64,000 bases of DNA from Oidiodendron maius Zn. Taxonomy: Eukaryota > Ascomycota > Leotiomycetes > Myxotrichaceae. The position numbers were made by a program, and so were the translations under genes. A model generated the notes under the pieces. The model did not search any database. It saw only the letters and a program-made list of their open reading frames with translations, and was not told the DNA's origin. Below are positions 1 to 64,000 of the stretch, one piece after another. The first letter of the stretch is position 1. Each line of letters starts with the position of its first letter. Where the stretch lies: positions 496,001-560,000 of the forward strand of contig KN832877.1 in NCBI GenBank assembly GCA_000827325.1, in the 5' to 3' direction.

Positions 1-607
1 TCCCCGCCTCCTGCACTGCTTGCTCATTCGTGTGATCCATTCTGTATAAACTCGTGAACCGTTCGAGATCTGACGGCGTCCAGCTGTCCTTCCGCGCGAG
101 TAATGCAGTTACCTCCTTCTGCGTAGCGGCGCGATCAGCAACGGTACTCTTATACGTCTGGCGCGAGCTCCGCACTCCCTCCTGTGCAGCCTGTACGCGT
201 GATTCGAGCGACACGATGCGCACTTTGAGGGCCTCGATGCCGGAGTAACCTGTCAGATCATTAAGACGTTGCGAGGCTTTGAAGATGTTGCCTTGCAGCT
301 GATCCATGACGTTGGAGAAGCGTTTCCCCAGTGCGCTGCGCCGGTCCGCTGCGGCGGAAGGCAGTTCCTTGGCAACATTTTCCGGGATGGGTGAGATGGG
401 CGTAGGCTCTGCGGGTTTTGAAGAGGCGGTGGCGGGAGCAGATTTGGAATCATCAGCGTACCGCCTGATCTGACAGCGGATTCTACACTGGCGGCATGGT
501 GATGCGCGGATGGAGGGATGGTTGGACAAGCCGAAGGAGCGAGACGCGGTGGAGGAGACAATGGGCTCGAAGAGGAGTCGTGGGGCGACTCTGGCCAAGG
601 GCTTCAT
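1..607 (-). CDS. SHE9: SHE9/MDM33-like mitochondrial inner-membrane protein, 3' part cut by window edge
   Basis: Runs off the left edge, so only about the first 202 codons are present. Reading back from an ATG at 605-607, the frame stays open with no intron. The first ~50 residues are rich in Arg and Ser with few acidic residues, like a mitochondrial presequence. A Pro/Ala linker follows, then the family block beginning KRFSNVMDQLQ and containing RLNDLTGYSGIEALK, a heptad-like stretch, and WTPSDLERFTSLYR. In yeast She9/Mdm33 this coiled-coil region lies in the inner mitochondrial membrane and affects inner-membrane fission and organelle shape. The C-terminal membrane segments fall outside the window. 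The start is the only in-frame ATG before the conserved block. The assignment rests on remembered family motifs. Confidence 0.85.
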   Translation of the reverse strand, partial: MKPLARVAPRLLFEPIVSSTASRSFGLSNHPSIRASPCRQCRIRCQIRRYADDSKSAPATASSKPAEPTPISPIPENVAKELPSAAADRRSALGKRFSNVMDQLQGNIFKASQRLNDLTGYSGIEALKVRIVSLESRVQAAQEGVRSSRQTYKSTVADRAATQKEVTALLARKDSWTPSDLERFTSLYRMDHTNEQAVQEAG

Positions 608-1002
608 GGCCAAGGGAGATTAAGGAGGGCGGTGAGGGCGACGAGGTGGTGACGTGGTTGTGGTCGCTGGAATTGTTTATCTGGGGGAAAGTAATCCCAT
701 GAGGCATTTCGGATCATCGTCGGCCCCTGGCATTTCGGCGTCACCTCCCGAACTTCTTCACCGCTTTCGTTTTGGTGGGGCAACTTGACTTTTACTCCAC
801 CATGAAGGACGGATGGAATTGGACTCACGGCGCGAGGGATTGAATGTCCTGACGAGGGATTAAAGCACACTTGGGAGTTCCCTGGGTTTCTTATTCTCTT
901 TCTCCTTCTCCTCCTCTCTCTTCCTCCTGTATCTCTATCTTTAGATTTCAACTTCAATTCCCCGTTCTGTCCGGAAATCCCGCTTCTCGTAGACCGCCCA
1001 TC
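608..1002. other. Divergent intergenic region SHE9 / PYP1
   Basis: About 400 bp between two head-to-head genes. It contains a CT-rich tract at about 895-930 just before the PYP1 start, typical of fungal promoters. An in-frame extension upstream of 1003 is open back to 871 but is Ser/Pro-rich and looks like translated CT-rich leader. Confidence 0.5.
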
Positions 1003-1879
1003 ATGTCTCCCTCGACTCTCCCGGCCATGAAGACCAACCCCAAGTTCATTTTCTTCTCTGATTTTGACGGCACCATCACCGAGCGAGACTCCAATGACTT
1101 CCTCACCGATAATCTCGGGTACGGTGAGAAATTGCGCAAGCAGGGCAATCGGGACGTGCTGGATGACAAGATCTCATTCCGAGATTCCTTCCGAGGCATG
1201 ATGGACTCGGTGAAGACGCCCTACGACCAGTGCATCAAGACCCTGTGCGAGAATATCAGTCTGGATCCCTACTTCAAGCAGTTCTACCAATGGGCCAGAG
1301 AGAACAATGTGCCTGTGGTGGTCATCAGCAGCGGGATGGTACCCATTATCCGAGCGCTGCTGGTGCACCTGTTGGGACAGGACGCAGACGATATCCAGAT
1401 TGTCAGCAATGATGTTGCGCCCAGAGATGGGAAGAGCATCAACGATGAAGGTGGCTGGCAGATCGTTTTCCATGACGACAGGTGAGCGCTGTCTCAATTG
1501 CCATGTTATGTTCCTGAACCTGTAGATGCTAATCCCTTTGACAGCCATTTCGGTCACGACAAGTCCATTGAGCTGCGCCAGTACTCCAGTCTTCCTGACA
1601 GTGAAAGACCCACAATGTTCTACGCTGGAGATGGTGTATCTGACCTCTCGGCGGCCAAGGAGACTGATCTACTCTTCGCAAAGAAAGGGCATGGTAAGAG
1701 TATAGCTCACTGTTGAGAGACAATTTTAACGCTGAGTAGATCTTATTACTTATTGTATAAGGGAGAAAGTCCCCTTCACTGTCTTCGAAAACTGGTCGTC
1801 TATCCTGGCAACGGTCAAGGACATTGTGTCTGGTAACACTACTATCGAGAAGGTCTCGGCCGAGAGCGCTAAAGACTAG
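1003..1879 (+). CDS. PYP1: HAD-superfamily phosphatase of the PYP1 (YNL010W) family
   Basis: Three exons: 1003-1481, 1545-1693, 1740-1879; 255 residues, close to the yeast protein. HAD motif I is SDFDGTIT near residue 20. Motif II is the ISSG segment. Motif IV is GDGVSDLSAAK in exon 2, followed by DLLFAK. The C-terminus KVPFTVFENW appears only if the second intron ends at 1739. Yeast Pyp1 is a cytosolic phosphatase that removes phosphate from polyol phosphates such as glycerol- or sorbitol-phosphate; the substrate here is inferred. An upstream in-frame start at 871 is less likely because the added residues look like translated CT-rich leader. A second ATG at 1027 is also possible. Confidence 0.87.
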
Positions 1880-2529
1880 ATAATGGGTAAAAAGGGTTAA
1901 GTATTCCTCTATGCAGATATATATTGGAAAGGCTATAGGGGATTCTTAAAAGATTTCCTTACTTCGTAGATTTTGGTTCCTGGATTTAAAAGGTATTGCA
2001 GCATCGAATAGACCTATAGACGGCATGGTGATCTGCAGCGGCAACTGTGGCGAGGTCTTTAGGAATGGGGCAAACGGACAACGGCTTTAGTTAGGGAATA
2101 TAGAACGGAATAAAGCACAAGGGACCTCCAAAAATTTAGGTTATTTTGTATTGTGATATATCGTGGTGGTGTTTGCAAGTTTTCAAACCCATGAGATGAG
2201 CCCAGTATCGACAACAGGGAGGTATACATATATTTCAACAAGTTTAATAGTATTTCCACATACCAAAAGTGCCCTCGACACTTCACTGCACCCAAATTCC
2301 GAGTTGTTGTATTTTGTACAATTATCTTTGTATTTTGTGCAGCTCTCGACGGCGCCAACGCGCTTCTGACCAACCGACACACAGGCAAATCCAATCGCCC
2401 CGTTCCTTGCCGACGTCCTCTCAAAATCCTCGAAGCTTCACCCAAGCGACCGACACCACCTCAACTTCTTCTCCTCCGGCATCGACCACAACCTCCAATT
2501 GTCCCGCAACGTACCCCGCGCTCGCAGCA
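1880..2529. other. Intergenic, PYP1 3' end and RIP1 promoter
   Basis: About 650 bp. AT-rich after the PYP1 stop, becoming CA/TC-rich just before the Rieske gene. The reading frame of RIP1 is open upstream to 2269, but that translation is low-complexity Ser/Thr and is treated as leader. Confidence 0.5.
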
Positions 2530-3473
2530 ATGGCCGCCCTCTCGTCCGCCTCTCGCACCCTGCTGCGTGCCGTGCCACGCACGTCGATGTCGCTGCCGGC
2601 GCGCGCGCTGCTCTCGACAGGTCGGAGCGAGACGTCGTCTTTCGACTCGCCCTTCAAGGGAATGGGCAACAGCCCAACGACTAAGATCCCGGATTTCAGC
2701 AAGTACCGGAGTCGCAAGGGCGCCAATAGCAACCTCGTCTTCCAGTACTTCATGGTCGGCACTATGGGAGCTCTGACGGCCGCTGGGGCCAAAGCCACTG
2801 TGCAAGGTACGTGACGAGAATGGTTGAAGTGCGCCATCTAGAAGCTGCAGATGGATGAGATGGGGTGTAAATGGGGTAGAGGATGGGTAGAGAAGATCAA
2901 TTGGGATGCATTGCTGATAATTCTTTGCTTGCATAGATTTCCTAGTGAACATGTCCGCTTCCGCAGACGTTTTGGCCATGGCTAAGGTCGAGGTCGACCT
3001 GTCGACCATTCCCGAAGGCAAGAACGTACGTAGCGCCAGCTTGATAGGAGAGAGGGAATTGGATACTGATGGATACAGGTGATCATCAAATGGCGAGGCA
3101 AGCCCGTCTTCATCCGCCACCGCACAGCTGAAGAGATTCAAGAGGCCGAAGGCGTAGATATCACAGCCCTAAGAGACCCCCAAAAGGACGCGGATCGTGT
3201 CAAGAAGCCCGAATGGTTGATCATGATTGGTATGCCAAAATATACACCCCCGGTTGCTCTGTCTGAAAACGTTTCTGATTGATGTAATTAGGTGTCTGCA
3301 CACACTTGGGATGCGTGCCTATCGGTGAGGCAGGTGACTACGGAGGGTGGTTCTGCCCTTGCCATGGCTCCCACTACGATATTTCCGGCCGTATAAGAAA
3401 AGGCCCCGCACCGTTGAACCTCGACATCCCAGAATATGAATTTCCCGAGGAGAACGCATTGGTGATCGGTTAG
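2530..3473 (+). CDS. RIP1: Rieske iron-sulfur subunit of the cytochrome bc1 complex
   Basis: Four exons: 2530-2806, 2937-3025, 3079-3229, 3292-3473; 232 residues, normal for the family. The N-terminus ([17 protein letters not shown]) is an Arg-rich mitochondrial presequence. A membrane anchor ([17 protein letters not shown]) precedes the hinge-like stretch [18 protein letters not shown]. The [2Fe-2S] ligands sit in CTHLGC and CPCHGS, both in the last exon, followed by [10 protein letters not shown]. The protein passes electrons from ubiquinol to cytochrome c1 in complex III at the inner mitochondrial membrane. The start was chosen because the presequence begins there; upstream in-frame codons look like leader. 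Confidence 0.96.
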
Positions 3474-4800
3474 ATTGTATACACCCAGGACGTTTTTCAT
3501 TTGTCAAGAATAGGGGAATATGGTAGACGTGATGGCATTTTGCAACATGTAGAAGGGAATGATGCCGTTGTACAAAAGATCATCGATATCTATCCAAAAC
3601 AATTGATAATTTCTTGAGGCTGTGTCTAGGTGACTACACATGAACAAGCGAGCGGAAGGATATTGATGCTTCGTAGTCTATCTATCCCTCTGTGCATGCT
3701 ATCTGATTACAGCATGAAAATATCAGGGCACATCCTATTCCTTCGCAGTCTTTGGTAGCTTGGTAGCTGGTGTTGCTAGCTTTTGGACGCCGTCCGAGGG
3801 TGCAGATATAACAGCTAAACCAGAAGCCAAGGATGAGTCGATGTGGGTTGTAGCAACTTTCTTGGAAGCAGTTTGAGGATTTAGATTATCCGCTATCTTT
3901 GCTGTTAATGATTTGCGTGTTTTGTGTTTGGCTGTAGTTGATAAAGGTGGTTGGTAGAAGTTACTAGATATGCAAGTTCTTAGTATTGTTGCTTTATAAC
4001 TTAAGAAGTTAAGAGGCAAGTAAACGAAGGCAATTTCTTTAGCTATAATGGTGGATCAAGACACTCTATTTATCGGTAAATCATACCTTTTCCACTTCAC
4101 TTTCCTTTATTGAAAGTTTACCTTTTAACTATACTTATTGTAGGGAACAAGCAAGTAAGCAAATACCATTCCTCCTAACACTTGCTATAGCATCACCTAT
4201 CTCAGATTCCTAGATATAGAAGCTATACTCTCCAGCCTAGCCTATAGTTTTAACCATGCTAGAAACAGGATTGGTAGAATCGATGCTGTCTAACCTATCA
4301 GAATTTGATGCTATGCCACCATCCACTGTCCTAAGACTCTGCTTCACCTTCAACTACACCTCAGGTAGGACTGATATCTAATTCACTAGTATCTTGTATC
4401 GCTGCATCTCCTGTCCGGGAAGACCCTGCTTTAAACAGTGTCTTTGTAACCTTCAAGATCCTTGATATACTAGGCAAATCCCGAGATTCTAAAGGCTGAA
4501 GAGCAGGTCAATTACCTTATTGGCTGCAACCGAACTTACTATAGATCGGACTTGGATTGGTAGATATAACGCCGTCCAATCTACTGGCTCTTAGCCTTAC
4601 TGCACATGCTCCCACTACCGCTACACCCTCTCCCCCGCTAGGCCTTCTTATATCCGTGGAGTCGATTCTATACAATCAGTCATCAACGATCTAGCTCGAC
4701 TTGCAAGAACAATCTCATAAGGCCGCGCTGTTTATATATATAGCAAATATATGCTTCTTGATGCTCATATTATACGTAATGGCTTTATTGACAACTAGCA
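3474..4800. other. AT-rich stretch with no intact gene, probably decayed
   Basis: About 1.3 kb rich in CTATA/TATAG words with stops in all frames. It lies directly upstream of the DUF3435 relic, where its recombinase core would be expected, but I could not read that core in any frame. The 94-codon minus-strand frame at 3735-4019 resembles nothing I recognise. Confidence 0.45.
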
Positions 4801-6753
4801 ATATCACAAGACCCAGAACTTGTGGCCAATCTGCAAGAACAGTGCGATTTGACGGACCATATAATTACCAAGTATGGATCTTTCGACGCTGTCCATACTA
4901 TCGATGATCCTCTACTATCGAAACTGCTGCAGCTCAAGTTGTGGTACACTACCCAAGAAGCATACCTTACGAGGAAAAAGTTCCAAGCTGAATGGTTAGG
5001 TCGCTTCGAATATCACGATCGTGACTCTATCCCACAAGAAGTTCAAGAAGTTCCTGAAGTATCGACTGACCAGATGTTTCCGTGGACATCTCAGTTGGAC
5101 AGGCTTGTTCTTGAAATAGAGAAAATTGATGAACAGCGGCACGAGAACATCCAAACCATTGATCCAACTCTGCTTGCAGAATATACAGAAGATTTTCTGG
5201 GTGAAAGTGGCGCAAGTCATCTCCTTGACGACCTTGGGGAGGCCTCTTCCAACGACACTATTTCGATGGACGACGTCCAACTTGAATACTTAGCTGAAGA
5301 TGTTCTTGACCTTGACGATATTAACAAGATACAAGGTCGCAAGTCGAGGAAAAACAAGTATGGATTTGGTCTCCGCCCGATTGGAAGACATTCGCTTTTT
5401 GACGGAGTAACTGATCTCCTTTACAACCGCACCAGACCTCACAGATGAGGCACTATCCCATGCATTTGTCATTATGTTCAACCATAACCACATCGCTGAT
5501 CGCTTCTACCCAAACCAAGAACCCTACTTGGGACCATGGACTGTCGATTTTGTGGAAAAGCTCTTATACCAGAGTCTGCGAGTGCTCGGCATGCCTATTT
5601 GTGCGAGGGGAACGCTCTGAATAGTTATACCTTCGAGAGACTTCAGCAAGGTCAAGCCACCACACTAGCAGCAGAAGCTTGTACCCAGGAGGGTTGCGAT
5701 AAACCCGCAACACATTGCAACTATAACTACCTGCCACCAGAAAGCAATTTAACCAAGTCTGTTGCTCAGCGTTTCAGAGCCCACTCAAAGAGTTACCACT
5801 TTGATCGGACGACATCCAAGTACGTTTGCAAGCCTCACTCCTTAATGTTCTCAGAGCTTAGCGACTACCGCATACATATGATACAACATCATCGTGCTCC
5901 TGTGGCCACTGTTCTTCTATCGAATGGCGAAGATATACTTCCTGGGTCGATGAATTTCTGGTGCAAAATCTGCCAAGTTTACATTCCGCGCACAGAGTCT
6001 ACCGAGGATGATCATTTCGGCCCTCACCTACTCGAGGCCAATGATGTAATGCAACCGTTTGGGTTAGCTGGTTTGGAGTTCAGTCATCTGTGGTTACATC
6101 CTGCGTTTTGTCCGTTCTGTCTCTTCGACAAGGATGTTCCTATATCGGTGAGAATGCATAGCCACGATGTCAAGTTAAAGAATATGGCCCACGTCGAAAT
6201 ATACCTAACAACGCAGAAGGACAGCGTGCTTCGTGCATGCCCTGCTTCTATGGAATCAGGTAATAGAGTACAGGCCACTTGCGGAGTGACAACTCTTATG
6301 ACCAAAAGGCAGCTAAAAGAGCATCTTGTGAAAGACCATAACATGATGTTCTCCTTGAAGAAACCGAAGCGAGCTGATATGGCCGGAGACGAGGATGACC
6401 ACGAGAAGGTCCAGGAGGTCGAGGAGGGCGAGGATGGTGGACAGAGTATCGCAAAGGAGAATGTAAGACCCAAGAAAAAGCCACGAGAGAGATTGTACAA
6501 CAACCACTGCGAGAGATGGACATTAACCAAGGATGAGGTGAACTGTACTAGCGACAGGAGTGAGTTTACACGGACGCTGTCCATTCGGAGGATAAAGTTA
6601 CAAACCCCATTGTTACCTAGCTTGAGCTTACAATTTACTCCGATAGCAAACCAAAATTTAGCACCAGAAAAAGCATTTGCATTTGTGTTAGAGGTTACAA
6701 GATCGAGTGGTTCATCACGGGAAGTTCAATACTGGTGTTGTATGTGGAATTGA
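4801..6753 (+). pseudogene. Degenerate DUF3435 (tyrosine-recombinase-like, FluG-domain) gene, C-terminal part
   Basis: Three coding blocks lie in shifting frames: 4810-5445 (frame 1), about 5432-5536 (frame 2) and 5536-6750 (frame 1). The first begins DPELVANLQEQCDLTD and continues KYGSFDAV, the pattern that follows the catalytic core in DUF3435 proteins. The third carries zinc-ligand pairs including CRFCGK, WCKICQ and CPFCLFDK, then a basic KKPKR segment, as in the C2H2-like tails of that family. The TGA at 5446 and the frame changes near 5435 and 5536 suggest frameshifts. The N-terminal recombinase domain is absent. DUF3435 proteins include the captains of Starship elements; that link is inference, as no element borders are visible. 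The last ~60 codons before 6753 resemble nothing. Confidence 0.6.
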
Positions 6754-6907
6754 CTGTATAGTCTAAGGTTCTAAGATTTATATAACTACACTATTTGAAT
6801 TGTGCGCTCGCTCGTTACAGATATTCAGATCATCCGTTCGGACCCGAATATCTGAATATCCTTCACAATTTGTTTAGACCTCATTCCTTACTTGTAAATG
6901 ACTACTC

Positions 6908-8759
6908 TTAATGACCATGTCCATCATCCTCGCCCCGAGTCTCATTATCTAGCACTATGAACGTATCTATTCTCATGATAGATATGCAAGCCTCCACAGC
7001 AGACTTCAGTTGGCGAATCTTGCTCATGCTCGGCTCCAACACACCAGCCTTGATCTCATCCACCACCTTACCCTTGGTAAGGTCAAGTCCATAGTTCTTA
7101 TAGTTCTTTTTCTTGGCAATGGTCTTCTCATCCTCGTTGGCATCGCCGTCCTGAATCCGCTGCGATAAGGCATGCCTAGATCGAAGTTGGGCGACCAGTT
7201 CAGATGAGTCCTTAGCGGCGTTGACAGCAAGGGTTTTAGGAATGACTAGCAGCGACTGGGCGAACTCGCCAATGGCTAGTTGCTCTCGAGAGCCGACGGT
7301 GCCGGCGAACTCTTCGAGGTAGATATGCAGTGCAGTCTCCACCGCACCACCTCCTGGAACGATGCTTCCGCTCTCCAGTGTTCGCTTGACGGCACACAGA
7401 GAGTCGTGAACAGACCTCTCCATCTCATCCAGCTGGTAGTCATTGGGTCCACGAAGAATGATGGATGCGGAGGAGAGCGCCTTTGTGCCTTTGACCAGAA
7501 TACACTCATCATCAGAAATCCGCTCCTGGACTACCTCCTCAGCGTGACCTAATGATGATGCCTCGAACTTCTCATCGCCATTAAGGTCAGACAGGGAGCT
7601 GACCATAGTTGCGCCAGTCGCCTTGGCTATCCTTCGGAGGTCCTCCTTCTTGCATCTTCGTACAGCCATGGCTCCCTTCTCAATGAAGAGCTTCAGGACC
7701 AAATCATCGATCCCTTTTGTGGTCAACACAACATTTGCTCCAGCTTTAAGAATCATCTCCACCCGTTCCATCACCATTCCAGACTCACGCTGTCTGATTT
7801 GTTCCAACTGTTGGGGATCGTCAATTGTGATATGGACGCCAAGCTTCATCCGCTCCTTCTGTAAATTCATATCAAGAATAGCAATTTTTGCATCTGTGAT
7901 CCTTGTCTTCATAGCTTGCGAGGCGACAGTGCAATTTAACGCATAGCCTTTTACCAATATCGACTCCAATGCTCCCTTTCCGTGTGCCTTAAGAATATTG
8001 ACTGCTTTCACAGGGTACTTGACCTCTTGCCTGTTATTCGTTGATTTGACAGCCTGCATAGCATCGACGACCATATTTGAGAAGAAGTCGGAGTCCGACC
8101 CGATAATCTTGCTCGACATAGAAGTTTTTGCAATATTGATCAGAGACTCCCGGCCCAGCTGATCTACCTTCACGCTGATGTTCTCGTGCATGTACTTCAC
8201 AGCCTCGCGGAGAGCTAGACGGTAGCCAGTGATGATGGTGGTAGGGTGTATGCGGTTCTTCATAAGTTCGTTTGCTCTCCGGAGAAGTTCTGCGGCAATT
8301 ATAACAACGGACGTCGTTCCATCGCCAACCTCTTTATCTTGCTGTTGCGCCAGGTCAACCAGAATCTTACCCGCCGGGTGCTCAATATCCAGTAGACTGA
8401 GGATAGTGGCGCCATCGTTCGTGACAGTAACATCCTGACTGATATTAATATTTAGGAGATTTTTAAGGCCCGGTTTGGCTTACCCCAATGTCGTCCACCA
8501 TCATCTTATCGAGGCCGCTAGGGCCAAAAGAGCTCTTCACTACATTTGCGATAGCTTGTGTAGCCAAGACTGTTCAAGAAATTACTTTTCGTTCTTCCAC
8601 AGAAATAAGCTGTCATACCATTCTGATCTCGAATATCTGAACCACTGATCTTCTGGCCGCCTAGGACTGTGGGAAATTAGCACATAAAATTCCTGGTCGT
8701 TATAGGACAATCATACACAGAGTCCCGGCATTCCGTGGTTGTTCAAAAAGAGATCCCAT
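6908..8759 (-). CDS. CCT1: T-complex protein 1 subunit alpha (CCT1)
   Basis: Four exons: 8759-8717, 8666-8619, 8569-8484, 8434-6908; 567 residues. The protein starts [15 protein letters not shown] and continues [14 protein letters not shown]. Group II chaperonin signatures follow: [30 protein letters not shown] (ATP-binding/hydrolysis) and the C-terminal VPGGGAVE. It ends [11 protein letters not shown]1 is one of eight subunits of the cytosolic ring chaperonin that folds actin and tubulin. The first three introns are 49-50 nt each and lie in the 5' sixth of the gene. The gene is head-to-head with prolyl-tRNA synthetase. Confidence 0.96.
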
Positions 8760-9445
8760 CTTGGTTGGATTGCTTCGACGGTGTTGCTCTCTCCTGGGCA
8801 AGTTTGTCGCTCCAGCTTCACAATTTCTTCCGCGCAGTTCTGGAGACGCGATGCAGCGAGCTTTGTACGCTAGCCGTGTACAGTTAGCGCCAAATTCGAA
8901 TCCCACGCAAGCATGTTGAGAGCTTTGTTGGCCTTAATTACAAGGCCAATATAATTTACCTTCTTTTACTATAGAAGAAGAGTATACAAAGGAGTGGAAT
9001 GGCCCGAGATAGCAGCCGTGAGTCAGGTGCTATGAGACTCAAATTGGCTGCTGTAGGGCCTTATTGCAAGCGTAAATGCACATTTTCGGGCATGGTACCT
9101 AACTAGAGAGCGCCATAACGCCTTGCCTCTAACCCCGACAATGAGTAATTTGTATGGAGTGATGTCACTCTTATAAGTTCAGGATAGGGCTGCTAGAAGA
9201 GTAATTCATATTTATCATCTAATTGTGGCTGAATCCCGGGACACAACAAACTTCCGTTTTGGGCAGCCGTCAATTCAGGGGAACGAGGCTGAGATCTCTT
9301 AAGCGAAGAGACACTAAATGGCGGGGAGTCAGACAAGTGGGTGAAGAGGCCCAAAACGAGTCACAAATATCAGGAGCAAAAATATAAAACTCGAGTCTCT
9401 GCCCTCCACCAAAAATAAATCCAACCCATTTGGCAAGCGGCAATC
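8760..9445. other. Divergent promoter region CCT1 / prolyl-tRNA synthetase
   Basis: 686 bp between two divergent housekeeping genes. No open frame of interest. The sequence TTCGAATCCC near 8893 recalls a tRNA T-loop but has no matching stem. Confidence 0.5.
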
Positions 9446-11182
9446 ATGGCGGACACCGCAGCAGGAGAAATGTCCAAGAGCGCCCAGAAAAAGGCTGAGA
9501 AGCAGGCCAAGATGGCTGCTGAGAAGGCCGCCAAAGCAGCAAAACAGAGCGTGGCCGTGGTGGGCGGCAAGAAGACTGACGATATCATTGGCATTACCGT
9601 AAAGAAAACTGAGAACTTCTCTGCTTGGTACCAGGAGGTGGTGCTCAAGGCCGAGATGATCGAGTACTACAATGAGATCTCGGGGTTCTTCATCTTGCGC
9701 CCCGCCTCCATGTATATCTGGGCCACAATTCGAAAGTGGTTCCAAGAGCGCATTGAAGCCATGGACGTCGAAGAGGCCAGTTTCCCGATGTTCCTGTCCT
9801 CGAAGTCATTTGAGAAGGAGAAGGAACATGTCGAGGGATTTGCTCCCGAGCTTGCTTGGGTCACCAAAGCGTACGTTCATTTGGTGTGACCATTTTCTTT
9901 CGGGCCAATGCTAATAATTGTACCCAGCGGAGACAAGGACCTCGAAGTTCCCATCGCTGTCCGCCCGACCTCTGAAGCCGTTATGTACCCATACTACTCG
10001 AAGTGGATTCGCAGCCACCGAGACCTTCCTCTACGACTCAACCAATGGAACAGTGTGGTACGGTGGGAGGCCAAGCAGACAACCCCCTTCCTCCGCGCGA
10101 GAGAGTTCCTGTGGCAGGAAGGACACACTGCACATCTCACTGAGGATCTAGCAGGCGAGGAAGTTCTGCAAATCCTAGAGTTGTATGCGGGAGTCTACGA
10201 GCAATTGCTCGCTGTTCCCGTGGTGCGAGGCAGAAAGACAGACAAGGAGAAGTTCGCTGGAGGATACTACACTACAACTGTCGAAGGCTATATCCCTTCG
10301 AATGGGCGAGGAATTCAAGGAGCGACATCCCACTGTCTTGGACAGAACTTCAGCAAGATGTTCGATATCACGGTTGAGGACCCTGCTCCCAAGGCCGGCG
10401 AGGGCGCCAAGCACATCCATGTCTGGCAGAACTCCTGGGGACTTTCAACCCGTGTCATTGGCGTCATGGTCATGATCCACGGCGATGATAAAGGTCTCGT
10501 CCTCCCTCCACGTATCGCCAAGCTCCAGGTGATCATCATCCCCGTTGGAATCAACAAGAACACCTCCGCCGAGGACCGCACCAAGCACTATGATCAACTC
10601 CAAGAACTCAAGGGCACGCTTAAGAAGGCCGGTGTGCGCAACGACTACGACCTCCGCGATGGATATACCCCAGCGTGGAAGTTCAACGACTGGGAACTCA
10701 AAGGCGTTCCCCTCCGTCTCGAATACGGGCCTAAAGACGCGGCACAGAGTGTCGTCTCCTTCGCGCGCCGTGACACCGGCGAGAAGGGCACCATTGCACT
10801 TTCCGCGCTCGCCACCGAGATCCCTGCGCTGCTCGAGAAGATCCAGGCCGACATGTACGCTAAAGCTGACGCGTCGTTCCGCTCGCACCGCCTGGTGCTG
10901 ACGGAGTGGGACAAGGTGGTGCCTGCGCTGGACTCGAAGAACGTGGTCGTCATCCCGCATTGTCTGCAAGAGAAGTGCGAGGACCAGATTAAGGAGAGCA
11001 CGAAGGGCGCACCAGACGAGATGGAGGGTCCTGCAGAGCTAAGAGCCCCGAGCATGGGTATGAAGAGTTTGTGTATTCCCTTTGAGCAGCCGGAGGGGAT
11101 TGTCAAAGGGGAGACGAAGTGTTTGAATCCTCAGTGTGGGGCACTGGCGGAGAAGTGGTGCATGTTTGGAAGGAGTTATTAG
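9446..11182 (+). CDS. Cytosolic prolyl-tRNA synthetase (eukaryote/archaeal type)
   Basis: Two exons: 9446-9870 and 9928-11182; 559 residues. A Lys/Ala-rich N-terminal tail (residues 10-35) precedes the class II core. Motif 2 is in the RWEAKQTTPFLRAREFLWQEGH region and motif 1 near FFILRPASMYIW. RPTSEAVMYP binds the adenylate/proline site. The anticodon-binding domain starts near VIIIPVGINK. A C-terminal zinc-binding domain is indicated by CLQEKCED and CLNPQCG, ending in CMFGRSY, typical of this ProRS type. It charges tRNA-Pro in the cytosol; no mitochondrial presequence is present. The 57-nt intron restores the frame exactly (K-A-G-D-K). Confidence 0.95.
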
Positions 11183-11796
11183 AGAGAAAATGGGGTGATG
11201 TGGGGAGTTGGAGTTTAGTTAGCTACTGTGCGAAAGATGTTACCGTTGCATGGGAATGGGAAAGCGATGGGTGGATTGCTATGATACAGTAGTGATGGCT
11301 ACAAGCATCGGATATGATCTCACGTGTTGCATTACACTGTGATGTTAGAGCATTCGTTCGCCAAGCGCAAAGTTAAATGGTCCTAATTTCTCAGATGGAT
11401 GGCAAGCAAGAGGGATATACCGTAGCTAAGTATCACGAGTGTGTCAATGTTAAAAGTATACAAGCACAAAAGGGCAAAATTAGAAGTACTGTGTTTCATT
11501 GTCATGAGAGTTGGACTACCATTACGAAGAGCAGAAGGCCCCTCCCTCCATTAAGATACCGTCCTCTCCAAGAATGCAAGAGAACCATTGATTCTAACCT
11601 ATTTCCAGCGAGGCAATATCCGTTGCTCTCATTTTTATTACCGTCCCGGTATAAGCCCAGGGGTCTCTCTAGCCCATCACTTGATGAGTGATAAGATTTG
11701 GGCATCTGTGCTTCACTAAAGCACATATCACCGGGAATGCGAAGGCACCGAGGGGTATCGTATGGCGGACAAAAGTCTTCACCCGGGACAGGTTCT
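11183..11796. other. Convergent intergenic region ProRS / pkcA
   Basis: About 610 bp between the 3' ends of two convergent genes. A 104-codon plus-strand frame at 11377-11691 is Arg/Pro/Ser-rich and unlike any family I know. I see nothing else. Confidence 0.5.
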
Positions 11797-15585
<3,789 letters not shown>

Positions 15586-16845
15586 CTTGATCCTATGGGC
15601 GCGTGTCAGGGCGCCGCGAACACAGGACGGGACTGCAGGGACACTTGGTGCTCCCTGGGTCGAGGTTTCGTGGAGTGGGGTAGGAGCAGCCGCGAGGTTG
15701 TCCTTACTACGGGGCTCAACAGTGCCCGTTAAGTACTCCGTCTTCTGTGACGACCTCGTCCTGCGCTGGTATATGTCTCTCTCTATGGTGGTCGGGGTCT
15801 CAGGTGGATGAGAAGATGAGAAGGAGAGAAGGAGAGGGATTCGACCAGGTTTGGTCACCGGCTGTTGCTGGACTCGCAAAGCTGGAAATAATAATCAAGG
15901 GAAAGGGATATGGTACTGTCGCACGTGAGAACGGGTTCCTTTTCGTCGCCGCCCGCGAGACAATAAGCGTAGGACTCCGCCACAGTAAATAAGGTTCAGG
16001 GCCAAGGGCAAATACCCCCCAGGCAGCAAATGCTAGATCCTTTTCTGTCTGTGTGGTCTCTCTGGCTGGCTAGCTGTTGTTGGTGGTCGCTCGGAGACGG
16101 GTCTCCCGGTCTATGCGGAGCTGCGCAAGAGACGGGCGAGGTAACCTGGGAGGAGGGAAGTCCTGGACGGCTCTCTTCCGCGGTTTTACTGGTTGGGCTC
16201 TGCAGACGCGCGACTCCCAAACAATAATCCTTTGCTGGTGGTGGAGTGTGTTTTGGGGAGTGAGGGGCTGTCTCGCTCGCTCGGCTGCTCTCCGCCTCCG
16301 CCGTCATCTATTTGGGCGCGCTGAGTGAGGGGCCCACCAACCAAGGGCTAGATGTAAGAGTCCTAGAAACTGTGCGAAGAAGCCATGCGAGTGATCGATG
16401 TCTTACAGTAATCACCCAAGGTCAGAGAAGGAGAGAAAAAGAGAGAGAGAGAGAGAGAGAGGCAAAAAATCCCGCCGCCTCGTATTCTCACTCTTTGTCA
16501 CGCTCTGCTCTTCAGTTTGTTTAGCTTTTACGAGCGGCTTTCTTGCAGCATCGGATCCTTCAAATCCGTCCACGGCAGGCATAAACAAACAACATCTTGG
16601 GCTCTCGCACCCCTGGAGCTGTCTCCAATAAGCATTCTAGAGACCTTGGGCACTGATGGAATCTTATGGTGCCTGTGGCTCAGCAATTCGGCATTTGGAA
16701 TCACCACTACCCTAACATTTTCTACTCTCGACTGCCTGCCAGAACTCCCAGATATTGACTGTGCTCCTGAAGCGACTCTATTCCCTTACCTAGGGCAGTT
16801 GAATATGCATCCTTACAGCTGACGCCACTGATCCCCACTTACCGC
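15586..16845. other. pkcA leader and promoter; GA microsatellite
   Basis: 1.26 kb between the pkcA start and the 3' end of the acyl-CoA dehydrogenase gene, which lies upstream of pkcA on the same strand. It holds several short minus-strand frames (for example 15996-16307) that could be upstream ORFs in a long leader. A GA run fills 16441-16461. No protein-coding gene is apparent. Confidence 0.5.
16441..16461. repeat. GA dinucleotide microsatellite
   Basis: Uninterrupted GA repeat, preceded by GA-rich sequence from 16422. On the minus strand it is a CT tract upstream of pkcA, a common feature of fungal promoters and leaders. Confidence 0.85.
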
Positions 16846-18323
16846 TCAGGATGTGTATTTAGCCTTGAGCAGCTTGGCAATCGTCGTCAGCTGGATATTG
16901 CTGGTACCTTCATATATAGCCCCAATTTTGCTATCCCGCCACATCTTCTCGGCGATGCCCTCACGCACAAATCCCATGCCTCCCATCAACTCGATGCCCA
17001 GACCACTAACCTTCTGGGCCACTTGCGATGCGAACAGCTTAGCCATAGCCGCATCCTGAACAAAGTCCTCCCCAGCCTCCTTCTTCCGCGCCGCGTTGTA
17101 GACCAGCGCTCTGGCAGCAGCAAGCTCTGTGTATGCCTGCGCAATTTGATGTTGCACGCCCTGGAAATCACCAACCAGCTGGCCGAACTGTCTTCGGTCA
17201 TTCCACACGTACCTATAGTCTTTGTTAGCAATAAGTAAATCAGTTTTGACTTTCAATCTTACTTGACAGCATTGTCAAAAGCCCCAAGAGCGAGACCTGT
17301 CATCTGGGCTGCAATTCCAATACGCCCCTCATTTAGAAGGCCGATGGCATATTTGTATCCCTGTCCCTCTTCGCCGAGCAGGTTCCCCTTGGGAACCTCA
17401 ACGTCATCGAAGTTAAGCACGCATGTGCTGCTTGCTCGGATGCCAAGCTTCTTCTCCTTCTTGGCAATAGAGAACCCTTTCATTCCCTTCTCGACAACGA
17501 ATGCCGTAATTCCCTTGTAGCCTTTGCTCGGGTCCAGATTAGCAAAGACAATGAAGAATTCTGCCTCCATTGAGTTCGTGATCCACATCTTGCTTCCCGA
17601 GATCTTATACCCGGAATCAGTCCGGGTAGCCTTGGTAGCAAGAGCGAAGGCATCTGATCCAGAGACTGGCTCAGAAAGACAGAAAGAACCTTAAATAGTC
17701 AGCGAACAACTCTCAAACTCCCGCATAACATCCTTACCAACGGTGTTCGTAGCCAATCGAGGCAGCCACTTCTTCTTCAGCTCTGGGCTTGCCCAGTTCA
17801 GCACAGCGGTGTTCACCAACGTATTATGTACATCGCACATCACACTGACGCTCGGATCAACCCTAGCTAGCTCCTCAATACCAATAATCGCAGACGTGAA
17901 ATTCATGCCCGCACCGCCAAACTCCTCAGGAATCTCGACACCCATCAAGCCCTGCTCGAAGAGCTGCTCCACCACCGAGGGGTCCATCGTCTCGTTCTCG
18001 TCCATCTCCCGGACCTTTGGCGCGATCACCTCATTCGCAAATTTGGACACTGAATCTGCCATGGCCGTCTCTATCTCTGACAGGTGCGTGATGGGCGTTG
18101 GGGGAACATCGCTGATATCGATTGCTTCGTTGTATCTTCGGGCAGTGGCCGATAACGGTCTTACTCTATTGGACTCGTTAGATTGAAGATGATAGCATGC
18201 GGGGGTGAGCTGTCTTTACTGTTGATGTATCCTCGAACACCCCACCACTCGCACAGCAGGTCGTGATGTCAAGATCGTTGCCCTCTGTGCCGCCGGCCGC
18301 AGAGCCTTCATAATCGTGGCCAT
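16846..18323 (-). CDS. Mitochondrial acyl-CoA dehydrogenase (short/branched-chain type)
   Basis: Four exons: 18323-18220, 18165-17738, 17689-17263, 17212-16846; 441 residues. The N-terminus ([16 protein letters not shown]...[10 protein letters not shown]) is a mitochondrial presequence found only when the 54-nt first intron is removed. The family signature [11 protein letters not shown] and the FAD/substrate region KMWITNS are present. The catalytic Glu is in [10 protein letters not shown] near the C-terminus, the position used by short-chain and branched-chain enzymes rather than isovaleryl-CoA dehydrogenase. It oxidises acyl-CoA to enoyl-CoA in the matrix and passes electrons to ETF. Likely ACADSB-like, in isoleucine or short-chain acid breakdown; the exact substrate is inferred. 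Confidence 0.92.
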
Positions 18324-18915
18324 CTTTCTATATTTGAGGATTTTTCGAATTGAACAGTGCTCACCGGTGTAAAGTCGAGCGAGATTAGGTTTCACATATA
18401 CAGAGAGACGCAATGTGCACCGGGATGTTTGGCCAGAAAGCTTGGTTGCCGCGGCTGGTCGGCGCGGTTACAGCCGGCATACATGAAGTGTCCCACCTGC
18501 AGAGGTTCAGCTTTTCTTCTCCGCATATCGGACCCCCTACAAGGGTTTATATTGAAATATTCTATGATAAAATGTCTTGATCGAGGCCCTAATCTCTGAG
18601 GTAGATATCGTATATTGAGTATTCGATCCGTGCTTTGTTGTCGTCATCCTCAGAATATGTCTTCACATGTGAATTACTAAAACTACACGTCGGAATTTAT
18701 AGGAACATGATATAAATTCCACAGGGGAAGTAGATATTAAATATTATCTGACCGACATTCTCACACCATAGGAACAGTTATCGTACGCAAAACCATTATG
18801 AAAATCACTCGCCGACTTTTCGAACTTCCCGCGCTCCGCTTCCCAGAAAGTTTGTTTTAACACGATAAAGATAACACCCCCCCCCCAATACCTCCGGTTT
18901 CACTACCTCACTTAT
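18324..18915. other. Intergenic region, acyl-CoA dehydrogenase promoter
   Basis: About 590 bp, AT-rich, between the start of the dehydrogenase gene and the 3' end of an MFS gene. A run of C lies near 18877-18886. No gene seen. Confidence 0.5.
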
Positions 18916-20605
18916 TTATTCCGTCCTCTTTCTGGTGTTCGGAAGGCCGTACCAGCAGATTAGCATAACCGCAAATAAGGCTATGGCAATAGGATGCAAG
19001 ACGAATGTGCCTACTGCTTGTGCTAAGATACCAGTCGCAAAGGGTGCAACAGCGCCTCCCGAACTTCCAAAAGCGCTGATGACACCTAAACTGCTAACTT
19101 GGTGCTTTCGCCCAATGGCCTTGGAGAACACCACAGTAGCACAGGGATATACCGGTCCTAACATAAGTCCAACAAGAGCAACTGCCACAGCATCCCCAAC
19201 GATATTTGGAACCTGCCAGGCGAGGAGCTCAAAGACTGCAGCTCCGATGACCGTGCCGTACACGAAGACTTTCTCGCCAATCCTGTGCGCTGGTTGAGAG
19301 AGCAGGAAGCGTCCAAGGGTAATTCCACCCCAGAAGCCAGCCGTGACATAGCCCACTGCAGACGGATTCCCGTGTCGAGTTGCAATGAGGAAAGATATAA
19401 CCCATCCGGAAATGGAAACTTCGGCCCCTTGGTAGGCGAAGATAAAGATCGAGCCCAACACCACGATTTTCGACTTTAAAGCTTGTAGCATACTAGAAAA
19501 ATGATTTGGCTCCTTAACTGCCCCAGATGGTGCGTTTTGCCGGGAAGCAGTTTGTTCTAATGCCGTCAACAATGACGGAGTGGATTCTCTCTCGTAGTTC
19601 CAGAATGACCAGCCGGCAAAACCAAGGTTGAACAAAGCTAAGGACATCGTCAATAAGTAATAGCGGCTCCAAACAAGAGCACTTTTTGTAACCATTGCAG
19701 TTGCAACTACGTGATAGGAGAGTCAGCATGATTAGGGGAGGCCGTCCGAGATGTTCTGAACATATGCTTACTTATGGGTCCCACGGTACCACCTATGCCG
19801 TAAGAACCGTGCATTATTCCTAGCATCTTTGTACTATTCTGGAGGTTTGCGGCGAAGACATTTCCCAAAGCTAGATTTGTAGCTATGCCGTAACCCATGA
19901 AGAAGAATGCCATTACGACAATTGGAAATGGTGGAGTACAGACGATGGTGATATATCCGCATGTCAGGATAGCCTGACCAAACATGAGTGTTTTAGCTAA
20001 TTTAGATGTTAGTTCAAGACAAATCTTTTTCAGCATACTAAGGATCCCACCTCTCCCAAATCTTGCTCTTAGAGCGTCTACAAAGAACGCAGCAAGGATG
20101 AATCCCACTGCATTGGTGATGAAGACAAGAGAGACGATGGCATAGCCAATGTTATAATATCTGCTACAAGTCAAAATCATCATCCTTACGGGAAGTTCTA
20201 GACAGAATACCTCTCTATGTACGGAATCAACGCACCAGGCGCTGAGTCGGACATGCCATTACCAAGGTTGATCAGACAGACGGTAGCCATCCGGTATCTG
20301 TTCATTGGTGGGTCTGAGAAGCTCTGCATAGCATCCACCCCATCCAGTTCACCCAACATAGGGCTCGCTGGGCTGTTCATCTCGATATCATTTGGAGTTC
20401 CAGGAGTCTGCGTACCAGACGCTGGATGACCTGGCCTTCTCCTATCCCACTGTATATTTTCCAACTCGATGTCATCTTGAGATCGAGGGAGAGGGATTGC
20501 ATGGTAATATTTGGGAAATGCTCTGCTGGGAGCGGCAGGAACAGTGTATTCTTCTGCTCTAGCTGCTGTTTCCACTTCAACAAGAGAACCAAGAGCTGTA
20601 GCCAT
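18916..20605 (-). CDS. Major facilitator superfamily transporter
   Basis: Four exons: 20605-20211, 20160-20051, 19996-19772, 19706-18916; 506 residues. A cytosolic N-terminal tail of ~105 residues rich in Pro, Ser and acidic residues precedes about 12 predicted membrane helices, starting at TVCLINLGNGMSDSAPGALIPYIERYYNIGY. The loop 2-3 basic motif region is DALRARFGR. The central loop (FWNYERESTPSL...) separates the two halves. The pattern resembles the FucP/FHS-like fungal sugar or small-molecule transporters, but the substrate cannot be read from sequence. The gene is head-to-head with the EIF1AD-like gene. Confidence 0.87.
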
Positions 20606-21155
20606 TGCGTGTGAATGTCACCATGAAATAGTATGGAAATAAAGGGAATAAGGGGCCTGTGCGAATCACTTTGGATTTGGACGAATAGTTGATTTAAGTA
20701 TCTTTTAAGCAGCGCCTGAACTGATAAACGTCAGAAGTAAACCGCCCGGAGCAGGGTAGTTGCTAGCATCCCACCCTCTGGATTGAGGAGCTTATTTGAT
20801 AATCTCTCGTCAACGCCATCGCTTGTGGCGTCGTACCCTCCACATGACCTCGCCTGCATATCAGAGTCATATCTTGAGTTGTAAAAATGGGATATCTGCT
20901 GAGAAAGCCAAAAGATCTCGGCGCGGCGACGGAGGGTTAAGAGGCGGCAAATTGTCGGGTAGCGAACGTTTATCCGATCCGAGCTATCTGGATGAAAATT
21001 CCGAATCTCGTATTTTGTTTGACCGACCAACCATATGAGGAGCAAAGTTAACTGATCAACTGATCAAGAGGTAAGCATCTAGAGCCTTCATTACAGACCC
21101 ACAGCGATAACGGCCACCTGATACTGTTCTTCGAATTCTCCTTCTCATCACAATC
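20606..21155. other. Divergent promoter region MFS / EIF1AD-like
   Basis: 550 bp between two divergent starts. Nothing further recognised. Confidence 0.45.
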
Positions 21156-21621
21156 ATGGGCAGACCAAAGCGCAACCTTTTTGCCGCAGCTGAAGAAACC
21201 TCGACCCCTCCATCGGCCCTAACTGCTACCCAATCAATTGCTCGGGTCATTAAGGCCGAAGGAAATAGCCTGTATTCCTGCTCTCTTCCAGAAAAGAACA
21301 CTGTTCTTGTCGAATTGCTCCCACGATTTCGAAACACGATCTGGATCAAGCGTGGAGGCTATGTTGTAATTGATACCAAGGAGGCCAGTGCAAGAGAGAA
21401 TAAAATAGATGGGGAGATCGTGAATGTCGTCCGCGATGAGCGTGTATGGAGGAAAGAGTCATACTGGTAAAATTGGTGCAAATTGATTGCTTAAATGTGT
21501 TTGCTGACTTACTGGCTATAGGCCGAAGGAATTTCCAAAATCCTCTGCATACCTCGAAGAATCTGATGACGAAAAGTCAAGAGCTGGCATGATGCCTCCA
21601 TCCGACTCTGAAGAAGAATGA
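21156..21621 (+). CDS. EIF1AD-like protein (S1/eIF1A OB-fold)
   Basis: Two exons: 21156-21466 and 21522-21621; 136 residues. It begins MGRPKRNLFAAAEE, has an eIF1A-like OB fold (IARVIKAEGNSLYSC, then LVELLPRFRNTIWIKRGGYVVID and GEIVNVV), and ends in an acidic tail (SDSEEE). This layout matches eIF1A-domain-containing protein (EIF1AD) rather than eIF1A itself, whose N-terminal basic tail and helical extension are missing. EIF1AD is a nuclear/ribosome-associated RNA-binding protein in animals; the role in fungi is inferred. The 55-nt intron splits the Trp codon of SYWPKEFPKS. Confidence 0.87.
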
Positions 21622-21653
21622 AAGATGCCTCGAAGCCATACCTCGGTGTTTAA

Positions 21654-23106
21654 TCATGCAGCCTTTTTGCTTGCACCGCCGTCACCCTTGTGGTTCAGGA
21701 AGTCCTTCCTCGTGCCCCACCAGATACTCACAACGGTTGCAAACAAGATTCCGACAACAATCACGGAACTAGTATTGGTGCTAGGATAGACGTTCCAGGC
21801 CCACTCTTGAGCCGCCCATATACCATACTGAAGGATTGGATGCAGGCCGCTCCGCCACAGAAGAAACGGGGTTGCCCACGCAATATAGGAATAGAATTGG
21901 TAGTGGAGAGACCTTGCAAAGAGCACGCCAATGGCGTTGGCCGTCAGAAATGTCGTGAGAATATAGTTCGGCGACACTCGAGTTGAAACAGCGTGTTGTG
22001 ACTTCTTTAGTGGTTCCTCCAGGTTCAGCGCATTATGAATCATTTCAACGATTGGTTTTGCCGCAGGCCTTAACCATCTGGTAGTTACAAAAAGTGCCAG
22101 AGCACTCACATGCCCCACCACCAAGGCGATGGAAAATTCTCTGCTCAAAAAGGTGTCTTCTCCAACAAACCGCCAATTAACTGTCCATTTGAACAAAAAC
22201 TGCCTCGATAACTCGAAAGCTCTGCCCAGATACCCCATTGGGTTGGTCGGCAGGAACGGGATGGCCAGAATAAATTGAAGTTGGGTCATGAGCCACAGTT
22301 GGGTGAGACTGGCCTGGACCCCTCTTGCGAGGAATAGTATAACGCCGACTGCAGGGAGGGCTAGGAGTAATGACATCTTGATTCCCAACCCAAAGCTGTA
22401 GGCTAGGCTTCCGAGTGTCCACATCCGACGTTGGAAGGCGTAGATTGCGGTCCAAAAGAATAAGACTGCGAAGCAATCATTGAAGAGGCGGAGAACGAAG
22501 ATGCTATGAAGCCGTTTTGAAAGGATGAGCATTGGAAAGATGTATAAAGGGGCCTGCGAAATGCAAACGCAGCGGTCAGTCAGTACTGTAGAAAGGCCGA
22601 GGAGCAACGTACCTTTGCTCGTCTGTAGCATGCCATGACAATGGCAAGTGTGCCTAGATATAGCAATCCAAATATGTATTGGGCTAATAATATATTTGTC
22701 CCATTACTCGTAATGCGATATAACGCCCAGTAGATGTAGACGTGGGCAGCAGGGTAGACTAGAGGTCCGGTTGCTCCCTTGATCTTGGTATAATCTCTTT
22801 CTCCAGCAATATATTGCTCGATTTGCTCCATATACGCTTTCCAGTCGATTTCCGTGTCTATTTAAACACCAGGCCTTAGTCTCGGCACATGCAGAGGGTA
22901 GACTGGACGAGAAACTTACATGCGACCTTTGATATTATCAGGGAGCAGAGCAGCGCATCACACAACAGGAGAGCAGGAGGTATAAACTTCGCCAACGGAT
23001 GATCGCCGTGTGCAAGACGTTTTGCTTGCCCAAGCAGGTCCTTATTCCATGGAGATACCGGTATCACCGGTTTACTGGCGCGCGAATCTCCGTCTTTCTT
23101 CGCCAT
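21654..23106 (-). CDS. ALG3: Dol-P-Man:Man5GlcNAc2-PP-Dol alpha-1,3-mannosyltransferase
   Basis: Three exons: 23106-22920, 22857-22613, 22553-21654; 443 residues. Family landmarks: [13 protein letters not shown] formed across the first intron, [16 protein letters not shown], the segment [16 protein letters not shown], and the C-terminal [17 protein letters not shown]. About ten hydrophobic helices and a charged C-terminus (KKAA) compatible with ER retention. Alg3 adds the first lumenal mannose, from dolichyl-phosphate-mannose, to the lipid-linked N-glycan precursor in the ER. The stop lies only 32 bp from the stop of the convergent EIF1AD-like gene. It is head-to-head with a small mitochondrial gene 200 bp away. 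Confidence 0.95.
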
Positions 23107-23307
23107 GTTGAATTTGATCGGAGTGGTGTGGTTCTGTTATTTGCGACGCAAGACATTGCGGCATGGAAGATATCATGTTGTGGCGGGATCTAGGGGGTGT
23201 CGGCATGTTGGAACTGTGGCTGAAGCTTCCTCTTCGTCATCAATGAAGCTTGCCCTCGAAATTAAACGTTCCACCTCTCCCCACCCATCATACCACAAAC
23301 AAACATC

Positions 23308-23769
23308 ATGAATTCATTCAGAAGTCTACCGGCTCGAGTGGCACGTACATCTATCGGCGCAAGATGCAAATGCAATGCCCTCCCTAGATTACTCTCCACT
23401 AGTTCTACAAACCAACCCCACTCGATCCAACCCACCAGACCACTGCCCCCTTCAATACTCCCCTATACCCGCCAATCTCGCACATACGCAACCAAGAGCA
23501 GCGCAGATGAAATAATTGAGCAGATCCAAGAGCAGTATGCTACGGCACGCGACGAGTTCGAGATCGCTGCTGAGGAGACAGAGAAGAAATCCGTGTACGG
23601 AGCGGACGATAGGGCGGCGGCGCGGGAAGAACTAGACGCACTGAAGGCGCTGTATGACAAGGCTCTACAAGGTAGTGATGCAGAAGAGGTGAAGACTCGC
23701 GTGGGACAGCGGATCAGGGAGTTGGATAGTGCGGTTCAGGCTCTAGAGAAGAAAGCTCTAGAGGATTAA
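23308..23769 (+). CDS. Small mitochondrial-type conserved hypothetical protein
   Basis: Single exon of 153 residues. The first ~65 residues are rich in Arg, Ser and Pro with no acidic residues (MNSFRSLPARVARTSIGARC ... TRQSRTYATK), a classic mitochondrial presequence. The mature part is an amphipathic, Glu/Ala-rich helix region (EIIEQIQEQYATARDEFEIA, then KTRVGQRIRELDSAVQALEKK) that probably forms a coiled coil. I recall similar proteins in other filamentous fungi without a known function. The divergent ALG3 start is 200 bp upstream. Confidence 0.75.
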   Translation: MNSFRSLPARVARTSIGARCKCNALPRLLSTSSTNQPHSIQPTRPLPPSILPYTRQSRTYATKSSADEIIEQIQEQYATARDEFEIAAEETEKKSVYGADDRAAAREELDALKALYDKALQGSDAEEVKTRVGQRIRELDSAVQALEKKALED

Positions 23770-24185
23770 AATTGGACCGCTTCGTACATGAGTGATGGGC
23801 CTGCAAGTCCAATTATATATTACAATAGCTCTGGCGTGTATTATAGCAAAACTTGAAGTGCTGCGGGGAATCTTGTCCTCTGGCACCCACTGAAATTATA
23901 CCACAAGTTGGAGGCAACGGGTTATAGATATGAGCAGTCTAAGAAAAAGATAAAACGTAAGTCATGAACATATCTGCACTCATGTCATACTATTTTCAAT
24001 GCGCGCTAAGCCGGGCTCGAAGGCGCAGAAGGGTATTTTTAAAGCAAATAAGAGGCCGTAAACAAGACAACCACTCCGTCATAAATCATCTAAGCCGAGC
24101 CAACTCCGCCTTCGTAAGAAGCTTCGTCTCCCAAACTGTGTCATATCTCTTTCACTCAAAGGCATGCGGCACCGCCGTCATGCAC
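23770..24185. other. Convergent intergenic region
   Basis: About 415 bp between two convergent 3' ends. A 92-codon plus-strand frame at 23964-24242 has no recognisable features and overlaps the 3' end of the next gene. Confidence 0.45.
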
Positions 24186-25469
24186 TCAGGCGTCTGGATC
24201 ACTGCTTTCTTGATCATCCACCTCGAGCTCGTCCTTTATTGACATAAGGTAGTTCCTTGCCATAATGGCAATAATAGCTAGGGCGATTCCATTCCAAACA
24301 TTCATATCCTTAACTTTAAAGTCGAAATGCGCAAGATGCCGAATTTTAGCCTCAGAATTCGCAGAATCTAGAGTAACAAAGATAGTCATAGATTGCGCGA
24401 CGATTATCCCGTAAAGAAGAGGGGGTTGTCTTGAATATATTTCAACCTCGCCAACTTCATTGGTTCTTGGCTCCTCAAGTATGAGTTCATCGCGGTGCTT
24501 CTGGGCCAAGTTTTCCATCTTTTCTGTAATGGATGCGCTGATGGAGTCAATGGCTTCCCTGTGAGCGGCAGCAACGACAGTCAAAACTGGAACAAATCGT
24601 AGTTTGTTGAAGCCGCCATCCATTTGGGACCATTTGATATAACTCTCAATCTCTTTCGACATAAGTCGCTCAGAAGGTCTATGAGCCTCGATCTTGTCTT
24701 TGACACGGTCACCAAGACTCAACAGGGACTGAAGGGCTTTGACACCTAATAATTTCGTTAGCCCCATTTACATTCACGATGAATAAGGCTCCATACCTCT
24801 CGAACTTGACCCGCAGTTGTAATTAATGAAAGTTTTTTCTGGACTCGTCGTAAAGAGAGTCTCCGGAAGTGTAGGGAAGTCGATCTGCCATGATGCTGGT
24901 AAAAGCTCCTCGAAACTGCGCATGGAGAGCCTTTCAAAAAGGAAGACTTCGTCAGGATGCCAAGTTCCTTGTGCCTTGACTTCATCAATAGCCTCCTTTC
25001 GTAGCGCAAGTTCGGCCTGTCTGTCTAGGTATTCCTTGACCTTTTCTTCGGCTGTGATCTCCTCATCTTCTGGTCGATCTACGCTCACCTCACTATCCTC
25101 AACTTCATCAGAATTGGGGTTTGTGACAGAATCATCCCTGCTCCCTTGAACTGGTGTAATCTGTGAGATCGACTCGTCCGGAGAAACCTCAACATCATAA
25201 TCGTCCGCTAATTCATCCAAATCATCCTCTTCACGAGGCCTTTTACGAGACCCCTGGGCGAATCTTGTATCGGAAGGTGAGAGGTACTTTTGGTTGATTC
25301 TGCTACCTAGAGCAGCCTTGGTTTTCTTATCTCCCGGTTCTGACGTAGGTACAAATGACGGTTCAGCTGCACCGCCAGTATGAGGAGGGGTAGCAGGGCC
25401 GACTGTGCGGCGACGCTTTGGCGAGAGATATTCGATAAATGTGTTCTTGAGTTTGAAGAGCTGGTCCAT
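24186..25469 (-). CDS. Unrecognised protein with disordered acidic half and C-terminal membrane segment
   Basis: Two exons: 25469-24797 and 24745-24186, joined by a 51-nt intron with a GCTAAC branch site; 410 residues. Residues 1-160 are charged and probably disordered, with basic clusters (KRRR, KRPREEDD) and acidic runs (DDLDELADDYD). The middle has TWHPDEVFLFERLSMRSFEELLP. The C-terminal domain contains SYIKWSQMDGGFN and ends with two hydrophobic stretches, LLYGIIVAQSMTIFVTL and WNGIALAIIAIMARNYLM. I recognise no named family. The conserved-looking C-terminus suggests a membrane-anchored protein, possibly of the nuclear envelope or ER; that location is inference. Confidence 0.75.
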
Positions 25470-27140
25470 CCTCGCGGTAAATGCTGTTATTTAAGGAATT
25501 TGGCAGGAGAATAAATCGTTAAAGTCTTAGGTGAATGAGGACAGCTTGACTGTGGTGTCAAGCAGAAGTTCTGGAGCTACTGACTGGTATGTTGTGATTT
25601 AAAGAGTTTCGGGAGAAGAGCTGACAGTAGGAGACCTGCAAGGGCTGAAGGCTGCAGCAAGGGCTCTCTTGGTGTGGCATGCGGCTCCCATTGTTTGGCT
25701 AGATGCAATAGGTATTGTTTCTGTCTCTCTGTCCTTGTCCGATCTATGTGAACGTGCTGAGACGTGATTTATTTAAGCCAGAATTTTCAGGCATCAAGCC
25801 TCAGTAGTTCCTTCGCACGCAGCCCACTGGCCATAGTTGATTGTCGATCTAAATATACCCCGTTTTGAATATCCTCCGGAGGTCTGCTGTTCCCACACTG
25901 AGCCCATTGTATGCTGAGGCTACAGCCCATTATATTCCTGGACAAGCTTTAAATTGGTAGGCAATGCATTAACTTAAGAGCACTGTTATATTAGAATCGT
26001 CTGATGTCTATCCATGCGGATCTCAGCGTTATGCAAAGCATACGCGCCAGCAATCTCCAAGAAACATCCGCCCACACCATAATTGCATTCAGCGCATCTA
26101 AAACTGCAGGGAAATTCCATGGGCTTTTCATGAAAACGTGCGACTCCGTCAACTCTGGATATCAGGATGCACAGAAGCATCGAAATGTGCGCGAAACCCT
26201 AGCTAGTATCCTGGCATCGCTTGACTTAGCACGTTATTCTCGCGATGAGAAGTATGGCTTGGTATACTATGAGAGGATCGGTTGGATTATAATGTCAATG
26301 AGCCCCCCGGAAAAAGTCCTGGAGACACGATGCGAAATTGGTGTTGTGACGCTCATTTGCGGCAATAGTATGTTCTATCCGAGCGGCTCATTTACGTGGA
26401 TGTCTCAAAACAAGTCTCAGGAACGTCCTCGCCTAGAGATAGCACGACATGAGACGGCGAACGTCACACGGCACCTCTTGCTCTAATAAATCCTCACGCT
26501 GTCAAGACGCGCGTAAATACGCCCACTCGGGTCTCCGGGTGGGCTCGGTCACTTCCGATCACCGTCATGAGGCACTGACCAGTCCTGTCGCTCGAGCCCA
26601 TCAGGACCTCACTTCCTACCAGGACAGGGTCTGATACAGGGTCTCCGTGGCCTTTGGCAGTGTCAAACCGCAGCCACTGTTCCATGTTACGAGTAGGACG
26701 AGCCATCTCAACTCATTTCTATATCCACAACCGGCACGAACTGCCCTAGCGGAATCGTGGTACTTAGGATAGTATGAAAGCCGAGGCACCCAGTAGAGTG
26801 CTTCCAATGGAGCAATATCCTCCGGAAACACAAGTGCTGTATGATCTACGGTTTGTCTGATGTATTGATCGAGACTAGGTATGGTAGGAGGGGCTGTCGT
26901 ACCCGAGCATGGGTTGATCCAAATTGATGTGGCAGGTAGCCGCTGGCCTGATCAGAGATATAAGGACTCTCTAGCCAGCAGATTGCAGACTTTTTTTTTC
27001 ATTCCATCCTCACTCTCTTTTCAAGTATCAGCTCATTCTTTACCAGTTCTGTGAACTTTTGCTTCTCTACACTCTTTACTGCTTTATTCTCAACCTAGGC
27101 CGGTCCTTTTAGTTGCTATACATATTCTCTTCACGAAATC
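25470..27140. other. Long intergenic region
   Basis: 1.67 kb. A 160-codon frame (26004-26486) starts with ATG but resembles no protein I know and is not called. A TATA-like GATATAAGG lies at about 26959 and a CT-rich stretch at about 27000-27110, consistent with the promoter and leader of the secreted-protein gene at 27141. Confidence 0.5.
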
Positions 27141-28416
27141 ATGAAGTACGAAACCGTGACGATTCTTATCGCCTTTGGCCTGGTGGCGGCAGCACCTGCA
27201 CCAAAAGCAAAGAACGTATTCTCCATTCCGCGTGCCATGCTTCGCGGCCGTGAAGTCCCTCAAGAACACTCACACAATCGATTCCTTGACGGCGTCCGCG
27301 CAAATCTTGCACTCAACAACCCAGCTGGCATTGTCGATCCTGTCTTCGGTCTCCTAGGAGATGCAGCAGCAGCTGCCGGGGCCGGAACTATCACAAATCT
27401 CGAATGCCTCCATCAGGCAACTGCTGATCAAGCCTTTACCAACGCCAAGGCTGCTGGGAATATCACTGGTCAAGCCGATGCACTGATGTACGCCGCCCTG
27501 GAGAGAAACACAGGAAAGGTTGGTCTTGCAAGCGTTAGTTGCAACGAGACAGCAGTGAACCCGGAAATACAAGCCGTACAGCAACATCAAGACCCCGCTT
27601 CGGCCAATGCAGCATCAATCAACAAAGCAATTGTTCTCGCACTGGCCCAGCAACTTGCATCTATAGGTGCTGATCCTCAAGAGGCTCTCTTATCAGGCAC
27701 CTTTGCACCCGGATCGGTGAGTTTTGTACTAACTCTTGGGAAAGTATCTACTTACAAGCATCAGGTCGACGACACCACTGGCGCAGGAAACACCTGCGAT
27801 GTTGCAGACGATGTCGAGGGCTGTATTTTCACGCAGAACCTCTTGGTTGATGATGCCACAGCGGATGAAATCACTGCTGCAGTCGCTGGAATCTCATCGG
27901 GAAGCGCAGCGTCTGCATCTAGTGCAGCTCCCACCGCAGCAGCCGCGCCCACAACCACTGATACTGCATCTGAAGATTCCTGCCCAGCTCCAGTCACAGT
28001 TACAGTGTCTGCACCTGCCAGTACTCCGGCTGCCACTGAAGCTGCCACTCCTACCGGTGGTAAGTTATCCAACGCTCTTCAAATGAAACGCTTAAAGAAC
28101 AGATATTGACGTTTAATAGACAACGTCCAAACTTTCACTGGTGATCTTGGTGGCCCACCTCCACCAGTCACCAGCTCTGCCGGTGATCGTCCATTTACCG
28201 TAAATGGCAACACCTTTGTTAACATCGGTGCCGCTATACAACGGTCTTGTTCTGTAAGTAGATTTGCGAAGATGACTATAACTCTATTCTAATTAGTCGC
28301 AGATCCAAAACAATGCCTGCGCTGACGCATCGAACGCTGGAACTCTGGCTGGAGTGTCTGTCGCCCAATGCCAGACTCAAGAAGACGCTTGCAATGCTGC
28401 TGGTGGAGTGCAATAA
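27141..28416 (+). CDS. Secreted Ala/Thr-rich cell-wall-type protein
   Basis: Three exons: 27141-28059, 28120-28253, and 28297- or 28303-28416; about 388-390 residues. A signal peptide (MKYETVTILIAFGLVAAAPAP) starts the protein. The middle is Ala-rich with helical character; residues ~250-310 are an Ala/Ser/Thr/Pro-rich, probably O-glycosylated linker (VTVTVSAPAST). The C-terminal domain has FTVNGNTFVNIGAAIQRSC followed by paired Cys (NNACADAS, QCQTQEDACNAA), a module I recall from secreted fungal proteins often mis-annotated as ribosomal protein S17. No GPI signal is visible. The last acceptor is ambiguous because two in-frame AGs lie 6 nt apart; the downstream one gives CSIQNNAC, the more conserved reading. 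Confidence 0.8.
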
Positions 28417-28679
28417 ACTGGGAATTGTTTTCAATGATGTTGTTAAGTTCGTTGAGCACCTCCATTGACAATATGTCCTCTGGCGTTGCAGCCTTGTTTG
28501 TTCTGTGTTAATGGGCCAATCCTGTATGAATAGAGCAATCCCTTGAACAAGAATGTCGTCCGAATGAGTAGCATGCTTGAGATTTATGCGCAGTGTAAAT
28601 TGAGTAAGTCACGAGCTGTTTATCCGTACAAAAGTCGTAGATATTACGGCAAGGAAGTAAAGACCCTATGCAATTAGTA

Positions 28680-30383
28680 CTACTTCAATACTATTGCAGC
28701 CAAAGTACTCACAGAAGCGACAAAGAATGGTAAAGCCTGCCAGAATGGAGAAAGTCGTAGGGATGCCGCCAATATCTGTTGCATTGATGGATCACCAATC
28801 GAGTGGCCTAAACTCTCCAGCACGATGATTGCTGCATATATTGTAGCTTTGGAGTCGTCTGATATCCAGTAAGACACGAGTGAGAGCGCTGAAACCCGAC
28901 TCCCGAATCCAGCTGCAAAGACTAACACAGCTTTCACGGGGTTAGAACACGCCATGCTTTGAGTCACGCTTGCATGGTCGAAGCTTACCTGGTGGGAGGA
29001 GAATGCCTGACCAAGCAAGTCCAATACCTAAAGATCCACAGCACATGAGAAGGACACTGCTTCTGACAAGGAAAAGGTCAATCCTTTGCGGTTGCACTCC
29101 ATACCTCTTGCGGACGTATATCGTTAACGTAGGGACCGCAAAGAGGAAGAGAAATATATTGACCAGAGCCGTCTCGGTGTAGAACATAGCTCCAGTCGCA
29201 ATGCTGATGCCAAACCGGACCGAAGCATATTGTATAAGAACGTTTAGTGTCGTGTATCTAAAAATGCCCACGAGGAAGGCTGGAATAGTTAGGAGAACAT
29301 TGGTATTTGAGAGCGCAGTGAACAATGTAGAAATGGCACTGGATTTCTCGGCGCCCGACCTAGAGGCAGCATCGACAGCAGGAGCTTCCGATGGACGCGT
29401 GCTTCCGATGTCCGTATTCAAGACTGGGCTTGGCAGGAGCCAAAGTAGGAGTAGACAAAAGATGACAGATCCCATAGCCATGCCTGACGGAATCCAAGGC
29501 GAAATTTCGATTGTAATGGCTGCGAGAAACGAGGCGAGCAGCTCCGCAATATAGAACGCTGAAAATATGTAATAAAATGCATGACTCCTGGTGGCCATGG
29601 TTAGTAAAGCATATAAAGGCATGAATAGACTTGCCTTCTACTTGATGGAATGGACTCTGAGGCCATGGCCCACATGAACGCCGAGGCTGAGTTCAAACCC
29701 CCGCCACATAGGAGGAAGATAGAAGACAGCCAAACCAGCTGCAGGGGAAAGGTTTGAGGGAAAGCGCCTGAGCGGTAATGAGCTAAATAAAGAAGATACG
29801 GATAATTGCAATCACATACAAACAACGAAGATTTCGACTAAGGATGCAGCAACGCCGATCAAGGACAGAGCCATGATTTTCCTTCGACCATGATGATCCC
29901 CCAATTTTCCGATCGGAATTGCAACTAGCAATACTTGAATAAATATTAGACAAAAATTCCAATAATACTGGAGGAAGACCTACCTGGAATGGTATCGAAC
30001 ATCGACTTCCATCCTCTGATCGTGGCGAGCGGTTGCTGGATTTCCGGAATCTTGCACCTGATCTCCGGCACGCCGGCGCTGGGAAACCCAAAATGCGACA
30101 GACATAGTGATTCTTCGAAGAGCCTGATCAGAGGGGCCACAAGTATCATTTCGCAGAATGCAAGCAGGAAATGAATAGACATGAAATATACGATCTGGGC
30201 AGTTAGGGACGAGGGAGGGCTAGGATAGGCCGAGGCGGGGGATTGAGGGGTTTCATCGTCTAGAAGACGTTCCTCTTCTTCGTGCCCGAGTGTGGCCATG
30301 GCCGGGGTTTCCGTTCCTTCAGATATCATGGCCGGAGATGCTCTGGCCGTGGACGCAGAATATTCACAGAAGTCGAGGCGCAT
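28680..30383 (-). CDS. Major facilitator superfamily transporter (second)
   Basis: Five exons: 30383-29984, 29933-29820, 29782-29635, 29587-28989, 28930-28680; 503 residues. In-frame ATGs at 30383, 30329 and 30299 are possible starts. The N-terminal tail is acidic (GHEEEERLLDDETPQ). Helix 1 begins TAQIVYFMSIHFLLAFCEMILVAPLI. The MFS loop 2-3 signature GKLGDHHGRRKIM follows the first intron. About 12 helices are predicted with a central loop of ~50 residues. Intron 3 starts with GC (GCAAGT), a GC-AG intron; intron 2 is only 37 nt. The substrate is unknown; the layout resembles fungal multidrug-type transporters. Confidence 0.83.
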
Positions 30384-30498
30384 GCGATGTTTAGTCAATT
30401 TGGTGATAGCGCGGGGTTTCCGTCCTGATAAGGCCTGTCGCCTAATACCGGGATGATCACGGCCCTCACACAACTCATGAGGACGTAAGAAGATAAAA

Positions 30499-30988
30499 TC
30501 AAAATAAATGCATTCCCTCTCCGTAAAGCTCTCCCTTTTCAGCTAGCCCATCCAGACACGCTTTCATCCTGCCCACGATGTGATTCGAATATGCCGGACC
30601 TGCCTCCGGAACAGACACGCTCAGATCGGCACGCAACCAATTGATCCCCCGCTTGTCCTTACAAGCATCCCGCATCAGTTTGATCTGAGCCTCGTCATAC
30701 CCACGACCCATCACCACCGCCACCGGAGACTTCGAGTAGTCCCCAGAACCGAGGTTGGGAGGGTCTGTTGCAGGTAGGACCTTGCCGTCGAGGATCATGG
30801 GGATATCAGTCGCTCCGGCTTCTGCGCTGAGAGCCATATGGATGACTGTGAACGGTGAGCGAGACTGTTTTAATTCTTCAAGCTCGTGTCATTGAACTAC
30901 CATCATACTTGGGAAGCAGGCCTTTTATAACTGGTATCCCAACGGTGGCGGCTCTGCCGCAGAGGATGATGGGTATCGATGCAGCCAT
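30499..30988 (-). CDS. Small conserved fungal hypothetical protein
   Basis: Two exons: 30988-30901 and 30845-30499; 144 residues. The first exon encodes MAASIPIILCGRAATVGIPV, resembling the first strand and Gly-containing loop of a Rossmann-like fold. It is followed by PKYDVIHMALSAEAGATDIP and VAVVMGRGYDEAQIKLMRDAC. I recall similar ~150-residue proteins in filamentous ascomycetes, often called NAD(P)-binding-like or hypothetical. No catalytic motif is evident, so the function is left open. The 55-nt intron is needed to gain the start codon and the Rossmann-like segment. Confidence 0.7.
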
Positions 30989-31587
30989 GATGTATGTAAT
31001 GGGCTTCTGTGGCCGGATTGAGACGTCCTGCCCTTTCGTTAGTATTGAAAATGCTTGGAATAGTCTTCCGCGTCCCTAAATTTATAGAACGACCCTTCCC
31101 AGATTTGATTTACAAGCGCTTCTAAGATTTATCGGCCGCCAGTCCGGGACTTCGAATTATAACACTTCCGTAGATTTGCAGTAATCGTTCCTCCGAACCC
31201 CGATTCCTGGGATACTGTGCTAGCACGAATACAGTTCTGTCTTAGTCCCCGCTTCCTGCGACGTGATGTAAATATTTCCTGGTTTTGTCAAGGGCCGGGT
31301 TAGATGCCAATGTAAATGTCTATTACGAAAATGGAAGCAGACGGCTGGTCTGCGCAGTTGAAAAAAAAGGTCTGTAGTGATTTGCTTTAACTTCAGATGC
31401 CTATAGCTGCACTATATTTATGTTGTCGCGTATGTTCAAATATACCTTAAATAGATTGGGTATAATAGTATGCCATAATTTGGAAAACGAGTCCGCTTTA
31501 TACAGATCAAAAGCTAATGACAGACAGAGGGCTTCTCTGGTGTTTACAAAAAAAAAAATTTCCCATGGAGCCAAACTCCGTGACAGG
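30989..31587. other. Intergenic region
   Basis: About 600 bp, AT-rich with homopolymer A runs at about 31361-31368 and 31549-31558. No gene seen. Confidence 0.45.
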
Positions 31588-34428
31588 TTATGCAGCAGAG
31601 AGATCCTTCACAACCTTAATTTCGCCTTTCCAATGCCCCAACAATGCAGTATCAAGCTTTGGCCTCCCCACTCGAATGGCAGTTTCATAGATCATTCTCC
31701 TTGCTCTTCGAAAGCTAGCCAATTCCGAGATCACATCTACAGGGTGCCCATTGGCTGTAGGGCTTCCCATATATATCATCCCACCATCTGTCATTGTAGG
31801 TGTATCGATCTTCCCTTCACTGACGAGCAGTCCACCATCGTCTTCCCGAAAAAAAGAGAAATCGCTCTCGCTTGCCTCCATGAACATTTCGCTATCACGG
31901 TCTTCAGTAGTGGATTTTGTGAAACTATATCTTTTGCCTTTTGGAGAGTGAACAGGCATTATGGGATCAGGAGCAGGAGACATCTCTAAGACAAGACATC
32001 GGAGCTTGAACTGCCCATTAGGGATTGACTGCCTTGGATGGGGACTATTTTTCTCGTGAAGCTCCATATCTTCTAACGCCGCCAATTCTTCTTCCTCTGC
32101 ACACTCGTGTATAAATGTTGTTAAGGAATCGACGAGGTTTTGCCTCTGGGTGGTCGAGGGAACATCGGTCAACGTCAAAATCTCCAGGTTTGGTAGCATA
32201 GATGGCCGAAGACGGCCGGGATACCTCTCGCGACTGGCGGTACGCATTCGGCGCTGAGTTATGTCTTCGATAACCCGTTTTGTACTTGTTATCGTATTTG
32301 CGCTTGAAGCAGTTCCAGCTCCAGGCCTCTCTTCATTCATCACAAGTGAGGCACGATGTGGTTGAGATATGTGCTGAGAAGAGATGTCAGGAGGAGCGTA
32401 ACTCGGTGGATGTTGGCTGTTTATAGAAATATGATGCCCATGGTCCGTATCCACGCGAATAGACATCCTGTGATTAGAATGAGGTATTAATATTTCCGGA
32501 GGAATATTTCTCTCAGTTGTCGTACCGCCAGTTTCTGAATGGCCATCTGCTTGACCTGTCTTGCTATTACGAGTTTTAACAGATGGTGAAGGTGATATTC
32601 CGGCTCCTACATCGTCTGGACTCTCAAAGACAGGATACTCTTCCACCACGGCAGCTGTCGGAGATTCAGGTTGCACAATGGCTGTTTCGTTGTGAGATTG
32701 CGTAGAAGGTGTATTAAATCTCACGCTCGTATCGTCAAGCTCAAATATGGGAGCGATTTCTGCTGAATCTAGCTCAATACGAAGATCTTCATCATGTAAC
32801 CTGATTGATGAATGAGTTAGTAAGCTTATCAATAAAGAGAAAGCATAGGCCTCTGATATATCTTATAATGTGCCTCGACCTTCTCAGAAAAGGCAGTAGA
32901 TAAGTTACATGTATTGGATGCCCGCAAAAATTAAGCATGGAATAAATTGCCTCCTGATTGGGATCCTTACTCAAAACATTGCTCGATAACTGGTAGAACC
33001 TTTCCGCTGAAAGGTTGACTTGTAATAACAGAATGGTGTAAGCGCAGCGAGCAAATATTGCGAAATGCGTTTGTGAATAGCGCAGGACTTAGCTCATCGA
33101 CTATTGTGTTAGAGAATCGTCGACGGTCTGGCCCTGGAGAGCCTGGAGACGCAAGCTCGGATGGCTGTCGACTGCAATATATCGACCCAACATCCAAAAA
33201 GTGTAGACTTGGATTGGCGAGCATCGCAGTTAATTCATCCAATGTAACGGGATTCCCCGCTAAGAAGAGTTCTGTAAAGCATGGTGGATAATGATCCTCA
33301 ACATGGATATGCCCATCCAGTCCGCTCATGAGTTTAGCGCCAACGAAGGTTTGTAGTGTAGACCTTGCAAATGACCGGTCTGTAGCAGCTTGACCAAATT
33401 TGGCAACTCGTTGGCGGATATCTGGCAAGCGCTCGATAAGATCTGACACGCCAATTCCCGTCAAGTAGTTGTTGCTCATATCTAAACTTCGAAGCTTTGT
33501 CGAGAACTTAAGCATTTTGATATCTCCGTCTCTCAGCCCGCAGTTTTGCATCCTCAGAACGATTAGCTGGGTAAATTTACTGATCTCGTGAAGCACGAGG
33601 AGACTCCTTGAGCCTTGCGTCGAAGAGAGATCCAAGTACATTAAGTCTGGGAAGTAGGAAAGAGAGGTTGCTAAGCTTCCGGCCGTTGTATTCTCACAGC
33701 GCGAAGCAATAAGAAGTCGTAGGTCGTATTTTGTGGGATGCAGATGAGGTCCGCTTCCTAGGCGATAAGTTTGAAGAGCTTGGTGGTCAAAAAAAGACAG
33801 TCTAGATACAATTAAAGCTTGTAAGCAGGGGAGGTAGTCCAGGATATTTCGAAGCCACCCTGCCTGTGGTCCACCATAGAACTCAGGCTGCGCCGGGGGA
33901 AGTTGCAACGTATGTGCGAGACGACGAATATCAGGCCGGACGTATGGGAGAAGCCGCTTGAACCTGGTGATTGACACTGGACACGTAAGTAATGTCGTCT
34001 TAAGGAGCCATTACGGGAATAACTATGAATTTGAAATTCAAAAGGGATATTAGTGAGCAAGTTTGCTGAGGGAGTGAAGGCACTCTAGTGATCTGAATGA
34101 CGAGGTGAATCAAAGAACCCCCTTTTGTCATGGAAGAAATACGGACATAAATCAAATGTTCTTCTCCTCAAAATTATGAAAAGTGTGTGTGCTTACAATA
34201 GACAGTGTCATTGTCGCTGCCAAACTTGGCTGCGGGATTTCCCCACAAATAGGGACTGAAGACTTGGTGCCACTGCCGGCAAGACAAGCACGCTGCATAG
34301 AGGTCACTGGAATCCACATATGGGGCGACGATTGCCCAGAGCCGTCGATATACAGTCGTCTCGTATGGTGGTGGGGGCGCCTTGATAGCGCCTGACCTTC
34401 TCAGCGCCATGTCGTTTCGAGAAATCAT
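31588..34428 (-). CDS. Leucine-rich-repeat, F-box-like protein
   Basis: Model of three exons: 34428-34197, 33976-32971, 32800-31588; 816 residues. The N-terminus YRRLWAIVAPYVDSSDLYAACLSCRQWHQVFSPYLWGNPA resembles an F-box. LRR units follow (PDLMYLDLSSTQGS, TQLIVLRMQNCGL, TKLRSLDMSNNYL, CFTELFLAGNPV). A long Ser/Thr/Pro-rich linker (about residues 410-610) precedes a second structured part (LPNLEILTLTDVP, FKLRCLVLEMSP) ending WKGEIKVVKDLSAA. F-box/LRR proteins usually select substrates for SCF ubiquitin ligases; that role is inferred. The 220- and 170-nt introns are unusually long here and may hide small exons. ATGs at 34428 and 34410 both fit. Confidence 0.72.
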
Positions 34429-34814
34429 TGCAGCCCCTCTTTCCACTCGAACAATTGCATCACCAGTCGAGCAAACATTAGGAGGGAACCCAAAACCCAA
34501 ATTGATACAAGAGACGTGACAAGAATTTACTATTTTATGTTGGCAGATAGTTCTTGGTATGAATTAGGTATCCACATTTGGATTGAGGCATTTTACGGAG
34601 TAGACACAAATTTATGGCGGCTGACCCCCCTTGCGCCACAAGCCAGGATCGCCACACACCAATGATAGGCACCGCCCTCTTGGCACACAAAGAGACTTAA
34701 CAGGCAAGGATTAACAAAGACGTATCTATTATATAGCTACTTAGTTCCTGTACAACATCTACTCATTCCCTTTCTCCATTCCCTTTCTCTGTTCACTCTT
34801 TCGCTCTTCCCGCT
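34429..34814. other. Intergenic region, LRR gene promoter
   Basis: About 385 bp between the LRR gene start and the 3' end of the coiled-coil gene on the same strand. A pyrimidine-rich stretch lies at about 34765-34815. No gene seen. Confidence 0.45.
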
Positions 34815-36137
34815 TCATCCACCCTTCTGAACATCTTCGTCCGGATTTTCCGGATGGTATCTTGCCACTCTGTTCAGTCCCGCGAGTATATCCTTGAGAA
34901 TGCTACAGAAGCTGTAGCGCATCTGAAGCAATTCTAGCTCTTGGGAACTGGGAGGGAGGCCGTTGATTCCTGGCTCAGAGTCTATGTTCTCCACGCTCCC
35001 AGCAACAATGGAGAGGGAATCTTCATCTATGTCGTTTGGTTTTCCTTGCTCGGCTAGATTCGCTTCCAAATCCTCAAGTGTCAAAGTTAGAGTCTCAAAA
35101 TCATCTCGAGGCACCGGCGCGGTGGCCTTGTTACTGGCGATGTCGGATATGACATCCTCCACTACCGTTTGTGTGTTGGCATCCTTTGGCGTCGTTCGTG
35201 AGCTATCATGCTCTATAGATGTTTGAGTGCTAGCATCGCTCGTGAGCCCGTTAAGAGGACATTGCGGACCTGTTGTAACTAGATCAGGTGCATGCTTGCA
35301 GATTGCGCTCTCAAGTTGTCGTTGTACGGATGTAAGCTTTGCTGCTTCCAACTCGTACAGCCATGCCCAGTGTTCCGTGAATTTGCGTTGACAATTCTCT
35401 TGGGCCTTGCACCAGACAAGTTCTTCGACCGTCTTGAGATAATCGCTTTCGAGCTTCGTGTAAGACTCATTGAGCCTTGATTCCTGCAGAGTCAGCTTTG
35501 AGTCTGAGCTCCTGCGTAGACTTTCGAATTCTTCTAGAAGTGCCTCGTATCCGTTCGAAAAATCATTGGGTTTCCGCCTTGCCTCGCGATGATCCGCGAG
35601 CTTTTCTTTGAGTTCGAGGTTCTGCCACATCGGATTGTATCTATTGAGCTCTCCAGTAAAGGGGGCCAATTGTTCGCCCAATCTTGGAGTACCATTGGAG
35701 CCGAGAGGGACAAGATAGGCTAGATGCGGAGGCAGAGAAGTAAGCCAGGACGTTGAGCCTAGTTGTGCATTATGCAACGGTCCCATGGGCATGGATGAAC
35801 AATTTGGGCCCGGACTAGTGCACTGAGTTCGTTGCGCTGTCCGGAACCGGTATGGCAGCTTCGTCAGTTTGCCAGATTTCACTTTTCCAGAAAATCGACG
35901 CCAGGCCGGTGTATGCTTCGTCTCTGGAAGCGTGTTTTGTCCAAATGCATGACTGAGTGCAGAAGTAGAGGGCGTACTATCAATTTGCTGGCAAATAGAA
36001 TGTAGTTTGATATTTGGGCAGCTGAAGCTCGTTGAGATACGTTGGAATAGAGGTTGCTGTTCTGGAATTTGGCCAGAAGAAACTGGATTGGAAACGTCGA
36101 TGCAGGGGTCGCCAGCCTCGGGTCTGCAATGGGACAT
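34815..36137 (-). CDS. Coiled-coil hypothetical protein
   Basis: Single exon of 440 residues from the ATG at 36137; the frame is open further upstream but has no ATG there. The N-terminal ~170 residues are Ser/Pro-rich and probably disordered. Residues ~175-310 are a charged, heptad-rich coiled coil (LELKEKLADHREARRKPNDF, LQESRLNESYTKLESDYLKTVEELV, WLYELEAAKLTSVQRQLESAI). The C-terminal third is acidic and ends with ELELLQMRYSFCSILKDILAGLNRVARYHP. I recognise no family. The layout is that of a scaffold or adaptor protein, but no function is claimed. Confidence 0.65.
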   Translation of the reverse strand: MSHCRPEAGDPCIDVSNPVSSGQIPEQQPLFQRISTSFSCPNIKLHSICQQIDSTPSTSALSHAFGQNTLPETKHTPAWRRFSGKVKSGKLTKLPYRFRTAQRTQCTSPGPNCSSMPMGPLHNAQLGSTSWLTSLPPHLAYLVPLGSNGTPRLGEQLAPFTGELNRYNPMWQNLELKEKLADHREARRKPNDFSNGYEALLEEFESLRRSSDSKLTLQESRLNESYTKLESDYLKTVEELVWCKAQENCQRKFTEHWAWLYELEAAKLTSVQRQLESAICKHAPDLVTTGPQCPLNGLTSDASTQTSIEHDSSRTTPKDANTQTVVEDVISDIASNKATAPVPRDDFETLTLTLEDLEANLAEQGKPNDIDEDSLSIVAGSVENIDSEPGINGLPPSSQELELLQMRYSFCSILKDILAGLNRVARYHPENPDEDVQKGG

Positions 36138-36502
36138 GCTGAATAGAGATGTTGGATAATATGAGAGATAACAATAAGGCGTAAGAACTTGACTAGATAG
36201 GGCAGGCTGACCATTCAAGCGGAAGTGGTCGATGACTAGGGAATGATTTATAGACGACTATAAATATTGTTCACCAACGGTCTTCATAAGGGAATAACAA
36301 AGAATGAAAGAAAGTTCGACTGTATAGAATAATATAGTCATTTAGTGGGATCTATAGAACATTGCGAAGAACATCCCAACTAACAACCTTTTACAAAATA
36401 ATTCTAGTAATAGAATAATGGAACAATGGAAAGCCCTGGATTGTTAATTTACCTGTGGTATAATTACCGTCGAACCAGGCCGTGCATAACAAAGCCTACT
36501 AC
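36138..36502. other. Intergenic region
   Basis: About 365 bp, AT-rich, between the start of the coiled-coil gene and the 3' end of the HEI10-like gene. No gene seen. Confidence 0.45.
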
Positions 36503-37984
36503 TCAGCACAGGCTGGCTCTATTTGAGAACAAGTTACCGGTTTGAGATGCTTCATATGATGATTGGTCATTCGCGTGCAATCTAGGGGCTGGTCGTTCTG
36601 CAACTATGAAGACGTCAGTACTTGACGTCTGAATAATTCGCCTTGAAAATACCTCTAGATCTTGAAATGCCTTCTGCATACCCACCGCCAGTAGTTGTCG
36701 GCGGATTACTAACTTTGAGTCCAGCGCTCATACCGTATCCAGAGAAGCCGGCCCCGATAGAGGTGTTGCCATTGACATTTGCGAGAGGTGGCCGACCAGG
36801 ACTTCTCCAAGGTATTGGAGTACCTGTGACACTATTTGCTTGAACACGGGGTATCCCGAGATGCGGCATAATATTAGTTCCTGATAAAAGTCGTTGTCTA
36901 TGTGTTGAAGGAGTCTGAACATGTGGATTCTCTAGCCGTAAGTCAGCCTATCCTCCAGAAACCTGAACGCATACTAACGTGCTATATTCTCTTGATTACT
37001 ACGGAATCCTACCCAGTCTCCTGTTCCCCTTCTACCCACTATATTGGCCATGTCAATCACACTCGGCGGGCTCGGATGATGACGCAGGATCCTAGCATCC
37101 CGAATGCCAGAAAAGAGAGGTGGTTGAGAAGGATGCTGATTTTGGCCATAGATGCTGTCAGCGATCTGGCTGGCAGCTACTGGCGTTTGGATGCTGTGAT
37201 CGACGGCATCAGAAGCAGCATTTTGCACTTGGCCAAGCATTGCGCGCTGCTTGAGCTTGTCATATAGCTCTTGCGTTTGCAGCTGCTTGCGGCTCTTATC
37301 TCGGAATGCTTGGATAAGTTCTTCGTTCTTCCGTTTGAGATTTTCTTGGCCAAGTTGCATGTCTACACCCGCCGTAAGATTTTAAAGCACATGAATCGCT
37401 CAACAGAACTTACTCGAAAGCTTATTGCGTAGATTCGAGATCTCCCCATTGGCGTCATGAACGATTTTGTCCAATTGGGCGTTCAAAGAGGCATATTTGT
37501 CCGCCAAGTTCTTAGCAAGGTACTCCTGGTAGACACTACACAATATTCAGCAGAGGACGCATAGTTCTTGAACTTACCGTGACTGACATTTCTTGAGTAG
37601 TCTGATATGCCCAGAATCCCAATGCTTTTGCAGCACACTCCATTATAATGTTCGGACTGAGGCCGCTTAGCACGCTTGTCTTGTAGTCGTCGGTAGGGTT
37701 AAGATTTGTGACGACGACATCGTCAGGTTTGGGAAGATGCATGCTACAGGCGGGGCAGATGGGGCGCTGGCCATCATGTCTACCAGAGAGCTGGCAGCGG
37801 TCGGAGCATTCAATGCAGAACACATGACTAAGATCATGAGCTGAGGCAAAGATGACCAGTAGAGATTCAAGATGAACGTAGAGAGAAGGGGCTAAGGGTG
37901 GTCATACCTGCAAGTTGTAACAACAGCATGGTCATCTAGTTCTTTGCGGCACTTCAGATCATTGCATCGCAGAGTGTGTTCCAT
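36503..37984 (-). CDS. HEI10: HEI10/CCNB1IP1-like RING E3 ligase (meiotic crossover factor)
   Basis: Six exons: 37984-37908, 37827-37578, 37525-37414, 37362-36979, 36931-36653, 36597-36503; 398 residues. A RING finger opens the protein: MEHTLRCNDLKCRKEL, then CSHVFCIECSDRC and ICPACSMHL. DDYKTSVLSGLSP and ECAAKALGFWAYQTTQE match the conserved stretch after the RING. A coiled coil (EYLAKNLADKYASL ... ENLKRKNEELIQAFRDK) follows, then a Ser/Pro/Gly-rich tail (LANVNGNTSIGAGFSGYG). This is the layout of HEI10/Zip3-group SUMO/ubiquitin ligases, which mark crossover sites along meiotic chromosomes. Every intron is 47-80 nt and all splice in frame. The acceptor of intron 2 at 37526 is chosen to give the shortest in-frame join. 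Confidence 0.85.
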
Positions 37985-38011
37985 GGCTGATACGGCTGAT
38001 ACGGCTGATAC
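37985..38011. repeat. 9-bp direct repeat, three copies
   Basis: GGCTGATAC occurs three times head-to-tail immediately upstream of the HEI10-like start codon, so it lies in the leader or promoter of that gene. Confidence 0.85.
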
Positions 38012-39942
38012 GTGTGCAAACATCTTTGCCAGAACCAGACGTGAGGTTGAGTGTCGAGGTTTAGGGTACCTCCTGCCTCCTGTACTTCGACTGTCCATCC
38101 CCTTCACGTCGCACGCAGCTCAATTCCACCTACCTGGGGTCACTAGAATGCTACGAAGAAGGTACACCCGGACCTCGCTGTTGAACTTATCGATGTTATT
38201 ATCCAGGGGTATCCGCTGCTGCTTCGATTATTTATTGTAAGCGGCCAGCCCGTCGCTCGCGTTGGCCACCTCCTCTGCAGCCACCATTCCTGCTTCAAAA
38301 TGTGAACCTACTTCCTTTCCGTCTTAAATGTTCGTGACTGCTCCAGCCATCCTATTTGAACAGCATTCCTTTTCCACAAGTTCCCTCTCCAAGGATCGAT
38401 CCACGGAGATGAACATTTGATGCCGAAGGTAATTCCCAGGTTCTGCGGCATTGATATGCAATGATATCTTTACAGACTTATCTAAGTCACAGGATAGAAA
38501 AGCGGGAAAGTTAATCATCAGGAGATTTCCATGCGCATGGCACGATCGAGGTTGTCTCTTTGCCCAAGTCCTATATTAGAATCTTGCCCGTAGAGGGCGG
38601 GAAGCGGGTGACGAATCCCGACTCCCAGCACTATTGCGGCCACCAACTGAGAAGACGGGATGCTGATCTACATGCAATGGTATGGCCGGGCTCTTTTTTG
38701 GTCGCAAGATTTGCGCTACCTCTACAACACATGGCGCCACCGCAGCTAGGCCATCATAGCCCTGCTTGAATGCGATTTAATTTCTTTCAATAGCATTGGA
38801 AAGGAACAAAAAGAGGTAGAAAAAACAATGCCAGTACGAGCTACGCTAGTGGCATTCTGGCCTGCTTGGACACTTGATACGCCTTATCTACTGTGGAAGG
38901 CATAGCAGGGAAGCCTTGATCTGCTGAAATGACCAGGAGTGCGGCCAGGAACACGCTCGGCTACAGTAGACATGAAGTACGAGGTCAGATTACTGGTCCT
39001 TTTGTCAACACCAAGACTGGTATTTTGACACTGGTTGGGCCACGCTCCACTGCTTAATACACGCTATGTCTCTGGACTTGCCGTCTGATGCCATCAGTGG
39101 TCGCTAATCCTTACATTTCAGGTTTCGAATCAGAACTGCCAGAGCAGCAAGTGAGATGGGACAGAGATAGCACAGAATTTCTCTCTATATATGCATTTTA
39201 CATGCTTCCGACCTGCCCATAGCTTTGATGCTCCTCTAGACACCAAGACACATGCTATGGCCCAGTTCACCCCACGTTTCAGGTTGGCCCTATTGTGCGT
39301 GCAGGCACTGAAGCTGGAAGAAAACTTCGACACATGGGCGGATTGGCGCTCGTAAGGACCAAAGCGGTAATTCTGGCCCCGATTGGTGCGTGCGTTCGAC
39401 ATTTCACCGAGTGCTACGCACGTCGGGCAAGGGAGACCCCAGGACTGCTCGTCAACCTCGTTCGGGACAGGCGCCTCGTGGAATCCTTTTCGGCGCACCA
39501 GAATTCCTACAGAGAATCGATTGAAGTGACAACGTATCGGCAGTGCGATTTCACAGTCACTTGTGGCAAGAAATCGAGGAAGTTGGCCAAATGAAAGGCA
39601 CCTGGTTCTTGCGCACATATCCCTGGATTTGAAGGTGCATAGTGTGCAGCTTATTCGCCTCAGACATTCGTCCCATCCTTTCATTAGCTCGCCAGCTGAA
39701 TCTCGCACAGTGTAATGGAAGGCGCCACAATCCACTCCCTTGGCCCGTACGGCCCAGGGCAGATCGGATATGGCGGGGCAGCATGAAAATCTCACAGAAC
39801 CTCGCCAACAATGCCCTTGTGTTATTTGTAACTCCCTATGATGCTAAATATCTATGAAGGAGCAGGATTTGCTATCCCCAAATTACATATACCATGAAAT
39901 ATATCCCCAGCACCGAAATCATTTCTGATCGGCCCTGCTCCG
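38012..39942. other. Long intergenic region between divergent genes
   Basis: 1.9 kb shared by the promoters of the HEI10-like gene and the Zn2Cys6 regulator. A 221-codon minus-strand frame at 39130-39795 lacks an ATG at its start and resembles nothing. No gene is called. Confidence 0.45.
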
Positions 39943-42779
39943 ATGCGCCGACAATTCTTCCCGCCCTGTCAGCTGCTAGATGGGGGTCGAGGCTTTGGCG
40001 GGGAACCAGGGACATATGATGCTACTGTACAACCTCTTCCCCATAGCGTACCTCCAGTGAGTCCACTGCCGCCCCCGTCCAGCTCTGTCCATTCAAGTAC
40101 TGCCGGCAGCATCTGTCTCCAACGTCCCGCCGCATTCGTTCCTCAATATATATCCTCCTTGACCCTCCCTTCGACCGGTGCCACCTCCTCTCCGCCTCCA
40201 TCAAATCTCATTGTCTCCCGCAGTCTCGCGCAAAATCCTCCTCTGTCGACTCGACGAATTTCATGGCCGCAGGACTTCTCGCCACAGATACCCCAAGGAT
40301 TTGCTGATGACTGTTTTTCTGACGTGGACGAGATGTTCCATACATGTAAGCTTAAGAAGCATTCAAGCGTGCAGATAGAGCGTCCAAATTATATTAGCAA
40401 GCAGCGCTGATGTCGGCTTCACGTAGTCCAAGGTGCAGCACCACGGCCGATCCCTTCTGAACAGGCCCACACGGCCTCAAAACCAAATGCGGTGACCAAA
40501 AGAGTAACAACCCCTCATGCGTGTGCCGAGTGCAAACGCCGGAAGATCAGGTGCGACGGCCGTCAACCCTGTGGGCAATGCCTTGGTTGCCGGTCCCCCA
40601 AGCCGTGTTACTATGACAAGCACAGGCAAAGAGTTATTCCATCAAGGAAGTACGTTCAACACAGGGAGTCGATATGTCATTGGTTGCTCTCTAACATTAT
40701 GTCCCAGGACGCTAGACGCCCTTTCCCAATCCCTAGAAGAGTGCCGCACCATTTTGAAGCGATTGTATCCGACTCGAGATATCCAGGCACTGCTTCCTCT
40801 ATCTCGTCCGCAACTAATTTTACTGCTTGACCACCCTCATTCTTTCAGCGTCCCGTCACAGGCATCCCCAACGGGCACTAACACAACTCCCCTCTCGCAG
40901 AGCACGCACTCGCCAAACGGAACTGCGCAGAATGACGATCGTAGCTTGGCAAATCTTGAGCAATTGCCAAGCCAGGACACTGAATGGGACGAGGATCGAC
41001 GAAATCGAGAACCAATACCCGCAGAGGCCGACGATGTAAATGCTTTATCTTTATCAGTGGACCGCCAATCTTCCTATCTCAGTGCGACTTCCGTTAAAGC
41101 TGCTTTTATAGTAATGCTAAAAGTTGCGCCGGGATTACGTTCATATCTCGCAGCGATTAATAGCACAAACAATAAACCATTCAACCCTGGTAGCAGTTAT
41201 CCAACGCCTCAAACAGCGAGTTCTATTAGAGGTCTTCAAGCCATCCTGTGGTCCTCAGATGGCCAGACCTTGATAGACGCTTATTTTAATCGCGTCCAGA
41301 TATTAGTTCCTATGTTAGATGAGCCGTCTTTTAGAGCGGACTTCTTGAGCGGACGCCGGAGCGACGCGCCCTGGCTGGCATTGCTTAACATGGTGTTTGC
41401 GATGGGCAGCATAGTGGCAAGGAAGTCCGATGACCACAGTCACATAGCTTTCTATAATCGAGCTAAGGACCAACTCCCGATCGATAGTTTTGGAAGCGGA
41501 CATTTGGAGACTTTGCAAGCACTGGCTTTAATGGGGGGATATTATCTTCACTACATCAATCGACCTAATATGGCAAATGCTGTTTCAGGCGCTGCTCTCC
41601 GGATGGCCTGTGCCATGGGCCTACACCGAGAGAGTGCTACGATTGAGAATGGCGCAAACCAGCTTGCTATCGAGCAGAGGAGGAGGACATGGTGGAGCTT
41701 ATTCTGTCTTGATACATGGGCATTCACGACTACAGGGAGACCCTCAATGGGACGATGGGGACCAGCTATTACTGTTCGTCCACCTGAAGTAACTCAAGAT
41801 CAAGTATGTATCCAAAGTGTTCTCTTTATCACGATACTTACTCTCATAGAACATTATTGGTGAACATACTGGAATTCTTCCATTAATTGAAAACATCAAG
41901 TTTTGTAAGATTTCCACGCAAATCCAGGACCTCCTCGCTCAGACACCTCTTCTGTGCACCGAAGACCGGGCGAACTTGGATAGTCAGCTTGTTGCATGGC
42001 ATGACAACCTCCCTTGGATTCTCCGCTCTACTGAGCCATGCCCGGAATCAGTGTATACCGCCCGATGCGTTATGAAATGGCGCTATCAAAACCTGCGTGC
42101 TGTCCTCTACCGGCCTGTCCTCCTGAATCTCGCATACTGCGGAACCGAAGGGACCGCATCACAAGAGGATCTCGCTGCCGTTAGCACCTGTCGGGCTATA
42201 GCCAAGCAGAATATCGAAGATATTGCCAGGGAATGGACCCCGAATCAGATGCTAGGCTGGAATGGAGTCTGGCTGATGTACCAGGCATCAACCATTCCAC
42301 TTGTTAGCCTCTTTTGGGAGAGCTGGAATACTCCGCTGGTCCGGGACTGTCAGGCCCAGATTGAGACTGTGCTGGAAGCTTTTGAAGGCATGGCCGATTG
42401 GTCGTTAGCAGCGAGACGGAGCAGAGAAGTTCTGAGCAAGCTGTATGAGGCGAGTAAGAGACCGCTAACACGTCCAGTGAGTCCCAAGCCTGGCACGCCT
42501 GGCGTGAGCGGCTTAAGTGGGTTGAATGGCATGAATGGTATGGTACCTATGAACGGAAGCAGCCAGTATCAGCACATAGACGGACCAGAGATACCGCAAC
42601 TAGGAATGATGGAAGACGGGCTAGATCCCGTCAATTCGCAGGAAATCTGGGATTTCGATGGTATGCTGTGGGGCAGACTGACAGAAGGGTTGGAGATGCC
42701 ATTTGATGGAATGACCAATATGGAGTTTGAGGACGGACCAGATGTACCCTTTGACGGACCCTACATGATGCATCAATAA
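39943..42779 (+). CDS. Zn2Cys6 transcription factor of the CLR-2/ClrB/ManR type
   Basis: Four exons: 39943-40345, 40427-40649, 40708-41803, 41850-42779; 883 residues. The N-terminal ~160 residues are Pro/Ser-rich. The binuclear zinc cluster is CAECKRRKIRCDGRQPCGQC. It is followed by RQRVIPSRKTLDALSQSLEEC, then WDEDRRNREPIPAEADDVNALSLSVDRQSSYLS split across the sequence, and a fungal-specific regulator domain (NAVSGAALRMACAMGLHRES, RRRTWWSLFCLDTWAFTTTGRPS). These blocks resemble what I remember of the cellulose/mannan regulators CLR-2, ClrB and ManR. The C-terminus is acidic and Met/Gly-rich and ends DGPYMMHQ. Whether it controls plant-wall enzymes is inference; no such enzyme gene lies nearby. 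Confidence 0.8.
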
Positions 42780-43931
42780 CGAAGACTACGAGCTACGAGA
42801 TCGATGTTAGGACTACGGCGGCAATATTTGGACAGGGGACTGGAGTCAGGCTGATATGAAAACCATTTGTATTATGTACTAAGACGAATCCTAAGATGGG
42901 GGCAAACTGCTGTAGTTTAGCTTCATTATCCAGCGTCAAAGTCAGGATTATGAACTCGACCACTGTATTAAACTTTCCCTAATATCTTCTACTCTACTAT
43001 GAATCAAGAACCTCGCTTGCACGATGACGACCATAGCTTTCATCCGTACCGAAGTCGTGCACATACGGGTCTTATTACCTAGTGGAGAATTGCAATATAG
43101 ATCTGCATAATGACTAGCCATGCGTCTCGTCTGCCATCCAGGCACGGGCAGCAAACCTGCGTCCGCTCCCCTGTCGTCCATCAAAAATCGGATTATCTAC
43201 CCAGATCCGGATCAGCAACCGGAAGGGAGCGGTCAGGGCGTAGGGATGATAATCCGATCTTCCGTGGTCCGCACGTTGGGTTGTTAATATGGGCCTTCGG
43301 GCCGCCCTGAGGTTGTGGATGTGAGCGGAGCCGATGTTGCCATTGAGGCGAAAACACCGGTAGTAGGAACTGGTTGAACACCGTCACCAAATTATGAAAG
43401 GGCCAACATAAAAGAGAAATTACCATTTTCAATAAGCTAATCTTATAGCTAGGCCTTCCTATCTATATCCTGTCTTTAATACCTAGGTAAGATGCAATGC
43501 TTGCATATAAGCATTCTGCTATTAGACTCGCCCTTGTTTCTGCCAGGTGCTCTGGTACCTTCAAACTCGAGCACAGCTTATATTTATCATTTACTCACTT
43601 TGAAGACTATTTTGGCGTGCTTAGAATTAACACGGGCAGCAAATTTTACAGTGGAGAATATATAGTCAATAAAAGATGGATAAAATATTTTATGTTCGGC
43701 TTCACTTAGTCGTTTGATTGTGAGGAGTCTTGGCAGGCTCTGCTTTCCAGCACGCATTAGAATCCTGCCTAAGGATTTAATTGACATCGGCTATCTTCGG
43801 CACAGGGCTAATGCGCCGGGGGCCACAAAGCAGCTCTAACTCCTAAACAGCGGAAAGTTGTATAGTTCAACTATTTTGTTGTAGGATACAACTATTGTCC
43901 TTTCATCTTCCCCTACGACTGATGATCCCGA
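42780..43931. other. Intergenic region with short inverted repeat
   Basis: 1.15 kb. It holds an 11-bp inverted repeat (43187-43197 and 43248-43258) and the 10-bp palindrome GATCCGGATC at 43204-43213. AT-rich from about 43380 to 43700. No gene seen. Confidence 0.5.
43187..43258. repeat. 11-bp inverted repeat with 50-bp spacer
   Basis: ATCGGATTATC at 43187-43197 is the exact reverse complement of GATAATCCGAT at 43248-43258. It could be a hairpin, a paired binding site or a tiny terminal inverted repeat; no target duplication was seen. Confidence 0.6.
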
Positions 43932-44927
43932 ATGGCTTCCTCTACCATCCTGTCTCTAGTTTCGTCAATTCGAGATGCATCCCGTAAGCTCGTCCGCGAG
44001 CTCGGATTCATGAGCAGTACGCTGGCGGGGACGGATTTGCATGCCTCCGCTGTCCACGCCTTAATTGAGATCGGAAGCAATGATGGAAGTACAGCTTCGG
44101 CCCTTTGCAATACCCTTAACCTCGAAAAGTCCAGCGTTAGCCGCATGCTCCGGAAGCTTATCCAGACCGGTGAAGTCGTAGAGAAGCAAAGCCCGTCGGA
44201 TGCGAGAGAGAAAACCCTCTCCCTGACTCCCAAAGGGTTAGAAACGCTAGCCAAGATAAACATCTTTGCAGAAGAACAAGTCTTCAAGACTATTTCTACG
44301 CTTCCGAGCTCTTCTGCTATGAAAATTCTTGAGGGATTACAGATATATGCATCATCCCTGCGGACACAACGACTTGGCGAAACAGAAACAAGACAAACAA
44401 CACCCAATATCGTCGTTGTAAGCGGTTATCGCCCCGGACTCCTAGGAGACACTCTACGAATTCACATGCAATATTATGCACACTCTGTGGGATTTGGATC
44501 CTATTTTGAATCAACACTTGCCACGAGCCTAGGGGAACTAGTTGCGCGACTCGACTCGCCAAAAAACGAAGTCTGGGTCGCAACAGATGGGGATAAGATA
44601 TATGGGACGATATTTATCGACGGGCAGCATCTTGGAGATAATAAAGCTCATTTACGAGCCTTTATTGTCGATGATAGCCTTCGTGGCTGTGGAACCGGGC
44701 GAAAGCTCCTCCAGAAGGCAATGGATTTTGTGGATCGTTGGGAGTTCTCTGAGACTCAACTATGGACTTTCAAAGGACTAGATGCAGCAAGACATTTGTA
44801 TGAGAGTACTGGATTCGTGCTTGAGGACGAATTATCTGGAAAGAGATGGGGAAGGGAGATGATAGAACAGCACTGGATCCGTAAACGTAGCACTTCCAGT
44901 CCTTCGGTTCGTCCTATACAGCCTTGA
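43932..44927 (+). CDS. MarR-type regulator fused to GNAT acetyltransferase
   Basis: Intronless, 331 residues. Residues 1-150 are a MarR-like winged helix: LNLEKSSVSRMLRKLIQTGEV is the recognition helix region and SPSDAREKTLSLTPKG the wing. Residues 158-320 are a GNAT domain: the acetyl-CoA loop is RGCGTG at 251-256 within LRAFIVDDSLRG, and YESTGFVLED is the usual GNAT C-terminal motif. Such MarR-GNAT fusions are common in bacteria. The absence of introns among intron-rich neighbours and the bacterial layout suggest horizontal transfer, though this is inference. The acetyl acceptor is unknown. Confidence 0.9.
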   Translation: MASSTILSLVSSIRDASRKLVRELGFMSSTLAGTDLHASAVHALIEIGSNDGSTASALCNTLNLEKSSVSRMLRKLIQTGEVVEKQSPSDAREKTLSLTPKGLETLAKINIFAEEQVFKTISTLPSSSAMKILEGLQIYASSLRTQRLGETETRQTTPNIVVVSGYRPGLLGDTLRIHMQYYAHSVGFGSYFESTLATSLGELVARLDSPKNEVWVATDGDKIYGTIFIDGQHLGDNKAHLRAFIVDDSLRGCGTGRKLLQKAMDFVDRWEFSETQLWTFKGLDAARHLYESTGFVLEDELSGKRWGREMIEQHWIRKRSTSSPSVRPIQP

Positions 44928-45342
44928 GAATAGTATTATGAACTCGAGATTGAAAGTACTGAGCCGTAGGCTGAGTAACTAGCAGAGTAATACGAAACAA
45001 ATCTGATATATTTAGTAACGGCAATGCAGGGTGAATGTGATACCTCGGCTTTAGAGGATGGGAGATGACGAGATGTAGGAAGTGCTTGAGAAGGACAGGA
45101 TTAGTCTTGCATGAGTTGCAATGTGGCAAGAAGGGCTGGCACATGTAGATTCTGGGGTGTATTCTTTCATAATATGGTGCATATTGTTTTCAAGGAGCGC
45201 GAAGATATACTAGGCTGCCTAAATTCGCAGATGACCCAAGTCAAGGGCGAGGTAGGTTGCTGATCATACTTGAGGGAGTTGTCCCGAGCTAAAGGACTTC
45301 TGTTGGTTTGCCTCCTCGTGATTGCCAGTCTAGCATATGGGC
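44928..45342. other. Convergent intergenic region
   Basis: About 415 bp between two convergent 3' ends. No gene seen. Confidence 0.45.
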
Positions 45343-47086
45343 TCATATGCGGAGAACTTGTGTCCTACTGGTGATGCCGTCAAGGATGCAGGTGTTGTCA
45401 ATGGGAATGTACTGTTTTGTGATAATCTTGATCACTTCTTGTGACACCATACCCCCGATCATAGCAGAAATATTATGTAGCTCCCCACCATTGGCGCGGG
45501 CAACTTCTTCCGCGGCCTGGACGACGCGGGGGTCAGAGCAAGCCTCGGGGACTGTCTTGCTGATGGTGGCAATGATCTCGGATGTGCTTGCAGAAGGAAC
45601 GTGCGAAGTCGCATTCAAGGCGAGATATATGGGGAGGAGAGAAAGTGGCATCATGGTCAAAAGAGCCTGTTCATCGCTCTCAAACTCTCGGGCTTTGATA
45701 TGTTAGAAGGTAGAATTAAGGGAAGTATCAACAACATGCCTGTAATTTCTTTCAGGGTATCTGCAGACGAATCTGGGCTGTGAATGAGCTTCACAAAAGC
45801 AGCATTTTTACAAAATGTCTCGACTTCATTAACATCGATTTCTTTGCCTCGGGGATGTTGTCTAACTGTCTCAAGGACTTCGGCAACATCTTGACGGGCT
45901 TTCACCTTGTAGATATTCTGAAGTTCTACATAAACACTCGATTGTGCTTTCATGTCAGGTACGGAGCCAGGAAGCGGGAGTTCCCCGTGCTTCCCATAAA
46001 ACTTCTTGATAGCATCAGTTATTATCCAAAAACTCGAGTCGGATTCTTCCTAATTTGGCAAACTTAGCAAGCTGTACATTCACCTTAAGCTGCCCAAAAC
46101 TTACTGCAGTAGGCTGGTATTCAAAGACGTCCTTTACTGAGGAAGAGAGACTGGGCTCAGACACAGTCTTTAGCACAGCAGCAACTGCCTCATCATAATT
46201 CTCCTCCCCCCCTTCTGGGTTATCAGTTCGTGCTCCTTCGGAAACAAACTCTCTGAATGCTTTCTTGTCTCCATATGTAGATGGAAATCCTCCATGAGAC
46301 TCCTTCCATTTCTCTAGGTAGTACAAAAGCAGCACGAGATATGGTATGTGCCCATGTTCATGAGCACTGAGATTGTCAATATCCTTTGTGAGATTTCTAG
46401 TAAATTCTGACAATGCAGGCCATGGGTTGAGGAGTCTGAGATCAGTTGTAGCCGTGGAGTCGGGGTGTGTATCGATTATGGGAAAACAGCCAGGCAGATG
46501 TATTTGGAAATATGAGTAGAAGCCAGCTGAGTGGATTGAGACAAGGGGAACCTTATATTGCTGACCGTACTGCTGGATAAGAGCAAGAGTATAAGGTTCA
46601 ATCGGGAGGGAGTACATGATTAGAGTGTATTGTCGGCCATATCCTAATAATTTTTCGATATTGTCGCCCTGCGCGCAGCCATTAGCCGTGATTTCAAACA
46701 CTTCCACTCCCACTCCCACCAACCTCTTGTTTCGGAAAGTGTTCCCCCTTAACATCTGGATTCAACTCTTGCAGGAAGTTTACACAGCGTTCCGATCTGG
46801 ACTGTCCCAGGCTTTCCTCGTCCAGGAAGAAGTTGACACCCAGGTCAGCCTCCGCGACGACTGCATCGTCTGCGATAGTGAACTTCCCAATGCCGGGAAG
46901 CACAAGGTTCTTCAAGGTTTCAACCCCAACCGTACCCGACCCGGAATTGAGGAGTAGGATATGTGCGTCTTCTAGAGCTTGCTGCCCGTTTGCAGCCCAA
47001 AGCCGTAATTGACGATCGTATTTCTTCTCCTTGTCAGAGGGGCCGTGGAGGATCGGTGGAGTTGGATTGGTGACTACTTCGGTCAT
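45343..47086 (-). CDS. ULA1: NEDD8-activating enzyme E1 regulatory subunit (ULA1/APPBP1)
   Basis: Four exons: 47086-46724, 46668-46105, 46049-45740, 45692-45343; 528 residues. It starts with [39 protein letters not shown] spread over residues ~25-65, the ThiF/MoeB-type adenylation fold of E1 pseudo-enzyme subunits. [32 protein letters not shown] and [20 protein letters not shown] follow, then [17 protein letters not shown] and the C-terminal [19 protein letters not shown]. With Uba3 it activates NEDD8/Rub1 for cullin neddylation. The third intron is GC-AG (GCATGT donor at 45739). The start at 47086 is the first ATG. Confidence 0.93.
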
Positions 47087-47879
47087 CTTGTGGCTCAAGG
47101 GACCTGCATTCCTCTCAAATGACGTAGAGTTGAGCTGTCGAGTTCAGAGAGCTTTCCTGCGAACACGGATGGCGGTAGAGAAAGGGTGTGAGTTGCCTTC
47201 TGTAAGGTGGGCTCCTTATCGGTGATATTTACTGTTTATCTTAGCGTCGCCACAAAAAAGGCAGCATCAGAGAACCAAAATGTGTGGATAGCTCTCCCAT
47301 CGCTCGCCTGACATGCTGTTTTGGAGCATATAGAAAACAGCTTAAGCAAAGTGAAGGCCTTAATAATAATTATTGCCATTCCACGAACACCCCGCGGATA
47401 CGGACAATTTGCAGAAGTGTGCGAGTCACCGATGGGCGAGGATGATTGGCTGAGGCAGGTGTAGTGTCAGCACACTGCACCAGTGGTGCAACATAGTGCT
47501 GCTGTCGCATTAGCTGATTAGGATGTCTGGAGAGGAAGGGAAGCACGGGAAATATAACTACCCACGGCTCCCAAATCTTCAATTCAGCTTCTTTCGTCTC
47601 TGTTCTCATCTGCCATTATTTCTTTCTCGTATGCCCAACCAGATTCTCCGAATACTATTACGACCTACAACTATACACAGCCTTCTGAGCCGCAATCCTG
47701 CCCTGACTCGGTGCGCACTTCCCCGCACCCAAGATCAAACGAGTATTCCACGTCAAAGCAGGTATATAACACTTGTCTCCGTTCAGAGTCACCGCATCTG
47801 GCGGCCGCAGCCGATTAAGACGATTTCCTCCTTGCCGTCCATTTCGTCAAGAGTTCTCAATCGCCGATATCGTCGCCAC
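47087..47879. other. Divergent promoter region ULA1 / RKI1 with in-frame extension of RKI1
   Basis: About 790 bp. From 47523 the RKI1 frame is open without a stop and contains in-frame ATGs at 47523 and 47631, so the 3' half may be coding (see RKI1). Confidence 0.5.
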
Positions 47880-48936
47880 ATGTCTTCTAACCCTCCAGTC
47901 CCACCAGCCGCAGCTGGAATTGCCGTCCCTACAGGAGCCGCGTACAAGTCTTTGTCTCCAATTGAGGCTGCAAAACGCAGAGCGGCATACAAGGCAGTAG
48001 AGGACCACTTCGACACCAGTTACAGATACATTGGCATCGGTTCCGGGAGCACCGTCGTCTACGTGGTTGAGGCCATTGTGGCCAAAGGCCGAGATGTCAC
48101 GTCCAAGATGGCATTTATACCTACCGGAGATCAGTCCAAACAGCTTATCATCGAAGCTGGTCTTCCTCTAGGAAGCATTGACTCTCTACCTCCAGTGGAG
48201 GATGTTCCCTCTGAGATGGGAAGGGAGAATGCCTTACATGTGGCAACTGGACAGCAGGATTTAGGTCTAAAAGGAAAGCGGGAGAGCTTGGATGTCGCAT
48301 TTGACGGTGCTGATGAGATTGACGAGGATCTGAATTGCATAAAGGGTGGTGGCGCATGTCTCTTCCAGGAGAAGCTTGTAGCGACGTCGGCGAAGAAATT
48401 TATTTGTGTTGCAGGTAAGAGGCGGCGATCATCCAGGCTGGAAATCGAAATTTTAACCTGAAATAGATTCCAGAAAACTCCAGCCACGCCTCCTTACCTC
48501 GTGGAAGACAATCCCAATCGAAATTGCACCTCTAGCTGCACCGACCATCAAACGTATCCTCATAACTCTTGGCTCCCCAGATCCAAGGATCCGGCAAGGC
48601 GGTAGCGCCAAAGCAGGACCTGTTGTTACCGACAACGGCATGTGGATTATGGACGCCCCGTTTAGCCCTCTCCTAATATCCGATGACATTAAAGATGGAG
48701 TAAAGGGAGATGGGACGGACGGTATTTGGGAAGTGCATCAGCTCGGGCGAAGAATAAAGAGGATAGTTGGTGTTTTGGAAGTTGGCCTTTTCTATGGAAG
48801 AAATGGCGGCCAAGTGGCCAATGCCGGCGAGGAGGGCGGCGGACAGAAGCCTGTTGCAGCTTATTTCGGTATGGAAAATGGTGAAGTAGAGGTTAGGGTT
48901 GCAAAGGAATTCGGAGGCATAAAATCACGCCCATAA
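47880..48936 (+). CDS. RKI1: Ribose-5-phosphate isomerase A
   Basis: Two exons: 47880-48414 and 48467-48936; 334 residues from the ATG at 47880. Family motifs: [17 protein letters not shown] (phosphate-binding loop), [33 protein letters not shown] with the active-site acids, and [14 protein letters not shown]. It interconverts ribose-5-phosphate and ribulose-5-phosphate in the pentose phosphate pathway, usually in the cytosol. The frame is open upstream with ATGs at 47631 and 47523; translation from 47631 adds 83 residues that are Arg/Ser-rich and almost without acids, like a mitochondrial presequence. Insertions such as EEGGGQKP near the C-terminus are typical of filamentous fungi. Confidence 0.93.
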
Positions 48937-49511
48937 TCTGCACATTCTCATCCTGGAACAGAGGATATCTATAATGGCATATTGGATACCTCTGTATAGA
49001 TAGTCTCAAAAAACCAAATGAGATTAGAAACGACGGTACCTTGTCAGCAGATAAAGGCACCTACAATGCAGACATCCGTATGGCCGTCATGTAATCTTAC
49101 TCGTGCATTCTCGAGACGATCTTTAGCTAACATCTGACAGTCACAGCTATTTCAAAAAATAGCCGCAATGGAATACTAGGCTGATACTATACCCAGGGGC
49201 AGGTCATTTTGTTCGTCTATTTCGAGATTATAAGGGTGCCTGAAACAATTGTTATATCACCCTTGCTGAGCTGGTCCACTTATGACCTCAATTGCCAAAT
49301 TGGCCATAGATCTCAGTTGCTCATAATAGAATAAGAGATTGGAAGGCGTATCCGAATTTGTTACCAGAATTGAATTCATCTGATAAAGGTGATGTCTAAA
49401 TCGCGTTTACGATTTGCGTTATGAATTCGAACCTTGGGTAAGTTCACTGCGGGTTTCACCCCCTGACTGTTAGGGAGGTTAAAACGGCTTATTGTACAAT
49501 TTAAATATCTT
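48937..49511. other. Convergent intergenic region
   Basis: About 575 bp between two convergent 3' ends. AT-rich with no gene seen. Confidence 0.45.
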
Positions 49512-50515
49512 TTAAATTTTGCTGGGGACCCATTGGGGCTTCTTCTTGGCTGCAAATGCGTCCAATCCAATCTTCATATTGGGTGCATCCCTTAGTAGCA
49601 GATCAAACCTATCTGACGTCCGCTGAGTCGCTCTTTCAACGCTGCCCGTTTCCCATGCCTCCCGAAGACTTGGTCCCGAGTTAGCACTTTAGTCACGGTG
49701 ACTCAAAATGGGGTATATTTACCCATGTCTAGTAATAATGATGGCGTCTGGTGACAAGCTGGCGATCTTCTGGGCCATTTCAACGCTCTCCGCAATGACA
49801 GATTCTGGAGTCTTTGAGATTTTATTGATTAGATGGAAGTTCAATGCCTATATCATTAGATGATTAGCCGCCTGAACTGAGAAGGATAAATTCTTCCCGA
49901 ATGTCTGTACCTCCTGAGGGGTGAGCCGACGCCCCGTCATTGCGACCTCTGAAGCGATTTGGAGACCACAGTTTCGCACAATCCGGGGCAAGCCGCCAGC
50001 GGCAGCATAGAGCCCCACTGTAGCTTCTGGTAGTCCAAAGGAGGCTTTTGGTGAAGCTACAACCATATCACTGGACCATATCAGCTACTGACATGCGTCT
50101 GGATCTGAGAAGGGAAATACCAATTTAAGCAGATTTCAAACCCGCCGCCAAGCGCAAATCCATTGACAGCAGCGATAATGGGTTTCTTCCCCGTCCGCCT
50201 GCTGATGCCGCAGAAGCCTGACGGCGGATGTCTGGCCGTCGCCGCCGAAGGTGGCTGAACTTTGAACTTTGCCTGCTCGATCAAATCCTGACCAGCACAG
50301 AAGGCCTTGGGTCCGGCACCGGAGATAATTGCGACGCGAAGGCTGGGCTCCTGATCAAACCAGGAAAAGATGGATTCAGCTTCCCAATGGGCATATGATG
50401 GGATGGAGTTCATGGCATCGGGGCGATTAATGGTGACCAGAACGACATATTGAGCTGGGTAGCTCAAGATGAAGGAGGTTGTTGACGGGGGTTGTTTCGA
50501 GAGCTGGTCGGCCAT
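49512..50515 (-). CDS. Enoyl-CoA hydratase/isomerase (crotonase) family protein
   Basis: Four exons: 50515-50121, 50070-49911, 49847-49723, 49668-49512; 278 residues. It begins MADQLSKQPPSTTSF. Crotonase landmarks: INRPDAMNSI, the oxyanion-hole segment GAGPKAFCAGQDL, the motif AAVNGFALGGGFEICLNCDMVVAS split by the first intron, and FGLPEATVGLYAAAGGLPRI. Both Glu positions used by hydratases (GGGFE and LPEA) are kept, favouring hydratase over pure isomerase activity. No presequence is visible and the C-terminus PSKI is a possible but non-standard peroxisomal PTS1. The exact substrate is unknown. Confidence 0.88.
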
Positions 50516-53105
50516 GGTGAGAGTCGTTCCTCGTCAGATTATGGGAAGTCAAGCCTTGATGAATTTTACCAGTATAGAGTATATTTGTACGTCGGTTGTA
50601 TAGCTACAAACAGAAAATGCACTCCCTATGGGCGAGATGAGTTAAAGAAAGGTTTAAGCTGCCCGAACCCCGCATTATCTGGAGTCTTACCGACTCCCTC
50701 GGCCCGTCCATCTTCAACTCTGACAGTAGCGACGTGACGCGACGACATCGCTACTCCATCCTAATTATTTCAACTTTTCTTTATTGTGACTCAAGCGGAC
50801 TCTCCTCAAAGTTGGGGAAGTACTGTAACTGGCTTGATAAGGGAGAATAGTCGCGGCACAGCATGGACCCGATTCTGGCTTCGCCAACCTTTCAGCTACA
50901 CGTATCAAGCTCCCAATCCGCGTATCTATACGAACCTCCTGAGTCCAATCTACCTCCCCCTGCTGTTCATATCTATATGTTATTTTGGGGTGTGCTCAGC
51001 ATATCTCCCTCTCTATCCCTTTCACTCTCTCGTTCCTTAGCTCTGTCTTATTTGCTATCATCCAATTTAAGTGCCTCATTATCGCATTTAGCATCGTGTA
51101 ACTCTGGGAGGTAGTAATCAGCAACGTCTTCATATTAGCGGAAGAGATAGATCGTATCTACTTGGACGTTGAACTCGGACATTGGCTTTTCTCATTGGTC
51201 TGTCCGTTTATACTACAGGGGCTCTCCTGACTGCGCCTTGTTAATTTACTCCGGGCATATACGCTTGAGTCCTGCAAGCAGTACGTAACATTCCAGGGCT
51301 GTAGCTACAGTGCGGGTTCCTCTTACCTTAACGCGATATCATTTATAAGAACATCGCCTTGCGAGACATAGCATCCTAATAACCTCTCTCCGTCTAGATT
51401 GTAATCTCATTTCTTCAGTGTCTCAGAATACTGTACAAAGTCGTTACGAGCTATCTCCAGTCTTCACTATCGTCATAATTGCAATTAAGCTTTTCCTATG
51501 GCTGTAGAGTTAATTGTGTTAGGGTCACTTGCCCTCGTCGTCTTCCTCATTGGTCTCGGCTCACTTATCAACATCGCGACGCAGAAGGGAGGAGAACCAA
51601 AGATACCAATTTGATAGTCTGAGAGGTATGAACGTTCTATCTGCAGTATAATGTCTGGCGCTGGTTTTAGCAGCTGGCTAAACATTCGTGCTAGTAGATC
51701 TCCTTAGCTGCACGACAGCCGGCAATCATGCAAGATGGGTTATAAAACACCTGCAAGATCTCATTAACGATTTTAACAATCCTCCGCGGCAATCTGAGGC
51801 AGTCTATATAATTTGCTTTACTACATCGACATCACAGTGTTCTGGAGCATTATGACAACGCGGTATTCTACCTGTCAGCATTCTTACTTGTGTTCAAGCT
51901 CGACGACGCCGCGGTAACCAGCCTTGACCTGCGCTATCAATTCAAAGTGAATATTCAGTTTCGAACCAACGGCCTTCAAATCAACTTTATTTCGATTTTT
52001 TCGCATGCCAGACTATGGTGGCGCATGAGCTTCCTGGGGCTTCTTTCTTAAAATGCATGGGCTTCCCAAAACGGCTCGCCTATTTAAGACGAAGTGGGAT
52101 GAAAAGTGTAGAATTTCTTCTTGTAGAATAAGAATACCTGGAAATTTTCCTGTTAGATATTTGGTACATTGCTTTCACTGTAGGGAACTGGTGGTTGCGG
52201 CGTATTTGAATGCATTTGCTCCCTACATAGGAAGTCTGTAAGGTATGCGACTGTGTTAGTACTTTCGATATCTCGGCATGCTACATCTAAGCCGAGTATT
52301 ACAATTAAAGAAGGTTATATTCGGACTGGAGATAGCCTACTTATGTTTGGACTGTAATGATACTAAGTCAAAATCTATTTTGCGGTGCCTCACGTTAAGA
52401 GCAGAGCCATCAACTCTATATTTTAATCCCTTGGCTATAAACGGTAATTTTACTACTTTTCTGGAAGCCTGGCATAAAGTTTTTGAATATCACTTAAATT
52501 TATCTTGAAAACAATATAATTCTTTAAACAAAAAATCCTTCGCTTCATGAATAATTTAATATACTGTATTGAGCTCAGGGGCCTAGCGCATACTGCAATG
52601 TCATTACATTTCCCTGTGCAGCAGATAGTTATCTAGCAGACTCCAATCGTCAACTGACAATCTTATGTCGCAAGACAAACTCATCTACTAGTATAATCCC
52701 TTGATAGTATATTTAAATTATCTATGCATCTCAGTAACTAGATTTTATTGTTATGAAGCCGGCGTCAATAAAAAGGGACAATATCTGCTCAGCGACCACG
52801 TGACCGAATATTGGTTGAACTTTGAAATCAGCCATAAACATCCGAAGGCGACCCTAGCTTATGGATCCAAAGGTGCAAATGGAAGAAATAGCAATTTTTT
52901 TGAATCAAAGTAGTAGCGGTGCCCGTAGCCTCTCTGTTATTCTGGCCTCGGCCAAATAGTTGTGACCGTTTGCCTTGTGTCGGCTACTGCCTAGGATTTC
53001 ACAGCCACATATTTAAACTCCACCTACACCCATCTTCAACCCATCAACTTTCCTCCTTATCTCTTCTCATAACACAAGATCTCATCAAGAAAAATAACGT
53101 TCATC
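50516..53105. other. Long AT-rich intergenic region with a 38-residue membrane-helix ORF
   Basis: 2.6 kb, the largest gap in the window, AT-rich especially from 51700 to 52900. Contains an ORF encoding a putative 38-residue membrane peptide (51498-51614), a pyrimidine-rich tract near 51005-51040, and a CACGTG E-box-type site at about 52797, upstream of the rvt gene. Other frames are under 93 codons and unlike proteins. Some parts may be decayed repeats, but I can name none. Confidence 0.45.
51498..51614 (+). CDS. Possible 38-residue single-pass membrane peptide
   Basis: ATG to TGA encodes one strongly hydrophobic helix (VELIVLGSLALVVFLIGLGSLI) followed by a short polar tail (NIATQKGGEPKIPI). 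The composition is unlike random AT-rich translation, but there is no supporting homology that I recall. It could equally be chance. Confidence 0.2.
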   Translation: MAVELIVLGSLALVVFLIGLGSLINIATQKGGEPKIPI

Positions 53106-56100
53106 ATGTCTGCCTCCGGTGGAGTATTCTCCACCACACTCCAGTCGATAACGACAACCAAGCTTCAGGAACTTGCCAAGAAACAGCGCCTGTATGAGGA
53201 CCAGAAAGCTTCCCTCCTGGCTGCTGCCAACCGCGAAATAGTTCAGACGGCAAAGCTCAATGTGCTGTTGGATGGCATAAGTGAGATATTTGCCATCAAG
53301 ACAGGAAAACGAAAGCGGGGAGACGGAGATAACGAATATGAACCCGTCGTCATGCATCGGGATGACCAACTTGAGACCCTGCTGCAAAATCTAGGGCATT
53401 TTCTGAAGCAGGCGACCTATGACCCTTCTATATCCCCCAAGCTCCTAGATGACTGGGAAAAATCTCTCGCCAGGCAATTAGACGTTCAGTCTCAGAAATA
53501 TCGTTATGCTACTCTTTATGGGCAACTAGTCATGGAGTGGCTCTCTTCAGAAGCTCAAACACCCACTGGAATTGGACTGGAGAATCTTGGGGACATCCAT
53601 CAACAGGAAAATCTAGCAAGAGACGAAGGTCGAGCTAATTGGGAGAAGCTTATCTTTGAACCTTTAGAGACAGACAAGGCCGCAATTTTCGACTACCTGC
53701 AGAATCTTTTCGGAGGCGGCAGCACTAACAAACAAGCAACTAAAGCACTGCAGGCCCTCCGCAAGCGTATTGATGAGTTTGACCCCGGCCAATTTGATGA
53801 AAGTGTTTTGAGGTGGACTATCCAGGGCCTTCTCGCTTCTGACCTTCCTTCTGCCGAGAAACGTGCAGTGCTAAAGGACTTTTTGACCAATTCTGTCATC
53901 CTAACTGAAATATCTGATGTCCTGAATTTGCGGTTGGCATCAATCAAAACCTGGACTTGGGATACTGATGGCCTGTTAGTTGAGATGAGGAGAAATGTAA
54001 ATGGAAAGTATCATATGTACATCGAAGAAGATCTCCTCCAGGCCATCTTCCTTCAATTTATTGGAGTAAAATTTTCGGTGTTTTTCAAAAAAGCCTTCAC
54101 AGAGTTCTCAAATTTTGAGGGAGCATGGGCATCATTGCGAAAGATTCCGCCTTTGGCCAAGAAAAGAAGAGAGTACTTTCTCGGACTACAAGCCTTGAAG
54201 CCCAGCGTGCAAAGCAAGCGACAAGGGATTTACAAATCCATTTACTTCATGTCACAGTTGCAGGACTCGGAATTTAGAGATAGTAATTCTCTTGATGGAG
54301 AAGTTGAAGTGGATTATATTCAGAACTCAGCGTTTGGGGGACAACCCATGCAAGCACAACAGCAAGCACAACAGCAAGCACAACAGCAAGCACAACAGCA
54401 AGCACAACAGCGAGCACAACAGCAAAGGCCACAAATGCCAATGCAAATGCAACAGGCGGCGCCGGCACCAATGGCGAGTTTTTTCAGGCAGGAGTCTGTT
54501 ATGAAGAAGAAATCGAGAGCGGCCCCATCACCTGATACCTGCCCCGAATATGACCTTCTTCCAGACCACGAGAAGCCCGGTTCGCCAATGGCCACCAAAC
54601 AAGCTCTGCTGCACCTTTTATCTGCAGAACTACTACTCAACACTCGATTTCACGGAGAATTTACATGTGCTCGGTCTGAATTTGAGTCATGGAACACTTC
54701 TCTACCTCATTCAACTGTATTCTCTGTCCTCTCCTTCTTTGGTGTGTCGGCCAAATGGCGTGGACTTTTTCGCAATTTTCTGGAATGTCCCCTCAAGTTC
54801 TTGGATGACGATCATACAACACAGCCAAGAACCAGGAAGAGGGGTGCACTTGGCGCCCATGTTCTCTCTACAGTGATCGGGGAAGTCATCCTCTTTTGTT
54901 TGGACTATGCTGTGAACCAGAGCACTGATGGAGCTCAGCTCTATCGTATGCACGATGATTTCTGGATCTGGTCTTCATCCCACGACACAGTTGTTAAGGC
55001 TTGGAAAGCTATAACCAAGTTTTCTGACGTGATGGGAGTCACATTGAACAAAGGGAAAAGCGGTACAGTACGGATTGTCAGGGGCAAAACGGAGCCTTCA
55101 GATATCGATCCTTCGCTTCCAAATGGTGATATTAGATGGGGGTTTCTCCGCCTCCATCCAACCTCCGGCCGTTTTGTAATTGATCGAGAAATGGTAGATA
55201 GCCATATCGATAGCCTTGAACGCCAACTTCAAGATAGAAAAAGTATCTTTGATTGGATTCAAACATGGAATGCATTTGCTGGGAGATTTTTCACAAGTAA
55301 GCGATTCTGCCCCCCACAATACTGTTCATATAGCTTCCTATTTCAAATGTCAAACTTGCCCGCTTCGTTTCGCTAGGTTTAGAGTTCGAAAAGCTGATTG
55401 CCTGTCTCTAGGTAACTTTGGAAAACCAGCTAATTGCTTCGGAAGAGAGCATATTGATTCAATGCTGAAAGCGTTAGAGAGTATACAACGTCGTGTATTC
55501 TCAGACACAAGTGTTGTGCAATACCTTAAAAATACTATTGAGGAACGATTCGGCGTCCAGGATATTCCGGATGGATACTTCTACTTTCCCACGGATGTGG
55601 GCGGCCTTGAGCTCAACAATCCCTTCATCGGTCTGGTACAGCTACGAGATGCAGTATATGAAGACCCCAATGATGCACTCTCTGTTGTTACGTCCAATGA
55701 GATGGATGCCTATCGCGAGGCTAAGAAGGCTTTTGAGAGCGGGACAATCGATCGTCGGTGGAATGGGGCCCCCGACTTTGTTCCTAAAGATCACGACAAA
55801 TTCATGTCATTTGAAGAATTCACACAATATCGAGAGGAATTCAGCTCGTCGCATAGACGTAACCTATGCTTTGTATTTGAGGAACTTCTTTCCCAGCCAG
55901 CAAAGCAAAACGTGAGGCTCAATGAGAATGATGATGAAGAAATGGTCCTACATGGAACGGAAGACGATTACTGGTTGTGGGTAACGATATTATACAGGGA
56001 CGAGATGGTTGAGAAATTCGGTAGTCTGAATATTGTAAACCGAGCTCTTCTACCCACTTCGATGATTTCTCTATACCGATCGGGACGTGTGAAATGGCAA

Positions 56101-56106
56101 GGGTGA
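53106..56106 (+). CDS. rvt: Reverse-transcriptase-related cellular gene (rvt family)
   Basis: Two exons: 53106-55296 and 55412-56106; 961 residues. The N-terminal ~60 residues are coiled coil (LQELAKKQRLYEDQKASLLAA). A long helical region follows with IEEDLLQAIFLQFIGVKFSVFFK. A Gln/Ala repeat lies at residues ~416-439. The RT-like core is at ~490-700: a motif A-like segment SEFESWNTSLPH (524-535), motif B-like KRGALGAHVLS (~578-588) and motif C YRMHDDFW with D617 and D618. The C-terminal part contains NFGKPANCFGREHID and FPTDVGGLELNNPF. Single-copy rvt genes in fungi share this length, N-terminal coiled coil and large insertion between RT motifs; the Neurospora protein polymerises nucleotides. 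It is not a retrotransposon: no integrase, RNase H or terminal repeats are seen. TERT was considered but its TEN and TRBD motifs are missing. Confidence 0.72.
54351..54422 (+). repeat. 12-bp minisatellite inside rvt encoding Gln/Ala units
   Basis: Six head-to-tail units of CAAGCACAACAG (the sixth with CGA for CAA) encode QAQQ repeats in the rvt protein, in the region where the family carries a variable insertion. The repeat keeps frame because the unit is a multiple of three. Confidence 0.9.
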
Positions 56107-56707
56107 GCGTATGTAGCTTTATCGAGAGGTGATGTACTGGAGGAGCAATTTGGGAAAGAAACAAGGCTCTTGGTACTTTGAGATAAAAGGCCAAGGTTTC
56201 ATTATTCTTGTTCTCTATGGCTGCGAAGTATTTAGCTTGCTTATCAGTTCGGATTAAATGGCGTGTGTATAATAATGTACCTCTTTTTCAACTTCATATT
56301 CTGTAGCAATACAATGCGAAGCACATCCTTTTACTTCCCGGCCGCAATTTGAGACCTTTCGATATCCTTTGTAAGTGTGGAAGAGCAAAATGGCAGGAAG
56401 TATAGCTAGTTACGCGGACTTTATGGGACAGTAGCTCATTCTTAAGGGGAGTTTCAAGCTGGGAGTTCAGAACAAACACTGCTCCCTATGGCTGCAAGAG
56501 ACTCTCCTCTTGAGTGTAAGCCAGGCTCCTAGGCTGCCAACTTGCGAATCACTACTTAGCAGGTTGTGAAATTGAGGTATAATAGGGAGATTGCAAAGAT
56601 ACGGGAGATGGAGAGATAGTCAAGATGAGTGTCTTAGTATATAAATGCCAAACAAGTGTCTACACCTTGTGCCTGTGTACTTCGGACCAAATATGCCAAA
56701 TACCTTC
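56107..56707. other. Convergent intergenic region
   Basis: 600 bp between the rvt stop and the 3' end of a small minus-strand gene. No other gene seen. Confidence 0.45.
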
Positions 56708-57016
56708 TCAGTCCCTCGACTTTTCCCCGTTGTTGACGGCTGGCATCAAATTGTTCAAGGTAGCCAGCGCTGGCTCCTGGTGCTTGCGTACGCTCTGCTC
56801 GGAGTTGGCGGTGCAATAGGGGATGCCGGCGAGGATATTGTCGGGAATGTACTTATCGGCACAGCACTTCGATGGATGACTTGGTTCTCGGAGGGACATG
56901 GAGGGTTCGGAACCCGAGCTAGTGCTATTGGCGATATTAGTCGAGCCAATAAAAGTAATTTACAGAGATACTAACCAATTAGAGCCGTGCTCAGTTCGCG
57001 TCGAATGGGCGTCCAT
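56708..57016 (-). CDS. Small two-exon hypothetical protein
   Basis: Two exons: 57016-56976 and 56924-56708; 85 residues. The call rests on a textbook intron: donor GTTAGT, branch GACTAAT and acceptor CCAATAG, 51 nt, which joins two open frames in phase. The product is polar with Cys pairs (KCCADKYIP, IPYCTANSEQS) and no signal peptide or membrane segment. No family recognised. Because both parts are short it could be missed by automated annotation. Confidence 0.45.
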
Positions 57017-57847
57017 CGTAGACGGCGGTGGACTGAAGATGTGCGGGACGCAATAGGAGAATGCTCGACCTCACTTGGTTATAGAGAAATGAGTGATCTA
57101 AAGACGAGTTTCTCCAACAGCATCTTATATAGATTTGGTCTGACTCGAGAGCCGCCATGAAATTCCCAGAGCATACATCCCCATGTCAGCACCTAGAGGT
57201 TGAAGTTGGATCTAGAATGCCCATTCTGGGAGAAACTGGAAGGCAGTCGCAGCAAGCGGGACCCAGAATATCCAAAACTGGCAAAATTGGGAGAGAAAGC
57301 TGCGTGTTTTGCCATCCTGCATCTCAGACCAAAATCGCCTGCCGCCTCCACGCCTGAACGCCCGGTCTGCAAGGCGGCCACATGGATAAGCGCTTAGCCG
57401 GAAGGGGAAAAACTGGAAGGACCGTCGTATGGCAAGGCTGAGAACCAAAGGCAGCCTCTCATTGCTGTGAAGCCGCAGGAAGGTGGATGGCTGAAGCAGT
57501 TACCCAGTGGTTGATGGTCCGTGCGATATGTCACAGAGCACATACTGAGGACTTTTCCCACCGCAAAGCCACCGACCGCATCACCTTTCCAACACATGGT
57601 AAACCGATGTGACAAGCCGGTTTATCATGCTCTCGCTCCTCTAATAGTTCCCTTGATACTTATATCAGTGCAGGAAAGCTATTTTTGCCATGTGTTTGCC
57701 TTATTTTGTCTACGGCGATGATGTAATGGATACCGCCCAGTGAGAATCACATTGTATGTACTTGTTTTCTCTACTCACTATATCTACTTCATCCAGCGCT
57801 CCTTTCACAGGATACCTTGGTCGCTTCTTCTACTGACTAATATACAG
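57017..57847. other. Intergenic region
   Basis: About 830 bp upstream of the small minus-strand gene. Short frames only. The sequence TACTGACTAATATACAG at 57831-57847 looks like the 3' end of an intron of the next gene. Confidence 0.4.
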
Positions 57848-59008
57848 TCTGCAAACAAAGACTCTCTTGGCAACCCAGCGGCCCTGGTCACGTTTCCATC
57901 TACTACCTTTACAAGAAGACAGGGCGTTAGACGCCGAATTCCCGTCCGTACTCTCTCTTAGCCAGCTCAAGGCAGAGGGAACAAATCTAACCTTGGAATA
58001 TAGCCATTCTATTTCTCTCTCTACGGCAAAACACCGAGCTTACTGGAACGCAACCTTCGAAATGCCTATGCAAATTGATCGTGGCCGCGTAGGTATGTTC
58101 AGCCACATTTCTTCGACATAGAATGCGGACCAACCTACTTGGAGAACTTTCGAATTCGTCTCTATAGCACTACCGTAAAGATTACAACGAATCCCATAAC
58201 TAGTAGATCCACAGCCGCGCTTGAAACCACGCTTCTCGGGCCCAGAGTTGATACTCAGTTTCATCTGGACAGCCATCTCTGGTAACATCCTGTTGCCTTA
58301 AATGTCCCTTCCAGTCATCAACCCATACATCCGTCACAATTTGACCTGATGACTGAACAGAGAACTATTGATATTGGACACATTGGTATTGTACCAGAGC
58401 GGGACTTGATCCGGATCTCTCCATCCATGGTGTTAGGTCTTCTGAACATTTCTGAAACTTATTCACCTTCGACAAGCCAGTCTGCCATCTTGGACTTAAA
58501 TATGCAGTCTCATTTACTGCAGTGCAATGTCTCTAGCAGCCGAAGTTCTGCAACGGGTCTGAAGAACGCCGGTGAATCAAGCAATATGCAATATGTGACT
58601 TTAATAAATTTTGAAGTTCAAGTCATGCACTAATCCACACTCATGTAGGCTATTCAAATAGGTGATTCTAGCATGGCACCCGAGACAGTCATGCAAGAAT
58701 ATCAAGATACTCCTGTATGCAAGCCACTCCCAGATGAGGCAATATCTCACATGAATAGTTAGTTAACTTCACTCCTGATTTTCATGATCTTTGTATGCAT
58801 GAGGCTAACAGTTTGATTTATAGACACTCTAGTGACAAGGCAAGATGTACATGTTACAGATGTTGGTCTTTCTATAGAGAATTCAGCGTCACCAAAACGG
58901 GCCGGCGTCAATGCAGTCAAAACTAAGGAGACACAAAAAAGACGACGCATTACGGGCGATGGTTCTATGCCTCCCCCCTTATGTGCTCCCATCGCTCCAT
59001 TGTTATAG
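57848..59008 (+). CDS. Unrecognised multi-exon gene, 5' structure unresolved
   Basis: The 3' exons are clear: a block ending at 58594 (from at least 58349), 58649-58757 and 58824-59008, joined by introns of 54 and 66 nt with CTAAT/CTAAC branch sites and in-phase joins. They encode IGIVPERDLIRISPSMVLGL, then GDSSMAPETVMQEYQDTP, then DVHVTDVGLSIENSASPKRAG and a basic KRRRITGDG near the C-terminus. Upstream open blocks at 57848-58092 (ATQRPWSRFHLLPLQEDRAL, HRAYWNATFEMPMQID) and about 58122-58282 (CGPTYLENFRIRLYS, LLGPRVDTQFHLDSHL) read like protein, but joining them needs introns of only 29 and 33 nt, so frameshifts or a different structure are possible. No start codon is assigned. The family is unknown. 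Confidence 0.45.
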
Positions 59009-59659
59009 AACACCCTGTAACAAGACTGATTCCTTGACGAGATAGAAGTATGGCTGGTCCGTCTAATATTAAACAATTACTTAGCCACAACTGTCACCTA
59101 CCCAAGTCTCTCATGTTTTCCGTAGAGATGGAAATAACTCAAGACTCCAGAATGGGCTATTTTGTTGAATTATACAAACGTGGAGAAAGGGTTTAAAAGT
59201 TGCAATCCAACAGACTAACACGGCAGTGATTTTCACAGTGAGATGTAAAAGCTTCAAGTAAATGACGGCTTGTATTTAAAATAAGAAAGCAGCTACGAAT
59301 CCATTGCCAGGAAAAATAATAAATGGCCTACGCTATATGCGACAAAAAGCCTCAACCTCCCCTGGAAGCATTAGACCCCCGCGCTTAATCTCAAAGCTTT
59401 TGTACACCTCCAGACATTTGAGGATACGTGATCCAAGATCGTTTCCGCGGTGAGGAAGAAATCGCCACCTAGATAAAGCTCCATTAGGCTGCCATTTCAG
59501 TCCCTGACAAAATCTAAGCGAAGGGCCCGCTTCCCCAATTCCGACATCATCTACGCGTGCAGATTTAGATGTCGCACCATCTAGAGATCGTAAAATCCTT
59601 TGATCATTTCTTGCGACGATATTGTGCTGCTGCAAATCTCAAGTCTGAACCTCTTGTAA
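59009..59659. other. Intergenic region, promoter of the Zn2Cys6 gene
   Basis: About 650 bp, AT-rich to 59340. Nothing recognised. Confidence 0.4.
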
Positions 59660-61300
59660 ATGGGAAGAGTGTTGGCGAGTCATCTCGAGCAGCTAATGCT
59701 ATTGCCGAAACCAAAAAGAACCAGGCGGGGAGGCCGCAAGTCGCGCAATGGCTGCGTGACATGCAAGTATGCCATCTTATATACCAACCGATTCGTGCGA
59801 ATTCTAACTGCCCTTTATAATACGGCATATAAAATGCGACGAGGTCCGTCCCTCGTGCGGCGGATGCGTGAACACTGGGCGAATATGCGACGGCTACCCA
59901 GGAGATACGAAGACTGGACGTAAAGAGCTTACTTTTGTGCCGCCAAATACAATTTCCAAGTCTCTTTCATATACTCGAAGCTCACTGAGCCAGAAGGAAG
60001 CTCAGCATGTAAATCATTTTCGACATGTTTTCGCCCACGGCATGTCTGGTTTTGCATCATCACCGCTATGGGAAAAGTTGATTTTGCAGGCGGTACATGA
60101 AGAGCCTGCAGTATGCCATGCCGCAATAGCTGTCAGCGCGCTGCAACCTTCGGGTTCAATACTTTCACCAAATACAGATACGAATTATAGAGTCTTTGCC
60201 TTGCGCCAGTATTCAGCAAGCATCAAAGAGCTCCAGAGCCTGTTGGCCCACCGTACACCGCACTCAATTGAAGTGGCGTTAATGTGCTCAATTATCTGCA
60301 TGTGCTTTGAAATACTAGAGGGTAGCCATGAACTGGCGCAAGGACATCTGGAGAATAGCCTACGTGTAATCTCAGCCAACGAAGGTACGAAGGAACCCTG
60401 TCGTATACCATATTGTAATACTGACCTATCTACACAGCGATTCTAGATAAGGAGCTTGTTCGTGCATTTGCCCGCTTTGATGTTCAAGCCTGGACCTATA
60501 TTGGGAAAAGACCCGTAACATTTGCCCTGAACATTGGGTCTAACCACCCGGCAATATTCTCGGACTTGAAGGAAGCTGAAGATGCCCTTTTCCACGATCT
60601 TCATGACGTATGGATGTTTTTTTATAAGTCAGCCTGTCCTTGCCGGTATCTTGATCCAGAATCAATGCCTGAGTTGGTGCTTTCCGAATTCGAAAGCCTT
60701 AAAGAGCGACTGAGCCGGTGGAAGAGGGCATTCCTCTCATTTGAAGAGGCGAATCGCGCGAGCTTTTCCAAACGGGATTCTGAACATGCAAGTCTCCTAC
60801 ATATTCACCACTCTACAGGGACTGTCTCATTAGTCGGAGAATTGAGCCCCAATGAGATGGTATACGATACGTTTGATGATACATTCCTATCTACTCTTCG
60901 TCTCTCAAGCCAGTTGCTTCGAGAAAGGCTTAATTCTCCTTGGTCAGATACATTTTCAATGGAACTGGGGATTGTACAGCCCTTGTATATCACCGCTGTC
61001 AAGTGTCGAGTTCATCATATCCGAGCAGAAGCAATTAAACTCCTTAGTTCTGTTCCACAACCAGAAGGAATTTGGAACGGCGGAGTAATGGCAAAAATCG
61101 CGGAGCAAGTTCGGATAATCGAGGAAGGTGATTTGGATTTTGAATTATTAGGCTTCGAAAGGCTTCCGGAATTTCGCCGGATACATTCTGTCGGTGCAGA
61201 TATAGACCAGAAGGGCCGAACCGCAAGCTACTTTTGTGATATGCGGCGAAGTGATGGCAGTGGCAAATTTGAAAATATTAGTGGTACAGTTACTTGGTAG
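59660..61300 (+). CDS. Zn2Cys6 transcription factor with fungal-specific domain; first intron lacks AG
   Basis: Model exons: 59660-59766, 59819-60384, 60438-61300; 511 residues. The zinc cluster reads NGCVTCK|IRHIKCDEVRPSCGGC and VNTGRICDGYPGD; the bar marks intron 1. Joining there gives exact Zn2Cys6 spacing (Cys-2-Cys-6-Cys). Intron 1 has a good donor (GTATGC) and branch (TTCTAACTG) but ends in AT at 59818 instead of AG. The rest matches the PF11951-type regulator domain (HFRHVFAHGMSGFASSPLWEKLILQAVHEEPAVCHAAIA; CMCFEILEGSHELAQGHLENSL). The gene is convergent with a secreted serine hydrolase. If the acceptor is truly lost, the gene may be a recent pseudogene. Confidence 0.75.
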
Positions 61301-61420
61301 TAGTGAGGGGAAGACTATAGACCCATGAATGATGTAAATTTATAATGCTTTAATATTATACCCAAAAAATTGAGAAGTTAAAAAGGCAATACAGTAAGAT
61401 GGCTTGTTAAGCACTTCACT

Positions 61421-63335
61421 CTATACTTTGACTAATGTGGAGCGCAGGATACGAGGCTCGATATGCATCACCGCACCACTAGAATCAAACTCGAAGACAA
61501 AATCATCGATGCTAATCTCCCCGTATGTTACTTCGTCAATGTTCTCCCAGGCATTCACATTCTGGTCGAAGACTCTCGGCGTTGAACCTGGCTCCGTTGA
61601 AAGATCGAAAACTGCTCGATACGCCGCTTGATTTTGACAAATCTGAGAATCTTTCAATCCAGTGGGATACAGCCGCATTGAATTTATATGTCCGCCGCCA
61701 GTTGCTTGCAAGTACTCCTCGGCAGTCTGTAGCAGATTCGAACTGTTGCTGGTCCAACTCTCAACGACCAATCCAGGACCGTCGTCCACAGTCAGCGAGA
61801 TCGAAGAGTTTCCTCCCGTCTCAGAAGTGTACAGACCGGTTAGAATCTTCGCAGCTTCCTCTTTGGCAGATTTCTCTAAAGCCGGGATCAGAGTCTGTAT
61901 AATCATCTCGGAAACGTAATTAACGACAATGCCATTTGGACCAGCGGTTAAGATTGAAATGCTGATCTCATAATCTGGGATCAAGATAAGAAGACATGCA
62001 TAAGAACCATAGCCGCCGGATTTGGTATAAACATCGATGATACGACCCGTCGTGATATTGCTCATTGTGCGGTATATTTCCCAAGGAGCGCCGACAGAAA
62101 ACGTTAAGGCAGAGGTGTGCGCAAGAGGTTTCAGCCATCGACGGGTAACCAGTGGTGGCAACTGTGTACTCAAAAGAATATTCCGGCCGAAATTTACGAG
62201 GTCATTTGCACTGGAGTAAATACCTCCGCTCCTAGCCAGGTATATCAGCGGTGCAAATATATAAATAGTAGGTACTAGACTTGACTTACGGTGTCTCATC
62301 CCCAATATTTGTGTCCCACTCCATTGCATCAGGTGGTATTACCCCCAATCCAGCTCTTGGTGTGTGAGTGCCGGAATTATTTAGATCTAAGGGACGGAAG
62401 ACATCTCTTTGAAGGATATTCTCGTAAGTGTCTCCGGCTATTGCTTCTAGCGCATATCCTAAGATGTGGAATGCTGTGTTGGAATATACTGGAGTATATT
62501 GAGATGCAAATACTGGATGCCGTTTAACAAATCCTTGGAGGTACACTGTTCAAATGACAAAGTCAAATCCGAGAATCAATAATCTGGAGTTCGTAAATTA
62601 CCTTCCCGACTACATGGCGGCTGAGTGGGTTCAGCTCCGCACGTTGGAATATCTGTAGGGTCCAATTTTGGAAACCCATACTGAGAAAAAGGTAATGAAG
62701 AACCGGATATATCTCCCAAGGCATCTGTGAAGACGATTTAAACATGTTTCAACCGGCACATCTGGTTTAAATGACTTACAATTCGCGCCAATCCCAGACA
62801 TCTGACTTGCAAGTGCTCCAACCGTCACTTCTTCCCAGTTCACATTATCTATTCGCGAGCCGTTTCCAAATTTACGTGCATAATCGAGCAACTCCGGTAC
62901 GTAGTTCGTAATGGGCTGTTCCCAGCGATCAAGGCCATTATGCAGCAGATGAGCATAGACGGTAAACAGCTTGGAGATACTGCCAATCCGAAAGACACTA
63001 TCACCGGTTACTCTATTCGTGCTTCCTGCACTGGTGTTCAAGCCAGCTCCTGTGAAGTGAAAGTCAAACAATGAGCTCTCTTGCGCCGTGCTCTTGACTG
63101 ACACGGAAACCGAAGTCCCGTTGGGGGTGAAGTTTCCGAATGCGCTCACGCCCTGGCTAAGAACGTTTTGTAATGACGAAGATAACTCTGTTGTTGCCGA
63201 CAGAAAATTTGTGTTGGAATTCAGCCTTACCGGCGGCGGAAATGCGGACATGAGAAGGGTTTGTGGAGGCGCCATGGCGGAATTGCCAATGGCTAAAAAG
63301 GTGATGAAAGCTGTAATGAGTGTGAGAATGTACAT
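61421..63335 (-). CDS. Secreted beta-lactamase-like serine hydrolase
   Basis: Four exons: 63335-62780, 62724-62602, 62545-62290, 62231-61421; 581 residues. A signal peptide (MYILTLITAFITFLAIGNSAMA) is followed by several N-glycosylation sites (NFT, NGT, NTS, NSS). The catalytic SxxK motif is SISK at 119-122 in VFRIGSISKLF. The Tyr motif is YSN in TPVYSNTAFHILGYALEAIAG, and GSYACLLILIPDY lies in the C-terminal half. This is the class C beta-lactamase/DD-peptidase fold used in fungi by esterases and hydrolases, some in secondary-metabolite clusters; the substrate is unknown. The last ~120 residues form an extra domain common in the fungal secreted forms. Confidence 0.88.
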
Positions 63336-64000
63336 GGTGGCCGTTAAGCATACTGATATGTAGTCTTACACAGTCGATTTTCTATTCCCTTTTATATTAT
63401 AGCTTTGAATTCATTCCGGTCCATTCCGCCTTTCCTACTTGTCTGAGAGACGTACTCCAATACACGGTATGAATACGACTTACGATACACCCACTTAAAT
63501 TAGTCGCCGGGATAGTATATGTGGTAGGCAGTGGTAGGCAACTGGATTTTTTGCTGCCGGTTTGACCGAATCTACAAAAGATCCGCTGTATTAGGAGCCG
63601 ATCTCTCTAACTGGCTAACTCGTGAACAAATTCTAAACACGGTATGGGCTGGTTTTAACTCGTAAGATATCTTATAGCACAAGGGGTATAAAATTGTCTT
63701 ACTTTGGGGCTTTTCTTACGCAAGTATCAAGTGTTGCCTAAATAAATCAAGCATAGAACAGTGTTTGAATTCGACAGAGCTGGTGGCTCCAGCTCTGATT
63801 TGGCGCTAGTAAGTAGATTTGCCGAACCGAAGGGAATGCTAACCATCTTCGTTTAAGTAGATTTCGGTAAACCATCGAGAGTGCCTCTGATTGGCTTTGT
63901 CGTATTTCTCTGCCGGAAACATCATAGTCTGGTATTCAGGTCACCCGAATCCCATCAGAGAGAGTGGGGATATGACCTATACTTAAGTCATTCTTTCTAT
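63336..64000. other. Upstream region of the serine hydrolase gene
   Basis: 665 bp to the window edge. AT-rich with a direct duplication GTGGTAGGCA at about 63521 and 63531. No gene seen. Confidence 0.4.

Follow-up and report, generated by a model that had tools for sequence, protein, structure and literature searches.

A single-copy rvt gene of Oidiodendron maius Zn with a replaced motif A aspartate and a variable loop 2a

What does a reverse transcriptase (RT)-like gene do in a fungal genome when it stands apart from any transposon, and does its product still polymerise nucleotides? This question is raised by a gene in a 64,000-nucleotide stretch of Oidiodendron maius Zn (contig KN832877.1, positions 496,001 to 560,000 of the forward strand; hereafter the window), which had been read from its sequence alone as a member of rvt, a family whose founding paper is reportedly that of Gladyshev and Arkhipova from 2011. 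The gene model proposed in this sequence-only reading holds. The gene runs on the forward strand from 53106 to 56106, encodes 961 residues and has one GT-AG intron of 115 bases (55297..55411), the spliced frame being free of internal stops. Exon 1 (53106..55296) encodes residues 1-730 and supplies the first base of codon 731, exon 2 (55412..56106) includes the stop codon, and homologues conserve residues flanking the splice junction on both sides (F728, F729, N732, F733 and G734). The RT-like motif B (KRGALGAH) was located at residues 578-585 (54837..54860, forward strand), and motif C (HDD) lies at residues 616-618 as claimed (54951..54959, forward strand). The 2.6 kb upstream, described as lacking conserved genes, indeed contain none for the frames checked against Pfam, the nearest matching upstream frame among these being an enoyl-CoA hydratase/isomerase at 50081-50533 on the reverse strand (ECH_1, E 9.5e-19).

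The gene is firmly placed as a single-copy fungal member of rvt, a known family of immobile RT relatives. A protein search returned 507 homologues, and on this sequence comparison the match is far beyond chance; most of the best 120 span the whole length, and those among them that cover at least 98% of the query are 42-58% identical to it. Named homologues among those listed come from Hyphodiscus, Lachnellula, Cadophora, Botrytis, Fusarium and Aspergillus, the nearest of them presumably being leotiomycetes. The rvt assignment is borne out by these best relatives, which are fungal proteins of equal length and build that are homologous to bacterial RVT. At the profile level, RT_UG37 of PADLOC, a library without a curated cut-off, represents a class of candidate antiviral RTs and matches the exon 1 product over residues 94-723 (E 1.5e-47); the term UG37 was absent from the literature searched. 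RVT_1 of Pfam remains below threshold on the window protein, scoring 13.8 bits (E 0.047) where the cut-off is 29.6.

A profile built from 30 rows (A1; 29 of the 120 listed homologues plus the window exon 1 product) finds a protein in four of four Herpetosiphon genomes, with a best E of 2.2e-29 and 3.7e-5 in the weakest genome. This protein (L024) is presumably HaRVT, the published RVT of that genus. Also an RT_UG37 protein, it is homologous to the window protein, in which that model covers residues 94-723, and differs from it in being shorter (769-846 aa among 13 rows) and in having both the motif A Asp and a DD motif C. A search with it returned 14 proteins, namely the fungal rvt P0082 (E 1.8e-30) and 13 of bacterial type (32-96% identical), of which two are named as bacteria (Herpetosiphon or its family), P0228 and P0229 are close to Herpetosiphon, and nine are metagenome proteins. 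RT_UG37 matches P0230, from Herpetosiphon, along its length with 1200 bits. Nothing was found in the viral contigs searched, in plasmids (tblastn with P0065) or in a first scan of genome contigs, and two listings of the best 120 homologues contain no row named as the RVT of Neurospora crassa. The gene models P0203 and P0211 join rvt to GST N-terminal and alpha/beta hydrolase domains, and these fusions may be annotation joins of neighbouring genes.

With the rvt genes described in excerpts of the literature, including that of N. crassa, the window gene shares a single copy, immobility, an RT fold, a loop 2a and a fungal host. RVT genes with loop 2a are reported from bacteria and eukaryotes in a passage of PMC5718144, and the available portions of two antiviral RT papers (PMC12483538, PMC12632851) cite bacterial RVT. 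RVT proteins are mentioned in passing in an excerpt of PMC8381367, and the available text of PMC8885841 cites the 2018 bacterial RVT paper and says nothing further of it. The name has other usages, judging from the accessible parts of PMC4920403, where RVT1/RVT2 are transposon genes, and PMC8934634, where RVT is the RVT_1 domain.

The search of the O. maius genome (G000; 45.9 Mb, 58 contigs) agrees with the claim that the gene lies outside any transposon. The 730-residue product of exon 1 has no match there other than itself, and the same holds for the flanks at 50534-53105 (2.6 kb) and 56107-59700 (3.6 kb) in a search that passes over simple repeats and very frequent words; several copies with element-like ends were not found in this genome. 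Pfam matches of the window protein up to E 10 include no mobile-element domain, with endonuclease, RNase H and integrase all missing, and no Telomerase_RBD. Telomerase_RBD was found separately from the rvt gene on contig C4 (E 7.2e-27 and 8.8e-16), and TERT is a different gene at G000:C4:1600705-1602175. It is therefore extremely improbable that the window gene encodes a telomerase or retrotransposon reverse transcriptase, with which it shares the RT fold and nothing more; both identities are refuted by these results, barring copies in unassembled sequence. The same genome holds at least 105 RVT_1 matches at E up to 0.01, and the rvt gene is absent among those listed. Stops interrupt 99 of the 105 listed matches, mostly TAG and TAA, and TERT is one of the six without; repeat-induced point mutation would fit as the cause.

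The predicted structure has the right-hand fold of RTs. The model has high confidence at residues 501-690 (means of 84-97 over blocks of 10 residues) and matches chains of R2, LINE-1, group II and DRT9. It also matches spliceosomal chains, which we take to be Prp8, and viral polymerases match about as well. Prp8 differs from the window protein in being spliceosomal, and it is absent among the sequence matches listed. At the N-terminus a long helix (residues 5-43; 53118..53234, forward strand), which would correspond to the claimed coiled coil, is predicted and is conserved in homologues; an N-terminal coiled coil giving oligomers is a feature of rvt. The large insertion that the sequence-only reading had put before the core is real, but its placement is not, since it is loop 2a, inside the RT core. 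The loop covers residues 394-493 (54285..54584, forward strand) between helices 368-380 and 494-516, the second directly before motif A, and its stretches 394-427 and 437-481, upstream of the motif A region, are mostly of low confidence in the model, so that the loop is predicted to be unstructured. It corresponds to the large insertion between motifs 2 and 3 of rvt described in a passage of PMC5718144. The antiviral RT DRT9 is the best PDB sequence match to the window protein and also the top Foldseek match (E 3.1e-7), though with TM of 0.20/0.28. According to the part of PMC12483538 available, DRT9 is oligomeric and, unlike the window protein, belongs to a bacterial defence system that includes a templating RNA, and makes poly-dA.

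Motif A is present as the predicted strand 518-526 (54657..54683, forward strand), without its Asp. Based on the alignment, the catalytic Asp is replaced by Glu525 (codon 54678-54680) and motif C is kept. Bacterial RVT motifs such as KTDFRDYYPSL align without gaps to RSEFESWNTSL of the window protein. The register agrees with the ranges of Pfam RVT_1 if these are gapless (residue 533 of the fungal protein is profile position 82, and residue 387 of P0230 is position 63, with Asp at 398) and with the predicted strand, the catalytic Asp of RT motif A usually being near the strand end. Residues 527 and 518 are unlikely as alternative ligands, since the alignment with the bacterial rows contains no gap beyond residue 516 and residue 518 lies seven residues off at the strand start. 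All 13 bacterial-type RVT proteins keep the Asp, and 12 of 12 full-length bacterial loci have both the motif A Asp and the motif C DD. These loci come from 400 searched genomes of the phylum of G001; 20 of the genomes matched at E up to 1e-10, and the loci overlap in part with the 13 proteins, being partly from the same species.

A different picture emerges across the 205 full-length fungal-type rows (at least 900 residues, window included; 23 shorter rows excluded), where site 525 carries 13 residue types: V 111, E 50, T 9, M 8, Q 6, S 6, I 4, A 3, D 2, G 2, K 2, C 1 and R 1. Many other positions are near-invariant in homologues. The Asp-bearing P0065 and P0073 belong to a clade of five whose remaining members have E, G and Q, and P0220 of Apodospora, a genus we take to be of the same order as Neurospora, has Ser. 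Set against rvt genes in general, with N. crassa RVT outside the comparison, the window protein differs in carrying Glu in place of the motif A Asp. Motif C reads DD in 155 of the 205 rows, DN in 34 and otherwise in 16, and among all 228 rows Asp617 is found in 219 and Asp618 in 183. In a branch that includes Fusarium (e.g. P0116, P0148 and P0145), 31 of 32 rows combine DN in motif C with Val in motif A, which leaves one of the three usual metal ligands; DD is retained in further Fusarium rows (e.g. P0126 and P0137). The Asp of motif A is a metal ligand essential to two-metal polymerisation, and its loss normally abolishes the reaction. As this ligand is normally essential, the sequence indicates that the window protein is most likely not an ordinary polymerase. 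Because the N. crassa RVT is reported to be active in a passage of PMC3520738, we can only infer a loss of catalysis in the window RVT.

Loop 2a of the relatives holds a second peculiarity. Of the 60 matches listed in a PDB profile search with A1, one is DRT9 and 59 are tails of histone H3 that align at loop 2a, with E of 0.1 or worse. Direct comparison found near-complete copies of the H3 tail, for example at residues 423-459 of P0010 (37 residues), in a stretch with pLDDT below 50 (412-468). With presence defined as a local score of at least 50 against the H3 tail, the copy occurs in 98 of the 205 full-length rows and in 112 of all 228; in the 121 sequences from the initial search, null scores reached 43 in 605 whole-protein shuffles and 45 in 1,980 loop shuffles. 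It lies within loop 2a in 96 of the 98 rows, and its surroundings are rich in acidic residues, with median contents of 0.30 for the preceding 20 residues and 0.45 for the following 20, compared with 0.14 for whole proteins. Four copy-bearing proteins (P0005, P0013, P0045 and P0074) have the database name "Histone" or "Histone H3", likely because of the copy.

The residues kept in the copies are unevenly distributed. Among the fungal-type proteins, 98 of 227 score at least 70, giving 29 representatives at 70% identity, and since they were chosen by score the identity of their copies is inflated. In these, arginines of the tail are kept in 100 of 104 cases and other non-lysine residues in 461 of 519, and lysines (H3 residues 2-31), which change most often as a class, stay the same in 100 of 156 (Fisher test of K vs R, 1.4e-10, which is not a strict probability because the rows are related). 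Lys14 is exceptional (kept in 21/26), and the variable non-lysine sites include L20 (20/29) and S31 (17/23). Of the 56 lysine changes, 19 are to R and 15 to M. Judging by these sequences, the copy tends to keep the shape of the tail and to lose the residues that are modified in H3, which would point to docking without modification. Inhibition by K-to-M changes as in oncohistones is not favoured, M being commonest at K18 (8/29), compared with 1/25 at K9 and 0/25 at K27.

The H3 tail may be a module shared by several gene families in O. maius Zn. A 368-aa frame near G000:C23 351024 (L012, 1480-2586, forward strand) has an H3-like tail of 22 residues from its first Met, followed by an F-box match slightly below the cut-off. 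Near G000:C14 288141, a frame with an H3-like tail of 22 residues (L014, 1495-1713, reverse strand) lies directly upstream, on the same strand, of a frame of the 2EXR family (538-1473, reverse strand, E 4.5e-19). Within the openly licensed literature we found no report of an H3 copy or of a catalytic-residue change in rvt; the founding 2011 paper and the 2018 bacterial RVT paper may contain one. A sequence mimicking H3 has been described in Swi6, according to a passage of PMC7192584.

The window protein itself has no H3-tail copy in its loop 2a, where the best score of 25 falls inside the shuffle null. A tandem array of 12-base units coding in-frame AQQQ repeats (54350..54425, forward strand) occupies the loop where relatives hold the copy. 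The nearest relatives listed (P0001, P0006, P0007 and P0009; 95-71% identity) are without the copy and those at 53-58% identity (P0002, P0003, P0004, P0005, P0008 and P0010) have it, which suggests that it was lost in the window lineage.

Taken together, we propose, with slightly better than even confidence, that the window RVT is an RT-shaped protein whose catalysis is lost or much altered, whose palm would bind nucleotide or RNA, and which would act through its surfaces in the manner of Prp8. Loop 2a would be a variable docking arm, carrying the H3-tail copy in many relatives and the Gln-rich array in the window protein. The N-terminal helix would make the protein oligomeric, and we would expect its gene to be induced under translation inhibition, as reported for Neurospora. 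A link of rvt to stress is described in the available parts of PMC10680173 and PMC3520738, and the former gives non-templated polymerisation as the working idea for rvt and adds that intact catalytic residues are needed for the relief of stress, which, like the reported activity of N. crassa RVT, speaks against lost catalysis. An active, non-templated polymerase resembling a terminal transferase, perhaps protein-primed, with Glu525 or another acidic residue as metal ligand, is an alternative to which we give somewhat under even chances. Other RVTs are reported to be active, motif C of the window protein is intact, and there is a weak sequence match (E 0.001; 4.3e-8 by profile) to DRT9, a protein-primed maker of poly-dA according to PMC12483538. 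The 2018 paper on bacterial RVT also reportedly names protein priming in its title. However, the freedom of site 525 among fungal-type rows is unlike that of a working ligand, and motif C departs from DD in 50 of the 205 rows.

A more specific version of our preferred reading of an RT-shaped docking protein extends it to ascomycete rvt proteins at large, and we regard it as rather doubtful. The palm of filamentous ascomycetes would have lost the motif A Asp, with the scaffold and most of motif C staying, to leave a pseudo-RT. Its lysine-depleted H3 copy, set between acidic stretches, would dock it to factors that normally bind H3, and the window protein would have swapped this arm for the Gln-rich array. 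Alternatively, the copies could be neutral leftovers of one old insertion without function. This is consistent with their distribution on a FastTree phylogeny with many weak forks (loop and site 525 omitted), in which the copy is found in all four main fungal branches, is missing in 107 of the 205 rows including the window protein, is absent from whole sub-branches (for example two of 17 rows each, one containing Botrytis and Sclerotinia and the other Hypoxylon), and changes between presence and absence at least 40 times. These 40 changes are, however, fewer than in any of 200 label shuffles (at least 58), and the retention of arginines and other non-lysine residues, inflated by the selection on score as it is, and the near-constant position inside the loop between acidic stretches also argue against neutrality, which we consider unlikely.

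The earlier claim is right as to the gene and its family, which by itself adds one more member to a family already known. What makes this fungal branch of rvt a variant worth testing is the altered motif A together with the H3-tail copies. If most ascomycete rvt proteins lack the motif A Asp, either non-templated polymerisation fails as an account of them or their active site is unorthodox. A near-complete H3 tail kept in the loop of about half of the sampled family would link an RT-like protein to chromatin or histone handling.
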